This document shows positions 1 to 64,000 of a stretch of DNA of 64,000 nt, in pieces. Made by a program: the position numbers and the translations under genes. The stretch spans positions 30,631 to 94,630 of the forward strand of contig DUNO01000023.1 in assembly GCA_012839295.1 (NCBI GenBank), written 5' to 3'. The notes beneath the pieces are model-generated. The model was given only the letters and a program-made list of their open reading frames with translations. It searched no databases and was not told the origin of the DNA. This DNA comes from Clostridiales bacterium (GTDB taxonomy: Bacteria; Bacillota; Clostridia; Lachnospirales; Lachnospiraceae). Position 1 is the stretch's first letter. Every line of letters begins with the position of its first letter.

Positions 1-2
1 AG

Positions 3-158
3 GATGCCCGTGAGGAAGGACTTGAGAAGGGGGGTGAGAAAGAAAAACAAGAAATAGCAAGAAACTCCCTGTCCCTAGGGCTGCCGAAGGATGTTATTGC
101 AAAGATCACAGGATTAACGCTACAGGAGATAGAGAATCTTAGTAAGCATGAAGAGTAA
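3..158 (+). CDS. C-terminal fragment (window-truncated) of Rpn/PD-(D/E)XK nuclease family transposase-like protein
   Basis: Frame 3 reads DAREEGLEKGGEKEKQEIARNSLSLGLPKDVIAKITGLTLQEIENLSKHEE*, a typical tail of this family. Confidence 0.65.
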   Translation, partial: DAREEGLEKGGEKEKQEIARNSLSLGLPKDVIAKITGLTLQEIENLSKHEE

Positions 159-209
159 TTAAAAAGCTCCTGTTTCCACTCACTGTTGAAGACCTATAAA
201 TGAACAGCC

Positions 210-1696
210 GAGTGTGTGAAGAAAAGTCTGTAAATGACTTTCTATGATAATTAATTAAGGATCTTGAGTCTGTTTCTACACAGTCCAATCCTTGGATACA
301 CTATAAACAATAACAAAGAGCATGTCAAGAAAACTCTGCATACCAGAGATTCCTGACGTGCTCTTCTCATTTATTAGATTAAATCGGGAGCCTTCCCTCG
401 TACATGATAGAAAGTTCACCATACACTTTACCCCAGTTTCTGAGAGGCATAGTCCATTTCTTTGTTGCCTCAAATGTAGCTAGGTAAAGGGCTTTTAGAA
501 GTGACGTATCGCTCGGAAAGACGCTCCTCTGGCGATTGAGTTTACGGTATGTACTGTTTAGACTTTCTATTGCATTTGTAGTATAAATGACCTTCCTGAC
601 TTCGGCAGAAAACTTGAAAATAGGACTGATTACATCCCAGTTCTTATGCCAGCTTTTCATTGCATTCGGATAGCGCTCATCCCATTTGGTGCAAACTTCA
701 TCCAGTCGGGCAAGTCCGGCTTCTTCTGAAGCTGCATGGTAGATTTTCTTCAGATCAGTTGCGAATTCTTTTTTGTCCTTGTCAGCTACGTATTTCAAGG
801 TATTTCTCACCTGATGTACGATGCAGCGTTGGTATTCAGTGTTCGGGAAGGCCACTACAATGGATTCCTTGATGCCGGTTAGTCCATCTGCACAAAGAAG
901 GAGTATATCCTGTACACCTCGGTTTTTAAGCTCGTTAAGGATACTGAGCCAGTATTTACTGCTCTCATTGGCACCTACCTGTATCGATAATACCTCTTTT
1001 CTACCTTCTTCATTTATACCCAGGATTATGTATGCTGCCAACTTCTTGATGATGCTGTTGTCCCTTACTGAGAAATGTACTGCATCGATGAATACAATCG
1101 GATAAATGCTTGAGAGAGGACGCTTCTGCCACTGCTCAATCTCCGGGAGAAGTTTGTCGGTTATGTCTGATACCATACCTTCACTGACTTCGAAACCGTA
1201 AATATCCTCGATAGTCTCAGAAATCTGGCGTGTTGTCATTCCTTTTGCATACATGGATATGATTTTGTCATCAATCGCAGATATATCTTTCTGTCTTTTC
1301 TTAACAACCTTAGGTTCAAAAGAACTTTCTCGGTCCTGAGGGACATTAATCGTTGCTTCGCCGTATTTACTTCTAATCTGTTTTTGCTTATAACCGTTTC
1401 GAGAGTTCTGGTTTTCGGATCTTTCATATGGATCATAGCCCAGATGATCGTCCATTTCTACTTCAAGCATTTCCTTGATCGTACCACCCAATAGGTCTTT
1501 AAGAGCATCCTGGATATCTTCAGCAGACTGGATGTCGTATTCCTGTAAAAGGGCAGCGATGATATTTTTCTTTCCTTCGGTCATTCTGACCGGTTCACGT
1601 TTTTTTGCCATAATAAAAGGCCTCCTATGATATTTTTATTTTATCATAGAAAGCCTTAGCGAAATACTTATTTTACAGACTTTGTTTCACAGTCTC
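210..1696 (-). mobile_element. IS256-family insertion sequence with terminal inverted repeats and 8-bp target site duplication
   Basis: Left end gagtgtgtgaagaaaagtctgtaaatgactttctatgataa and inverted right end gagactgtgaaacaaagtctgtaaaa...ctttctatgataa; GAACAGCC flanks both sides (202-209 and 1697-1704). Confidence 0.85.
379..1611 (-). CDS. IS256 family (mutator-type) transposase
   Basis: 410 aa ORF with mutator-type transposase motifs (IDAVHFSVRD, CADGLTGIKESI, TTNAIESLNSTYRKLNRQRSVFPSD). Confidence 0.95.
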   Translation of the reverse strand: MAKKREPVRMTEGKKNIIAALLQEYDIQSAEDIQDALKDLLGGTIKEMLEVEMDDHLGYDPYERSENQNSRNGYKQKQIRSKYGEATINVPQDRESSFEPKVVKKRQKDISAIDDKIISMYAKGMTTRQISETIEDIYGFEVSEGMVSDITDKLLPEIEQWQKRPLSSIYPIVFIDAVHFSVRDNSIIKKLAAYIILGINEEGRKEVLSIQVGANESSKYWLSILNELKNRGVQDILLLCADGLTGIKESIVVAFPNTEYQRCIVHQVRNTLKYVADKDKKEFATDLKKIYHAASEEAGLARLDEVCTKWDERYPNAMKSWHKNWDVISPIFKFSAEVRKVIYTTNAIESLNSTYRKLNRQRSVFPSDTSLLKALYLATFEATKKWTMPLRNWGKVYGELSIMYEGRLPI

Positions 1697-1782
1697 GAAC
1701 AGCCCGATAGGATTGTTTACTCACCAGAAAAGTCAAATAATGCCGGGTTTAAAAAATAATTGGCCCTATCGAAAAGGTAGGG

Positions 1783-2646
1783 CTATCCTTTTTGCAGCCT
1801 TTCCACATATGCATTCAATTTCTTAGAAATCCGAAGCCTCTGGAAGATAGAAGCGTAGGCAATCTCATCCATTCCATCAATAAAATTCTGAGGATAATTC
1901 TTGTCCATACCATGGTTTTTCAATAATAAGGCGGCTTTATTATAAGCAATTGCAGCCTCTTCCTCGGAAGGATATTTCCCGACCAGATAATCCCCGTTAA
2001 TATGTATTTTTGCCAGGTACATGGTCTCGCCCCGGTTCTGTATTTTAGTAACCCCGTGATATTGGTTTATAACCTTGATATTATGATAGCTGAAATCATG
2101 GTCGTCCCCATTAACAAAGATATAATCCTTTCCGGCAACACCATAATTCTTTATCCCATACCTGGATAAGATGTTAACCTGCATTCCGTAATAGGATACA
2201 AAAAGGTGTCCGCCCCGCTTGATAATCTTATGGCTGGCATAGAAGAAAAGGTCATCCGCATCAAACCTGTAACAGGTGTCTTGATCCACATAATATAGGA
2301 AGTAACGCTTCTTTATATAAATGGGATTCTTAAAATATATCTTATTATCCCTGAAATTGACCAATACAATCCACTTGTCAAAAGGCAGTATGCAGCCATG
2401 GGGATAATCCTTGGAAAGATGATCCCCATAGGAAATACCTCCATGCAGAAAGTTTGCACTGGAAACATCCCCGGGCGAGCTGGCGGAAGACCCTGACAAA
2501 ATGTCAGCAGCAAGCAGATAAGCCTGATGGGCAAGCCCTTCCTCAGGATAACTTCCCAGGCTGATATGCTTTCCCCTATAGGTAATGGACGCCCGATAAT
2601 AGGTGGTACCATTTTTCTTTTTAGCAAGAAATACTCCAGGTAACAT
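1783..2646 (-). CDS. Protein with two AP2-like DNA-binding segments flanking a degenerate HNH-like core
   Basis: N-term PGVFLAKKKNGTTYYRASITYRGKHISLGSYPEEGLAHQAY and C-term YHGVTKIQNRGETMYLAKIHINGDYLVGKYPSEEEAAIAYNKAA resemble AP2 repeats; middle KDYIFVNGDDHDFSYHNIKVI resembles an HNH NGD..DN..NL segment. Confidence 0.6.
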   Translation of the reverse strand: MLPGVFLAKKKNGTTYYRASITYRGKHISLGSYPEEGLAHQAYLLAADILSGSSASSPGDVSSANFLHGGISYGDHLSKDYPHGCILPFDKWIVLVNFRDNKIYFKNPIYIKKRYFLYYVDQDTCYRFDADDLFFYASHKIIKRGGHLFVSYYGMQVNILSRYGIKNYGVAGKDYIFVNGDDHDFSYHNIKVINQYHGVTKIQNRGETMYLAKIHINGDYLVGKYPSEEEAAIAYNKAALLLKNHGMDKNYPQNFIDGMDEIAYASIFQRLRISKKLNAYVERLQKG

Positions 2647-2652
2647 TCAAGT

Positions 2653-2764
2653 CTCCCCCTCCTTCTTCTTCTTCTTCTGGGAGGCTTTGGCCTCCTTTTT
2701 TGGAAACTATGACCTCCTCTTTTTGGAAACTATGATCTCCCCTTTTTTTGAGAATATGCCTCCG
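2653..2764 (-). repeat. Tandem GGAGG-loop-(C/T)(C/T)TCC hairpin array immediately upstream of the AP2-like CDS
   Basis: Minus strand: GGGGAGATCATAGTTTCC AAAAAG AGGAGGTCATAGTTTCC AAAAA AGGAGGCCAAAGCCTCC CAGAAGAAGAAGAAGAA GGAGGGGGAG acttga ATG. Confidence 0.75.
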
Positions 2765-3114
2765 AACAGCAAACGAAGCAAATTTTGATCATTTCAATTT
2801 AAATATAGCAGATAAAATAAATGTGCGCAAGGCGAATGAAAATCGACAATAATTGTTAACGAATTATTACGTTCCGTTTGTGTAGAATCGCTAGCTTTTT
2901 GCCTGAAAAACGTACTAAAGCAGTAGAATATGTATAAATTACCAGATTGAAGAGTAAAATATTTAATATATAGTTAATAATTTGTTAAAATTCGCTTGTA
3001 CATTTTTTACATGGGAACAGCAGAAAACACAACCCATAATTGTTACAATATACCATTGCTGGAAGATGATGGTTAATAATTATCGTACCAAATAACGAAA
3101 ATGGGCTTACGTTA

Positions 3115-3143
3115 TTGACACAAAAATATCCTTTGCCTATAAT
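3115..3143 (+). promoter_or_regulatory. Sigma-A-type promoter upstream of the cell wall hydrolase gene
   Basis: TTGACA (3115-3120), 17-nt spacer, TATAAT (3138-3143). Confidence 0.75.
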
Positions 3144-3225
3144 GCATGATAGCGTCATTGAGTATTACAAAAAATGGAAAATCAAACAGAAATGGAATTT
3201 GCATTTCTAGAAAAGAGGAAAGAGT

Positions 3226-4155
3226 ATGACATTGATATATTCGTTTCTTCAAAAGAGAAAAATGCATGACAACCAACATGGAATTATAACGGTTGTTGTT
3301 GCATATGTATTATCTGCTGCAATGCTGGTATTGGGTTCGGATGCTTTTTATAACATCAATTCAGCAGCGGCCGGGATAAGCATGGATACTGAAGAAGAAA
3401 CAGAAGTAGTAAGGATGGAGGGTATATCCCTGTTGAACAGCACGGATGGATCATCGCCATTACTACAGACGGCACTAATTAATCCCTATCAGCTTGAGGA
3501 GGGCACTTACCCAGGAGGTCTGGCAGCTACGGAAGATTCCGGAATATCTGCCGGGGCAGATACCTTGGAATATGAGGACACCATAAGTCTTTTAGGTACC
3601 TCCGTAACGGAGGATGAATATCAGCCGTTTATGGAAAATCTCCAGAATTATGTCGCCGAGAGAAAAGCAAGTGAAGCGGCAAAGGAGAAAAAGGCGGCGA
3701 AAAAAGAAAAGGCAGCAAAGGAAATTGAAAGTCTGACAGTAAAGGTAGCCTCCTCATCAAAGGCCATAAAGGTAACAAAGGCAGAGGTGGCAATGCTGGA
3801 ACGCATTGTAGAGGCGGAAGCAGGCGGCGAGGACACGGTCGGAAAAATATTGGTGGCAAACGTTATCTTTAACCGGATCGTAAATAAAGAATTCCCTAAT
3901 AGCGTAGAAGGAGTTATTTTCCAGAAAAGTCAAGGTAAGTATCAATTTTCACCGGTTAAGAACGGGCGTTATTGGTCTGTGAAGGTTTCTGATGAGACAG
4001 AGAAAGCAGTTGAGAGAGCATTATCAGGTGAGGACTATTCTGAAGGCGCCCTGTATTTTGTTGCAAGAAAGAAAACAACCTCATCAAATATAAAGTGGTT
4101 CGATAACAACCTGGACCGTCTGTTTAAACACGGCGGCCATGAGTTTTACCGTTAA
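3226..4155 (+). CDS. Cell wall hydrolase, SleB/CwlJ-like (Hydrolase_2)
   Basis: C-term MLERIVEAEAGGEDTVGKILVANVIFNRI...QFSPVKNGRY...ALYFVARK...FKHGGHEFYR; N-terminal membrane anchor. Confidence 0.85.
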   Translation: MTLIYSFLQKRKMHDNQHGIITVVVAYVLSAAMLVLGSDAFYNINSAAAGISMDTEEETEVVRMEGISLLNSTDGSSPLLQTALINPYQLEEGTYPGGLAATEDSGISAGADTLEYEDTISLLGTSVTEDEYQPFMENLQNYVAERKASEAAKEKKAAKKEKAAKEIESLTVKVASSSKAIKVTKAEVAMLERIVEAEAGGEDTVGKILVANVIFNRIVNKEFPNSVEGVIFQKSQGKYQFSPVKNGRYWSVKVSDETEKAVERALSGEDYSEGALYFVARKKTTSSNIKWFDNNLDRLFKHGGHEFYR

Positions 4156-4317
4156 AAAAGACACGAATTTTATCCCCGGAGCTATTGTAACGAAGGAATA
4201 GGCATGTTATAATACAACAAAACTTGCCCCGGGTTAAGAGCCTGCCTGGCATCTATTTATACTAGTAGGTACGGAGCGGGCTCTTGCTCTTTGGCAGTGA
4301 ACTATTAGAAAAGAGGA

Positions 4318-5817
4318 TTGGAATGTATGGAGCTAATGTATAGGAGTACCAGAGATTCAGAAAAAAGAGTGACAGCTTCCCAGGCTGTACTTCAGGGCTT
4401 ATCTTCGGACGGAGGCCTTTTTGTTCCTGAGACTTTACCGGTTCTTGGGAACACAATAGATGAGTTGGCCGAAATGGATTACCGTGAGCTGGCTTATGAA
4501 GTAATGAAGCTCTTTTTAACGGATTATACGGAGGAGGAGCTAAAGGATTGTATCAACAAGGCATATGATAATAAATTTGATACACCTGAGATTGCACCTG
4601 TAAAGCAGGTAGGACAGGCCTATTACCTGGAGTTGTTCCATGGTGCAACCATTGCCTTTAAGGATATGGCCTTATCTATATTGCCCCATTTGCTGACAAA
4701 GGCGGCAAAGAAGAACCAGGTCAAAGAGGAAATCGTAATTCTCACAGCTACCTCGGGAGATACCGGAAAAGCCGCTCTGGCAGGCTTTGCTGATGTGGAA
4801 GGAACAAAGATTATCGTATTCTACCCGAAGGATGGTGTCAGCAGCGTCCAGGAGAAACAAATGGTTACGCAGCAGGGTGCGAATACAGAGGTAATCGGGA
4901 TTCTTGGCAACTTTGATGACGCCCAGACCGGAGTCAAGATGATGTTCAACAACACGGAGCTGGCCGGGAAGCTTAAAAGTGCCGGTTACCTGTTCTCCTC
5001 TGCTAATTCCATCAATATCGGCAGACTGGTTCCGCAGATCGTATATTATGTGCATTCCTACGTTGATTTATATAAGAAGAAACAGATTGAAAAGGGAGAA
5101 AAGGTTAACTTCGTAGTACCGACAGGCAACTTTGGCAACATTCTTGCGGGCTATTATGCAAAGCAACTGGGAATCCCGGTGAACAAGCTGATCTGCGCTT
5201 CCAATGAGAATAAAGTATTATTTGATTTCTTCCAGACAGGAAGCTATAACCGCAACCGTGAGTTTATCCTGACACAATCCCCGTCCATGGATATTCTGGT
5301 CTCCAGCAACCTGGAACGTCTTATTTACCAGATTGCAGGCGGTGATTCTGAGAAAACGGCCGGATTTATGAAGGCGTTACAGGGTCAGGGCATTTACGAG
5401 ATTACAGAGGAAATGAAGGCTAATCTGGAAGGCTTCGTCGGAGGCTGGGCTTCCGAGGAGGAGACGAGGGAAGCGATCCATAGGACTTATACCGAAAATA
5501 ACTATGTGATCGATACCCATACTGCAGTTGCCGCAAGTGTCTATGACAAATATATAAAAGAGACCGGGGATACAAGCAAGACGGTAATTGTGTCAACGGC
5601 CAGTCCATATAAATTCGCCAATAGTGTTCTTGGAGCACTTAAGGTAGGGGATATCCCTGAGGATGACTACGCGCAGGCCATTCTTCTGAAGGAAGTATCC
5701 AAAATAGAGATACCGGAGGCAGTAGAAGAGCTCCGCACAGCTCCGGTATTGCACAAAAAGGTATGTGAAATTAGTCAGATGCAGGAATTGGTAGAGAGGT
5801 TATTAAAAATAATCTAA
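4318..5817 (+). CDS. thrC: Threonine synthase
   Basis: MYRSTRDSEKRVTASQAVLQGLSSDGGLFVPE, ELFHGATIAFKDMALSILPHLL, LTATSGDTGKAALAGF PLP motif. Confidence 0.95.
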   Translation: MECMELMYRSTRDSEKRVTASQAVLQGLSSDGGLFVPETLPVLGNTIDELAEMDYRELAYEVMKLFLTDYTEEELKDCINKAYDNKFDTPEIAPVKQVGQAYYLELFHGATIAFKDMALSILPHLLTKAAKKNQVKEEIVILTATSGDTGKAALAGFADVEGTKIIVFYPKDGVSSVQEKQMVTQQGANTEVIGILGNFDDAQTGVKMMFNNTELAGKLKSAGYLFSSANSINIGRLVPQIVYYVHSYVDLYKKKQIEKGEKVNFVVPTGNFGNILAGYYAKQLGIPVNKLICASNENKVLFDFFQTGSYNRNREFILTQSPSMDILVSSNLERLIYQIAGGDSEKTAGFMKALQGQGIYEITEEMKANLEGFVGGWASEEETREAIHRTYTENNYVIDTHTAVAASVYDKYIKETGDTSKTVIVSTASPYKFANSVLGALKVGDIPEDDYAQAILLKEVSKIEIPEAVEELRTAPVLHKKVCEISQMQELVERLLKII

Positions 5818-5994
5818 TTATGACAAATGCCTGACATAAATTTGACACATACAAAGCGCATATTATACACATGGTCAACGCAATCCTCGGAGAGCTGATT
5901 GACTAAAGGTATAATCGACCCAGGCAGGGTGCTTGTGATGGTTTTAGAAAAAAGATTAGATGGTAAATTATCCGAGAATATACGGATAAAAGAC

Positions 5995-6023
5995 TTGACC
6001 TTTTTTTCCATTATTGTTATAAT
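5995..6023 (+). promoter_or_regulatory. Sigma-A-type promoter for the S-layer-like gene
   Basis: TTGACC, 17-nt spacer, TATAAT; ~125 nt leader ending in aaggagg SD. Confidence 0.75.
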
Positions 6024-6153
6024 CATCTTGTTATTGGACAGATTATATTAGTACGTCACTTGTTCTGTCTTTATAGGGCTCATAAGTCTTATGAAGGTGG
6101 GGAGGGCGGATAATATAACACCAAACCATATATTTTAAGGAGGAAGTAAGAAT

Positions 6154-8868
6154 ATGAAGAAGAATTTCTTTAAGAAGTTGTCCTTCGTTATGGCGTTAGC
6201 GATGATTATTTCAGTTATCGCTCCTGCTGCCGGCGCATTAGCTGCTACAGGATTAAGATTAAACGCTACATCCAAGACATTAATGCTTGGAGAAAATAAT
6301 ACGTACAACTTCAACGCACTCGGTAAGACAAAAGGCGCTACCGAGAAATGGACAACATCCAACGCAAAAATTGCAGCGGTAAATGCTAAGAATGGTGTTG
6401 TAACAGCTAAGGCTGTTGGTAAAGCTACCATTACAGCAACTGTTACTAACGCAAAGAAGACTGTTACTAAGAAGCTTACCGCAAAGGTAACTGTTGGTGA
6501 CAGCATTAAGTCACTCGAAATCGTTGCTCCTGCTAATGCAGCTGATTTAGCTAAATTAGAGGTTGGAACTGATTATGACTTCAACAGAACCTTCGAAACA
6601 ATGGGCGGTTCTAAGACAAAGACATCAAACATTACTGTTTGGTTCGTTAACGATGCACCTGCTACACTTGCTAAGGCTGGCGAGACAGATGGTGCTACAA
6701 TCGACACAGCTGGTGTATTCAAGGCTGAAAAGGCTGGCGAGTATACAATCACTGCAAGAGCATTCAGATACAAGGCTCAGTATGAGGCTTGGGTAAAGGC
6801 TGGTTCTAACGCAGATGATACTAAGTACATCAAGGCTTCTAACAGTGTTAAGGTGACTGTACTTAACGCGGTTAAGGAAGTTAAGCAGGTTAATACAAAC
6901 ACATTCACAGTAGAGTTTGCTGGTCCGGTAAAAGATCTTACACAAACTTCCGCTTCTGTATACCAGGTTTTAAGTGGTACAAATGTTACTGCAGGCTTAG
7001 TGCAGATTAAGTCCGTTAAACTGGATGAAGCAGCTACAACTGCAACAGTTGAATTGTTTTCCGATTTTTATCCTGAGGTAACATACAAATTTGTATTTGA
7101 TGGAATGGAAGGTACATTCAAGGCAGCCTCTAACAAAACTGAGGATATTGCAGGACTTGTATTTGACGATTTCACAGTAAATACAACAGTTAATACTGGT
7201 ACTGATTTATTGACTTTTGTGCATGCAGTAAATAAGGATGGTATTATTATCCTGAATGGTGCAGATATTTCAGCAAATTTATCTTTTGAGCTTGCAAGTA
7301 CAGACACGAGCAGGGGTTATGTTGATTCAGCCCTGAGAAGAGCTTATGTTTATAACAGCGGTAACCAGATCACTGTAAAGGCTGTTTTAACTAATTATGT
7401 TAAGAACGCATCTGGTGTATTTGAACCAGTAAGCTTTACTGATTCAGCAGTAGGTACTGGCGTATCATCAAATGTGGATGAAGCTACAATGCAGTTTGCT
7501 GTTAAAACATCACAGCCTACCAGTATTTCCAAGGCTTGGGCTGATGATAAGGTTATAAGTGTAGATGGCAGTTCTTATCAGATCTACGCAAGGTATAAGA
7601 AGACTACAGATTCCAGTACAGATCCGTACACATATACAGCTGATACCACAGTATTCAATTATACATCAAGTGATCCTACAAAGCTTTCTGTTGTTGGAAA
7701 CACAGTGTATGCGATCGCTGCAGGAGCTGTTACTGTAATTGTTAAGAATCTTGACGGAAAAGTTGTAGGAAGCTTTGCGGTGAAGATTAATCCGGAGCCG
7801 GTTCTTGCTTCTGTATCGCTTGATCAACCTTCTGTAACTGTTGGTAATAATGCTAATGTTGGTGAAGTAAAGCAGATTTCCGTTACTGCATATAATCAGA
7901 CAGGTACAGTAATATATACAGGTGCTACAATTAGTGATATTAGAACTACACAGGCCGGAGCACCAAGCGTAACCGCTAATGGTATGAAAATTACTGTTCA
8001 TGCACGTAATGGTGCAGCTGTAGGCTATTATCAGTATACTGCTATAGTAAGCTATACATCACCGGTTAGTCAGACTGTAGTAACCAGAGGGATTTCCTTT
8101 GGTGTTAATGTTGGAGATAGCAGTACCCCTAACAGTAATGCAACAAGGGCGACCGGCTATGCGGTAGCAGTTGAGGAACGTGATGGTTCTGCTAATGTTG
8201 AGCAGTACATTGCTAAGTCAGGTGTAGATTTCAAAGACTTAAAAGCTGCAAAACAATACAAAGTTGCTGTATATGCCGTAAATGCAGCTGGGTTGAGAGT
8301 TGATGAATTGGATGATACTAAGTATGAGGCTGCAGTTAAATTAGGCAATCTTAATATTTCCAATGCAGCTGGAAATACCTTTAATGCTTCAACTATCACC
8401 TCTAGTGCAGTAGTTGTTTCAAAGAAGGTTGGTGTCTATAATGTAACCGCTACTGTAACTGGATCTGGAATTACAACCGCAGATAAAGGAAAGCTTAATA
8501 CTATTGATCTTCCCACAAAATCAGCCGGTACTTTATTGAATGCGACAAGCTTTAATTTAACCAGTGGATATGTTTTGGGTCAAACTGTGGCTTATGCAGT
8601 AGATGGTAACGTTTATAACACGGTTAAAACTGTTGTAGAGAAGGCATTAAACTTAACAGTTACTCAGGGCGAGAATGTATATGCAGTATCTGCTGGTGAT
8701 ATTGTTGAGGTTAAGGGTATTAATGGCGGAGTATTAAGAACTATTACAAATGAGTCAGCAGTAAAGGGAAGTATGTATATTAGCCAGGTTACTGTTTATC
8801 TGACAGTTAATGACGGTATAACTAAAGAATTTACCTTTGATATCAATAAGTCTATCTCTGTTAAATAA
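6154..8868 (+). CDS. S-layer-like secreted protein with bacterial Ig-like (Big_2) domain
   Basis: Signal peptide MKKNFFKKLSFVMALAMIISVIAPAAGALAA then LRLNATSKTLMLGENNTYNFNALGKTK...GVVTAKAVGKATITATVT; Lys/Ala/Thr/Val-rich 904 aa. Confidence 0.75.
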   Translation: MKKNFFKKLSFVMALAMIISVIAPAAGALAATGLRLNATSKTLMLGENNTYNFNALGKTKGATEKWTTSNAKIAAVNAKNGVVTAKAVGKATITATVTNAKKTVTKKLTAKVTVGDSIKSLEIVAPANAADLAKLEVGTDYDFNRTFETMGGSKTKTSNITVWFVNDAPATLAKAGETDGATIDTAGVFKAEKAGEYTITARAFRYKAQYEAWVKAGSNADDTKYIKASNSVKVTVLNAVKEVKQVNTNTFTVEFAGPVKDLTQTSASVYQVLSGTNVTAGLVQIKSVKLDEAATTATVELFSDFYPEVTYKFVFDGMEGTFKAASNKTEDIAGLVFDDFTVNTTVNTGTDLLTFVHAVNKDGIIILNGADISANLSFELASTDTSRGYVDSALRRAYVYNSGNQITVKAVLTNYVKNASGVFEPVSFTDSAVGTGVSSNVDEATMQFAVKTSQPTSISKAWADDKVISVDGSSYQIYARYKKTTDSSTDPYTYTADTTVFNYTSSDPTKLSVVGNTVYAIAAGAVTVIVKNLDGKVVGSFAVKINPEPVLASVSLDQPSVTVGNNANVGEVKQISVTAYNQTGTVIYTGATISDIRTTQAGAPSVTANGMKITVHARNGAAVGYYQYTAIVSYTSPVSQTVVTRGISFGVNVGDSSTPNSNATRATGYAVAVEERDGSANVEQYIAKSGVDFKDLKAAKQYKVAVYAVNAAGLRVDELDDTKYEAAVKLGNLNISNAAGNTFNASTITSSAVVVSKKVGVYNVTATVTGSGITTADKGKLNTIDLPTKSAGTLLNATSFNLTSGYVLGQTVAYAVDGNVYNTVKTVVEKALNLTVTQGENVYAVSAGDIVEVKGINGGVLRTITNESAVKGSMYISQVTVYLTVNDGITKEFTFDINKSISVK

Positions 8869-8896
8869 GTATATGTAATTAAATAGTTATATGCAA

Positions 8897-8928
8897 GAAA
8901 ACCGGATCAATTTATTGATCCGGTTTTC
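8897..8928 (+). terminator. Intrinsic terminator after S-layer-like gene
   Basis: gaaaaccggatcaa-tt-tattgatccggttttc hairpin. Confidence 0.75.
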
Positions 8929-8933
8929 GGTAT

Positions 8934-9135
8934 GTGCATGCCCGATGGGCACACGTTCTAACGGGTGAAAGTCCCCAATCTGTCCGGCAGCCTGCAAAGA
9001 AAAAGTCAGGTGTCAGGGGACATAAATTCGTGAGGTTTGCAGATGATGCAGTTATTCTCTGCAAAAGCAGGGAAAGTGCAGAGCGGACGTTAGAGAACCG
9101 GCTCTGTGTCAATAGTTGGGGTATGATTCTCTGAA
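8934..9135 (+). pseudogene. Collapsed group II intron: 5' domain I remnant fused to reverse transcriptase fragment
   Basis: GTGCATGCCCGATGGGCACACG...ACGGGTGAAAGTCCCCAATC group II intron 5' signature; then HKFVRFADDAVILCKSRESAERTLE, RT YADD-region peptide. Confidence 0.75.
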
Positions 9136-9205
9136 TCCTGCCCATTACTGCATTTAGGGCCATTTTTATATTTCTCTCTATAATACCTGTTTTTGGGCAT
9201 GCGAA

Positions 9206-10473
9206 ATAAGCCTCTTTATTTTAACGTCGTCCAGTTATTATCTTATCGTGCAGTGGATTATCCTTGTCCGGAAACGGTTAAATTTACGGATCCCAAAAGA
9301 AATTCTTTTTAGTACCTTGATCTTGTTGTTATAGCCTTCCGTGAGGCCGTTGGTATATTTGTATTTGAAGGCATTCAGGATTCCTTTGGACCAGTTCCTG
9401 TATGTCCTGGCACATTCCTCAAACTCTGGGATCCCCGATTTTTCAGCTGCTTTAATCCAATCCTAGAAGGCAGTCCGCTGGCGGGAGTATTTCTCTTCCT
9501 GGCAGATATCATAGAACCATTCTTTCAGGTAATGGGCTTCCCGCAGGTCATCATTATAAAGCAGCATGAGGTCACAGGAGCTTTTGTTGTCCCCCTTTAG
9601 CTTTTTGTAACGGGTCAGGATCAGCTTCCGGCTCCTTTTGTAGTACTTCCTTAAGTCCGCGGGCATTGTCTTTTGGAGCCTTTTCCGGACGTTTTCAATT
9701 GCCCATGTCACATACCTTATGAAATGGTATTTATCTATGATTATAGTTGCATTAGGGAAGTATGTCTTTGCCAGGTCTACGTAAGGCTGCCACATGTCGC
9801 AGACAAAGAATTTTACGCGGTGGCGTGCGCCCCTGTCCATCTGCCGGAAATAGGAGCTTAAATGGCCCTGGGTTCTGTCGGGAAGGATGTTCAGGATGCG
9901 GCGTTTTTTTGCGTCAGTAAGGATACACTGGTATTTCCCGGCATCCGTATTCCCTTTAAACTCATCAATGGAGATGCATTCCGGGAGGGAAGGTAAGGGA
10001 TAACTGACGGTGTCCAAAAGCCGAGTAAGGGTACTTACCGATAAGTTTGTAAATTCTGCAACAGTCCTGATGCTTATGAGGTGCCTGAGGAGGTCTACGG
10101 CCTTGTAGGAAAGCCGTAAGGTACGCCGCTGGTAGGAAGGGAGGAAATGGTATTTCTCCAGGAACCGTTTGCCGCACCTGCACACATAACGCCTTTTCTT
10201 AAGGACAAGGCAAGTGTGTTTGAGTTGGAAGGGGAGGTCCTTAACCTCCTGGAGGCGGTGATCATGGATACGCCTGGTCTGGTTACCGCATGAGGGATAG
10301 GTCTGTACGGAAGGCGCCGTCTCAATGAAAACCCTTACGTAATGGTCAGCCTGTATAACTTTTTTAATAAAAACATCTTCTAAATCCAGAAGATTCCTGG
10401 TACAATGAGAGTGCATCTATTCGAAAACCTCCTTTTAATGTTTGTTTGGACGACGTGCATTTTTCAGAGGCTT
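9206..10473 (-). mobile_element. ISL3-family insertion sequence, degraded
   Basis: Inverted ends AAGCCTCTttattttaACGTCGTCCA (left) and AAGCCTCTGaaaaatgcACGTCGTCCA (right, inverted); no clear TSD. Confidence 0.75.
9238..10416 (-). pseudogene. ISL3 family transposase interrupted by an in-frame TAG
   Basis: 317 aa ORF (9463-10416) with Zn-finger N-term and DDE region; after TAG the same frame continues DWIKAAEKSGIPEFEECARTYRNWSKGILNAFKYKYTNGLTEGYNNKIKVLKRISFGIRKFNRFRTRIIHCTIR*. Confidence 0.85.
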
Positions 10474-10580
10474 CGTATAGATGCATTTTAATATAAAAAA
10501 TAAAATGTTGGAAGTATTCACATACCCCAACATTTATTATAGGACCTTAATGTTTAGGTCTATAATTCATATTTTTTGCT

Positions 10581-11522
10581 CTAGCGACAGATTTGTTGTA
10601 CGGTTGGATTCCAAGGCAGGAAATCCTCAAGATATTCTGGATATTGCCGGAATGGTACTCCCGGCAGATCACCAAGAATGTATTTTAGATATTTATAAGG
10701 GTTAAGCCCATTTACTTTAGCATTTTCAATTAGTGTATATACCAACGCGCTTGCAACGACTCCCTTTGGACTTCCTGAGAACAGCCAGTGCTTCCTTCCA
10801 ATCGTAAAAGGTCTTATGCCGTTTTCTGCCAGGTTATTGGAGATGGAGCAGTTCCCATCTGGGGCGACTTTTATCTTCAGAGGGCAATGCTATATCCATC
10901 TTTTTGACTGCTTCTGGCTGGTCGATGGACAAACCCTCAAGCAGCCAGCGAACTGCTTCTGGTCAATAGAGCGTACATCCTCTTTCGACCTGGGCCACCG
11001 GAATTTTTCGCAGAACAGGAAGAGGCTATTCTTAAAAGGATTCAGTTTGAAATTTTGCTGCACAATAGCAATCAGTCCATGATGGATTTCCTCATGTCGG
11101 TATGTCCACAGGCGATATATATCGGTTCCGCCTTGGATAGATCTTCTAGCATGACCTGCCAGTGACATTCTGTATCGCACACAGTGTGTTCTCAATCAGG
11201 CCGGAAGAAACACCATTGTGTAATTCCACCGTGGTAGAACCAAAACGTATTGTAATGGCAGGTTCAGTCATTTCCTGTTCTGGCGTTAAAGCAACCCGAT
11301 CAGAGGTTGGGTTGAGTGGGACAATCTGTACGGATTCTTTTTTAGGATTCAATGTCCTACACGCCGCCGCACGGGCGCGCCGGAGCCAGTAGGAATAAAT
11401 ACTTTCATTTATCCCTTCTCAGCGCACCAGGATTTAATGGTTAATCCGCTGGAAGAACACTCCCGTATTCTTGCTGTCCACTGAGGCAGACGATAATCAG
11501 AAGTAACTTGTTTCGTATCCAT
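10581..11522 (-). pseudogene. IS66-family remnants (tnpA, tnpB and 3' end of tnpC, frameshifted and deleted)
   Basis: tnpC tail ISNNLAENGIRPFTIGRKHWLFSGSPKGVVASALVYTLIENAKVNGLNPYKYLKYIL; tnpB IAIVQQNFKLNPFKNSLFLFC; tnpA VTSDYRLPQWTARIRECSSSGLTIKSWCAEKG. Confidence 0.85.
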
Positions 11523-11639
11523 AGATTCCCCTTTTCGAAGTTTTTTGCAGTTTTCCAAGTAAACTCGAAAAACTGCAAATATAATTAAACGGATTATCTC
11601 AAAAACTATAGTGGATAACAATCCACCGACTTACTTGAC

Positions 11640-11820
11640 GCTTAAGTGGCTCTGGGTTCTATCCGGCAGGATGTCCAGAATACAGTGTTTTCTGACATCG
11701 GTAAGAAAGTATTGGTATTTACTGGAATCCATATCCCCTTAAACTCATCAATGGAGATACACTCTACAAGAGGGGGAGGCAGGGTGGTGGACAGTGTCCA
11801 AAAGCCGGGTAGCGGTGAAG
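11640..11820 (-). pseudogene. Second ISL3 transposase fragment
   Basis: DNA parallels 9858-10035 (cttaagtggctctgggttctatccggcaggatg...aaactcatcaatggagatacactct...gtgtccaaaagccggg). Confidence 0.75.
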
Positions 11821-11907
11821 GTGGCTAATGATGAAATCTTAGCTACTTATCCGAAAGTGACCGGAGAGGAAAAGGCTGAGATATTGGCTGCACTTAATGT
11901 GTTATAA
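11821..11907 (+). pseudogene. C-terminal fragment of an antitoxin-like (possibly DUF433-type) protein
   Basis: Open frame VANDEILATYPKVTGEEKAEILAALNVL* directly abutting the ISL3 fragment, followed by a GGGCT..AGCCC hairpin. Confidence 0.3.
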
Positions 11908-11948
11908 AAGGGCTATCCTTCCGGACAGCCCGAATATAAAACAATATG

Positions 11949-12413
11949 TCAATAATCCAAATAAATACCAGCATAAGAATTAATGTAGTGACTTATACCG
12001 CTTGAATCTACCGTAACCACATAATTATCATTATATGCCTGAGCGGGAATATCGATAATTATACCGTAATTGGATGAGGTGTAAATGCTATAATATTTTA
12101 GTGCGCCTGTTGTTTTACTTTGTATTTTCACAAGCATAGATACGTCTGGATAATCGCATGTAACCTGTAAACGAAAGCCTTTTCCAGCGGGAATATCCCA
12201 TTCTCCAGTGCTAGTTGTAATATCCCTAAGCTCAGTAGGAATGCCATCAGTGATTTCTAAATAAGATGGTTGATAGGAGAACACTTTAACAACACCTGGA
12301 ACGTTGATAGAAACGATAGGTACTTGGGTGGATGCAAAAGCCGAAGAAACAGGCATTACGGCCAACACAATTGTACAAATTAATACGGCAAGTTTCTTAA
12401 GTGTTTTTTTCAT
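11949..12413 (-). CDS. Secreted hypothetical protein
   Basis: 154 aa with signal peptide MKKTLKKLAVLICTIVLAVMPVSSAFAS; RBS gaaggtaattgtt region. Confidence 0.7.
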   Translation of the reverse strand: MKKTLKKLAVLICTIVLAVMPVSSAFASTQVPIVSINVPGVVKVFSYQPSYLEITDGIPTELRDITTSTGEWDIPAGKGFRLQVTCDYPDVSMLVKIQSKTTGALKYYSIYTSSNYGIIIDIPAQAYNDNYVVTVDSSGISHYINSYAGIYLDY

Positions 12414-12876
12414 AACAATTACCTTCCTTTCTAGGGTGAGTTAATGGTTTTTTCTCTTGCAAGAGTTGGAACAATTTGTAATTACAAGTTAATAATACAT
12501 CTATTTACAAAATAATACAAGGTGTATTTGGAAATTAGGGAATAATTACTATATTATGGAATATAAAAAATTTCCAAAATTATTATGTAAAAACAGGAAG
12601 GGGACAATAGGCACAATTGCGAACCAACACTAGATAATATGACGTGAAAATGACATTCCAATGGGCACCATTTTCAAAAATAATATCTTAGAAGAAGCTA
12701 TAAGAAACAATGTATTTTTCTCATTTATGTTGTCCGAATTTCTTAAAAAGTTGTCGCGCTTCACAGAGGCTTTGTATAGATGCATTTTAATATAAAAATG
12801 TTGGAAGTATGTCACACATTGATGATAGAACCTTTTTGCTTGCCGTTGTAGGGCGAATCAGGTATAATGTAGTAAA

Positions 12877-14793
12877 TTGCATACAGGAGAGATTGATATG
12901 TCTAAGAATGGAAATAATAACAGGGACAGGGATAGGGCACGGAATGTAGGCCAAAAAAATGTAAACACAGCTACCAGAAAATCCAATAATGTAAAAAATC
13001 CAAGGAATCAAACGTATGGAGCCGAGAAGGAATGGAATTATTTTCATTTGCCAATTTTCTTAGTTGTTGCTATTTTACCTTTAATTGTAAGGCTAAAAAC
13101 ATATGATCCAAAAATGGCACAGTTTTCCTGGTTTTCCGGGCAGACAGAATATGTTGATTTTTTTCTTTATTACAAACAAAATTTACTGATTATATTGTCA
13201 ACTGTAATGCTGGCTGTTGTTATCTATAAGGTTTACAAGGAACGCAGGTCGATTACGGTATTGCCGGTATTCATACCATTAGCGGTTTATGCTGTATTGG
13301 CTTTATTATCGGCAGCATTCTCAAAATATCCATATTTTTCTTTTCATGGCAGTATAGATCAGTTTGAATCCGTATTTGCACTGCTGGGATATTGTATTAT
13401 TGTTTTTTATGTATATTTGCATATAGGAACAGAAGGAGAGCTTCAGTCCACTCTCAAGGTGCTAATTTGCGGAGCCCTGCTCCTGGGCCTTCTTGGATTA
13501 TTACAATTTATAGGGCATGATTTCTTCACCACGGAGCTTGGTTATCGGCTCATTATGCCTGCAGAGCTTCGCGGTGATGCAGGAATCGATTTGAACTTCG
13601 GAGTCAGAAGGGTATATATGACTTTATTTAATCCCAATTACGTAGGCGTCTATGTTGCTTTGGTTGCTCCGGTTATTTTTATTCTGCTCTTTTTTCAAAA
13701 AAAAGTAGTATGGATCGTACTATCGGTTCTTTCCGTTATCCTGCTACTAATTGGTGAATTCGGATCACAGTCCCTCGCAGGATTTATTGGCTTAGGCGCT
13801 GCAATGGTCTTGATGCTTATATTTTTACGGCGTTATATTTTTAAGAAGCCAATTATTGCCGTATCTGCGATTGCCTTTGTATTGATCGGCATTATAGTAA
13901 TGAATGTAATTACCGGTAATTTTTTGGTCAACAAGCTTAAAAATACTTTTCAAATTCCAAAAACGGAGTATTTGTTGACAGATATGGAAACTTTAGGTGA
14001 TGGCGTATCACTTACCTTTAAGGGACAGCAAATTAAGGTAAGGTGTTCTTTGGATGAAAGTAACGTATTATCACTTCAGGTACTGGATAAGGATAACAAT
14101 ACTATTGCGACTAATTTTGATCCTTCAGCGAACATCTATCGGTTAGAAGACAGCCAATTATCTGATATAACATTGGGACTTGATGTAACGCAGCCAGGGG
14201 TGTTTTATATCCAGGTGGAAGAGAATCAATACCGCTTTACGAATTTGACAGAGGATGGTACCTATTATTACGTGAATCTTTTTAATAAGCTGGACAAGCT
14301 AAAAACGGCTCCCTCATTTTTGTTTCAGGGTTATGGAGACTTTGCATCAGGGCGTGGATATATTTGGTCAAGGACAATCCCGCTACTAAAGGATCATATT
14401 ATTCTAGGCTCGGGTCCGGATACCTTTACAATGACATTTCCGCAGAATGACTATATGAACATGAGCCTCTATGGATATTCTGGTCAGATTATGTCGAAAC
14501 CCCATAATCTGTATCTTCAAATTGGGGTTCAGACGGGTGTACTATCACTTATTGCTTTTTTGGTATTTTACGGGATGTACGCTGCATCCAGCATACGTTT
14601 GTATATCAGGGGGCGATTTGACAGCTACTATGCAAAGGTAGGTGTTGCAGTTTTTATCGGAACGGCAGCCTATATGGTGACAGGTTTAACGAACGACTCC
14701 AGTATTACAGTTGCTCCGGTTTTTTGGGCGTTAATGGGGGTTGGTATTGCGGTTAATCATAAGGTAAGTTCCGTGAGAAAACAGGGGAATTAA
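12877..14793 (+). CDS. O-antigen ligase (Wzy_C) family membrane protein
   Basis: 638 aa multi-TM, KDHIILGSGPDTFTMTFPQNDY...KPHNLYLQIGVQTG ligase motif; start may be 12898. Confidence 0.85.
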   Translation: MHTGEIDMSKNGNNNRDRDRARNVGQKNVNTATRKSNNVKNPRNQTYGAEKEWNYFHLPIFLVVAILPLIVRLKTYDPKMAQFSWFSGQTEYVDFFLYYKQNLLIILSTVMLAVVIYKVYKERRSITVLPVFIPLAVYAVLALLSAAFSKYPYFSFHGSIDQFESVFALLGYCIIVFYVYLHIGTEGELQSTLKVLICGALLLGLLGLLQFIGHDFFTTELGYRLIMPAELRGDAGIDLNFGVRRVYMTLFNPNYVGVYVALVAPVIFILLFFQKKVVWIVLSVLSVILLLIGEFGSQSLAGFIGLGAAMVLMLIFLRRYIFKKPIIAVSAIAFVLIGIIVMNVITGNFLVNKLKNTFQIPKTEYLLTDMETLGDGVSLTFKGQQIKVRCSLDESNVLSLQVLDKDNNTIATNFDPSANIYRLEDSQLSDITLGLDVTQPGVFYIQVEENQYRFTNLTEDGTYYYVNLFNKLDKLKTAPSFLFQGYGDFASGRGYIWSRTIPLLKDHIILGSGPDTFTMTFPQNDYMNMSLYGYSGQIMSKPHNLYLQIGVQTGVLSLIAFLVFYGMYAASSIRLYIRGRFDSYYAKVGVAVFIGTAAYMVTGLTNDSSITVAPVFWALMGVGIAVNHKVSSVRKQGN

Positions 14794-14830
14794 CCTTTAT
14801 CGTTGGGCATAGATTTGAAGGGAGAATGAG

Positions 14831-15529
14831 ATGGGTAAACAAAGCAAAGGGAAATGCAGGTTTTGTGGGAAGGAATATACTAAGGCCTCTATGATGAAGC
14901 ATGTCTCCTCCTGCCTGGAATGTATAAAAGAACTTGAACAAAATGAAAATGAAAAAACCTGCGGATATTTTGGACTTGTAATTACAGGAAAGCATGATAA
15001 GTCCTACTGGCTTATCACGGAATTCAGGGAAGATGCTACACTGAAGGATGTAGATCAATTTCTCAGAGATATATGGCTGGAGTGCTGTGGACATTTAAGT
15101 TCCTTTGAGATTCTTGGAATTACATATGACCGTGATCCGGATCCATTCGATGACTGGGGACATCCTGTAAAAAGCATGAATTGCAAATTAAAAAGTGTGA
15201 TTAAAAAAGGCATGACTTTTGAATATGAATATGATTTTGGTTCAAGCACTGACTTGGTTATAAGTGTTTTTGGTTATAGAGGGGGTAAATGGAAAAAGGA
15301 TAGGTTTACCATTCTATCCAGGAATAATCCCATCTCATATATTTGTGACGAATGTGGGGAGAAGCCTGCAACAGCAGTCTGCGCCCAATGCATCTATGAA
15401 GGCATGGGGATGCTATGTGATGATTGCCAGAAGGATCATGAATGTGGTGAGGAGCTGCTGCTGCCAGTCTGTAATTCGCCTCGGGTTGGTGTTTGTGGGT
15501 ATGAAGGCAGCTTAAAGTATCCTGATTAG
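14831..15529 (+). CDS. pRiA4b ORF-3-like protein with N- and C-terminal Cys-rich zinc-binding segments
   Basis: CRFCGKEYTKASMMKHVSSC; VKSMNCKLKSVIKKGMTFEYEYDFGSSTDLVISV; YICDECGEKPATAVCAQC. Confidence 0.75.
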   Translation: MGKQSKGKCRFCGKEYTKASMMKHVSSCLECIKELEQNENEKTCGYFGLVITGKHDKSYWLITEFREDATLKDVDQFLRDIWLECCGHLSSFEILGITYDRDPDPFDDWGHPVKSMNCKLKSVIKKGMTFEYEYDFGSSTDLVISVFGYRGGKWKKDRFTILSRNNPISYICDECGEKPATAVCAQCIYEGMGMLCDDCQKDHECGEELLLPVCNSPRVGVCGYEGSLKYPD

Positions 15530-15547
15530 TTTATATGGAAGGAGCTT

Positions 15548-15817
15548 ATGAACATGCAAGAGACTTATAGGTATATGCCAGAGTCTGGTACAATGGAATG
15601 TTATCCACGATTAAGTGAAGAATTAAGGGATTTCTATGACCTATTGGAAAAATATAAAAGAGATAAAACATTAACAAATAAGCACTTTCTCGAGAAACAG
15701 TTAAATGACTTATTCTTTGCAGTTAAGCATTTGGTTGTTTCTGGTGAGTTGACCAGATATGAAGCAGATGAAATACAGGACTATATAGGGGGGTTGTTTG
15801 ATGATCAACTTCAATAA
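15548..15817 (+). CDS. Conserved small protein, partner gene upstream of HipA/CtkA-like kinase
   Basis: 89 aa acidic ORF; stop overlaps ATG of the following kinase remnant (15801). Confidence 0.55.
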   Translation: MNMQETYRYMPESGTMECYPRLSEELRDFYDLLEKYKRDKTLTNKHFLEKQLNDLFFAVKHLVVSGELTRYEADEIQDYIGGLFDDQLQ

Positions 15818-16257
15818 GGGAATAAAAGTAGCGAATAAGTTTCTTGGCTCGGAAAAGAAGGGGTTTGTTGGAGAAAAACGGTGTAATAAGATTTGCTCCT
15901 ATTTATGATTGTGGGTCATCTCTAGGAGCCTTATTTAGCGATGATAAAATGTGTGAAATACTTAAAGACGATACAACTTTTAAGAATACAGAGTATAATG
16001 TTAAATCATGTTACTCGCTAAAGGGTAAAAGGATATTCTATCATGAGATCTTTAGGTCACCTACAAAGGAATTAGAAGGAGCAATTAAGAGAATGATACC
16101 TCTTATTGACATGAATATTATTCATAGTATCGTTAATACGACAGATATTATGTCAGACATACGAAAAGAATATCTTATAAGAGCGTTGAATATGAGATAC
16201 AGTGAAATACTGTTACCTGCTCATAGACGAACAGTAAAGAAAAGCAATTTAACATAA
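15801..16257 (+). pseudogene. HipA/CtkA-like Ser/Thr kinase with internal deletion and frameshift
   Basis: 15801 frame begins MINFNKGIKVANKFLGSEKKG; 15844 frame continues NGVIRFAPIYDCGSSLGALF...; the catalytic middle is absent. Confidence 0.6.
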
Positions 16258-16464
16258 AAAGAAGAGAGTGCATGCCACCATGGTGTGCCCTTTATAAAAA
16301 GAAGAATTTATACTATGTTTAGGTAAAAATGATGTTTCAGTTTTTCCTTTTGACTCTGAGGCTGAGTTTTCTGAGGGAGTATTTAATGCGTAAGATTATA
16401 GTGAATAGTACACCATTTAATAGCACTTAGTGAAAGGCTTTGCTTATCGGATATAATCGGCTAC

Positions 16465-16514
16465 GAAGGCACTTTAAGCGCTAAGGTAGATAATCTAATG
16501 CTTAAGGTGCCTTC
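16465..16514. terminator. Inverted repeat downstream of pflB, probable terminator
   Basis: gaaggcactttaagc ... gcttaaggtgccttc, 20-nt loop. Confidence 0.5.
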
Positions 16515-16568
16515 CTTTCATTGATGGCAATGATTTTTATTAAAAGAGATGATGAATAAACAGGTACC

Positions 16569-18794
16569 CTATATCCTACAATGAAATGTCCTGGCAATCA
16601 CCTCATCCTGTTGCTTCGCACTCAAGGAATTAAACCTTACGGCATATCCAGATACCCGGATCGTCAGATTCGGGTATCTCTCCGGGTGGGCTTTTGCATC
16701 CAGTAGTAGCTCACGGTTTAATACATTTACATTGATATGATGTCCCTGGTCTCCAAAATAGCCGTCCAGCATTGAAGTCAAATTGATTATTTGCTCCTTC
16801 TTCGTCCTGCCCAAGGCCTCAGGGGTGATGGAGAAGGTATAGGAGATACCATCCCTGCAGCTGGAGTAATCGAGCTTTGATACAGATTGTAGGGAGGCTA
16901 GGGCGCCTTTATTATCCCTACCATGCATTGGGTTTGCACCGGGTGCAAATGGGGCACCGGCTTTTCTTCCGTCAGGTGTAGAACCGGTCTTTTTACCATA
17001 TACTACATTACTAGTAATCGTTAGGATCGATAGGGTATGTATTGCGTTACGGTAGGCAGGGTGCCTACGTAGCCTGGTGATAAATTCATCAACTACCTCT
17101 GCAGCAATCAGATCTACGCGGTCATCATTATTCCCGAAGGCAGGGAAGTTACCTTCGATAATGAAGTCAGTGATAATGCCTCTGTCATCTTTGACCGGGG
17201 TTACACTGGCATATTTGATGGCACTTAAAGAATCGGCGACAACGGATAAACCAGCGATGCCAAAGGCCATTAACCGTTCTACGTCTGTATCATGTAAGGC
17301 CATTTGAAGCTTTTCATAGGCGTATTTATCATGCATGTAGTGGATGACATTCATAGTATTGACGTATAGGCCGCAGAGCCAATCCAGCATATGGAGAAAG
17401 CTTTCCTTCACTTTGTCATATGCCAGGGGCTTGTCTCCTTCAAAGGGTTCGCCTTGGGGACCTATCTGATCACCGCTGATCTCATCCCTGCCCCCATTCA
17501 GGCTTAACAGAAGTGCCTTTGCCAGATTGCAGCGTGCGCCAAAGAACTGCATCTGTTTTCCGATCCGCATGGCAGATACGCAGCAGGCAATTCCGTAGTC
17601 GTCGCCGTAGGAGGGGCGCATTAAGTCATCATTTTCATATTGTATGGAGTCCGTTTCTATGGACATCCTGGCACAATAGCTCTTGAAGTTCGCAGGCAAA
17701 TTCTTTGACCATAGTACGGTGAGGTTTGGTTCTGGAGCAGGGGACAGATTGGTCAGGGTGTGGAGGAAGCGGAAGCTGCTCTTTGTTACCATGCTTCTTC
17801 CATCCTCTGCAATTCCTCCAATTGCCTCTGTCACCCAGGTCGGATCACCGGCATAAAGCTCGTTATAATCGGGGGTACGCAGCTGTCTGGCCATTCGAAG
17901 CTTTAATACGAACTGGTCGATAAGCTCCTGGGCTTCTGCTTCTGTGATAATTCCATTTTTTAAATCCCTCTCAAAATAAATATCCAGAAAGGTGGAGGTG
18001 CGGCCAAGGGACATGGCGGCGCCGTTCTGCTCCTTAATTGCTCCCAGATAGGCAAAGTACAACCATTGGACTGCCTCTGCCGCATTGGTGGCAGGAGTGG
18101 AAATATCGATGCCGTAGCCCCTTGCCATTTCCTTTAGTTGCTTTAGGAAGTCAATCTGGCGGTAGAGTTCCTCCAGGGTACGGATGGTTTCTTCGTTCAT
18201 GGGGGAGCGGCCCAGTTCTATTTTATCGTTTTCCTTGCTTTTGATCAGATAGTCAACGCCATAGAGGGCTGCCCTCCGGTAGTCTCCGATAATGCGCCCC
18301 CGCCCATAGGCATCCGGCAGCCCTGTGATGACACCGCTTTTTCTGGCCGTCCTCATCTCGCGGGTATAGACGCGGAATACACCTTCGTTATGGGTGGTAC
18401 GGTAACGGAAATGTTCCTCTACTTCTTCGGATAGGGTATAACCATAAGCTTCGCAGGCCTGACGGGCCATGCGGATTCCTCCGAAGGGATTTACGCCCCG
18501 TTTTAAGGGGGCATCAGTCTGATAGCCGTAGATAACCTCATTTTCCTTGTCCAAATAGGCTGGTTTATAGGTTAGCAGTGAGCTGACTTTGTCGGTGTTA
18601 ATGGATAATACGCCTTTTTCGTGCTCAAGCTTTGCAAGGGCAGTATATTTCTCATTCAACCTTAGCGTCCGTTCGGTTGCTCCGGTCAAGAAGCCGCCAT
18701 CACCCTCATAGGGCGTATAGTTATTCAGGATAAAATCCCTCACGTCAATTTCATTCTGCCATTTTCCCGGTTTAAAATCATGCCATGCATTCAT
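16569..18794 (-). CDS. pflB: Formate acetyltransferase (pyruvate formate-lyase)
   Basis: [46 protein letters not shown] Cys-Cys; glycine radical [12 protein letters not shown]. Confidence 0.95.
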
Positions 18795-19080
18795 ATATAC
18801 CTCCGTCCTGCCATCCTGGTGGCAATTCAATAATTGAATGAATCTGATCTAGTGTACTGACGCGCTCATATTAGGCTACAGCATGGTCTGTTTTGCCATC
18901 CACTGCGGTCGGTGGAAGTGTGTGCTTAAAACAAGTACCCTGGTTTGCGCAGACACCGCTACACCTCCTTCTTCCGCCTTGCGGAGTGATAAAGTATTTA
19001 GCACTGTTAGTCTGAGTATGGATGTGTCAATACACCAGTGATATAAATGCCCGTGGCAGTGATAGTTATCAAAAAAGGTA

Positions 19081-19195
19081 ACAAAAAACCGCCTGAGCTT
19101 TTGCCCAGGCGGTCGACATTCATAAATCAACTTCATATAGCGAAGCCTTACATCGGTCCCCTATGGTTTTCCCACATATCCGCCAGTTCCGATAT
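19081..19195 (-). ncRNA. ZTP riboswitch (pfl motif) with intrinsic terminator
   Basis: Minus strand ATCGGAACTGGCGGATATGTGGGAAAACCATAGGGGACCGAT...GACCGCCTGGGCAAAAGCTCAGGCGGTTTTTT; downstream gene is pflB. Confidence 0.88.
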
Positions 19196-19201
19196 ATCTA
19201 A

Positions 19202-19230
19202 ATTATAGAAGCTGGTAAATCGATTGTCAA
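19202..19230 (-). promoter_or_regulatory. Sigma-A-type promoter for ZTP riboswitch-pflB
   Basis: TTGACA (19230-19225), 17-nt spacer, TATAAT (19207-19202), minus strand. Confidence 0.75.
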
Positions 19231-19273
19231 TCCTTCAATCCTCATTTAATCTTATAAGATTCATTATCAATAG

Positions 19274-19792
19274 TTATAGATTCATAATATTCCTGATCTG
19301 AGGTACCCGGAGCAGCAGGGGCAGGATAATGGAAGCAATTACGATACCCATAATATTCTGTAACAGGTTAAAGGGTACCCCTGCCGAAGCTGCGGCTGCC
19401 GACCCGGACAGGAAGCTGTCATAGAGGAAATACCCGAGGGTTACTACAATTCCGCCTAAGATACCTGCAAGGATAACTGACCGTTCACGAATTTTCCGGT
19501 AGGAGATGGCTCCCAGTGCTGCCGCCAGAAATTTTATGATAAAGGTGATAGGAGCGTACTGTGCATATCCGGATAATAAGTCGGCCAGCATGGAGCCGAT
19601 TGCGGCAGCAAAGCCCCCATAGACCGGTCCGAGGATGATGCCGGAGAGAAGTACGAAGCCGTCACCTGGGTGTATGTATCCTCCATTCCCGTATGGAATT
19701 TTAATTGGAAGTATCATGGTTACAACACAGGTCATAGCCGCCAGGACAGCGGCAGTGACTAATTTCATAATTTTATCATTGTTTCTCATCAA
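19274..19792 (-). CDS. ECF transporter S component
   Basis: 172 aa, 5-6 TM, PYGNGGYIHPGDGFVLLSGIILGPVYGGFAAAIGSMLADLL. Confidence 0.8.
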   Translation of the reverse strand: MMRNNDKIMKLVTAAVLAAMTCVVTMILPIKIPYGNGGYIHPGDGFVLLSGIILGPVYGGFAAAIGSMLADLLSGYAQYAPITFIIKFLAAALGAISYRKIRERSVILAGILGGIVVTLGYFLYDSFLSGSAAAASAGVPFNLLQNIMGIVIASIILPLLLRVPQIRNIMNL

Positions 19793-20033
19793 TATGCCCC
19801 CTAGAGAGATTTACTTTGTATTACTTTGAGAAAGCATAGCATAAATTAAGGGGTAATACAAGTGGATTCTAGCCAGTATAAATTGAAACGCATAAATTGA
19901 TATGATTAATTAATCGGTTGTTAAAGTCAGGTATAGCAGCAGGTTTTTTATAATCATTGACATCATGGAAAGAATTATAATATAATTATAAACGCAAATG
20001 AGTTGCAATAATGTACTGCGAAAGGAAAATTCC

Positions 20034-21287
20034 ATGAAAAAGAAGTTGTTTCTTCTAATCTCCGTAATGATAATGATATCCATTGCAGGAAGCCTCATTA
20101 TAAATATAATTAAGCGTGACGCAGTAGATAGTCCGGCTATAACAAAAAAAGGACTTCATATAGTAACAACCTTCTATCCAATGTACTTGATTGGGTTAAA
20201 TATGGCGGATCAAATTGATGCGTTGGATGTGCAAAGCTTAACCCAGCTAAATACTGGGTGCCTGCATGATTATCAGCTTACTACTGAGGATATGAAGCTG
20301 ATTAGCAATGCGGATGTGCTGATTATAAATGGAGGGGGCATGGAAAGCTTCCTTGAGGATGTGAGGACGAATTATCCGAAGCTTACGATTATTGATACTA
20401 CCCAGGGAATTACATTGTTAAATAACAAAGAGGAAGCCGGCCACGAAGAAGGGCATAACGATGAAGCAGAACACGGCAGTGAAGCAGATTACGACAATAA
20501 AGTTAGCCATGAAAGTGAAGCGGATAACGGCACTAAATCGGATCCTGATCATGAAACAGAGCAAAGCAATGGAATTGGACAAAACAACGAAATAGATCAC
20601 GATAACAATGCGGGCCACGACCATGATCATGGAGAATACAATGCCCATGTCTGGCTAGATCCAGAGTTATACATTAAGCAAATAGAAAAGGTACGGGATG
20701 GCCTGATCCAATATATCAATGACAAGGAATTGGCACAGGGAATTGACCGTACAGTATTAATCCGCCAACTGGAGGAAAATGCGGACAGGTATATCAGTTC
20801 GGTTGAAGAACTAAACCAGGAAATGGAGAGCTTCCGTAAGGCCTTATCCCCCGGGAAAGAGCCCCCTGAGAAAGAAGCCTTCGGGCAAGAAACCTCCAGA
20901 AAAGAGACCTCCCAGGCAGCAGCCTTAGAAGAAAAAGCCACAACCATGCCCCAGGCAGTCGTTTTCCACGATTCCTTTGCTTATCTTGCAAATAAAGTAG
21001 GGATTGAGATTGCCCATACAATTTCCCTGGATTCCGATACATCACTAAGCGCAGGAGATATTGCTGAAATTATCGACGAGGTAAGGCAGGAGAATATAAA
21101 ATACCTCTTCACGGAACAACAATACAGTGATTCGATAGCCAAGCAAATTGCAAAAGAGACAAATGCAAAGGTATATATCATTGATTCCGTAGTTACAGGA
21201 AATACAAATAAGGATTCCTATCTCACGGCAATGAGAGAAAATCTAAATGTAATCAGAACCGCAATCGATGAGGCAGGAATTAAATAA
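20034..21287 (+). CDS. Zinc/manganese ABC transporter substrate-binding protein with long His/Asp/Glu-rich loop
   Basis: HIVTTFYPMYLIGLNMAD; HDHDHGEYNAHVWLDPELY; AVVFHDSFAYLANKVGI. Confidence 0.85.
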   Translation: MKKKLFLLISVMIMISIAGSLIINIIKRDAVDSPAITKKGLHIVTTFYPMYLIGLNMADQIDALDVQSLTQLNTGCLHDYQLTTEDMKLISNADVLIINGGGMESFLEDVRTNYPKLTIIDTTQGITLLNNKEEAGHEEGHNDEAEHGSEADYDNKVSHESEADNGTKSDPDHETEQSNGIGQNNEIDHDNNAGHDHDHGEYNAHVWLDPELYIKQIEKVRDGLIQYINDKELAQGIDRTVLIRQLEENADRYISSVEELNQEMESFRKALSPGKEPPEKEAFGQETSRKETSQAAALEEKATTMPQAVVFHDSFAYLANKVGIEIAHTISLDSDTSLSAGDIAEIIDEVRQENIKYLFTEQQYSDSIAKQIAKETNAKVYIIDSVVTGNTNKDSYLTAMRENLNVIRTAIDEAGIK

Positions 21288-21359
21288 GCTATACTGGAAA
21301 CACAGCAAATCCAGCTGCTACAGCAATCGCATGTCTAAAGCAAGCCAAAGGAGAGAATA

Positions 21360-22157
21360 ATGAAAAAGGAAATAACAAGAATGGGGAAAAAGCTCCAGTC
21401 TGTAAAAATGCAGGAAGCGGCCTGTGGACTTCATTGCCTCCAAATAAAGAATATCAGTGTCCGGGATGGTGACCAGACGCTTATTGAGAATATTAACCTG
21501 CACATCCACTGCGGAAAGATCACAGTAATCATTGGCAAGAATGGTGCAGGCAAATCCACCTTAATGAAAGCCATTCTGGGAGAAATAAAGCACGAGGGCA
21601 GCATTGAGTTTATGGATCTTAAAGATCAGTCCATGGAGAAAAGGCTGACAGAGACACAGGCTCAGCCTCTGAGAATTGGATATGTCCCCCAATATATCAA
21701 CCTGGAAAAGAATACACCCATGAGTGTATATGACCTGTTTGCCAGCTATATCAGTAACATACCGGTGTTCTTAAGAAAAAATAAGAGAATCTATGAACAG
21801 GTATGCCAACAGCTGAGCATCTTTGAAGCACAGGACTTAGTGGATAAAAGAGCCGGTGACCTATCAGGCGGGGAGCTTCAGCGTGTACTGCTGTCGATTG
21901 CAATTACCCCGGTTCCTAACTTATTGCTGCTTGATGAACCGGTCTCCGGAATTGACCGTAACGGAATGCAGCTATTTTATGAAAATATCGGCAAGCTAAA
22001 GGAAAACTACGACCTGGCCATGATAATTGTATCCCATGATTTTGAATTTGTCCGGAGATATGCAGACCATGTGATCCTGCTGGATAAGACCATAATACGG
22101 GAGGGTACCCCTGAGGAGGTGCTTGGCAGCCAGGAGTTTCATACAGTATTTGGCTGA
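21360..22157 (+). CDS. Metal (zinc-type) ABC transporter ATP-binding protein
   Basis: Walker A GKNGAGKST, LSGGELQRV signature, LLLLDEPVSGID. Confidence 0.88.
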   Translation: MKKEITRMGKKLQSVKMQEAACGLHCLQIKNISVRDGDQTLIENINLHIHCGKITVIIGKNGAGKSTLMKAILGEIKHEGSIEFMDLKDQSMEKRLTETQAQPLRIGYVPQYINLEKNTPMSVYDLFASYISNIPVFLRKNKRIYEQVCQQLSIFEAQDLVDKRAGDLSGGELQRVLLSIAITPVPNLLLLDEPVSGIDRNGMQLFYENIGKLKENYDLAMIIVSHDFEFVRRYADHVILLDKTIIREGTPEEVLGSQEFHTVFG

Positions 22158-22199
22158 GAGGTTGATATATTAGTACATTAGTACGCGGAGGATACCGGA

Positions 22200-23030
22200 A
22201 TGGATAGAATATATAATATAATGGAAGTGCTGCTGCCTTTCTCCTGGATCAGCTATGATTTTATGAAAAATGCGATCCTGGCGGTTCTTATCATTACGCC
22301 CTTATTCGGGATACTGGGAACCATGATCGTAAATAACAGGATGGCTTTTTTCTCCGATGCGCTGGGGCATTCGGCCATCACCGGCGTAGCGGTCGGCACC
22401 ATCTTTGGAATTACCAATACGAATATCTCGATGCTCCTTTTTGCAATTGTATTTGCGGTTTTTTTGAATAAAATAAAACGCAGAAAGACGGTCTCTACAG
22501 ACACTGTGATATCCGTATTTGCATCCCTCAGCATGGCCATCGGTCTGGTGGTCCTCTCCCGCGGCGGGGAGTTTGCCAAATATTCGGCCCTTTTGGTCGG
22601 CGACATCCTAAGTATTAGTATCCAGGAAATCCTGATGCTGTTCATCATCCTGATCCTGACCCTCCTTTTCTGGCTGTTTGGGTTTAACCGGTTATATGCG
22701 ATCAGTGTGAATGAATCCCTGGCCAGGAGTAAAAATATAAGGGCAGGCCTGATGGAGGATTTATTCAGCGTTATTATTGCAATGATTGTTATGGCTTCCG
22801 TGAAATGGGTAGGAATCCTGATCATTAATGCGCTGCTGATCCTGCCGGCGGCGGCCAGCCGGAATATGTCCTCCAACGTGAGGGAGTATCATCTGTTCTC
22901 TGTCATGATCTCCGTATTCTCGGGAATTACCGGGCTGATCATGTCATTTTATTTGGGAACTGCGACGGGGCCTACCATCGTCATTATCTCGACAATTTTA
23001 TTTTTTGTTACCTTCTTTATCAAGGGATGA
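22200..23030 (+). CDS. Metal ABC transporter permease
   Basis: ABC-3 family pattern MIVNNRMAFFSDALGHSAITGVAVG; adjacent to ATPase. Confidence 0.88.
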   Translation: MDRIYNIMEVLLPFSWISYDFMKNAILAVLIITPLFGILGTMIVNNRMAFFSDALGHSAITGVAVGTIFGITNTNISMLLFAIVFAVFLNKIKRRKTVSTDTVISVFASLSMAIGLVVLSRGGEFAKYSALLVGDILSISIQEILMLFIILILTLLFWLFGFNRLYAISVNESLARSKNIRAGLMEDLFSVIIAMIVMASVKWVGILIINALLILPAAASRNMSSNVREYHLFSVMISVFSGITGLIMSFYLGTATGPTIVIISTILFFVTFFIKG

Positions 23031-23202
23031 AGCTGAGGGGGAGAATTAAAAAGGAATACCTGGGGGACTTTCCGAAAATTAATCACCCGGATAAGGACTG
23101 AAATGGGCTGAAATAGAAACGTCAAGACTGGAAAATATTGATTGATGACAGGACAGGATTGTATTATACTGGTTCATATAGACCAGTCCTTATTTTATCC
23201 AT

Positions 23203-24351
23203 TTGGAGCCGGAGGAGAAACCCATGCAAAAGGATAGATTAATACTTTATCTAAAAATAGTGATTAACTTCATATTGATTACTTTGCTGACGTTATTTTT
23301 GATATTGGCCCTGCCAAGGCTGTTAAGCTTCTTTTTCCCCTTTATCATCGGATGGATCGTATCCTTATTAGCAAATCCGTTAGTACATTTTTTAGAGAAA
23401 AAGATTAAGATGAGGAGAAAGCATGGCAGTGCGATTATTATTGTGGCAGCAATTGTATTTATTATTGGCACAAGCGCCCTTCTGATTGCTGCGCTTGTCA
23501 GGGAAGCTACCGAGCTTTCCAATGAGCTTCCGGCAATCATTGATAGCATGAAGCTCCAATTAAATGAAATTAACCGGTATATCCATAGATTTACCTCTGC
23601 CTTGCCCAAGAGCGTACAGGACGTAATGAATAACCTGGTATCGGATTTGGGTAAATCAGTAACCACCTATATGAACGACAGGCAGGAAACCTCCATAGAC
23701 AGCGCTAAAAGCATAGTGGGCAGCATTGCGGAGGGCTTCTTAATGATTATCATTACAATTCTATCTGCCTACTTTTTCACCGCAGAAAAAAATGTCCTGT
23801 CGGCGGGCTTAAGAAAGAGGCTGCCGGAATCAGCCATTAATTATTGGGGCTTGATTTACGAGAACTTTGCGTCGGCCTTCGGCGGTTATTTTAAAGCACA
23901 ATTTAAAATAATGCTGATACTGACAGTCATTATGTTTATTGGCTTTGAAATCCTAAGAATTAATTATTCTTTCCTGGCCGCACTGGGAATTGCGCTGCTG
24001 GATGTCCTTCCCGTATTCGGTACGGGAGCTATCCTATGGCCCTGGGCTATTTATGATGTGCTGTCCGGACAATACGTCAGGGCAATTGGTCTGGTAGTAA
24101 TCTATTTGATCTGCCAGGTGGTGAAACAGCTGCTGCAGCCCAAGATGGTGGGAGACAGCATTGGGTTAAATCCTTTGGCTACCTTGTTGTTTATGTTCAT
24201 TGGCTACCGCTTTTATGGGGTTTTTGGAATGATTATTGGAATTCCGGTCGGAATGGTCCTTGTCAATATGTACCGGGTTGGCATGTTTGAACGCCTGGTC
24301 AGGGGCTTTAAGATCATTGCAAAGGATATCAATGAATTCCGGAAGTTCTGA
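23203..24351 (+). CDS. AI-2E family transporter / YtvI-like membrane protein
   Basis: 382 aa; LDVLPVFGTGAILWPWAIYDVLSG, KQLLQPKMVGDSIGLNPLATL. Confidence 0.8.
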   Translation: MEPEEKPMQKDRLILYLKIVINFILITLLTLFLILALPRLLSFFFPFIIGWIVSLLANPLVHFLEKKIKMRRKHGSAIIIVAAIVFIIGTSALLIAALVREATELSNELPAIIDSMKLQLNEINRYIHRFTSALPKSVQDVMNNLVSDLGKSVTTYMNDRQETSIDSAKSIVGSIAEGFLMIIITILSAYFFTAEKNVLSAGLRKRLPESAINYWGLIYENFASAFGGYFKAQFKIMLILTVIMFIGFEILRINYSFLAALGIALLDVLPVFGTGAILWPWAIYDVLSGQYVRAIGLVVIYLICQVVKQLLQPKMVGDSIGLNPLATLLFMFIGYRFYGVFGMIIGIPVGMVLVNMYRVGMFERLVRGFKIIAKDINEFRKF

Positions 24352-24479
24352 GGGCTAAAAACGGAAAATAAATAATCCGAAAGTTGCATATACGAGCGGA
24401 AAAAGACATGGTAAGATGAAAAATGGATAGTTATTTCTAGACATAAGGAAACCACTACTATGAACCGAGGAGTATATGT

Positions 24480-25277
24480 ATGAGTAATAGCCGAATTGAG
24501 ATGGACATGGGGGCGGTTATTTCCTCCGACGAAATTAAACTGATCCTTGATCGTTATCGAATTGGCAAAAAGCCATTGGCAAAGCTTCTGGGATGGGGCG
24601 AGACAACCATCATCCGTTATATGGAAGGGGATGTCCCGACAAATGAATATTCCAATAAACTCAGAACTATCCTGGATGACCCGGAGTTTTACTATGACCT
24701 ACTTTGCCGGAGGCAGGAATGCCTGACAGGGGTAGCCTTTAAAAAAAGTAAAAATGCGGTCTTATCAAAAATTATGTCTTCAAAAATATATGCAGTGGCA
24801 TATTACATCGTAAACAAAAGCTGTGCTGAGATATCTCCAAGCTATATTCAATATTTACTCTATTATGCCCAGGCCTTTTCCCTTGCCTTATATGACAAGG
24901 AGCTTTTCCAGGAGGAATACGGAATCAACAATGAGCATATGCCATACCTGAAGATGTACGAAAGCATGAAAAAATGTGGCATACGCACTCTGGAGGGCTG
25001 CGAAGAATATTTGAACAGGGAAGAAATTGAACTGCTTAATACGGTAATAGACTGCTTTCTTTGGTATGGCCCCAGTGCCCTGTATGCAATGATGGAGACG
25101 GAGCGTTTTGCAATGAAGATATCCAGGGATAGATATAACAACAGGATCATCGCCAAGGATATAATCAAGGGATATTTTAAGGAAGCGCTGAATCAATACC
25201 AGATTAGCGGGATAAAGGATATCAGGAAATATCCGGAACGGAAGCTGTTGGAGATTAAGGGATGCATCAAAGGATAG
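24480..25277 (+). CDS. Panacea (DUF4065) domain protein with N-terminal HTH
   Basis: LILDRYRIGKKPLAKLLGWGETTIIRYMEGDVPTNEYSNKL HTH; YIVNKSCAEISPSYIQYLLYYAQAFSLA Panacea core. Confidence 0.75.
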   Translation: MSNSRIEMDMGAVISSDEIKLILDRYRIGKKPLAKLLGWGETTIIRYMEGDVPTNEYSNKLRTILDDPEFYYDLLCRRQECLTGVAFKKSKNAVLSKIMSSKIYAVAYYIVNKSCAEISPSYIQYLLYYAQAFSLALYDKELFQEEYGINNEHMPYLKMYESMKKCGIRTLEGCEEYLNREEIELLNTVIDCFLWYGPSALYAMMETERFAMKISRDRYNNRIIAKDIIKGYFKEALNQYQISGIKDIRKYPERKLLEIKGCIKG

Positions 25278-25342
25278 GAAAAGGGGCTATTTGCACTGCA
25301 ATGGCCTTTCATTTTTTTCCTGTACCGGTTCCCCCATAAGAG

Positions 25343-25447
25343 AGGGAGGGTATTGCAAAAGAAAGCTCCCATACCGTATAATGCAGAATTTTATCTCTGA
25401 TGTCTGCAATATCAGGTATGTCCTTTCTTGTTGCAATACCCTCCCTT
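25343..25447. repeat. Long imperfect palindrome (~105 bp) between convergent genes
   Basis: GGGAGGGTATTGCAAaaGAAAG ... CTTTCTTGTTGCAATACCCTCCC, inner arms ATACC..ATAatgcaga / tctgcaatATcaGGTAT. Confidence 0.75.
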
Positions 25448-25485
25448 TTACAAGGATATGTCTGGGCACACCCCTTGGGATCTGA

Positions 25486-27318
25486 TTAATTATTCTGCCT
25501 GTTACGGCGGTCCCTCATACGTAGGGTGCTGTCCAGGATCTTCTTACGGATGCGCAGGCTTTGGGGGGTTACCTCCAAAAGCTCGTCCGTCTCAATAAAG
25601 TCCAAGGCCTGCTCCAGGCTTAAGATTCTGGGAGGCGTCAGCTTCAAGGCCTCGTCGGCGCTGGAGGAACGGGTGTTGGTTAATTGCTTGCGCTTGCAGA
25701 CATTTACCTCAATATCCTCAGCCTTCGGGTTTTGACCCACAACCATACCTGCATATACCTTAACGCCGGGACTGATAAACAATGCCCCCCGTTCCTGGGC
25801 GTTAAACAAGCCGTAGGTAATGCTTTCCCCGGATTCATAGGCAATTAGGCTGCCGTTCTTACGGTACTGGATATCGCCCTTGTAGGGGCCGTAGCCGTCA
25901 AACAGAGTATTAATGATTCCATTACCCTTGGTATCCGTAAGAAACTCGCCGCGGTAGCCGATTAAGCCCCTCGCGGGGATGGAGAATTCAATTCGGGTGT
26001 ATCCGTTGCCGGAGGTGTGCATGTTTATCATTTCGCCCTTCCGCTGTCCTAATTTTTCAATCACGACGCCGGTATGTTCATCAGGCACATCAACCATAGC
26101 ATGCTCCATTGGTTCCAGCTTATTCCCGTTTTCATCGGTTTTATACAGTACCTCGGCCTTGCTTACGGAGAACTCAAAGCCTTCACGTCTCATATTTTCA
26201 ATTAATACGGAAAGGTGAAGCTCACCGCGTCCCGACACCTTATAGCTTTCCGTAGTGTCCGTTTCCTCCACACGGAGGCTTACGTCAGTATTCAGCTCAC
26301 GCAGTAACCGTTCACGTAAATGTCTTGAGGTTACAAACTTTCCTTCGGTACCGGCCAGGGGGCTGTCATTAACACTAAAGAACATGGCAATCGTCGGCTC
26401 GGAAATCTTCTGGAATAGGATTGGCTCCGGATTCTCAGGGGAGCAGATGGTATCCCCAATGTGGAGATCAGCAATACCGGAGATTGCCACGATGGAGCCG
26501 ATGGTGGCTTCATTTACCTCCACCCGCTTTAATCCGTCAAATTCATAGAGCTTACTGATCTTTACCCGGACATTGGTGTCCTTCTCATGGGCGTTCACAA
26601 GCACTACGTCCTGGTTTACCCGGATAACTCCGTTGTCTACCTTTCCGATCCCAATCCTGCCCACATATTCATTATAATCAATGGTGCTGATAAGCAGCTG
26701 GGTTCCTTTCTCCGGATCTCCTTCCGGGGCAGGGATATAATTCATGATTGTCTCAAATAAAGGAACCATATCGGTTCCTGTCTCGTCCATGGATAAAGAA
26801 GCAACACCGGCTTTTGCGGATGCGTATACGAAGGGGCAGTCAAGCTGCTCATCATTGGCATCCAGCTCCAATAATAATTCCAATACCTCATCAACCACAT
26901 TGACAGGCCTTGCTTCAGGGCGGTCCATTTTATTCACACATACAATCACCGGCAATGACAGGTCCAAGGCCTTCTTTAGGACGAATTTGGTCTGTGGCAT
27001 GGGACCTTCAAAGGCATCCACAACTAAGACTACTCCGTTGACCATCTTTAAAACACGTTCCACCTCACCACCAAAGTCGGCATGGCCCGGTGTATCTATG
27101 ATATTAATCTTGGTTCCATGATACATGACGGCAGTATTCTTTGACAAAATGGTAATACCGCGTTCCCGTTCAATTGCATTGGAATCCATGACTCTCTCTA
27201 CGACTGCTTGGTTGGAACGAAATACACCGCTCTGCTTCAGTAATTCATCAACTAAGGTAGTCTTACCATGGTCAACGTGGGCGATGATGGCGATATTTCG
27301 TATATCCTCTCGTTTCAT
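25486..27318 (-). CDS. typA: Translational GTPase TypA/BipA
   Basis: MKREDIRNIAIIAHVDHGKTTLVDELLKQSG; ERERGITILSKNTAV; full-length. Confidence 0.95.
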   Translation of the reverse strand: MKREDIRNIAIIAHVDHGKTTLVDELLKQSGVFRSNQAVVERVMDSNAIERERGITILSKNTAVMYHGTKINIIDTPGHADFGGEVERVLKMVNGVVLVVDAFEGPMPQTKFVLKKALDLSLPVIVCVNKMDRPEARPVNVVDEVLELLLELDANDEQLDCPFVYASAKAGVASLSMDETGTDMVPLFETIMNYIPAPEGDPEKGTQLLISTIDYNEYVGRIGIGKVDNGVIRVNQDVVLVNAHEKDTNVRVKISKLYEFDGLKRVEVNEATIGSIVAISGIADLHIGDTICSPENPEPILFQKISEPTIAMFFSVNDSPLAGTEGKFVTSRHLRERLLRELNTDVSLRVEETDTTESYKVSGRGELHLSVLIENMRREGFEFSVSKAEVLYKTDENGNKLEPMEHAMVDVPDEHTGVVIEKLGQRKGEMINMHTSGNGYTRIEFSIPARGLIGYRGEFLTDTKGNGIINTLFDGYGPYKGDIQYRKNGSLIAYESGESITYGLFNAQERGALFISPGVKVYAGMVVGQNPKAEDIEVNVCKRKQLTNTRSSSADEALKLTPPRILSLEQALDFIETDELLEVTPQSLRIRKKILDSTLRMRDRRNRQNN

Positions 27319-27780
27319 TTGGTAACTCCGATCTGCGTGTTTTTCCACGCTAAAGATGTGTTCCCACACCCTCAAAACAAATTTATATAAAAACAACTTA
27401 TATATTGTAGCACAACGTACATTTAAAATGCAATGTCTATTTGAAGGAAGGACAGACAAATCGCCTTCCCAAAGCTGCAAAAGTCCTGGATTTCTTCCAA
27501 ACTATTTATTAAGGCTTATTCACTTTTTGAATAGGTCATCAAAAATGAAAGGCATGGGGGTAAGGATGAAAGTCAATATGGGAAATGTAATGAATTTAAT
27601 TCCATAAAACAAGGCTTTTATTGTATAAGGTTACAAATTTTGGGAAAACTATACTATTATATAAAAATGTACTTCTAAAATATGGAAACTGGCATATATT
27701 TTAAACGTAGGTTATTTTCACCACATTTTAGAGCAGATTGGCGTAAGAATAAACGCCGGAAAAGAAGGGAGAGGTACGAT

Positions 27781-28413
27781 ATGACCGATAAAGTATTTGA
27801 TAACAATCAAGTAAGTATTGCAGGAGAGGTAATCAGTGACTTTACATTCAGTCATGATGTGTTTGGAGAGGGCTTCTATGTACTAGAAGTAGTGGTAAGC
27901 CGCCTGAGTAATTCCTATGACATGATCCCGGTGATGGTATCAGAGCGTCTGATTGACGTAAAGCAGGATTATAAGGGCAAATTCGTTGAGGTATTAGGGC
28001 AGTTCCGTTCCTATAACCGCCACGAGGAGAGTAAAAATAAACTGGTGCTTTCGGTATTTGCAAGAGAGGTAAAGATGATGGATGAGATGTCTGAAAATGC
28101 AAAGCCGAACCACATTTTCTTAGATGGCTTTGTCTGCAAGCCGCCGATCTATCGGAAAACACCCCTGGGAAGGGAGATAGCAGACGTATTGTTGGCTGTA
28201 AACCGCCCCTATGGAAAATCAGACTACATTCCCTGCATCTGCTGGGGACGTAATGCACGGTTTGCCGAAACCTTTGCAGTTGGAGGCCATGTGCAGGTCT
28301 GGGGACGTATCCAAAGCCGTGAGTATCAGAAAAAGCTTAGTGAGACGGAATTTGAAAAGCGTATTGCGTATGAGGTATCCGTAAGCAAGCTGGAGTATTT
28401 AGAGGAATATTAA
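27781..28413 (+). CDS. Single-stranded DNA-binding protein-like, two OB folds
   Basis: NQVSIAGEVISDFTFSHDVFGEGFYVLEVVVSRLS; second OB IFLDGFVCKPPIYRKTPLGREIADVLLAVNRPYGKSDYIPCICWGRNA. Confidence 0.8.
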   Translation: MTDKVFDNNQVSIAGEVISDFTFSHDVFGEGFYVLEVVVSRLSNSYDMIPVMVSERLIDVKQDYKGKFVEVLGQFRSYNRHEESKNKLVLSVFAREVKMMDEMSENAKPNHIFLDGFVCKPPIYRKTPLGREIADVLLAVNRPYGKSDYIPCICWGRNARFAETFAVGGHVQVWGRIQSREYQKKLSETEFEKRIAYEVSVSKLEYLEEY

Positions 28414-28505
28414 GAGCTTAAAAAATAGATTAATCATAAATTTATTTGTAATTTTATGTGCTGGAGAAGCAGGTCCGAAAAAGGCCGGATACCTAAAAAA
28501 TAAAG

Positions 28506-28558
28506 CAAAAAAGGCTTGGTCAGGTGATAAATTTCATCACCCGGCCAAGCCTTTTTTA
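28506..28558. terminator. Bidirectional terminator between ssb-like gene and dapB
   Basis: aaaaaaggcttggtcaggtgataaatttcatcacccggccaagcctttttt. Confidence 0.8.
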
Positions 28559-28560
28559 TC

Positions 28561-29316
28561 TTATCCCATTAAATCGCTCATTTTATACATTCCTGCCGGT
28601 TTGCCGGGAAGGAATTTTGCTGCCTGTATGGAGCCCTTCGCGAAAATGGCCTTCGAATAAGCCGTATGCTTAATCTCAATTACTTCATCCGTGCCAGCGA
28701 AGATCACCTCGTGCTCCCCAACAATGGTTCCGCCACGGACGGTGGATATTCCGATTTCCTTCTTCAACCTCGGGATACGCTCACTGGACCTGTCATATTT
28801 ATATTCATACTCGTTATCTAGGGCTTCGTTCATCGCGTCCGCCAGGGCCAAGGCCGTACCGGAGGGGGCGTCCACCTTCTTGTTATGGTGCTTTTCAACA
28901 ATTTCAATGTCAAAGCCAGCATCAGCTAAAACTGCTGCGGCATCTTTAATTAATTTCGTTATCAGGTTGATACCCACGGACATATTAGCAGATTTTAAAA
29001 TGGGTATCTGCCTGGAGGCCTGTTCAATTGCCGCCAGCTGCTCCTTTGAAAAGCCGGTGGTACAGAGCACAATGCCGATTTGATTTTCTATTGCAAAGTC
29101 CAGCATCTCCTCCAGGTTTACCGGAGCAGAAAAATCAATGATAACGTCTGCCTTCACATTGCATTTAGTAAAGCTCTGGTATACCGGATACTTGTTAATG
29201 CGGTTCTGCGTTACATCCACGCCTGCCACAATGACAGCATTTTCATCCGCATCTACCATATCAGTAATTACCTGCCCCATTTTCCCGTTACAACCACGTA
29301 AAATGATGTTTGTCAT
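28561..29316 (-). CDS. dapB: 4-hydroxy-tetrahydrodipicolinate reductase
   Basis: GCNGKMGQVITDMV, EKHHNKKVDAPSGTALALADAM. Confidence 0.95.
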   Translation of the reverse strand: MTNIILRGCNGKMGQVITDMVDADENAVIVAGVDVTQNRINKYPVYQSFTKCNVKADVIIDFSAPVNLEEMLDFAIENQIGIVLCTTGFSKEQLAAIEQASRQIPILKSANMSVGINLITKLIKDAAAVLADAGFDIEIVEKHHNKKVDAPSGTALALADAMNEALDNEYEYKYDRSSERIPRLKKEIGISTVRGGTIVGEHEVIFAGTDEVIEIKHTAYSKAIFAKGSIQAAKFLPGKPAGMYKMSDLMG

Positions 29317-29353
29317 ATGCTTCCCCTTATCAGATGATAGTTTTTAATTGTTT

Positions 29354-29456
29354 ATACCAGTCTCCATTTAGAAGCCTCCGAAAAACCAGGGAAAAAGCTG
29401 GCATATATGGCTTTTTCCTTGGTTTTTTGGCTAAGGCTTTTATTGGAGACTGGTAT
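29354..29456. repeat. Long palindromic element (~103 bp) between dapA and dapB, overlapping the dapA 3' end
   Basis: ATACCAGTCTCCA...TGGAGACTGGTAT termini with internal GGGAAAAAGC/GGCTTTTTCC and AAGCCT/AAGGCTT arms. Confidence 0.8.
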
Positions 29457-30336
29457 TGATGCCCATTGCACGCATTTCCTTTAAAAGGCGCTCCGTATTC
29501 GCCGGTTCCAATTCCGTCAGGGGCATTCTTAAGTGTCCCACCTCAAAGCCCATCAGGTTAACGGCCTTTTTCACCGGAATCGGATTAACCTCACAGAATA
29601 AGGCATTGATGAGTGGGAAATATTTTAACTGAAGGTCACGGCTTCCGGCTACATCGCCCTCCAGGTATTTCATGACCATATCATGGGTATCCCTTGGTGC
29701 GATATTCGATAATACGGAGATAACCCCCAGGCCGCCAAGTGACATTACCGGAACAATCATGTCATCATTGCCGGAGTATAAATCAATCTTACCTCCTGTC
29801 AGCTGCATGATTTCTGCAACCTGTGCAATATTTCCGCTCGCTTCCTTGATTCCTACAATATTCTTAACATTATTCACCAGGGCTGCAACCGTCGCCGGTG
29901 TTATATTACATCCCGTTCTGCCAGGAACATTATATAAAATAATCGGAATGCTGACAGCCTCCGCTACCGCCGTAAAATGTGCAATCAGCCCCTTTTGGGT
30001 AGCCTTATTGTAATATGGAGTCACTAATAGAAGTGCATCTGCACCATATTTCTGTGCTTCCCGGGATAAATAAATTGCGGTATCCGTCGCATTGGAGCCG
30101 GTTCCTGCGATTACCGGAACCCTTTTTGCAACCTTTTCTACGGCATAACGGATACACTCCAGATGCTCCTCATGGGATAAGGTGGAAGCCTCACCGGTGG
30201 TTCCGCAGATGATAATACTGTCCGTACCCTCTGCAATCTGGTATTCAATTAATTCTCCAAGCTTTTCATAATCCACTTCGTTATTCTGTGTAAATGGTGT
30301 TACGATAGCGACACCTGCTCCTTTAAATACTGCCAT
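29440..30336 (-). CDS. dapA: 4-hydroxy-tetrahydrodipicolinate synthase
   Basis: [42 protein letters not shown]. Confidence 0.95.
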
Positions 30337-30394
30337 GCTCTGATCCTCCTATTTCTTTGCATCCAATTTTTACAATTGATGAATCATATTGCCC

Positions 30395-30730
30395 GGTCCG
30401 GCATACAAAAAAACCGGCCATAGAGCCGGCATTAAAGAATTCCTGCATGGTACGAGGATAGTCCTATCCACATGTTCCTACAGCGTAAAATATTCTTTAA
30501 GCAGCGCTCCATCAAATAGTCTCCCCCAAAAAACAGGTGAGCCTAGTCTCCCAAAAAAACCTGTGAGACTAAGAATGATGACAGTTGTATGGTTATTCAC
30601 CATACCCCCAGCAGTAAATAATCAGGTCTTTACCACTTCGGCACTGTTTCCTTTCACTGCGTTCTTCTATGCCTGACATATCCAGCAGTATACTTTTAAA
30701 CAATGCAACCTCTACCATAAGCAATATGTA
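30395..30730 (-). ncRNA. Lysine riboswitch (L box) with terminator, upstream of dapA
   Basis: Minus strand GGTAGAGGTTGCATTG...AAAAGTATACTG...AGTGAAAGGAAACAGTGCCGAAGTGGTAAA...TTTACTGCTGGGGGTATGG...CAACTGTCA...GGGAGACTATTTGATGGAGCGCTG, then GCCGGCTCTATGGCCGGTTTTTTT. Confidence 0.8.
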
Positions 30731-30780
30731 ATTTTTACAATATTCCTGGCTGAAAGTGTACTTCTCCCAACCTTGTTCTC

Positions 30781-30809
30781 ATAATAACATTGGGGTATTT
30801 TTCTGTCAA
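30781..30809 (-). promoter_or_regulatory. Sigma-A-type promoter for lysine riboswitch-dapA
   Basis: TTGACA, 17-nt spacer, TATTAT on minus strand. Confidence 0.7.
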
Positions 30810-31037
30810 TACCAAAGATAGTAGAAATGGTATTTCTTTTTTTCAAATTCCTTGGATTTGTTCACAAAATCTTCGTAATCTTGGTGTATTATTACGAAGT
30901 GGGTGCTGGAAAGCCTTCCCTGTGGCGGCCTAAAAGAGACGGACAAAGAAACAGGGGAAATGGAAAAATATAAGCCGTTTACCTATGGGAAAAGAAGAGG
31001 AGATCCCTGGGGAGACGAAAAAAAGGAGGTAAAGATT

Positions 31038-32114
31038 TTGATCGAGGTAAAAAATCTGACAAAGCGTTATGGAAACCATACGGCAGTTGACAATCTGTCC
31101 TTTACGGTGGAAAAAGGCCAGGTGCTGGGTTTCCTGGGACCAAACGGCGCGGGAAAAACGACGACCATGAATATTATTACAGGGTATATTTCCGCAACGG
31201 AAGGGTCGGTAACGGTTAATGGAGTGGACGTATTTGATGCGCCGGAAGAGGTAAAAAAGATGATAGGATACCTTCCGGAATTTCCGCCGCTATATCCTGA
31301 GATGACGGTGAGGGAATATCTGAATTTTGCCGCTGACCTAAAAAAGGTTCCTAAAAGTGAGAGGAAGGAAATGGTTGAAAGGGTCATGGATTCAACCATG
31401 ATTACACCAATGGCAGACCGGCTGATCAAGCATTTATCGAAGGGCTATAAGCAGAGGGTCGGGCTGGCGCAGGCTATTTTGGGGTATCCGGAGCTGATTA
31501 TCCTGGATGAGCCGACAGTAGGCCTTGATCCAAAGCAGATTATTGAGATCAGGGAATTGATCAAAGAGCTAAGTAAAAACCATACAGTTATCCTTAGTTC
31601 ACATATCATGCAGGAGGTAAGTGCCGTATGTGACCTGGTGATGATTATCGATAAAGGAAGGCTGATCCTTCAGGACAAACCAGAAAATCTGAGTGCACAG
31701 CTGGGTTCTACCGGGGGCTTAAAGCTTTCCGTAAAAGGAAGCCGGGACGCTGTTCTTGCGGCCTTAAAAAATATTAGCAGGGTAACTCAAATCGAAGAGA
31801 GGGAGGCAGTTAGTGACGGAGTAGTGGAATTAACGCTGCATTGCCCGGAAAAGGATGATATCAGGGAAGAAGTATTCTATGCAATGTGTGATGCAAGGAT
31901 ACCGGTCCTGGAGATGCAGTCCGTCCGCATGAGCCTGGAGGATATATTCCTTAAGGTAACAGGCCAGTCGGATATGGAGGCTTCACAGTCGGATATAGAG
32001 GCTTCACTGCCCCAGGAGGATGGGGCAACAGATGCCATGACGACCCAGGCTGTCGGTGAAAGTACAGCTAATACAGAGGATCAGGAGGTAGATTCAGATG
32101 CTGGCGATTTATAA
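31038..32114 (+). CDS. ABC transporter ATP-binding protein (Gld-like cassette)
   Basis: TTG start after aaaggaggt; LGFLGPNGAGKTTTMNIITGY, LSKGYKQRVGLAQAIL, IILDEPTVGLD. Confidence 0.88.
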   Translation: MIEVKNLTKRYGNHTAVDNLSFTVEKGQVLGFLGPNGAGKTTTMNIITGYISATEGSVTVNGVDVFDAPEEVKKMIGYLPEFPPLYPEMTVREYLNFAADLKKVPKSERKEMVERVMDSTMITPMADRLIKHLSKGYKQRVGLAQAILGYPELIILDEPTVGLDPKQIIEIRELIKELSKNHTVILSSHIMQEVSAVCDLVMIIDKGRLILQDKPENLSAQLGSTGGLKLSVKGSRDAVLAALKNISRVTQIEEREAVSDGVVELTLHCPEKDDIREEVFYAMCDARIPVLEMQSVRMSLEDIFLKVTGQSDMEASQSDIEASLPQEDGATDAMTTQAVGESTANTEDQEVDSDAGDL

Positions 32115-32961
32115 GAAGGAGCTGCGCTCTTATTTTAATTCAATGATTGGATATGTGTTCATGGCATTTTTCCTGCTTATCATAGGTGTATATTTCTTCG
32201 TGCAGAATCTGTTTTACGGATATGCTAATTTTGAATACACCCTGTCTTCCATAACTTTTATTTTTGTAATTCTTGCCCCGCTGCTGACCATGAGGCTGAT
32301 GGCAGAAGAGAACAAGCAAAAGACGGATCAATTGCTGCTTACCTCACCGGTAACGGCAACCTCCATCGTAGTAGGAAAGCTGCTGGCGGTATTCTCCCTT
32401 TATGGGTTTATTATGCTGATAACCTGTTTCTATCCGCTAATCCTGTCCCTGTATGGAACAGTTACCTTTGCGACCGCTTACTCCAGTATCCTGGCCTTTA
32501 CACTTATGGGCGGGGCTTACCTTGCCATCGGCTTATTTATCTCATCGCTGACGGATAGCCAGATTGTGGCGGCTGTAATATCCTTCGTTGTATTTTTGCT
32601 CACCATATTAATGGATGGGATTGCCGGGGTATTGCCGACGGACAATAAGTCGGCGGTTATAATTTTTACCGCGTTTTTATTAATTCTTTGCATTATTTTA
32701 TACCGGATGATGCATAACCTGACAATTGCAGCCGGTATAGGTGTAATTGGAGAGGCGGCCCTGGTCGCTGCCTATCTGTTAAAGCCGACCTTTTTTGATG
32801 GTTCTGTTGCCAATGTACTGGGCTGGTTATCAATCGTGAAGCGTTTTGATAACTTCTATTATGGGATTTTTGATGTTGCCGGACTGGTTTATTATGTATC
32901 GATTGCAGGCTTGTTTACATTCCTGACGGTCCAGGTCATCAAAAAGAAGAGATGGAGCTAG
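32098..32961 (+). CDS. ABC-2 type transporter permease
   Basis: Multi-TM, MLAIYKKELRSYFNSMIGYVFMAFF; overlaps the ATPase gene. Confidence 0.85.
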   Translation: MLAIYKKELRSYFNSMIGYVFMAFFLLIIGVYFFVQNLFYGYANFEYTLSSITFIFVILAPLLTMRLMAEENKQKTDQLLLTSPVTATSIVVGKLLAVFSLYGFIMLITCFYPLILSLYGTVTFATAYSSILAFTLMGGAYLAIGLFISSLTDSQIVAAVISFVVFLLTILMDGIAGVLPTDNKSAVIIFTAFLLILCIILYRMMHNLTIAAGIGVIGEAALVAAYLLKPTFFDGSVANVLGWLSIVKRFDNFYYGIFDVAGLVYYVSIAGLFTFLTVQVIKKKRWS

Positions 32962-32996
32962 GGTGTTGACACGCCCTTGGAAAGGAGAGCAAGACA

Positions 32997-34451
32997 TTGA
33001 AAAAGTTAAATGATGAAAAGAAGAAGATAGATCTGGCCGGGAGCCTAAAGGCATCCTTTTCCGGAAGGAAGTTCCGCAGCGGAGCATATGCGACAGTCCT
33101 TTCTGTTATTGTGGTTGTAATTGTATTGGTGGTAAATCTTATTGTAACAAAAATGAATATCCAATTTGATTTCAGCAAGAACGGCATGTACTCGCTATCT
33201 GATGAGACAAAGCAGTATGTGGCAGGCTTAAAGGATGATATTACAATTTATTATGTGGTCCAGTCGGGAAATGAAACAGAAATATTTGAAAGAATTGCTA
33301 AGAAATATGATGATATTTCCGATAAAATCAAGCTGGAATATAAGGATCCCCTACTATATCCTAATTTTGCAAAGGAATATGTTACGGATGAGGTAACTGA
33401 TAATAGCTTTATTGTTGTCAATCATACAACGGGTAAGGCCAAATATGTTAATGGCAATGATATGCTGGTGCAGGAGATTAATTATCAGACCTACCAAACC
33501 GAGACCACCGGTATTGATGTAGAGGGCAAGCTTACCTCGGCAATCCTTAACGTAACAACGGATCAGCTTCCGGTTGTATACGTGACAGAGGGGCATGGAG
33601 AGGCTGAGATGGGTGATACCTTTGATTCAATCTTAGATAAGATGAATATTCAAGTGGAGTCATTGAAAACTGCAACAGTAGATAGTATTCCGGAGGACTG
33701 CAATATATTATTTATTAATTCCCCGGAAAAGGATTTTACGGATGCGGAAACCACGATGATTAAGGATTATATGGCAGCAGGAGGAAAGGCAGTAGTTACT
33801 TTGGATTACAATTCCACAGATTTAACAAATTTTGCAGCCATTTTGGATTACTATGGAGTTGAAATGGTAAATGGAATCGTGCTGGAAGGCGATACGAATA
33901 GGCATATGTCAGGATACCCCAATTATTTAGTACCTGTGATTAACAGCCATGAGATCACAACGAAGGTTACAACTGCCGGAATTCCCGTGTTTATGCCAAT
34001 AGCCTCAGGGCTGACAATTGCCGATTCTAAAAGAAGTTCCTTAAGTGTAGAGCCTTTACTGACTACCTCAGAATCTGCTTATTCAAGAACAAATATCGAG
34101 AATGGGAGTACTGGAAAGGAAGAAGGAGATATCGGGGGACCGTTTTATTTAGGTCTGGCAGCAACTGATACCTATAATAATATAACTTCTGACTTAGTAG
34201 TGTATTCTTGTGAATATACATTTACGGAGGATACAGCCAGCTATGGCAATACAGGTCTGTTAACAGGAACCGTTGGCTATCTGATCGGAGATACCAACAC
34301 CCTGTCAATCCCGACAAAGAGTTTACAGGAAGCACAGATTTATCCGTCCCAGTTCCAGGCAATTGCCTGGGGACTTTTAACAGCGATAGGAGTGCCGGTT
34401 CTGATCTTTGTATCCGGTGCTGCCATTTGTCTTAGAAGGAGGAAGAAATAA
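32997..34451 (+). CDS. GldG-family protein (ABC-type_uncharacterised domain)
   Basis: TTG start; NIQFDFSKNGMYSLSDETKQYVAGLKDDITIYYV; VTEGHGEAEMGDTF. Confidence 0.8.
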   Translation: MKKLNDEKKKIDLAGSLKASFSGRKFRSGAYATVLSVIVVVIVLVVNLIVTKMNIQFDFSKNGMYSLSDETKQYVAGLKDDITIYYVVQSGNETEIFERIAKKYDDISDKIKLEYKDPLLYPNFAKEYVTDEVTDNSFIVVNHTTGKAKYVNGNDMLVQEINYQTYQTETTGIDVEGKLTSAILNVTTDQLPVVYVTEGHGEAEMGDTFDSILDKMNIQVESLKTATVDSIPEDCNILFINSPEKDFTDAETTMIKDYMAAGGKAVVTLDYNSTDLTNFAAILDYYGVEMVNGIVLEGDTNRHMSGYPNYLVPVINSHEITTKVTTAGIPVFMPIASGLTIADSKRSSLSVEPLLTTSESAYSRTNIENGSTGKEEGDIGGPFYLGLAATDTYNNITSDLVVYSCEYTFTEDTASYGNTGLLTGTVGYLIGDTNTLSIPTKSLQEAQIYPSQFQAIAWGLLTAIGVPVLIFVSGAAICLRRRKK

Positions 34452-35965
34452 TGGCAAAGGGAAAGAGAAAAAACGCCATTACCCTGGTTGTCTTACTCCT
34501 GGCCTTAGGGGTCTTGGTCTGCCTGTATTTCTGGTATGATAGTTACCAAAAGCATAAGGAAAGCGCCAAGCCAGATACGGACCAGGCGGTTGACCTGGCC
34601 ACTGTTGATACGGAGCAGGTGGATTCACTGCATTATGTGAGAAATGATGCTGACCTGACCTTCATTTTAAAGGAGGGTGTATGGGTAGACAAGGATAATA
34701 CAGCCCGCCCTATTAACCAGGAGCATGTTACGTCCATGCTGAATGCAGTGAAGACCCTGAAGGCAGACCGGGTTATCATGGAATCACCGGATAATTTATC
34801 AGATTACGGATTGGAACAGCCTCAGGCGGTATTGACTGTAACAATGAAGGATAAGTCAACCGTATCTGTAAAGCTGGGAAATAAAGTGGTAGATTCCTCC
34901 GGTTATTATGGTTTGGTAAATGAAGATAGTACCGTATATTTATTGCAGGCAGCATTAGGCAATGCCCTCCAGTACAGTGACCTGCAGATGACGGCACTGC
35001 CGGAGGCTCCTTCCATTACCGCGGAGAATATTACCCATATCCTGGTTGATAACCGGGAAGGGGAAGACTATGAACTGGCCTATAGTGATGAAGAAAAGCT
35101 GGACAACACAGGAAGCAATATGTATGCCTGGCAGTTTTTGAAGCCTTACGGGGAAGGCTATACGGCGGACAGCACTAAGGTGTCCGACCTTCAAGCCAAT
35201 TATACCGGCTTTGATTATATCAATTGTGTTGATTACAAAGGGGAGGATTTGGACAAATATGGACTGGAGGAGCCGGCAGCCAGTATACTGATCGGATATT
35301 TTGTCAGTCGTACAGAGGCACTTCCGACCCCGGAAACCGATCCCGGCACCGGGAAAGAAATTACGGAAAAGACCTATAAGGATCCCTATGAGTACAAGAT
35401 CTATATTGGGAACCAGGATGAGAGCGGGAATTATTATGTGAGAATCGACGGCTCGGATTCGGTCTATACCATGAGCTCAGACACTGTCGATAAAATGTGC
35501 CAGATAGATTCCTTTAGCCTATTGAACCGCTATATCCTGCTGCCGGCCCTGGATAATGTAGACCAAGTGACTGCCCAGGTGGAGGGGACTACCTATCAAA
35601 TGGGTATTAGCCGTAAGACCTCTACGGATAAGGACGGAAAGGAAACGACGGCATCTGCCTATACCTTTAACGGAAAAGAATCGGAGGAGGATGCTTTTAA
35701 GAAGCTGTATCAGCAATTGATCGGCATCACCTATGATTCCCAGATTCCAAGTGATGTAACGGTGGGTGATGAAACACCCTATCTAACTCTTACTTATCAT
35801 ATCTTTGGGGATAATGAGAGAACTGTTTCAGCATCCTTCCTGCCCTATGATGATGATTTTTATATTGTAAAGAAGAATGGGGACACACGCTTTTTTGCAG
35901 ATAAGAGGGCGGTCCAGGATATCGCCAAGGCCTTAAGCAGCTTTACCGGAAAGAAAGCAGAGTAA
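34451..35965 (+). CDS. DUF4340 domain-containing protein
   Basis: Single TM then NISDYGLEQPQAVLTV / LDKYGLEEPAASI repeats typical of DUF4340; follows GldG-like gene with overlap. Confidence 0.75.
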   Translation: MAKGKRKNAITLVVLLLALGVLVCLYFWYDSYQKHKESAKPDTDQAVDLATVDTEQVDSLHYVRNDADLTFILKEGVWVDKDNTARPINQEHVTSMLNAVKTLKADRVIMESPDNLSDYGLEQPQAVLTVTMKDKSTVSVKLGNKVVDSSGYYGLVNEDSTVYLLQAALGNALQYSDLQMTALPEAPSITAENITHILVDNREGEDYELAYSDEEKLDNTGSNMYAWQFLKPYGEGYTADSTKVSDLQANYTGFDYINCVDYKGEDLDKYGLEEPAASILIGYFVSRTEALPTPETDPGTGKEITEKTYKDPYEYKIYIGNQDESGNYYVRIDGSDSVYTMSSDTVDKMCQIDSFSLLNRYILLPALDNVDQVTAQVEGTTYQMGISRKTSTDKDGKETTASAYTFNGKESEEDAFKKLYQQLIGITYDSQIPSDVTVGDETPYLTLTYHIFGDNERTVSASFLPYDDDFYIVKKNGDTRFFADKRAVQDIAKALSSFTGKKAE

Positions 35966-35979
35966 AATAATTATGAATA

Positions 35980-36040
35980 AAAAGTGTCAGGGCAAGCAAG
36001 CCATTACAATGGAAGGATATAGCTGCCCTGGCACTTTTTT
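35980..36040 (+). terminator. Intrinsic terminator after the ABC cassette
   Basis: aaaaagtgtcagggca...tgccctggcactttttt. Confidence 0.8.
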
Positions 36041-36137
36041 ATTTTAGGATTAGGAATCTACAGGAAACTTGTACGAATATTCACAGACTTATGCTAATAT
36101 ATTAGCATAGGAGATCTGCGAAGGACAATGATAAGAC

Positions 36138-36226
36138 AGGGAGGACAAAGCCTCTTAAAAGGGCTGGGGAAAGCCGCTTAAAAGGGCAGGAAGGAGCAGC
36201 CTAAGGGCAGGCAGCAGGAAGGGGAG
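36138..36226 (+). repeat. Degenerate tandem hairpin array directly upstream of SpoIID-like CDS
   Basis: gGGAGGacaaaGCCTCttaaaa / GGGCTggggaaAGCCgcttaaaa / GGGCAggaaggagcaGCCtaa / GGGCAGgcagcaggaaGGGGAG tcgttATG. Confidence 0.5.
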
Positions 36227-36231
36227 TCGTT

Positions 36232-38964
36232 ATGAGCATGAGAATTAAATTAATCATTATCGGAATTTGTATTGTCGTAGTATTCATCATTGGAACGATT
36301 AATATTAATCAAAAAATAAATGGGCGGAAAACGGAAGACCATAACTTTATCACCGTGGAAGACAATATTATAACGAAAGCGGAGGCTCTCCGGCTGTTGA
36401 GCTACCTTTATTATGATAAGGCGGCCAGGGAAGCCCTGACCTTTGATATTACATATGAAGACAGCCAGATGTCCGGTTGGTATGATACCTATGTAAATGC
36501 CGCCTACCATATGGGGCTGATTGATAAGGACATTACGGAAAATCCGGGGGAGGCCTTAACCTATGGTAAGTGCAAGTCATTAATGGACAACCTGATTTTA
36601 AAGGAGCCCGGCTTTCAATCCATTTACCAGGGGCTGACCTTTGAATTTACAAACCAGGACAAGGATATGGCAACAAAGGATTTCCTGGAAATCTATCAGG
36701 CAATCCTGTCAGACCCGGGCATAGGTGTAGTCACACCGAAACCGGGGGGACCCACAATCTCGCCAAAACCGGGAGATCCCACCGTCACGCCAAAACCAGA
36801 TGATACCATAGCATCACCAAAACCAGGTGATACTGTGAGGAAAACCCTGCTGAAGGAAGAAACCTTATTGGTGCTCGGAAAGGATGCTTCCGGAGAAAAT
36901 CCAGGAAGGATGATTACTGACCAGGGGAAATACTATTATACAAATTCAGCAGATTATATAAAATATCTATCTCCAGATCCAGCCTCCCAGGAGGAAAAAG
37001 ACAATTTAACCGCTGGGGAGCAGCAAGGGAATTCAGATACCGGGGAAAAGAAAGGAGCCTCAACTGCCGGGGAGGAGAAAGATGATCCAGCCGCCGGGCA
37101 GAACGGGGAACAGGCAGCAGAAGAAGTATCCGACCTGGCGGAGCGGTATCTGGACCAGGGGATCAAGGCTTTAACCTGCGGTCAGGAGATTGTCTATATC
37201 TGGTCTTTGGCAGAGGAAGAGATTACCTTGCATAATGTATGGATCAAACAGGGAGAGGCCTCTACCTTGGAGGTGTTTGTAAGCGGCCTGGACAAAACCT
37301 TTACAACCCAGTACAAGCTTTCGGACAGCCTGCAAAAGGTGGTCGGCGATATTACCATCAAGGCGAAAAAGGTTGTGCAGCTTAGTGTGAAGCCGGATAT
37401 GATCCAGGGGAAGGTATTGCGGATAGGGGATGGCTTTATCGAGATTGAGGGATATGGTAAGCTGCCCATGGACGAGAATATGAAGATATATAACATTTAC
37501 AGTACCCTATCAGAGGAGCCCTCCACAAGCATCCTGGTAGGTTATGAAAACACCAGCTTCATCGTATCCGAAGGAAAGGTAAGTGCAGCATTAATTACCG
37601 GAATGATTAAAGCGGAGAATATCCGGGTACTGCTTATGACAACAAATTATAAGGATATCTACCACTCTTCGGTCAAGCTTACCGGAACCGGTAAATTTAC
37701 AGTTACGGCCGGAGGCACGGCGAAGACTTATAAGAAGGGTGATGTGGTTACCATTGAGGCAGGGGATGAGCTTCTCAAACAGGGAAGGATTACGGTGGAG
37801 CCTGTAGCGGAGGAAGGGAAGATCAGGATATTATCAATTAAAAGAACCAGCGGAAATCCCTGGTACCGGGGGCATATTGAGATATCAGGGGAGGATCAGG
37901 GGCTGATCCTTGTAAATGAATTACCCCTGGAGGAGTATCTTTATGCGGTAATTCCCAGTGAGATGCCCACCAGCTATGGCCCGGAGGCCTTGAAGGTGCA
38001 GGCGTTGTGTGCCAGGAGCTATGCTTATAAGCAGCTGCTTTCCAATGGACTGAGCCGGTATGGAGCCCATGTGGATGACAGCACCTCCTATCAGGTCTAT
38101 AATAATATTGCTGAGAATGAGAACTCCATCCTTGCAGTAAAGGAGACCTATGGTCAGGTGATAGAATACCAGGGAGAGGTAATCAGTGCCTATTATTTCT
38201 CCACCTCCAGCGGGCATACTGCAGGGGTTTCAGAGGTTTGGATCAACGGGAATGATTTACCCTATCTCGAAGGAAAGCTTCTGGTAAGTGAGGGTGGACA
38301 GGGATCTGAGGGAGAGGGTTCTGAGGATATGGAGCAGTATGCAGACCTGTCCTCGGAGGAAAGCTTCCGAAGCTTCATCAAAGCAAAGGGGCTTCCCACC
38401 ACTGACAGTGAGTTTAATTGGTACCGTTGGGAGGTCACCCTCAGCGCTCAAAATTTAAAGAAGGTAATTGATGCAAACTTGAAAAAACGGTATGAAGCAA
38501 ACCCGGAAATGATCCTGACCAAAGTAAAGGATGACGGACAGGGGAAGGAAGGCTTCATCAGCCAGCCGGTGGATACGGTAGGCTCCATTGTGGATATCCA
38601 GGTGGTTAAACGGGAAAGCAGTGGAATTGTCTCTGAAATCCTAATCGTGGGCAGCGAAGGGACCGTAAAGGTGCGTTCCGAATATAATATAAGGACCATG
38701 CTGGCTCCCCTATATGACGAAATAGTACGCCAGGATGGCTCCAGTGTGGAAAAAATGAGCTTACTGCCCAGCTCCTTTTTTGCTCTTGATGTAAATAAAA
38801 AGAATGATAAATTAGCAAGCATAACCCTAAACGGAGGGGGTTACGGACATGGTGCCGGCTTAAGCCAGAATGGGGTAAAAGCCCTGGCGGAGCAGGGGAA
38901 GAAGTATGAGGAGATCGCTGCCTACTTCTATAAGGATACGGACATTGGATTTATTTATGAGTAG
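36232..38964 (+). CDS. SpoIID/LytB domain-containing protein with PKPGDPT repeats
   Basis: YRGHIEISGEDQGLILVNELPLEEYLYAVIPSEMPTSYGPEALKVQALCARSYAYKQ; YGHGAGLSQNGVKALAEQGK. Confidence 0.85.
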   Translation: MSMRIKLIIIGICIVVVFIIGTININQKINGRKTEDHNFITVEDNIITKAEALRLLSYLYYDKAAREALTFDITYEDSQMSGWYDTYVNAAYHMGLIDKDITENPGEALTYGKCKSLMDNLILKEPGFQSIYQGLTFEFTNQDKDMATKDFLEIYQAILSDPGIGVVTPKPGGPTISPKPGDPTVTPKPDDTIASPKPGDTVRKTLLKEETLLVLGKDASGENPGRMITDQGKYYYTNSADYIKYLSPDPASQEEKDNLTAGEQQGNSDTGEKKGASTAGEEKDDPAAGQNGEQAAEEVSDLAERYLDQGIKALTCGQEIVYIWSLAEEEITLHNVWIKQGEASTLEVFVSGLDKTFTTQYKLSDSLQKVVGDITIKAKKVVQLSVKPDMIQGKVLRIGDGFIEIEGYGKLPMDENMKIYNIYSTLSEEPSTSILVGYENTSFIVSEGKVSAALITGMIKAENIRVLLMTTNYKDIYHSSVKLTGTGKFTVTAGGTAKTYKKGDVVTIEAGDELLKQGRITVEPVAEEGKIRILSIKRTSGNPWYRGHIEISGEDQGLILVNELPLEEYLYAVIPSEMPTSYGPEALKVQALCARSYAYKQLLSNGLSRYGAHVDDSTSYQVYNNIAENENSILAVKETYGQVIEYQGEVISAYYFSTSSGHTAGVSEVWINGNDLPYLEGKLLVSEGGQGSEGEGSEDMEQYADLSSEESFRSFIKAKGLPTTDSEFNWYRWEVTLSAQNLKKVIDANLKKRYEANPEMILTKVKDDGQGKEGFISQPVDTVGSIVDIQVVKRESSGIVSEILIVGSEGTVKVRSEYNIRTMLAPLYDEIVRQDGSSVEKMSLLPSSFFALDVNKKNDKLASITLNGGGYGHGAGLSQNGVKALAEQGKKYEEIAAYFYKDTDIGFIYE

Positions 38965-39829
38965 CGTCCTCCCTCGTGGAAGTAATATAGATTCTTTTCA
39001 GCTTCTGCACAAAGGCCTTGTTTGAAAACAGCAGATTAAATTCCGCCCCTAAAAACAAAAGATACATACAAAAATACATCCAAAGCATGAACAGGACAAT
39101 GGCAGTCAGGCTTCCGTACATGGAGGAATAATTGGAAAAGTTATCGATATAGTAGCTAAAAGCATAGGAAAAGCCCATCCAGCCGGCCGCACAAAGCATT
39201 GCTCCCGGGAGCTCGTTTATAACCTTTGTCTTACGGTTTGGAATTACGGTATAGATGACCAAAAAGAAAGCAATCAGGATAATAAGACCCAGGATTGTCC
39301 TTAGGCTGATAATTACCAGGGCTGTATCCATCAGGAAGGGGATCTTGTGTTCAATCCAGTAATACAAGCGGTTACCAAATACGAAGAGAACCATGGTTGC
39401 CAGCAGCATGATGGCAAATATTAAGGTATAGAAGGCTGCTATGGCACGGAGAAAAAAGTAATTTCTGGTTTCGTTGATCTCGTAAACGGCATTTAAGCCC
39501 TTCATAATAGCTAAAAACCCCTTGGCAGCAGACCATAATGCGGTGATAGCAGTGATGGAGATTAAGGTGGAGGAGGCCACATTACCATAAAGCTCTGTTA
39601 TCACCGAAAAAAGCATCGCACTGACGGTAGTCGGAAAAACCTCCGTGACGAACCGCAGCACATTACTCTGTTCCAGGGGGAATAAATGGACCAGGCTGAG
39701 CAGCAGCATGATGAAGGGAAAAAAGGATATAATGATAAAGAAGGCCGCCTGCGCCGAAAAGGCATCAACATGATCACCCGTTATTTTTTTTAATAATAAC
39801 CCGATTAAGCGGAAAGTTGCTTTTATCAT
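38951..39829 (-). CDS. YihY/virulence factor BrkB family membrane protein
   Basis: ITGDHVDAFSAQAAFFIIISFFPFIMLLLSL; YAFSYYIDNFSNYSSMYGSLTAIVLFMLWMY. Confidence 0.88.
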   Translation of the reverse strand: MIKATFRLIGLLLKKITGDHVDAFSAQAAFFIIISFFPFIMLLLSLVHLFPLEQSNVLRFVTEVFPTTVSAMLFSVITELYGNVASSTLISITAITALWSAAKGFLAIMKGLNAVYEINETRNYFFLRAIAAFYTLIFAIMLLATMVLFVFGNRLYYWIEHKIPFLMDTALVIISLRTILGLIILIAFFLVIYTVIPNRKTKVINELPGAMLCAAGWMGFSYAFSYYIDNFSNYSSMYGSLTAIVLFMLWMYFCMYLLFLGAEFNLLFSNKAFVQKLKRIYITSTREDATHK

Positions 39830-40048
39830 GAGAGGTCTCCATTTCTATAAAGACAATTGTTATATACCTATTATATAAGTTATCAGAAGTTGTATTCCAA
39901 ACTTCTGATAAAAGGCGCTGTTTTTGCGCCGTGCATCGCCATAATAGGAAAATGTTTTTACTTCCTATTATATGATAAAATCCATTCCATATACGGTTGA
40001 GATTACACTGGCAGGATATCCCGCAAAATTGTACAGGAGGAATATGCC

Positions 40049-41077
40049 TTATTGGGGAACCGTAATGGAACCAATCCGGATGGTATCCCAGTAATCAAAA
40101 TTTATTGTAATATTATAGCTGTCCTTTATCCTGTCATAGAGGGCGGCAAACTGCTTGTCCTCCTCTGCGGCAACAGCAGCCTCCAAAGCCTGCTCATAAC
40201 GGGTGGTAGAATTGTTATCGATCATATGGATGATATAATAGCCATAATCCGTAGCTACTAGCGGGCTATAGCCATCCTTCCCCAGCAGCATTGCTGCTTC
40301 CTGGTATTCTGCCTCAACATTGGTATCCCCATAGACAAAATTACGGTTATAATACTGCAGGCTGGAATACTGGTTTAACAGCCTGTCAAAGCCGGTGCCT
40401 GAGGAAAGCTTATTATGTACTTTCTGGGCTAACCGGCGGGCGGAAGCCTTTTCCCCCTCACTTAAGGGGGAGACTGTATTATCCTCAAGCAAAACAGTGG
40501 GGATAAACAGGCATTCCGTTATATATTCCCTGTAGTCCTCCGGGTCAATGCTGTCACGGATTGCATTTTCGTCAATATAAATGTCCTTTGTCAGCTGGGT
40601 TCGGTATTTATCACCAAGGGCATGCATTTCACAAGCCTTCTTCAGAACGTCAGAAGTAAGTCCCGCCTTATCAAGGCTTTCTTTCCAGGAGCTACTTTGG
40701 ATGCTGTTAACCGTCGCGGCAGTCTCATTAAGCTCCTCGTCAGACAATTGGACCCCGTTTTTTTCTGCCTGGTCAGCCAGGATCTCATACATTACCACAC
40801 TTGCCAGGACGGAGTTTTTAGCGGCCTCCCTCAAGGTCATGCCGTTGTGGGTAGAATCCCAGTAGCTGCAATTAAAATTTGCCTGGTAATCCTTCTCCAG
40901 CTGGCTGCCATCTGCTTCAACCAGGTAAATATCATATAAGAAATCCTCCAAATAGATGGATTTGCCATCCAGCGTAACAACTGGTTCCTGTCTGGCTCCG
41001 CTGCAGCCGGCCGTATAGATGGATAATGCTATGGAAAGCAGCGTAATGGTGGCTGCAAGGGTTTTTCTTCTCTTCAC
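40049..41077 (-). CDS. Peptidylprolyl isomerase-like lipoprotein (SurA/PrsA-like)
   Basis: Lipobox-type LSIYTAGCSG; long alpha-helical chaperone-like N-term; FDRLLNQYSS..YGYYIIHMID parvulin-like. Confidence 0.65.
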   Translation of the reverse strand: MKRRKTLAATITLLSIALSIYTAGCSGARQEPVVTLDGKSIYLEDFLYDIYLVEADGSQLEKDYQANFNCSYWDSTHNGMTLREAAKNSVLASVVMYEILADQAEKNGVQLSDEELNETAATVNSIQSSSWKESLDKAGLTSDVLKKACEMHALGDKYRTQLTKDIYIDENAIRDSIDPEDYREYITECLFIPTVLLEDNTVSPLSEGEKASARRLAQKVHNKLSSGTGFDRLLNQYSSLQYYNRNFVYGDTNVEAEYQEAAMLLGKDGYSPLVATDYGYYIIHMIDNNSTTRYEQALEAAVAAEEDKQFAALYDRIKDSYNITINFDYWDTIRIGSITVPQ

Positions 41078-41380
41078 TTTAATTCCTCCGGGGATGTCAT
41101 TGGGGTATTATTATTATACGCCAATCCTGCATAAAAGCAAGTACTGGAAAAAGAATAACCAATATATGAGAGAATGCTTTTCTATAAGGGGATGGCTGTC
41201 GAAATGGATATTATTATGTAAAACCAGGGGAAAATAGGTAGTATCCTCATCAATTTAATAAATATTTATCCATAATAATTCCCATAAACTATTGATTTTT
41301 CTGGCTTTTATAGTATTATGAATGATGTGAAGATAATTTTACTTTCTGTGATAGGTTTATGAATACGGAGGATTGTCACG

Positions 41381-41530
41381 ATGATTAATTTTGATGAGGA
41401 AATACAGAAATTCCAGCCAAGCCTCGAGATTGAACAGGCAGAGGATGTTATTAATAATAATGATATGACAGATGTAACCGATATATTAAAGGAATTACTA
41501 AAGGGAACAAAGAAAGCAAATAATGAGTAG
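41381..41530 (+). CDS. Small acidic conserved hypothetical protein (49 aa)
   Basis: MINFDEEIQKFQPSLEIEQAEDVINNNDMTDVTDILKELLKGTKKANNE*, SD cggaggattgtcacg. Confidence 0.55.
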   Translation: MINFDEEIQKFQPSLEIEQAEDVINNNDMTDVTDILKELLKGTKKANNE

Positions 41531-41539
41531 ATTAAAAAC

Positions 41540-41630
41540 GGACAGATGGGGGGGAAAACCTCCAAGGGACAGGAGGGAAAACCCTCCAAAGAACAGGAGG
41601 GAAAAAACCTCCAAGGAACAGGAGGGTTAG
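41540..41630 (+). repeat. Tandem ~25-bp SD/anti-SD hairpin array upstream of TPR gene
   Basis: gGACAGATGGGGGGGAAAACCTCCAAG / GGACAGGAGGGAAAACCCTCCAAAG / AACAGGAGGGAAAAAACCTCCAAGG / AACAGGAGGGttagtATG. Confidence 0.88.
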
Positions 41631-41631
41631 T

Positions 41632-43035
41632 ATGATTTGCCCGAATTGTGGAAGTAATATGTCGGACAAGAGAAAACGCTGTGAGAGATGTGGCAATGAT
41701 CTTACAATCTACAAAAAGGTATTGTCAGCTTCTAATATTTTCTATAATGATGGACTTGCAAGAGTAAAGGTAAGGGATTTATCGGGAGCGATCATATCCC
41801 TGCGGAAAAGCCTTGAATTAAATAAAATGAATGTAAATGCAAGAAACCTTTTGGGTCTTGTATATTATGAAATGGGTGAGATGGTTGCGGCCTTAAGCGA
41901 GTGGGTTATCAGCAGGCATTTTAAGCCTGAGGATAATGACGCGGAGGAATATATCGGCAAGATACAGTCAAACCTTACAAAGCTGGAATCCTTAAACCAG
42001 GCAATAAAGCGCTATAATACGGCCCTGGGCCTGGCAAAGCAGGGGAGTGATGACCTTGCGATTATCCAGCTGAAAAAGGTAGTCAGCTTAAATGCAAATT
42101 TTATCCGTGCCTATCAATTGCTGGCGCTGCTGCTGATTAAGACGGGGGAGAAGGACAAGGCAAGAAAATACCTCCAAAAGATATCCCGGATTGACGTGAC
42201 GAATACAACTACATTAAAATACCTAAAGGAGATCGAGGTTGCCGCTGCAGCAAAGGATTTAAGCAGCAATCCCGAGGCGGAGAAGCCCTCCTCCTCCGGT
42301 GCGATTATGCCCATTTCCTCTTACCGGGAGGACAAGCCTAATATCATGGCTTATATCAACCTGGTAATCGGTGTTGTGATTGGGCTGGCGGTGGCAGCAT
42401 TTTTAATTGCACCGACCATTAAGAAGAATATGGTGTCTTCTGGAGGCGATTCCGGATATACGGATACCAACTATACTGCAGAGCAGATTGAACAAAAGGA
42501 TAAGCTTATCACCCAGCTCCAGACAGAAAAGGAGCAACTGGAAAAGGACAAAAAGGAGCTCCAGGCGCAGATCGACAGTCTGAACAGTGCAGAGGATAAG
42601 GATGTGTATGCAGGGCTAATGGAAGCTACACAGATATACCTGGCTGAGCTGGCAAAGCCGAAAAACCAGCAGGATCTGGTTGCGGTGGCAGATCAGTTAG
42701 CCGGAGTTGATGATACCGGGTTTGAGACCGATGCCGCTAAGCAGCTCTATAGTGAATTGAAGGCAGCGACCTATCCGAAGGCCGCTAAGACCCATTATGA
42801 TGAGGGTCACAGCCTGTATAGCAAAGGAAAATATGAGGACGCTTTAGTCCAGTTAAAGCAGGCCATGGTCTTTGATCCAGAGGACGTGGACGCTGTGTAT
42901 TTTGCAGCAAGGGCTTATCATAGGCTGGATGATAAGAATAATGCAGCCGTTTATTATAATCTGGTTATCAATGATTTCCCGGATTCATCACGGGTAGCAG
43001 ACGCGAAAGATTATTTAAAGGAAGTACAGGAATAA
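41632..43035 (+). CDS. TPR-repeat membrane protein with N-terminal zinc ribbon
   Basis: MICPNCGSNMSDKRKRCERCG; TPR repeats; TM IGVVIGLAVAAFLIAPTI. Confidence 0.85.
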   Translation: MICPNCGSNMSDKRKRCERCGNDLTIYKKVLSASNIFYNDGLARVKVRDLSGAIISLRKSLELNKMNVNARNLLGLVYYEMGEMVAALSEWVISRHFKPEDNDAEEYIGKIQSNLTKLESLNQAIKRYNTALGLAKQGSDDLAIIQLKKVVSLNANFIRAYQLLALLLIKTGEKDKARKYLQKISRIDVTNTTTLKYLKEIEVAAAAKDLSSNPEAEKPSSSGAIMPISSYREDKPNIMAYINLVIGVVIGLAVAAFLIAPTIKKNMVSSGGDSGYTDTNYTAEQIEQKDKLITQLQTEKEQLEKDKKELQAQIDSLNSAEDKDVYAGLMEATQIYLAELAKPKNQQDLVAVADQLAGVDDTGFETDAAKQLYSELKAATYPKAAKTHYDEGHSLYSKGKYEDALVQLKQAMVFDPEDVDAVYFAARAYHRLDDKNNAAVYYNLVINDFPDSSRVADAKDYLKEVQE

Positions 43036-43059
43036 ATTAAAAATACAAAGGATAATTAT

Positions 43060-43117
43060 GAAAAAGACGTTTCATGCTGAAGGGCTCTAAGCCCTTCCAT
43101 AAAAGGTCTTTTTTCTT
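43060..43117 (+). terminator. Hairpin/terminator between TPR gene and spoIIAA
   Basis: aaaaagacgtttcatgctgaagggctctaagcccttccataaaaggtctttttt. Confidence 0.65.
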
Positions 43118-43165
43118 GGCTAAAATCAAATGGAAATATCAGTAAAAAATAGGAGGCTATAGTAG

Positions 43166-43555
43166 ATGCAGTATGAAAAGAAGAAAACCAGATCTGTACA
43201 GGGAATAGGAGAGGGGGGAGCGGAATACGAAATTGATGGACGGTGCCTGGTGATCCGGCTAAGGAATGAGCTTGACCACCATAATGCGGTCCAGATCCGG
43301 GAGGAAGCAGACAGGATCATAGACAGGAAAAATATCAAGCATATTATTTTTGATTTCTCGGGAGCCGGTTTTATGGACAGCGCCGGCATCGGCGTAATCA
43401 TGGGAAGATACCGCAAGGTTATATTCATTGGGGGAAAAATAGCGGTTTCCAATGTCAATTCAGCGGTTGACAGAATATTCCGCTTATCAGGACTATATAA
43501 AATTATTGAAAAATACGATACGGTGGAAAAGGCGCTTCAAATTTTGATGAAATAA
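43166..43555 (+). CDS. spoIIAA: Anti-sigma F factor antagonist
   Basis: STAS domain: IFDFSGAGFMDSAGIGVIMGRYRKV; upstream of spoIIAB and sigF. Confidence 0.92.
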   Translation: MQYEKKKTRSVQGIGEGGAEYEIDGRCLVIRLRNELDHHNAVQIREEADRIIDRKNIKHIIFDFSGAGFMDSAGIGVIMGRYRKVIFIGGKIAVSNVNSAVDRIFRLSGLYKIIEKYDTVEKALQILMK

Positions 43556-43712
43556 TCCCGTAAAAAACTGCGGGTTTTTATGCCCAGGAAGCATGGGTAT
43601 AAAATAGCTTTGCAAGAAACTGCGGGTTTTATGTCCAAAAAGCATGGGCGTTAGTAGTGAAATAGTCTCGCGAAAGAATGCGAGCCATTCGTCTTGTGTA
43701 AGACGGGTAAGC
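43550..43712 (+). repeat. Three tandem hairpin-pair units between spoIIAA and spoIIAB
   Basis: aaataaTCCCGTaaaaaacTGCGGGtttttATGCCCAggaagcaTGGGTAT / aaatagctttgcaagaaacTGCGGGttttATGTCCAaaaagcATGGGCGT / aaatagtCTCGCgaaagaatGCGAGccattCGTCTTgtgtAAGACGGG. Confidence 0.75.
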
Positions 43713-43736
43713 CATTAGAAAGGGGAAGACAAAACA

Positions 43737-44303
43737 ATGAATGATAAGGTTGAAAAGAGTAAAACAAATGAGCAGACGGGTGGACCGAGTCCATGCCAGA
43801 ACATCCATGGCAGTTCGTGTAATGAAAGGCATGGACATGAGAACGAAATGAGGCTGGAATTTGAAAGCCGGTCACAGAATGAGAGCTTTGCAAGGACAGT
43901 CGTAGCAGCCTTTGCGGCGCAGCTGGATCCTACGATTGAGGAGCTGGCTGATATTAAGACAGCGGTGTCGGAGGCAGTAACTAATTCCATAATCCACGGC
44001 TATGTGGATGAAATAGGCATAATCTCAATGCATTGTTCAGTTTGTGAGAATGAGCTGACAGTAGAAATTATTGACCTGGGGGTGGGCATCGAGGATGTGA
44101 ACAAGGCAATGGAGCCCCTGTATACCTCAAAGCCTGAGCTGGAGCGTTCCGGAATGGGCTTCTCCTTCATGGAGGCCTTTATGGATGACCTGCAGGTAGT
44201 ATCCTCACCTGGATCAGGAACCCGGGTGATTATGAGAAAGAAGATAGGAAAGGCAGGGATAAACAAAAGGTTTATTCCCCAGGCATATGAAATGGAGGCT
44301 TAG
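43737..44303 (+). CDS. spoIIAB: Anti-sigma F factor with atypical N-terminal extension
   Basis: [54 protein letters not shown]; ~36 aa extension [35 protein letters not shown]. Confidence 0.92.
43747..43850 (+). repeat. Dispersed repeat family 1, copy A (inside spoIIAB 5' coding region)
   Basis: aaggttgaaaagagtaaaacaaatgag...ggaccgagTCCATGCCagaacatccatggcagttcgtgtaatgaaaGGCATGGAcat. Confidence 0.75.
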
Positions 44304-44343
44304 TGGGCAGATGAAGTCAGAGAGGAAGGGAGCGAGATGAGAT

Positions 44344-45060
44344 GTGGATACGCTTGAACTGATTAAACTTTCAAAGAATGGTGACCGGGAGGCCAGAGAC
44401 CGGATAGTTGCTGAAAATGTGGGCCTGGTATGGAGCATTGTCCGAAGGTTTATGAACCGGGGCCATGAGATGGAGGATCTGTTCCAGATTGGCAGTATCG
44501 GCCTTATGAAAGCAATTGATAAATTTGATTCCTCTTATGAGGTAAAATTTTCAACCTATGCGGTTCCAATGATCACGGGAGAAATCAAGCGTTTCTTAAG
44601 GGATGACGGCATGATTAAGGTCAGCAGGTCATTAAAGGAATCGGCGATTAAAATACGTGGCGTCCGGGAACGGTACCAAAATGAGCTTGGGCGGGATCCG
44701 ACCTTTGAGGAGCTGGAAGAAGAGCTGGACATGGAAAAGGCAGATATTATCATGGCAATGGAAACCGGGACAGAGGTAGAATCACTATATAAGACCATTT
44801 ACCAGGGGGATGGGAGCCCCATATATTTAATTGATAAGCTGGCGGAGACAAAGGATGAAAGCGAAGATTTGGTGGATAAGCTTGCCCTACGGGAAATTAT
44901 TGCATCCCTGGATGATAAGGAGCAGGAGATTATCCGGCTAAGATATTTTAAGGACAGGACCCAGACGGATATTGCAAAGGAACTGGGTATTTCACAGGTT
45001 CAGGTGTCCAGGATGGAAAAACGGATTCTGAAAATTATGCGGGAGAGGCTTGGCGCATAA
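44344..45060 (+). CDS. sigF: RNA polymerase sporulation sigma factor SigF
   Basis: GTG/ATG-proximal DTLELIKLSKNGDREARDRIVAENVGLVWSIVRRF; region 2/4 motifs; follows spoIIAB. Confidence 0.93.
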   Translation: MDTLELIKLSKNGDREARDRIVAENVGLVWSIVRRFMNRGHEMEDLFQIGSIGLMKAIDKFDSSYEVKFSTYAVPMITGEIKRFLRDDGMIKVSRSLKESAIKIRGVRERYQNELGRDPTFEELEEELDMEKADIIMAMETGTEVESLYKTIYQGDGSPIYLIDKLAETKDESEDLVDKLALREIIASLDDKEQEIIRLRYFKDRTQTDIAKELGISQVQVSRMEKRILKIMRERLGA

Positions 45061-45135
45061 AGTGCTGCGCATTCATTTTTCACCGGTTAAAATACAAGAG
45101 CTGAGAGGATGGAAAATATCAACCATATATTTCCA

Positions 45136-45162
45136 GTATAGGAAAAGTGGTAATTCATATAA
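45136..45162 (+). promoter_or_regulatory. Candidate forespore (SigF/SigG-type) promoter
   Basis: GTATA (45136-45140), 15-nt spacer, CATATAA (45156-45162). Confidence 0.4.
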
Positions 45163-45186
45163 TATTATCAAGAATATGGATAATCG

Positions 45187-45224
45187 TAAAAAGCATCAGG
45201 GATGACAACTGATGCTTTTTTAAT
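45187..45224 (+). terminator. Intrinsic terminator after sigF
   Basis: aaaaagcatcagggatgacaactgatgcttttttaatt. Confidence 0.75.
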
Positions 45225-45264
45225 TCGCCCGGCATGGGCGGCGCTGAAAGGGAGTGATGGTACA

Positions 45265-45429
45265 ATGCAAATGAGGAGAAGAATGGTATGGCTTGCCGCT
45301 TTTTTAATTGTTACTGCGCTGCTGATTGGAATCTGTGTCACGCTATATGTAAAAAGACAACCCACTGAATTTGACGGTACGTTGGTAAACCAGAGTATCG
45401 TGTATGATGATAAGCTATCACCGGTTTAA
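45265..45429 (+). CDS. Small single-TM protein
   Basis: MQMRRRMVWLAAFLIVTALLIGICVTLYVKRQPTEFDGTLVNQSIVYDDKLSPV preceded by aaagggagtgatggtaca. Confidence 0.55.
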   Translation: MQMRRRMVWLAAFLIVTALLIGICVTLYVKRQPTEFDGTLVNQSIVYDDKLSPV

Positions 45430-45432
45430 GGT

Positions 45433-45535
45433 GAAGGTTGAAAGAAGTAAATAAATGAGAAAAAGGAAGGACCGGGTCCATGCCGCACTTTCATGGCGAT
45501 TTGTGCAGTGAAGGGCATGGACATAAACATGATAA
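45433..45535 (+). repeat. Dispersed repeat family 1, copy B
   Basis: aaggttgaaagaagtaaataaatgagaaaaaggaaggaccgggTCCATGCCgcactttcatggcgatttgtgcagtgaaGGGCATGGAcat. Confidence 0.8.
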
Positions 45536-45544
45536 GGTTAGGAG

Positions 45545-46060
45545 ATGGAGATTAAGATGAGTGAGAAGAAACAAGTATCTGCCAAGGAAATTATCAATGA
45601 AACAGATACCCAGCAAAGAAATGAATATTTTAACCAGTATGTGAAGGATGTTACACCGAAGAACAGTATCCTGGGGAATACGGTCAAGGCGTTCCTGGTA
45701 GGAGGTATTATCTGTATCATCGGGCAGGCCTTAACGAACTATTATATTTACATGGGAGCGGATGAGGATACAGGAAAGCTGTATACCACCATAACCCTGG
45801 TGTTTTTATCCGTCCTGCTGACAGGCTTTGGTATTTATCAGAAAATGGCCAAATTCGGCGGGGCAGGAACCCTGGTTCCGATTACAGGCTTTGCGAATTC
45901 TGTGGCGGCACCGGCCGTGGAATATAAGAAGGAGGGACAAGTCTTCGGAATTGGCTGCAAGATATTCACCATTGCAGGCCCTGTAATCCTATATGGAATA
46001 TTCTGCTCCTGGGTCCTTGGGATAATTTATTACCTATTAAAATTATTAGGAGTTGTTTAA
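45545..46060 (+). CDS. spoVAC: Stage V sporulation protein AC
   Basis: NSILGNTVKAFLVGGIICIIGQALTNYY; GAGTLVPITGFANSVAAPAVEYKKEGQVFGIG. Confidence 0.92.
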   Translation: MEIKMSEKKQVSAKEIINETDTQQRNEYFNQYVKDVTPKNSILGNTVKAFLVGGIICIIGQALTNYYIYMGADEDTGKLYTTITLVFLSVLLTGFGIYQKMAKFGGAGTLVPITGFANSVAAPAVEYKKEGQVFGIGCKIFTIAGPVILYGIFCSWVLGIIYYLLKLLGVV

Positions 46061-46126
46061 GGCTAGGCAGAAAGATAAAACTATAAAACAGCCCGGTTTC
46101 AGAGGCTTTGAAAAGGAGTTGTAAGC

Positions 46127-47182
46127 GTGACGGCAAATGGTAATAATCAAACGAAAATGGTTGGAAAACAGAGCATTCTCTTTCAAAATGCCCCATACAT
46201 TATAGCCACCGCTTCGGTGGCGGGAAAAAAGGAATCAGAAGGTCCATTAGGATCCCTGTTTGACATTGTCAATGAGGATCCCATGTTCGGACAAAACAGC
46301 TGGGAAGAAGCAGAAAGTGAGTTGATGAAAGAGGCCGCCGAGAAAGTAATTATGAAGGCGGGGTTAGCGAATTCGGATATCCGGTATCTGGTGGGAGGGG
46401 ACTTGCTGGGACAATTAATTGCCACCTCCTTTGGAATAGCAGAATTAAAGATACCTGTACTGGGAATTTACGGTGCATGCTCTACCATGGGTGAAGCGAT
46501 GTCCATTGGTGCCATGCTGGTGGATGGAGGCTATGCGGACAGGGTGCTGGCAATTACCTCCAGCCATTTTGCAGGTGCAGAGAAGCAGTTCCGGTTCCCC
46601 TTGGACTATGGCAACCAAAGGCCTTATTCTGCCACCTGGACGGTGACAGGCAGTGGTGCAGTTATTATTACGGGCGAGGATAAAAAGATCTCGAACCCGG
46701 CAGAAGCGGATGTGGTGATTAAAGGTATTACGACAGGGAAAATTGTTGATTACGGTATCAAGGATTCCATGAACATGGGAGCTGCCATGGCTCCTGCTGC
46801 TTTTGAAACCATTAAACAGAACCTGGAGGACTTTGGGCTGCAGCCCTCTTATTATGACAGGATCATAACGGGAGATTTAGGAGATGTAGGGTCTAAGATA
46901 TTGATTGACCTGCTTTTGGAGGCCGGCCATGATATCAGTAAAAACCATATGGACTGCGGCGTTGAGATTTTTGATAAGGAAAAGCAGGATACCCATGCAG
47001 GCGGAAGCGGATGCGGATGCTCCGCCATCACCTTTGCAGGCTATATATACAGGAAGCTGAAGACCAGGGAATGGAATAGGGTACTGTTCCTCCCGACCGG
47101 TGCATTATTGTCGCAGGTAAGCTTTAATGAAGGAAAGACGGTGCCTGGTATCGCCCATGCAGTTATGGTTGAAGCAAAATAA
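46127..47182 (+). CDS. spoVAD: Stage V sporulation protein AD
   Basis: QSILFQNAPYIIATASVAGKKESEGPLGSLFD; YGACSTMGEAMSIGAMLVDGG; GGSGCGCSAITFAGYI. Confidence 0.95.
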   Translation: MTANGNNQTKMVGKQSILFQNAPYIIATASVAGKKESEGPLGSLFDIVNEDPMFGQNSWEEAESELMKEAAEKVIMKAGLANSDIRYLVGGDLLGQLIATSFGIAELKIPVLGIYGACSTMGEAMSIGAMLVDGGYADRVLAITSSHFAGAEKQFRFPLDYGNQRPYSATWTVTGSGAVIITGEDKKISNPAEADVVIKGITTGKIVDYGIKDSMNMGAAMAPAAFETIKQNLEDFGLQPSYYDRIITGDLGDVGSKILIDLLLEAGHDISKNHMDCGVEIFDKEKQDTHAGGSGCGCSAITFAGYIYRKLKTREWNRVLFLPTGALLSQVSFNEGKTVPGIAHAVMVEAK

Positions 47183-47226
47183 ATAGAAGCAAAATAGATA
47201 TAGAAAGTAACACCTGTATCTATTTA

Positions 47227-47649
47227 GTGGCCGCAGGAAGTAACGCCTGTAGCTGCCCAAAGGATAGCCAGGCTGGAAAGGAGTTTAAATCTATGGATTA
47301 TTTGAAAGCATTTTTAATTGGAGGAGCCATCTGTGCGGTAGTCCAGATATTGCTTGACAATACAAAGCTGATGCCGGGAAGGGTGATGGTAATATTGGTC
47401 TGCCTGGGCTCTGTGCTGGGGGCAATCGGTATTTATGAGCCCTTTGCAAAATGGGCAGGTGCGGGAGCCAGTGTTCCCTTAACCGGCTTTGGGAATGTGT
47501 TATTTAAGGGAATGAAGGAGGCCATTGACAAGGAAGGTTTCATAGGGCTTTTTAAGGGAGGCTTCACTGCCTCTGCCGTGGGCATATCCTCCGCCCTGAT
47601 CTTTGCCTATATTGCTTCCTGGTTCTTTAATTCCAAGATGAAAAGTTAA
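47227..47649 (+). CDS. spoVAE: Stage V sporulation protein AE
   Basis: MDYLKAFLIGGAICAVVQILLDNTKLMPGRVMVILVCLGSVLGAIGIYEPFAKWAGAGASVPLTGFG; true start probably 47294 (ATGGATTATTTG). Confidence 0.92.
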   Translation: MAAGSNACSCPKDSQAGKEFKSMDYLKAFLIGGAICAVVQILLDNTKLMPGRVMVILVCLGSVLGAIGIYEPFAKWAGAGASVPLTGFGNVLFKGMKEAIDKEGFIGLFKGGFTASAVGISSALIFAYIASWFFNSKMKS

Positions 47650-47740
47650 AAGAAATTAGAAATATTAATGATGGGAGCACCGGGTCCATGCCACTATCTG
47701 TAGCGCTTTATACTTTGTTCAAGGCATGGACATAATCGCA
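47650..47740 (+). repeat. Dispersed repeat family 1, copy C
   Basis: aaaagaaattagaaatattaatgatgggagcaccgggTCCATGCCactatctgtagcgctttatactttgttcaaGGCATGGAcataa. Confidence 0.75.
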
Positions 47741-47756
47741 AGCTTTAGGCCATAGG

Positions 47757-47822
47757 AAAAGCTGGTACAAATCCTGACAGGTCATGGTAATGAGTGTCCT
47801 GGAATTGTACCAGCTTATTTTA
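47757..47822 (+). terminator. Large hairpin/terminator after spoVAE
   Basis: aaaGCTGGTACAAatcctgacaggtcatggtaatgagtgtcctggaaTTGTACCAGCttatttta. Confidence 0.65.
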
Positions 47823-47839
47823 TATAGCAGGATGGAAGC

Positions 47840-47901
47840 AGTGTGAAATGAAGATCATTTCACATCCGGCACCCGTGACCTAAAGGTCAAATGTTTGTCA
47901 G
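47840..47901 (+). repeat. Dispersed repeat family 2, copy 1
   Basis: agTGTGAAATGaagatCATTTCACAtccggcacccgTGACCTaaAGGTCAaatgtttgtca. Confidence 0.8.
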
Positions 47902-47908
47902 GGAGGCT

Positions 47909-50680
47909 TTATGGCAGCAGATAATCGCTTATGTGGAAATTAACATCACCATCATCCGTACCTCCGCCCGTATTTGTACCTGAATCTGTATTAGGATCCG
48001 TATCAGGGTCTGTACCTGTATCAGGATCCATATTGGTGTCAGGATCCGTATTGGTGTTCGTATTAGGATCTGTGCCTGTACCCGGCGTATTGATGTTTGA
48101 ACCTGCCTGGCCCTTATGGATGGAGCAATAGGATTTAGGCAGCACATAGGGGGTATCAGCGGTCTTGCCGGTTTCCTCCTTGTTTAGGAATACCCCGGTT
48201 TTAACCTTGTTGACAGGGCAATTATCGGTGGCCAGGTCATGGGAAACAGTACAAACACTTGCCTGGACATGGACATCACATTTTTCGGTAGGCGCCGTAC
48301 CCTTGGCAAAATATTCGACCCTTACACTGTTGCCGCCCAGGTATTCATTACATAAGCCGTCCACTGCCAGCTTACCGGATTTGGTACAAATCTTAGCAGT
48401 TACAATGGAATCCGGGATAGTAAAATCCTTTGTTTCCAGGTTCTTTGCAATATGGATTTGTTCCATAATCGTCTTCCAGAGCTTCTTCGGGTAGAGGGTA
48501 TTTGACTGGAGGCGGTTATTATCAAAGCCGGACCATATGGTGGCGGTATAATAAGGGGTAAAGCCGGAAAACCATAAATCATAGTAATTCGAGGTGGAAC
48601 CGGTCTTACCTGCAACAGGCATATCGATCTTGGTAAACCGTATTGCTGTACCGGTACCCTTGGTCACCACATCCTCCATGGCGCTGGTCAGCAGGAAAGC
48701 GGTGGATTCCTTCATAACCTGCTCCCTCTGGGGCTTGTTTTCCAATAATATTTTTCCGTTATGGGCCACAATCTTAGTATAAAAGACGGGCTTTGTGTAT
48801 ACCCCGCCATTTGCGATGGCTGCGTAGGCTCCGGTTAATTCCAGGTTGCTGACACCATCCGTCAGACCACCCAGGGCCATTGGATAATTAATGTCGGATA
48901 CGACTCTTCCGTCGGCTTCCTTTCTGGATTCGACCAGGGAGGTAATCCCCAGCTTTGTCAGATAATCATAGCCCAATTGCGGAGTTACCTTTGCAAAGGT
49001 TTTAACTGTTACGATATTCATGGAATCATAGATACCCTGGCGCAGGGTAACCAGACCCTTATAAGAATTGCTGGAGGTCCAGTTATTAACCTCCCTGTTG
49101 GTGCCGGGATAATAATAAGGGGCGGCGTCATCCTGTACGCTGGCTAAGGTCAGGCCCACGGTATCTAAGGCCGGCAAATAGGTAGATAGGATCTTAAAGG
49201 TGGAACCGGGCTGACGGTAGGTGTTGGTAGCCCTGTTCAGTGTCCGGTTGCCCTCCTTCTCGCCACGGCCCCCAATGATTGCGACTACCTCGCCGTTTGA
49301 TTGGTCCATTACCACAAAGGACGACTGGGGCTGGATGGTCATGGTTGCCTTCTCACCCAGGATGGTATCACCTTCCTCGACCATTGCCTCCCGGAATGCG
49401 TCTATCTTTGCCTGCATATCCTCCTTATCCAGGAAGAGGGCAGAGAACTTGCTTCCGTTGTCATCCACGTACAGACGGTCCGGATCGTCGTAATCCTTAT
49501 AATAATCAAGTAAATCATTGGTATGGTAATGTATCGTAGAGCCGTCTGCCTTTTCAACAGATAAGGCATAGGCCAGCTCCCAGTAGGACACACCCATATC
49601 CGGGAAATTTGATTCATCGCTGTAAGCATCATCACAGATACCCTGGATGGTAGAATCCTGGGTGGTATAGATATCCAGGCCGCCGCTGTAGATCAGGTTG
49701 GAGGCCTGAGCCTCCGTATATCCCAGCTTTGTCTGCAGGTCTGACATGACCTGCTCGATTAATTCATCAACAAAATAGCTGTAGTAGGAGGTGGTGTCTG
49801 TTTTGGAATTTAATGATTGGATCCTGGAATAAACATCATCCTCCATTGCCACATCATATTCTTCCTGGCTGCAATGTCCCTGCTTTAGCATTTCCTTAAG
49901 GATCTCATTTTTTCTTACCTCATTCTTCTCCGGATAGTTAATGGGATTGTTATATACCGGTGTTTGTGCAATGGCGGCAATAACGGCGGATTCGGATAAG
50001 GTTAAGTCCTTTGCATTTTTATTAAAATACTTCTTGGCTGCGGTTTCGACACCGTAGGTTCCGGAGCCAAGGTTGCTGTTGTTTAAGTAATATTCAAGGA
50101 TAGTATCCTTGTCAAGCTTATTTTCCAGTTGGACAGCCAGGTATTGCTCCTGGATCTTCCGCTCCAGACGTTCGAAAAAGGTTGCTTCACGCCCCCCGTC
50201 AAACACCTGGTTTTTTAATAGCTGCTGCGTAATTGTACTGGCTCCCTCGGAAAAACGTCCGGTGGTCAGCCCGATTACGGCCGCACGGAAAATACCACGA
50301 ACATCAATTCCGTCATGCTGGTAGAAACGCTCGTCCTCGACGCTGATAAAGCAATATTTAAGGTATTCCGGCAGATCCTTCAGGTAAACGTACTCCCTGT
50401 TCGCATGTGCCCCAACCAGATACTCGATTTCATTGCCCTCCCGGTCATATACGGTGGTCGTATAGCCCTGGGGTACCACGTCGATCTGGGCTATGTCCGG
50501 GGCGCTGTCGATCAAACCCTTAACAAATCCAAGACCGGCGAAGGCACCGACTATGATGCAGGCCACAAAAACTACAATACATAGGCGGAACAAGGTGATC
50601 CTCGTTTTTGAAACGAGCCGGCGTGATGTTGATTTTATATGATGTTGTTTATTCTCAATTCCTTTTTTACTGAAATCCAT
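47909..50680 (-). CDS. Penicillin-binding protein 1A, bifunctional transglycosylase/transpeptidase
   Basis: SVEDERFYQHDGIDVRGI, EGASTITQQLLKN, RQPGSTFKILSTYLPALD, AGKTGSTSNYYDLWFSGFTP; repetitive Asp/Thr/Asn C-term. Confidence 0.93.
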   Translation of the reverse strand: MDFSKKGIENKQHHIKSTSRRLVSKTRITLFRLCIVVFVACIIVGAFAGLGFVKGLIDSAPDIAQIDVVPQGYTTTVYDREGNEIEYLVGAHANREYVYLKDLPEYLKYCFISVEDERFYQHDGIDVRGIFRAAVIGLTTGRFSEGASTITQQLLKNQVFDGGREATFFERLERKIQEQYLAVQLENKLDKDTILEYYLNNSNLGSGTYGVETAAKKYFNKNAKDLTLSESAVIAAIAQTPVYNNPINYPEKNEVRKNEILKEMLKQGHCSQEEYDVAMEDDVYSRIQSLNSKTDTTSYYSYFVDELIEQVMSDLQTKLGYTEAQASNLIYSGGLDIYTTQDSTIQGICDDAYSDESNFPDMGVSYWELAYALSVEKADGSTIHYHTNDLLDYYKDYDDPDRLYVDDNGSKFSALFLDKEDMQAKIDAFREAMVEEGDTILGEKATMTIQPQSSFVVMDQSNGEVVAIIGGRGEKEGNRTLNRATNTYRQPGSTFKILSTYLPALDTVGLTLASVQDDAAPYYYPGTNREVNNWTSSNSYKGLVTLRQGIYDSMNIVTVKTFAKVTPQLGYDYLTKLGITSLVESRKEADGRVVSDINYPMALGGLTDGVSNLELTGAYAAIANGGVYTKPVFYTKIVAHNGKILLENKPQREQVMKESTAFLLTSAMEDVVTKGTGTAIRFTKIDMPVAGKTGSTSNYYDLWFSGFTPYYTATIWSGFDNNRLQSNTLYPKKLWKTIMEQIHIAKNLETKDFTIPDSIVTAKICTKSGKLAVDGLCNEYLGGNSVRVEYFAKGTAPTEKCDVHVQASVCTVSHDLATDNCPVNKVKTGVFLNKEETGKTADTPYVLPKSYCSIHKGQAGSNINTPGTGTDPNTNTNTDPDTNMDPDTGTDPDTDPNTDSGTNTGGGTDDGDVNFHISDYLLP
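47940..48080 (-). repeat. In-frame low-complexity repeat encoding (D/N)(P/T)DT-rich PBP C-terminal tail
   Basis: Repeated gtat(c/t)agg(a/g)tc(c/t) units on plus strand; protein NTNTNTDPDTNMDPDTGTDPDTDPNTDSGTNTGGGTDDGD. Confidence 0.75.
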
Positions 50681-51059
50681 AATGACCTCCAATGCGATAG
50701 AACATTACCTGTCTGATGCTCATTATAACTCATTCCGGGCCTGAAATAAAGAAAAATTATCTTTGTTAATTTCTGTGACATAGGTAACCGTTTTTTTATT
50801 CCTTATTTTCCCCTATTTTGGGGGTAAAAAATCCGAAAAAAGGGTTCCATTTATGAGGAAAAAATACCATATATATACATGAATTCGAATAATAAATAAA
50901 GTATTAATCGATACCTATTCACGAAACGTGGAGTAATGTCGAAATATAAGGACGCCGATAAAATGGTGCGTTAAATAGTGTTTTTCAAATGGAATTATCA
51001 GTGTATAATAAAAATCGTCAGTTGTTTTCTGTTATATAATAAATTTGGGGGTAAAGTTC

Positions 51060-51350
51060 ATGAAACAGTTACAGTTACTTTTCAGCAACGAGGTATTGCT
51101 TGAGGATGCACGTGTGATGAAGCTAGACTATTGTCTTACTGAGAGAAGCTTGGAATCGGATCAAAATACCCCGTATTATGGGGTCAGAATCACAAAGCGA
51201 TTGGACGATAGTGTGGAAGCAGATGAAATCACCGGAATATCAACGTCGAGGGACGTTGTTGTGTCTATTATTAAAAAGCTATGCCAACATGAGGTGACGC
51301 CAATCTCCATGGTGGAAATTGTGGATGATTTGGTAACGCAAGGGGTTTAG
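51060..51350 (+). CDS. DUF6514 family protein
   Basis: MKQLQLLFSNEVLLEDARVMKLDYCLTERSL...YYGVRITKRLDD...ISTSRDVVVSIIKKLCQHEVTPISMVEIVDDLV. Confidence 0.7.
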   Translation: MKQLQLLFSNEVLLEDARVMKLDYCLTERSLESDQNTPYYGVRITKRLDDSVEADEITGISTSRDVVVSIIKKLCQHEVTPISMVEIVDDLVTQGV

Positions 51351-51352
51351 TT

Positions 51353-52003
51353 TTACAAGAGATGTACTTTACCGTCCAGCATGGTAAAATACACTTGCCC
51401 TAAAGTCTCTAAGATGGCTGAGCCGTTTGACAGCTCAGCCATCTTTATGGACAAGTTGTCGAATTTGCTTGGAGGTACCAATAAATGTAACAGGACAAGT
51501 TCCGTATAGTCAGCAGATAAAATAGTGATCTGCTCCTGGGCAGCCAGATATTGCAGCTTCCCCAAGGTATTATAGTCAGTTGTAACCTGAAGCTTAATGC
51601 CCAGCTGTTTGGTTATGACCCTGCTCTGGTTTAAGCCTTCCACCGTTGCTGATTGGTAGGCCTTAACCAATCCCCCCGTACCGAGCAGTGTTCCGCCAAA
51701 ATATCTGGTAACCACAACAACGAGATCCGTTAATCCGCGCGCCAATAAAACATCCAGCATGGGTCTGCCGGCTGTTTTACTTGGCTCACCGTCATCGGAG
51801 CAGCGCAGGATGGGATTCTCGGTACCAATAATATAAGCAGAGCAGTTATGGCTCGCATCCCAGTATTTTTTCTTCAATCCGTCAATAAAATCAATTGCTT
51901 CCTCCTCCGTATGGACGGGCTGGACGGTAGCGATGAATCTTGATTTCTTCATTACGATTTCAGCAGTACCACCCTCAAAGACAGTATTGAATGCTTCTTT
52001 CAT
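51353..52003 (-). CDS. YigZ/IMPACT family protein
   Basis: KKSRFIATVQPVHTEEEAIDFIDGLKKKYWDASHNCSAYIIG; DDGEPSKTAGRPMLDVLLARGLTDLVVVVTRYFGGTLLGTGGLVKAY. Confidence 0.92.
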   Translation of the reverse strand: MKEAFNTVFEGGTAEIVMKKSRFIATVQPVHTEEEAIDFIDGLKKKYWDASHNCSAYIIGTENPILRCSDDGEPSKTAGRPMLDVLLARGLTDLVVVVTRYFGGTLLGTGGLVKAYQSATVEGLNQSRVITKQLGIKLQVTTDYNTLGKLQYLAAQEQITILSADYTELVLLHLLVPPSKFDNLSIKMAELSNGSAILETLGQVYFTMLDGKVHLL

Positions 52004-52143
52004 ATGCCGGATCCCTCCTTGTATTTTGCAGTAATTTAATAAAGCAGCTAAGAATAGTTTTCCATGGGGATGTTGCTATTCATAGGGTTCTTTGGTATCA
52101 TTATACTAGCTGAATTGATATATAATAGCATAAGGTTTTTTAT

Positions 52144-52647
52144 TTGGAGGCACCAATGAAATTAAAAAAAGTTTCATGGATACCAGCAGTTATTGTTATG
52201 GTTATTATCTTTGCCTTTTCGTCCAAGCCTGCGGTCAGTTCTAACGAAAGCAGCCTGACTATTGCCAGCCAGCTTCTGGTTGCTTATGAAAATACTGCCC
52301 AGGTGCAATTTGATGAAGGACAAAGGGACGAAATATTAGAGACGATAAATTTTTTTGTACGGAAGGGCTCACATTTTTGTGAATATGCTTTGCTTGCGGT
52401 TACCCTTGCCTTTCATTTGTATTTTTGTGGCTTTAGGAAGGGGAGGTTGTTTTTCCTGCCGGTTATCCTGTCCGCCATATACGCAGCTACGGATGAATTC
52501 CACCAGACCTTTGTTCCGGGTCGCAGCGGCCAGCTTGGGGATGTGCTGATTGATACGACGGGAGCGGTGGCAGGGATGCTGTTCTTTTTCCTGGTCTTAA
52601 GGATATATAATGCTTTGGGAAGTAAATGGGCGAAGTTTAAGGTGTAG
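52144..52647 (+). CDS. VanZ family protein
   Basis: RKGSHFCEYALLAVTLAFHLY...AIYAATDEFHQTFVPGRSGQLGDVLIDTTGA. Confidence 0.9.
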   Translation: MEAPMKLKKVSWIPAVIVMVIIFAFSSKPAVSSNESSLTIASQLLVAYENTAQVQFDEGQRDEILETINFFVRKGSHFCEYALLAVTLAFHLYFCGFRKGRLFFLPVILSAIYAATDEFHQTFVPGRSGQLGDVLIDTTGAVAGMLFFFLVLRIYNALGSKWAKFKV

Positions 52648-52729
52648 GATTAGGGTACAAGGTCATATAATTTTCGTCGTATGCATTATAAAAAGCTTAC
52701 TGTAGCTGGTGTACCAGATGGTTGGTGGA

Positions 52730-52912
52730 CTAGACCGCTGTGAATTGGTTTCGTTCCTTGGTATAGGTGTAATGGATGGAGGAGAGGACGGCTTCGATAT
52801 GGCCGCGTTCTATATTCAGGCTTTTGCACAGCTCATCCAGGCTATGATATTCATCGCGCAGTTTTGTGTTGATATAGCTTAATAGGATATGGGGGTCTTT
52901 TGGAATATTCAT
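52730..52912 (-). CDS. DUF4250 domain-containing protein
   Basis: MNIPKDPHILLSYINTKLRDEYHSLDELCKSLNIERGHIEAVLSSIHYTYTKERNQF. Confidence 0.75.
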   Translation of the reverse strand: MNIPKDPHILLSYINTKLRDEYHSLDELCKSLNIERGHIEAVLSSIHYTYTKERNQFTAV

Positions 52913-53098
52913 ATTGGCTCCATTCTGCTTAGATAGTCGTTGTCCATACCTATTTTATTATGCACATTCCGAGGGAATTTTCAATAGAATATGCCTGAAA
53001 ATTATCCGTCTCCGCCTAAAAAGGCGGGGATGGGCCGGTCAAAAGCCGTGTATAGGGAGTTTTTGAGGGCGATTAAGTATTTGTTGGGAGGTAACAAC

Positions 53099-54418
53099 GT
53101 GGATTTATTTGATTATATGCGGAATAATACGATGAAGAAGGAGGCTCCGCTGGCGTCCAGGCTTCGCCCGGAGACTTTGGAGGAGGTTGTTGGGCAAAGG
53201 CATATCATTGGCAAGGATAAGCTGCTTTACCGTGCCATTAAGGCGGATAAATTGAGCTCGATTGTCTTTTATGGACCTCCGGGGACGGGGAAGACTACAC
53301 TTGCCAAGGTGATCGCGAATACTACCAGCTCCATTTTTACCCAGATTAATGCAACGTCGTCGGGGAAAAAGGATATGGAGGCAGTGGTGGAGGAAGCAAA
53401 GAATAATATAGGGAGGTATGGGAAACGGACTATATTGTTTATCGATGAGATCCACAGGTTTAATAAGGGACAGCAGGACTATCTCCTTCCCTTTGTGGAG
53501 GACGGAACCATTGTACTGATTGGTGCAACTACGGAAAATCCCTATTTTGAGGTAAACTCGGCCTTGCTTTCCCGCTCTATTATTTTTGAGTTAAAGCCAT
53601 TGGATAAGGAAGACATCAAGACATTGTTAATAAAAGCGGTAAGTGACCGGGAGAAGGGGCTGGGAGTATATGATGCGGTAATTGAAGCGGATGCGCTGGA
53701 GTTTCTGGCAGATATTGCAAACGGGGATGCACGGTCGGCCTTAAATGCAATAGAGATCGGCGTCCTTACCACGGAGCGGTCAGAGGATGGGAAAATCCAT
53801 ATCACGTTGCCGGTGGCTTCCGAGTGTATCCAGAAGAGGGTGCTCAAATATGATAAGGGCGGGGACAACCATTATGATACTATTTCCGCATTTATTAAGA
53901 GCATGCGGGGCTCCGATCCGGATGCGGCTATTTATTATCTTGCCAGGATGCTGTACGCGGGGGAAGAGGTCGCATTTATTGCGAGAAGGATTATGATCTG
54001 TGCCGCAGAGGATGTCTCAAACGCAGATCCCAATGCGCTGGTAGTGGCAACCTCGGCAGCCCTGGCGGTGGAGCGCCTTGGTATGCCGGAGGCAAGGATT
54101 GTCCTGGCCCAGGCGGCAGCTTATGTTGCCTGCGCACCTAAGAGCAATTCCGCAATCTGTGCCATTGATGAGGCAACTAGCGTTGTACAGAATGAAAAAA
54201 CAGCTACGATACCGGTTTATCTTATGGATTCCCATTATAAGGGTGCTGCCAAGCTGGGACGCGGGCTGGGATATAAATATGCCCATAGCTATGAAAACCA
54301 CTATGTTGAGCAGCAATACCTGCCGGACGAGATTAAGGACCGTAGATTCTATGTTCCGTCTGACAACGGATATGAGAAGCAGATACAGGAATACTTTAAA
54401 AAAATAAAAGGGGAATAG
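53099..54418 (+). CDS. rarA: Replication-associated recombination protein A (MgsA-type AAA ATPase)
   Basis: GTG start after gggaggtaacaac; PLASRLRPETLEEVVGQRHIIGKDKLLYRAI, FYGPPGTGKTTLAKVIA. Confidence 0.92.
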   Translation: MDLFDYMRNNTMKKEAPLASRLRPETLEEVVGQRHIIGKDKLLYRAIKADKLSSIVFYGPPGTGKTTLAKVIANTTSSIFTQINATSSGKKDMEAVVEEAKNNIGRYGKRTILFIDEIHRFNKGQQDYLLPFVEDGTIVLIGATTENPYFEVNSALLSRSIIFELKPLDKEDIKTLLIKAVSDREKGLGVYDAVIEADALEFLADIANGDARSALNAIEIGVLTTERSEDGKIHITLPVASECIQKRVLKYDKGGDNHYDTISAFIKSMRGSDPDAAIYYLARMLYAGEEVAFIARRIMICAAEDVSNADPNALVVATSAALAVERLGMPEARIVLAQAAAYVACAPKSNSAICAIDEATSVVQNEKTATIPVYLMDSHYKGAAKLGRGLGYKYAHSYENHYVEQQYLPDEIKDRRFYVPSDNGYEKQIQEYFKKIKGE

Positions 54419-54504
54419 CGCGGCTGATTCCCCTTTCAGTGAACAATGTTTATGCCTTCTTAAATTATGGAGCTTGTAATTCCTTATAATGGTTAGTAGT
54501 GCAT

Positions 54505-54735
54505 TTAAGCTTCCTTGTTACCAGGGTCATTATCATCATCCTTTTTATGGGCCAGCTTATAAAAGACCTGGAAAAACCAAAGGATGATGGGGATTACAAT
54601 GGTGCTGAACAAGCAGGCTAAAAATAAACCATTGGAATATTCGGTAGCAAAAAAGGCGGATATAAAAAAGAGTATATACATGGCGGCAATAAAAATAATA
54701 CCAATGAGGGCCGAGATACGTTTTACTTTATTCAT
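54505..54735 (-). CDS. Small two-TM membrane protein
   Basis: 76 aa ORF with two hydrophobic segments and SD tagaaaggatctgct. Confidence 0.6.
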   Translation of the reverse strand: MNKVKRISALIGIIFIAAMYILFFISAFFATEYSNGLFLACLFSTIVIPIILWFFQVFYKLAHKKDDDNDPGNKEA

Positions 54736-54756
54736 AGCAGATCCTTTCTAGGTGGT

Positions 54757-54880
54757 CAGTGTGAAATGCAGAGCATTTCACATCCGACATTGAGTGACCT
54801 GACGGCCAGATGATCGTTAGTGTGAAATGAAAATCATTTCACATCCGGCACCCGATGGCTTAACGGCCAAATGTTTGTCA
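54757..54880 (+). repeat. Dispersed repeat family 2, copies 2 and 3 in tandem
   Basis: agTGTGAAATGcagagCATTTCACAtccgacattgagtgacctgacggccagatgatcgtt agTGTGAAATGaaaatCATTTCACAtccggcacccgatggcttaacggccaaatgtttgtca. Confidence 0.85.
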
Positions 54881-54990
54881 GGTTGTAACTCTCGTCAGGT
54901 TGTAATTTATTATATAGAAGATTATAGGAAAAGGCAATAACAAAAGGCAATAACAAAAGAGAAAAAGCTGTTGCGGAAGGAGAACATTGT

Positions 54991-56040
54991 TTGAAGCAAA
55001 TACAGCAGTCAGGAAATAAAATAGCCCAATTGATTATCGTGATTTTTGCTGCAGTATTGATGTTTAATACATTCTATCTGATCAGTATAATTCAGACTAC
55101 GGGGAGGGTTATTAATTATACGGGAGTCCTTAGGGGAGGTGCCCAAAGGCTGGTGAAATTGGAGCTTTCAGGAAAGCCACATGACGAATTAATGGAATAT
55201 CTGGATGAGATTATCCATGATTTGCGCTATGGCGGGGGAAAGTACAGGCTGGTCAAGCTAAACCAGGAGGAATATTTAATACAGCTTAGCGCCTTATCCG
55301 TTAAGTGGGAGGAGCTTAAATCCTCAATTTTGGAATACCGCAGGCAGGGTAATGGGCCGGAAGAGTTACTGGAGCTGAGTGAAGAATATTTTAACCAGTC
55401 CCATGAGCTGGTTGGCCTGGCGGAGCTGTATTCGGAAGAAAAGGCCGGGAATTTGCGGATCAATGAAATCCTTTTGTCCATCAGTGTTTTAGCCTTGGTC
55501 CTCATATCCTTCCAGCAGACCTACTATGAGCTCGTGCTTGTACGCAGGAATAAGGAGCTTAGCGCAGCGGCGTACCTGGACAAGCTTACGGGGATTCCGG
55601 GAAGAAGAAGCTGTGAGGAGGCGCTTTGGTTTCCGGTTGATATGAAAGCATCCTCCTATTGTGTTATTATGATGGATTTAAACAACCTAAAAAAGGTCAA
55701 TGATGAATTAGGGCACAGCACCGGTGATAAACTAATTAAGGCCTTTGCTGAAATCCTATATAAATTCAACAATAAAAAAGTATTTGTCGGGCGTTATGGC
55801 GGGGATGAATTCCTGTGCATTGTGCGCGACTATAGTGAGGAAATGGTCCAGCGGCTTCTGGAGGATATCAAAAAAAGGGTGGAGGAGTTTAACCGGGCAG
55901 AAAGCAAATTTCAGATCCAGTATGCCAGCGGCTATGAATATATGGGAGATTCACTCCCGGAGATGCTGGAAAAGGCGGACGAAAAAATGTATGAAAATAA
56001 AAGAAGGATGAAGGCGGCGGATTCAGGAAGCAAATCGTAA
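54991..56040 (+). CDS. GGDEF-domain diguanylate cyclase with N-terminal type IV pili-like sensing helices
   Basis: YLDKLTGIPGRRSCEEALW...VIMMDLNNLKKVNDELGHSTGDKLIKAFAEIL...VFVGRYGGDEFLCIV. Confidence 0.88.
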   Translation: MKQIQQSGNKIAQLIIVIFAAVLMFNTFYLISIIQTTGRVINYTGVLRGGAQRLVKLELSGKPHDELMEYLDEIIHDLRYGGGKYRLVKLNQEEYLIQLSALSVKWEELKSSILEYRRQGNGPEELLELSEEYFNQSHELVGLAELYSEEKAGNLRINEILLSISVLALVLISFQQTYYELVLVRRNKELSAAAYLDKLTGIPGRRSCEEALWFPVDMKASSYCVIMMDLNNLKKVNDELGHSTGDKLIKAFAEILYKFNNKKVFVGRYGGDEFLCIVRDYSEEMVQRLLEDIKKRVEEFNRAESKFQIQYASGYEYMGDSLPEMLEKADEKMYENKRRMKAADSGSKS

Positions 56041-56056
56041 AAAATGAGGTGGTGCA

Positions 56057-57097
56057 ATGAAACTCATAGAATATTGCAATAAAATAACAAAGCTGGAGAA
56101 GAATAAGGCAGATAATGAGAAAATTGGAGGCCGGATCATGCGCCCGGAATACTCCCTTGACCAGGTGGAGGTCAAGACCTTTCCCCAGGCCTATCAGGAA
56201 GGGATATTCCTGCTTTGCTGGAAGCTGGAGCGGGGAAGCCGCCTCTATGCCACCATCAAGCCCTATGAACCGGCCTTCTCCTACCAAAATACCTTCCAGT
56301 CCGGGGCAAGGACCCAATTCCATACCCATGACTATATTGAGCTGGCCTATGTGGTCGAGGGTGAATTTATGCAGAAAATTATGGGACAGGATATCCAGTT
56401 TAAAAGGGGCGAGATCTGCCTGATTGATAAAAACTGCCTTCACCAGGATTATCTTTTCGATAACAACAGTACGATTATTTTTATTGGCCTGGCAAATGAA
56501 ATATTTGATGAGGTAATGGTAGATAAGATTGAAGAGGAGAGCATCCTTCATTTTCTTAGGATGGCCCTGCTAAAGCAAAAGGATGTCCAGCAATTCCTGC
56601 ATTTTAAGCCTAAGAATCCGGAGGATGGACAGATGGAGGGGCTTTTGCTGTCCTTACTGCTGGAGCTGGAGCAGCAGGACGAGGCCTCAAAATATATCTG
56701 CAAGGGGCTGTTAATGCGGATTCTACACTACATCAGCTCCAAGTATGATTTTTATTTGTCCAATGAACAGAGAAGGAAGATGAACTGGATTGTCTTTATG
56801 GAGGTTACAAACTATATACAGGAAAATTATACGGATATAACAATCAAGGAGCTGGTAAAGAAATTTCATTTTAACGAGGATTATTATAACCGTCTGTTGA
56901 AGGAAAAGGCAGGAATGACCTATTCCGAATACGTACAGAACATACGGCTGACACAGGCGGATAAGCTGCTGCGCAGTTCAAAGCTGACGGTGGAAGAGGT
57001 GGCAAACCGGGTAGGATACCGTAATAAGGGATACTTTTATAAGATATTTACGGAGCGCTATGGAGTAACCCCCTCAAAGTACCGGAAACAGGGCTGA
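56057..57097 (+). CDS. AraC family transcriptional regulator with cupin domain
   Basis: Cupin FHTHDYIELAYVVEGEFMQKI; two HTHs IQENYTDITIKELVKKFHFNEDYYNRLLKEKAGMTYSEYVQNIRLTQADKLL...VANRVGYRNKGYFYKIF. Confidence 0.9.
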   Translation: MKLIEYCNKITKLEKNKADNEKIGGRIMRPEYSLDQVEVKTFPQAYQEGIFLLCWKLERGSRLYATIKPYEPAFSYQNTFQSGARTQFHTHDYIELAYVVEGEFMQKIMGQDIQFKRGEICLIDKNCLHQDYLFDNNSTIIFIGLANEIFDEVMVDKIEEESILHFLRMALLKQKDVQQFLHFKPKNPEDGQMEGLLLSLLLELEQQDEASKYICKGLLMRILHYISSKYDFYLSNEQRRKMNWIVFMEVTNYIQENYTDITIKELVKKFHFNEDYYNRLLKEKAGMTYSEYVQNIRLTQADKLLRSSKLTVEEVANRVGYRNKGYFYKIFTERYGVTPSKYRKQG

Positions 57098-57192
57098 AAG
57101 GAATTAAGAAAACAGGTTAAATCAGGAAACAGATCCATGCCATTATTTCATGGCACCTTGTGTGATGTTTGGAGCATGGATATAGTTGGGAT
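57095..57192 (+). repeat. Dispersed repeat family 1, copy D
   Basis: gctgaaaggaattaagaaaacaggttaaatcaggaaacagaTCCATGCCattatttcatggcaccttgtgtgatgtttggaGCATGGAtat. Confidence 0.7.
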
Positions 57193-57256
57193 ATAATTTC
57201 TGTAGAAGGTAAGTAGGAATAGGTAACTTTTTAACAAGAACGGTAGGATAGGGCAA

Positions 57257-57285
57257 TTGCACGTGTCTGCGCCATGTTGTACAAT
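57257..57285 (+). promoter_or_regulatory. Promoter of araA
   Basis: TTGCAC, 17-nt spacer, TACAAT; predicted +1 falls at the start of the hairpin array. Confidence 0.65.
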
Positions 57286-57290
57286 AGAAA

Positions 57291-57358
57291 AAAAGGGAGG
57301 CAAAAGCCTCCAACAAAAAAAGGAGGCGAAAGCCTCCAAAAAGAAGGAGGCTTGGGCA
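57291..57358 (+). repeat. Tandem ~25-bp SD/anti-SD hairpin array forming the araA 5' UTR
   Basis: aaaaaGGGAGGCaaaaGCCTCCaaca / aaaaaaGGAGGCgaaaGCCTCCaaaa / agaaGGAGGCttgggcaATG. Confidence 0.88.
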
Positions 57359-58852
57359 ATGTTAAAGAGTAAAGAGTACAAATTCTGGTTTGCAACTGGT
57401 TCCCAATCATTATATGGTGATGAATGCCTGAGAGAGGTTGCGGAGCATTCAAGAATTATTGTTGAGGCATTAAATAAATCAGGGAATTTACCCTTTGAGG
57501 TTATTTTAAAGCCAACCTTAATTGACAATGTATCCATCCGTAAGGTATTCAATGAAGCAAACGGGGATGAAAGCTGCGCCGGTGTTATCACCTGGATGCA
57601 TACCTTTTCTCCTGCGAAGTCCTGGATCCTTGGACTTCAGGAATACAGAAAACCGTTGCTCCATCTGCATACACAATTTAACGAAGAGATTCCCTACGAC
57701 ACCATCGATATGGACTTTATGAATACAAACCAGTCCGCACACGGTGACCGTGAGTTTGGACATATGGTTACCCGTATGGGCATTGAGCGTAAGGTAATTG
57801 TAGGCTACTGGAATGATGGGGAGGTCCAGAAACGGATTGCAGACTGGATGAGAACCGCAATCGGCGTAATTGAAAGCAGCCATATCAGGATCCTGCGTGT
57901 CGGTGACAATATGAGAAATGTTGCCGTAACAGAGGGCGATAAGGTAGAAGCCCAGATTAAATTCGGCTGGGAGATTGACGCATATAACATCACGGATATT
58001 GCCGAGTATGTACAGGCGGTATCAAAGGGTGACATTGATAACCTGGTAGATGAGTACTACAGTAAATATGATATTTTACTGGAGGGCAGGGATGCGGCTG
58101 AATTCAAGCGGCATGTAGCAGTACAGGCAGGAATTGAAATCGGCTTTGAGAGATTCCTGGAGGAAAAGAATTATCATGCAATTGTAACTAACTTTGAAGT
58201 GCTTGCGGGCCTGCAGCAGCTTCCGGGTCTCGCGATCCAGAGGCTGATGGAAAAGGGCTATGGTTTTGGCGGGGAAGGTGACTGGAAGACGGCAGCCATG
58301 GTCCGCCTTATGAAGATCATGGCTCAGGGCATCAAGGATGCGAAAGGTACCTCCTTCATGGAGGATTATACCTATAACCTTGTGAAAGGAAAGGAAGGAA
58401 TCCTTCAAGCCCACATGCTGGAGGTTTGCCCTACCATTGCCGAAGGTGCTGTTGGAATTAAGGTTAATCCCCTGTCCATGGGTCAGAGGGAGGATCCGGC
58501 ACGTCTTGTATTTACTTCAAAGGCGGGTAAGGGTGTTGCTACTTCCCTGATTGATCTGGGTAACCGCTTCCGCTTATTAATCAATGATGTGGAATGCCTG
58601 CCCCAGGATATCCCGATGCCTAAGCTTCCTGTAGCGACTGCCTTCTGGCGTCCGGAGCCGAATCTGGCTACCGGTGCGGAAGCGTGGATCTTAGCAGGTG
58701 GTGCGCATCATACAGCCTTCTCCTATGACTTAACTGCTGAGCAGATGGGCGATTGGGCTGCAGCGATGGGAATCGAAGCGGTGTTCATTGATAAGGACAC
58801 TACCATCAGAAGCCTGAAGAACGAGCTTCGTTGGAATTCGGTTGCCTATTAA
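57359..58852 (+). CDS. araA: L-arabinose isomerase
   Basis: KEYKFWFATGSQSLYGDECLREVAEHSR; HTFSPAKSWILGLQEYRKPLLHLHTQFNEEIPYDTIDMDFMNTNQSAHGDREFG. Confidence 0.96.
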   Translation: MLKSKEYKFWFATGSQSLYGDECLREVAEHSRIIVEALNKSGNLPFEVILKPTLIDNVSIRKVFNEANGDESCAGVITWMHTFSPAKSWILGLQEYRKPLLHLHTQFNEEIPYDTIDMDFMNTNQSAHGDREFGHMVTRMGIERKVIVGYWNDGEVQKRIADWMRTAIGVIESSHIRILRVGDNMRNVAVTEGDKVEAQIKFGWEIDAYNITDIAEYVQAVSKGDIDNLVDEYYSKYDILLEGRDAAEFKRHVAVQAGIEIGFERFLEEKNYHAIVTNFEVLAGLQQLPGLAIQRLMEKGYGFGGEGDWKTAAMVRLMKIMAQGIKDAKGTSFMEDYTYNLVKGKEGILQAHMLEVCPTIAEGAVGIKVNPLSMGQREDPARLVFTSKAGKGVATSLIDLGNRFRLLINDVECLPQDIPMPKLPVATAFWRPEPNLATGAEAWILAGGAHHTAFSYDLTAEQMGDWAAAMGIEAVFIDKDTTIRSLKNELRWNSVAY

Positions 58853-59155
58853 TGCTTATATTTATTAATGCCAGTGAAATATCAGAATGAACCTTCTTCC
58901 CCCCAGTTGATATTCATTCTGATATTATCATCTATAAATTATGTAAAAGGCTGTTTCAAAACGGAGCTTTCAGAGATATGGTTTACCTTAAACAGTGTAA
59001 TACGGTAAATGTTTTTCTGGCTTTCTTGTCCTGAAACGGCCTTTTTAATAGTGGGCTGCAGGAATTCCGAAGGGATCCTTTCGATTGCTTCATTGATAAA
59101 TGTAAATCTTTATTTATCAGAGAAAATAGGATATAATTAGCAATGATAAAGCTTA

Positions 59156-59231
59156 GATTCGAGTGCCAAAAGTAAGATTTAGGCACCCATATTCTTGCTA
59201 CAGTATACTAGGGACTTTTGGCATTCGAATC
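59156..59231. repeat. Inverted repeat upstream of parA-like gene; half-site recurs at 63872
   Basis: GATTCGAGTGCCAAAAGT (59156-59173) ... ACTTTTGGCATTCGAATC (59214-59231). Confidence 0.8.
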
Positions 59232-59282
59232 AAGGCTGATAAAGAAAAGGCATCGTAGGAATAGAAAGGCACGGGTATTAAT

Positions 59283-60074
59283 ATGAAGGAGACGAAAGTA
59301 ATTTGCTTTGCCAATAACAAAGGGGGCAGCGGGAAATCAACGACCTGTTCCAATGTAGGTTATGGTTTATCCCTGTTGGATAAAAAGGTTCTGTTAATTG
59401 ATGGGGACATGCAGCTGAACCTATCGCTGTCGTTTTTCCCGGAAGAGAAGGTTCTGGAATATGCGAGGGGGGAAGAGAATCTTTATTACGCCATTAAGCA
59501 GCAGAAGGATCTGATGGACTATATCCTTCCAACCCAGTATCCGGGACTGGATCTGATCCCTTCCACAACCTTAATGAGCTCCATCGAATACGAGCTGTTT
59601 ACAAAATGGCAAAGGGAATATATTTTAAAGAAATGCCTGGAAAGGGTTAGGGCAGAGGGTGGTTATGATTACATACTCATTGATTCGCCGCCTACCCTGG
59701 GCGGCTGGGTGATGAATATACTGAGCGCCTCCGATTATTTGATTATACCGGTGGAGGCAAGCCCCTGGGGACTCTTTGGACTTGCCAATATGCTGGAGTT
59801 CTTAAACGATGTGAAGCAAATCGCCCCAGGGCTGTCCCTGCTGGGGGTTGCCGTGACGAAGGTGGATGAGAGGAAGAATTATTTTAAGCAGACGATTGAT
59901 ACCTTGAAAGCGATCGACAACGTACATATTTTTGATTCTTATATACGGATTGACAGCTCTGTGGAGTGGGCGCAGGATAACAGCAAACCAGTGATCGCTT
60001 ATAAAAAGAGCAGCCGAAGTGCAAAGGAATATATGAATCTTGCGGAGGAGGTAGAAAAAATTGCCGGTAGGTAA
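59283..60074 (+). CDS. ParA family ATPase
   Basis: Deviant Walker A NNKGGSGKSTTCSNVGYGL; LLIDGDMQLNLSLSF; YILIDSPPTLGGWVMN. Confidence 0.92.
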   Translation: MKETKVICFANNKGGSGKSTTCSNVGYGLSLLDKKVLLIDGDMQLNLSLSFFPEEKVLEYARGEENLYYAIKQQKDLMDYILPTQYPGLDLIPSTTLMSSIEYELFTKWQREYILKKCLERVRAEGGYDYILIDSPPTLGGWVMNILSASDYLIIPVEASPWGLFGLANMLEFLNDVKQIAPGLSLLGVAVTKVDERKNYFKQTIDTLKAIDNVHIFDSYIRIDSSVEWAQDNSKPVIAYKKSSRSAKEYMNLAEEVEKIAGR

Positions 60075-60606
60075 GGGAAGTATCGTAAGAGCAACGAATG
60101 CAAGCAATCAAAATGCAGCTGTGACGGAAAAAACTGCAAAAGAAAGAGCAGAAAGGGAGCAGCCGAAGATATTAACGGATATCCCGGTGGCGCAGATTAC
60201 AGAGGTTCCGGTTTCCTGGAGGAAGCAGGACATAAGCAAGCTGGCTCTTCCCGAGCTGGTAAAATCCATTCGGAAGTTTGGTATGCTGGAGCCGGTCATA
60301 GTAAGAAGGCTGGAAGACGGCCAGTTCCAACTCTTATCCGGTGGCAGCAGGCTGCAGGCAGTGAAGGAGCTGGGCTTAGAGACAATCACTGCCAGAGTCT
60401 TTGAGGGAATCAGCGATACCCAGGCAAAGACTATTTACCGCGATCTGCACAGGAATGATGGGGCAGGAAAAGTAAAGAGCGAAGAAAAAGGCGGAGCCCT
60501 GGAACAAAAGGATCCGGATGATGGAAGAAATAAAGAAAATATCCATGAGCTGAAGTTCAAGATAGTTACAACCCTTTCCAGGGACATGCCGGATTATTTG
60601 TTGTAG
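60061..60606 (+). CDS. Short ParB/Srx N-domain protein without recognisable HTH or C-terminal dimerisation domain
   Basis: TTG start overlapping parA-like; ALPELVKSIRKFGMLEPVIVRRLEDGQFQLLSGGSRLQAVKELGLETITARVFEGISDTQAKTI; ends after ~181 aa. Confidence 0.8.
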   Translation: MPVGKGSIVRATNASNQNAAVTEKTAKERAEREQPKILTDIPVAQITEVPVSWRKQDISKLALPELVKSIRKFGMLEPVIVRRLEDGQFQLLSGGSRLQAVKELGLETITARVFEGISDTQAKTIYRDLHRNDGAGKVKSEEKGGALEQKDPDDGRNKENIHELKFKIVTTLSRDMPDYLL

Positions 60607-60679
60607 AAAAGCAATTGTAGTTATTAACGGGAAACAATAACCAAGGGAAAGTATAGTTTAAACAGGGAGGTAAATATTT

Positions 60680-62287
60680 ATGAGTCTTTTGACGAATGAT
60701 GTGAAGAATGTAATTGTGGGCGGTAAGGCAAGCGTTGGAATTGAAATGGGATCAACACGTATTAAAACAGTCCTGATCGGTGAGGACAATATGCCAATCG
60801 CCGCAGGCAGCCATGACTGGGAGAACAGTCATGTGAATGGCATCTGGACCTACAGCCTGGAGGACATCTGGGCAGGAATTAAGAGCAGCTACGCGGATAT
60901 GCTTAAGGATGTCAGGGAGAAATACGGCGTAGGGATTACAAAAGTTGCAGCCATAGGCTTTAGCGGCATGATGCATGGTTATATGGCCTTTGACAAGGAT
61001 AATAATCTTCTGGTACCCTTCCGTACCTGGAGAAATAACATAACGGGCCAGGCTTCCGAAGCCTTGACAAAGCTCTTTGATTATCCCATTCCCCAGAGGT
61101 GGACGACGGCGCATCTGTACCAGGCAATTTTAAACCAGGAAGAACATGTATCAGAGATTACCTTTGTTACCACATTGGCAGGCTACATCCATTGGAAGCT
61201 TACTGGTGAAAAGGTTCTTGGCATTGGAGAAGCCTCCGGTGTATTCCCTGTTGAGATCAGCGCGAAAGATTATAACAAGAAAATGATTGGCCAATTCAAT
61301 GAATTGATTGCACCTAAAAACTTACCTTGGACCTTAGAGGAGATTATTCCCAGGGTATTGGTGGCTGGTGAACAGGCTGGTTTACTCACTGCCGAGGGTG
61401 CAGCTCTTTTAGATGCTTCTGGAGAATTACAGGCAGGAATTCCTCTTTGCCCTCCGGAAGGTGATGCGGGAACAGGTATGGTTGCAACCAATAGTATTGC
61501 AGCCCGTACCGGTAATGTATCTGCCGGAACCTCCGTATTTGCCATGATCGTACTTGAGAAGGAGTTATCAAAGGCATATTCTGAAATAGATTTAGTAACA
61601 ACACCTGACGGTAAGCTGGTGGCTATGGCCCATTCCAATAACTGCAGCTCAGACTATGATGCCTGGATCGGGCTCTTTGATGAGGCGCTAAAGGTATTTG
61701 GTGTAGAGGTGGACAAAACAAAGCTCTATACTACACTATTTAGTATGGCTTTGCAGGGAGATCCGGAGTGTGGTGGTTTACTTTCCTATGGATATCTGTC
61801 CGGGGAGCATATGACACATTTCGAAGAAGGCCGTCCTCTCTTTGTGCGTTCTGCCAGCAGTAACTTCAACCTGGCAAACTTTATGAGGGTTAACCTGTTT
61901 ACAGCCCTGGGAGCTTTAAGAACCGGCCTGAATATCCTGTTTGAAAAGGAAAATGTTAAAGTTGATGCCATCTTAGGACATGGAGGTCTTTTTAAGACAA
62001 AGGAATATGGACAGAGAATTATGGCAGCTGCTTGTAATACACCAATCTCCATTATGGAGACGGCAGGTGAGGGCGGTGCCTGGGGTATTGCAGTTTTAGC
62101 ATCCTATATGGTGAACAAAAATGAGAATGAGTCCCTGGATGAATTCCTCTCCCATAGAATCTTCAGCGGTCAGCAGGGCAGCTGTATTGCGCCGGATCCA
62201 AGGGACGCCGAGGGCTTCAATCAGTTCTTTGAGCGTTATACCAAGGGGCTGGCCATTGAGCGGGCGGCAATTGAATATTTGGAATAA
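60680..62287 (+). CDS. FGGY-family carbohydrate kinase (ribulokinase-like)
   Basis: [58 protein letters not shown]; downstream of araA. Confidence 0.88.
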
Positions 62288-62365
62288 ATCAGCGGTAAAG
62301 GGATAGAAGGACAAATTAAGATATAGGTGGAAGGGTTGGAAAAAGCAAAGGGAAAAGGGAAATAA

Positions 62366-62412
62366 AGCGAGAGAGGTCGATTTCTTAGGAATAGACTTCT
62401 CTCACCTTTTTA
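62366..62412 (+). terminator. Terminator after ribulokinase-like gene
   Basis: gcGAGAGAGGTCgatttcttaggaataGACTTCTCTCaccttttt. Confidence 0.65.
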
Positions 62413-62472
62413 ACGAACATTTGGCCGCCAGGCCATTCAATATCGGATGTGAAATGATCTTCATTTCACACT
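62411..62472 (-). repeat. Dispersed repeat family 2, copy 4, overlapping acpS stop codon
   Basis: Minus strand agTGTGAAATGaagatCATTTCACAtccgatattgaatggcctggcggccaaatgttcgtta. Confidence 0.85.
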
Positions 62473-62843
62473 AAGCTGGTGGCATAGGCAATGGCGTAAT
62501 CCGTATCATAGGACAGGGAAATAAGCACCTGCGATATACCCTTCTTCTCGGCGATATCCTTCGCCCTACCAAGTAGTGTGACCAGGGGCTGCCCATTTTC
62601 TGCCTCCAGGATCTCTATTTCATTTAACCGGATGTCATTGCCGCCGATGCTTAATGCTTTAAAGACGGCTTCTTTTCCGGCAAACCGCGTTGCGTAGCTG
62701 TATAAGGGCGTGGGGCGGCTGTTGATCAGGGTCAGTTCCTTCTTTGTAAAAGTCTTTTGAAAGAAGGGATCCTCCGGGTTTGTATTAAGTATTGTGGCAA
62801 TATGGTCAATTTTTAAAATGTCTGTTCCTATCGCGTATACCAT
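62466..62843 (-). CDS. acpS: Holo-[acyl-carrier-protein] synthase
   Basis: MVYAIGTDILKIDHI; YATRFAGKEAVFKAL; LNEIEILEAENGQP. Confidence 0.94.
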   Translation of the reverse strand: MVYAIGTDILKIDHIATILNTNPEDPFFQKTFTKKELTLINSRPTPLYSYATRFAGKEAVFKALSIGGNDIRLNEIEILEAENGQPLVTLLGRAKDIAEKKGISQVLISLSYDTDYAIAYATSLV

Positions 62844-63748
62844 TATTCAGTCTCCATCTGTTCCTTATATTTTATCAATTCCTTCTTGAAAAGCTCCAGT
62901 TCCATGCTTTTATTCCGTTGCTTCCAAATGGCAATAATATCAGAGTCCTTAGGCTGCTCCTCCAGGTCATAAATACGGATCTTCTTATCCGTAATTTTAT
63001 TGTGGCAGATGGTAACACCCGCCCCATTTTTCAGCGCCAATATCATGGAATTTAAGTTGGAGGCATACTTTACTATCTTTGGTTCAAAGCCGTTAGCATT
63101 GCATAGAGCCTTGACCTTTTCAATTCCAAGAGCAGATTCGCTGGGAGTAATCACGATAAAAGGCTCATTCTCCAGATCCTTCACCGTAAGCTTTTCCCTC
63201 CTGCTGAGGGGATTGCTGACAGGTACGGCAATTCCAAGATCCACCTTTTGGAAGTTGACCCATTCAATATCCTTAAAATTAGTCAATTCAAAATTAGGAA
63301 TAAATATAATATCCAACTCCTTAGAATTTAACTTCTCCCGGAGAGATTTAAAGCCGTAGCTTTCCAAATTAAGATCAATATTATTATACTTTTCCTGGAA
63401 GGAGGCCGTCAATTCAGTAAAAGCCTCGCCAATCTGGAAAGTATCCGTACAGCCGATATTCAAGTGTCCAATCGCCGTATGGTGCAACAGCTTCGCATTA
63501 TAAATCGAATCCATCATCATCTCTTCTATGACAGACCACTCCTTATAAATCTGCTCCCCCTCCGGGGTCAGAGCCACAGAACGCTTATTCCGGATTAACA
63601 AAGGAAAGCCCAGCTCTTCCTCAAGTACCTGGATCTGCTTACTCAAAGCAGGCTGCGATATAAACAAGATCTTAGAGGCAGCGGTAAAATTCAAAACTCT
63701 CGCTATAGTCAAAAAATAGTGTATCTGCAAGAATGTAATTCGATGCAT
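62843..63748 (-). CDS. LysR family transcriptional regulator
   Basis: N-term HTH LQIHYFLTIARVLNFTAASKILFISQPALSKQIQVLEEELGFPLLIRNKRSVALTPEG. Confidence 0.93.
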   Translation of the reverse strand: MHRITFLQIHYFLTIARVLNFTAASKILFISQPALSKQIQVLEEELGFPLLIRNKRSVALTPEGEQIYKEWSVIEEMMMDSIYNAKLLHHTAIGHLNIGCTDTFQIGEAFTELTASFQEKYNNIDLNLESYGFKSLREKLNSKELDIIFIPNFELTNFKDIEWVNFQKVDLGIAVPVSNPLSRREKLTVKDLENEPFIVITPSESALGIEKVKALCNANGFEPKIVKYASNLNSMILALKNGAGVTICHNKITDKKIRIYDLEEQPKDSDIIAIWKQRNKSMELELFKKELIKYKEQMETE

Positions 63749-63949
63749 GGCTTCTCCTTTCCTGGGTATAGTAATTGCAAAGCTCAGAAACCGTCGTTTT
63801 TAATCCAATTAATGCAGATTTCTAAGCGCAATTAGCGCGCCAATTATATTGTTTCGCAATTACCAGGGTATGATTCGAATGTCAAAAGTCCTCATAAAAC
63901 TAACGCGGTGAATCTGAGGGTAGCTATGTCCATCTGGGCGCAGACCGGG

Positions 63950-63986
63950 CATCCCATGATTGCCTGCACTTGGCAATTATGGGATG
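63950..63986. repeat. Near-perfect hairpin at window end
   Basis: CATCCCATgATTGCC tgcact tGGCAATtATGGGATG. Confidence 0.65.
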
Positions 63987-64000
63987 TTAAAGGCAAGCCC

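Follow-up and report, generated by a model that had tools for sequence, protein, structure and literature searches.

Translational riboswitch platforms that sequester an SD use a logic of anti-SD and anti-anti-SD segments, and RNA thermometers are comparable. Structured elements of another kind are the REP, BOX, RUP and ERIC sequences, short intergenic palindromes that are scattered over genomes.

Two described families of leader repeats are relevant here. The TAACTGA direct repeats of the Beggiatoaceae are lineage-specific and are found in 2–6 copies, in a single orientation, 5′ of many unrelated starts including those of essential genes; a translational role has been proposed for them, and the heptamer itself has no SD character or predicted structure and occurs mostly in leaders that lack an SD (PMC4679880). 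In Streptococcus gallolyticus, expression is set by the copy number of GCAGA repeats in the pil1 leader, through the frame of a leader peptide and transcription attenuation (PMC3894217). No description of repeated or tandem SD leaders, or of SD-linked intergenic repeats, was found in the open-licence literature.

Here we describe arrays that alternate an SD with its complement and that end at the working SD of a gene. The analysis starts from a window of 64,000 nucleotides (the whole stretch of DNA that was analysed) taken from a 6.36-Mb draft genome of a member of the Lachnospiraceae, hereafter the source genome.

Results

An SD/anti-SD array upstream of a zinc-ribbon/TPR gene

The sequence at 41540–41632 reads as an array of SD (GGAGG) and anti-SD (CCTCC) blocks with a pitch of 24–25 bp, located upstream of a gene encoding a zinc-ribbon/TPR protein and ending at its 3′ side in GGAGGGTTAGT-ATG. 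The features of the array and its gene are as follows.

41540–41554, plus strand: relic of the ancestral leader, GGACAGATGGGG(GGG), constituting a degenerate SD 1; counterpart of the conserved GGACAGGTGGGG SD region in TPR orthologs (direct reading, comparison of ortholog leaders)
41559–41563, plus strand: anti-SD 1, CCTCC (direct reading)
41572–41577, plus strand: internal SD 2, GGAGGG (direct reading, pattern scan)
41580–41587, plus strand: anti-SD 2, AACCCTCC, which is complementary at all 8 nt to the terminal SD GGAGGGTT and pairs with it in the predicted minimum-energy fold (reading, fold)
41596–41601, plus strand: internal SD 3, GGAGGG (direct reading, pattern scan)
41608–41612, plus strand: anti-SD 3, CCTCC (direct reading, pattern scan)
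41621–41628, plus strand: terminal SD, GGAGGGTT, directly 5′ of the ATG at 41632 (direct reading)
41632–43035, plus strand: gene for a zinc-ribbon and TPR protein of 467 aa (Pfam TPR_11, 1.7e-21)

The first three blocks read GGGGGGG (41548–41554)-aaaa-CCTCC (41559–41563), GGAGGG (41572–41577)-aaaa-CCCTCC (41582–41587) and GGAGGG (41596–41601)-aaaaaa-CCTCC (41608–41612), and the terminal block reads GGAGGG (41621–41626)-ttagt-ATG (41632). The original prediction had counted four SDs and three anti-SDs in this leader. All three anti-SDs are present; the first SD, however, is a degenerate GGGGGG, so that the count becomes three exact SDs and one degenerate. The pitch of about 25 bp that had been proposed agrees with the period of 24–25 reported by TRF (score 109–115). 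The plus strand inside the array contains zero terminator-like sites and the minus strand three; a sense-strand intrinsic terminator was rejected because the plus strand has no site combining a stem with a U-tract.

Two further arrays are present in the same window.

57296–57353, plus strand: second array, comprising GGAGGCAAAAGCCTCC, GGAGGCGAAAGCCTCC and the terminal SD GGAGGCTT, with a predicted fold that masks the terminal SD by AAGCCTCC (z = −5.0; pattern scan, fold)
57359–58852, plus strand: araA, L-arabinose isomerase, 3′ of the second array (AraA_N, 1.2e-80)
2654–2763, minus strand: third array, degenerate (GGAGATCATAGTTTCC, GGAGGTCATAGTTTCC, GGAGGCCAAAGCCTCC, followed by GGAGGGGGA), preceding the gene at 1783–2646 (TRF, pattern scan)

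Over the window as a whole the hairpin pattern occurs 7 times against 0.28 expected, a number reached by 0 of 100 shuffles.

A search of the window against Rfam at gathering thresholds returned only a lysine riboswitch (30494–30722, minus strand) and a ZMP/ZTP riboswitch (19096–19200, minus strand), both located away from the arrays. Five array loci searched at permissive thresholds gave only chance-level matches, to eukaryotic snoRNA and miRNA models and far under the cut-offs. No Rfam aptamer matched over the arrays in the window or at these five loci, and a known riboswitch or Rfam cis-regulatory family was rejected for lack of any covariance-model match above chance level over the arrays. 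A TRF repeat at 30517–30571 lies inside the lysine riboswitch and has no relation to the SD/anti-SD arrays. The window also contains, at 54758–54873, a 61-bp tandem repeat that is present twice and includes an inverted repeat (TGAAATG...CATTTCACA); the nearest congener has similar-looking sequences in some of its leaders (L245, L262).

Placement and sequence specificity in the source genome

The tandem SD-antiSD-SD pattern matches 104 times in the whole source genome, at approximately 50 places. Placement was examined in regions, mostly of 12 kb, fetched around the tandem matches (540 kb in total), and only the starts of open frames with 60 codons or more were considered in reach. A start was in reach for at least 41 of 51 SD-antiSD-SD clusters, each of them on one strand and 0 on both, compared with 18% of the GGAGG sites outside arrays; the pattern is therefore not equally common away from starts or in the antisense orientation. 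The 10 clusters without a start in reach include five that are distal parts of counted arrays or have a start slightly farther away, one that precedes an apparent murB starting with TTG, and three that resemble coding sequence.

When all 1024 5-mers were scanned for the same architecture in the 540 kb, GGAGG gave 99 matches, its four permutations 0–1 and the others a mean of 0.4, a contrast that is inflated because these regions were picked for GGAGG arrays (the whole-genome count of 104 was made without such a choice). Units are 20–32 nt long and fall in all residues modulo 3, with multiples of 3 not favoured, which indicates that the arrays are not coding repeats; a coding tandem repeat was rejected on this basis. 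The 3′ end of 16S rRNA was searched for by pattern with no match (probably because the rRNA operon is missing from the draft or the pattern is poor), and the canonical anti-SD was assumed throughout.

The genes located 3′ of arrays, identified by eye from their N-termini, include gyrB, gyrA, lepA, hisS, aspS, gatA, rsmH, cdsA, mazG, fba, pfkB, cheW, a lacI-type regulator, a BMC shell protein and two potassium-uptake regulators. They have no shared function, and essential genes are among them. The two potassium-uptake regulator genes (TrkA/KtrA-like; L233, 3293 and 5395) are adjacent and have one array each, the second of which has the terminal SD GGAGAATT and a matching internal SD, GGAGAAT. 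A dispersed mobile repeat of the REP or MITE type was rejected, since the copies lie before starts, in one orientation and with locus-specific spacers; 16-mer hairpins are, however, shared.

Taxonomic distribution and a second architecture

The sequence AAGCCTCC-N5-12-GGAGGCTT occurs 13 times in the source genome, 4 times in the nearest congener compared and 0–2 times in other relatives, with 0 matches for the reversed-pattern controls. The hairpin GGAGGNNAAAKCCTCC is found in 24 of 34 congeners (48 in the source genome, then 28, 25, 19, 18, 16 and fewer), and its reversed-pattern control gave one match in total across the congeners. The family sample comprised 397 genomes from 334 genera; 395 genomes from other genera of the family contained at most 3 hairpins each, and a hairpin followed by a second SD was absent from every other genome of a 399-genome phylum sample. 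The sequence AATCCTCC-N5-12-GGAGGATT was found 11 times in the source genome and at most 2 times elsewhere in the class and family samples. A reversed pattern is also matched by arrays of at least two units, and the taxonomic counts used cleaner patterns. An exact-pattern scan of GTDB contigs revealed, among the matches listed, chance palindromes in many phyla. The tandem SD/anti-SD ladder is common in one genus and was not found elsewhere among the genomes searched.

Within the genus, related units in sister species precede other genes (carB, recA, ilvC, leuB, flgD and nusA), and 16-mer hairpins are conserved over many genes and species. Another set of congeners has a second architecture, in which a unit of 48–49 nt, GGAGGATAAATCCTCC-GTTATAAGTA-..., is present in one or two copies and ends in GGAGGATT-ATG, upstream of araA, ileS, serC, carB and other genes. 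Its spacer is 32–33 nt long at 30 of 42 loci and 30–36 nt at all but two. At five of these loci the spacer has a near-identical counterpart immediately 5′ of the first hairpin, which points directly to tandem duplication. The pitch in the nusA leader of another congener is 50 bp. The loci with the second architecture (L355–L394, several congeners; for example L370, L364 and L390) have the conserved GTTATAAGTA, a near-constant spacing, and then an SD and ATG.

Covariation and predicted folding

In the source genome, the nucleotide that follows the terminal GGAGG and the one preceding the nearest CCTCC are complementary at 28 of 36 loci (13.8 expected); the maximum in 5000 shuffles was 24, and 28 was never reached. 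All three flanking bases match at 24 of 38 source-genome loci (10.4 expected) and, in an independent test, at 24 of 36 loci in other congeners (13.6 expected), with p < 1/5000 in each case. Both sides are swapped together between species in orthologous gyrB leaders (GGAGGATT/AATCCTCC, GGAGGAAT/ATTCCTCC and GGAGGTTT/AAACCTCC). The potential helix between the terminal SD and the anti-SD is 8 bp in length, typically 2 bp longer than the local hairpin with which it competes.

Over 38 loci the median predicted energy is −10.6 kcal/mol for the local hairpin and −12.25 kcal/mol for the masking helix, with a gap between them of no more than approximately 3.5 kcal/mol in all but two; the masking helix is the longer at 26 loci and the local one at 3. 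Predicted folds of the TPR and araA leaders place the terminal SD within an 8-bp helix (z = −4.0 and −5.0, respectively). Its partner in the TPR leader is AACCCTCC, the second of the three anti-SDs, and the last unit folds into a hairpin enclosed by this helix; the last anti-SD matches the terminal SD poorly (5 bp). The energies, folds and covariation thus describe predicted helices that are mutually exclusive and one of which masks the SD of the gene, as in an SD-sequestering switch. The translational element class put forward in the original prediction fits this anatomy, in which the 8-bp helix would mask the terminal SD.

The substitution count covered 160 parsed units, none with more than one change, and applied equal mismatch limits to both arms. 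There were 30 changes in anti-SDs and 6 in internal SDs. The C>T change of the anti-SD arm preserves G-U pairing and was found 16 times; its mirror, G>A in the SD arm, was found 3 times. This bias suggests retention of the internal SDs in that role, as supporting evidence only because the units of one array are not independent. The distal (5′) units at L035, L048 and L329 often have decayed anti-SDs (CTTCT, TTCTTCT) beside intact SDs, and these decayed forms are still able to pair with GGAGG via G-U pairs.

Origin and turnover of the arrays

The TPR orthologs of 29 congeners have a short, array-free leader, many of them ending in ...GATTAGAACGGACAGGTGGGGATGAT-ATG, which indicates that the TPR array is young. 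The GGACAGATGGGG of the source genome forms the 5′ end of that array, and its ACAGG/SD is repeated by the later units. Most simply, the array would have arisen in the source lineage after its split from the nearest relative compared (83% protein identity). That relative also has no array at araA, gyrA, cheW and many other genes; the genes at L068, L056, L058 and L051 have arrays in both genomes, with different copy numbers. The gyrB leader contains arrays of 1–6 units in approximately 15 species and none in approximately 14.

The units are locus-specific and their spacers differ between loci of the same layout, as had been noted originally: spacer likeness is 0.66 within an array and 0.38 between loci, and spacers also resemble the stretch 5′ of the first SD. 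Because adjacent spacers are far more alike within a locus than between loci, individual arrays do expand by local tandem duplication. This result refines the earlier proposal that the layout is a recurring regulatory design and not one local slippage event. Recurrence is upheld by dozens of unrelated genes, the orientation toward start codons, the presence of arrays in most species of the genus and units that vary from locus to locus, and a regulatory role is putative; local duplication belongs to the history of each array.

Discussion

Proposed mechanism

We put at slightly better than even the chance that every array works in cis at the ribosome-binding site as a stacked translational switch, with no recognised sensor. 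The anti-SD (CCTCC plus 2–3 upstream bases) would have two alternative partners, an internal SD or the terminal SD. In the ON state it would pair with its immediate 5′ neighbour, the internal SD, in a small hairpin that can form first in transcription and that would leave the terminal SD free; in the OFF state it would pair with the terminal SD, and the resulting 8-bp helix would mask the true ribosome-binding site. Because the local and masking helices are mutually exclusive and close in energy, initiation would be set by their balance. Since SDs outnumber anti-SDs by one (n+1 against n), one of them would always be spare, either the terminal one or one farther upstream, and the internal SDs would act as anti-anti-SDs that may double as docking or decoy sites for the 30S subunit. 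An array could be born by local duplication of the leader SD and the stretch preceding it, with the addition of an inverted copy of the SD, and its copy number could then shift. Beyond the sequence anatomy, its placement, recurrence across and restriction to the genus, covariation and predicted energies, which are shown above, we infer that such leaders fold in this manner in vivo, that translation is affected, that selection acts on them, and that the balance itself is tuned rather than a bound factor deciding it. Several observations weigh against a switch: turnover is rapid, with the arrays of TPR, araA, gyrA and many other genes missing from the nearest relative compared; the targets share no function and some are essential; no sensor domain was seen; and the last anti-SD of the TPR array itself pairs poorly with the terminal SD. 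Only tentatively would we go on to propose that the ladder represents a previously undescribed class of translational control in a Clostridia genus, one that possibly arises gene by gene from a duplicated ribosome-binding site and its complement, with initiation depending on how many SDs compete and how they are balanced, perhaps sensing the supply of free 30S subunits, and with no ligand or protein sensor.

Alternative explanations

The strongest rival to the switch is neutral, SD-specific duplication, which we regard as rather unlikely while giving it serious weight: a burst of repeats in which template switching at the SD and replication slippage produce inverted SD copies and tandem duplications. 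The arrays would then precede starts only because GGAGG lies there, and would be tolerated because the terminal SD stays usable. Such a process would account for their lineage-specific and rapid gain, for targets without a functional theme, for spacers that are near copies within an array and similar to the stretch ahead of the first SD, and for the ancestral SD relic with which the TPR array begins; inverted local copying of the SD by mutation would also yield covariation, and SD-templated birth would likewise put arrays before start codons. However, no other 5-mer builds comparable arrays, so that the neutral process would need to be specific for the SD, and the inversion ends after 6–8 nt with the spacer remaining direct, unlike ordinary fold-back copying. 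Retention also argues against it, in that gyrB arrays persist in approximately 15 species with paired changes, the 32–33 nt spacer of the second architecture is kept across unrelated genes, and internal SDs have changed less than anti-SDs.

The remaining explanations appear improbable to differing degrees. The opposite strand of a hairpin with a T-rich spacer resembles an intrinsic terminator, which would stop antisense transcripts at gene starts; the three minus-strand sites in the TPR array and the A-rich spacers that follow CCTCC are consistent with this idea, but many spacers (CCTAAATAAA, AAGAACA, AGAAGACA) would give a weak or absent antisense U-tract, and the constant SD/anti-SD stem, the working SD at the end and the match to the bases after the terminal SD would be left unexplained, making such a role improbable. 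A little less probable still is that the same two folds exist and the choice between them is made by a dedicated RNA-binding protein or trans RNA. The 16-mers conserved over many genes and species, together with the GTTATAAGTA stretch, would suit a shared trans factor, whereas loop and spacer sequences vary from locus to locus and, in the first set, from species to species. The same conserved 16-mers and inverted repeats, and the adjoining GTTATAAGTA conserved in one set of species, could point to a DNA operator, with the 16-bp palindrome (GGAGGATAAATCCTCC and its relatives) bound by a transcription factor or nucleoid protein over start regions; yet the sites share bases with the ribosome-binding site and terminate with a half-site near the ATG, one of them is located within an operon, some twelve bases past the upstream stop codon, changes are mostly in the anti-SD arm rather than equal in both arms, and the closing bases vary by locus while matching the local terminal SD. 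We consider an operator the least probable of these explanations.

Should the arrays indeed be switches, one genus would have dozens of unrelated genes, including both gyrA and gyrB, under a translational control built from repeats that is gained and retuned by duplication within short evolutionary times. Repeat copy number would be tied directly to initiation rate, and the leaders would provide a natural case of competing SDs in one leader as well as a simple tunable part. If they are neutral instead, ribosome-binding sites in the genus would be the target of a mutational process not known so far, itself a novelty.

Comparison with known systems

The SD/anti-SD ladder is apparently an undescribed kind of translational switch. 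Its closest genome-wide analogue is the set of TAACTGA repeats of the Beggiatoaceae: both are lineage-specific and precede starts, but the units of the arrays carry an SD and its complement and are predicted to fold. The arrays share with REP, BOX, RUP and ERIC elements their short length, structure and scattered occurrence, and differ in being built from a ribosome-binding site and ending in a working SD. Like the GCAGA repeats of S. gallolyticus they are tandem repeats in a leader, with a copy number that slippage can change; unlike those repeats, their units are not multiples of 3 and they end at an SD.

The closest known mechanism would be that of the riboswitch platforms with anti-SD and anti-anti-SD segments. 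As in those platforms and in RNA thermometers, the anti-SD of an array can mask the terminal SD and has an alternative partner 5′ of it, with mutually exclusive helices of similar stability. Unlike riboswitch platforms, the arrays have no recognised aptamer or sensor, the putative switch is repeated 1–6 times, and rather than one regulon it serves dozens of unrelated and partly essential genes, in one genus as far as searched.
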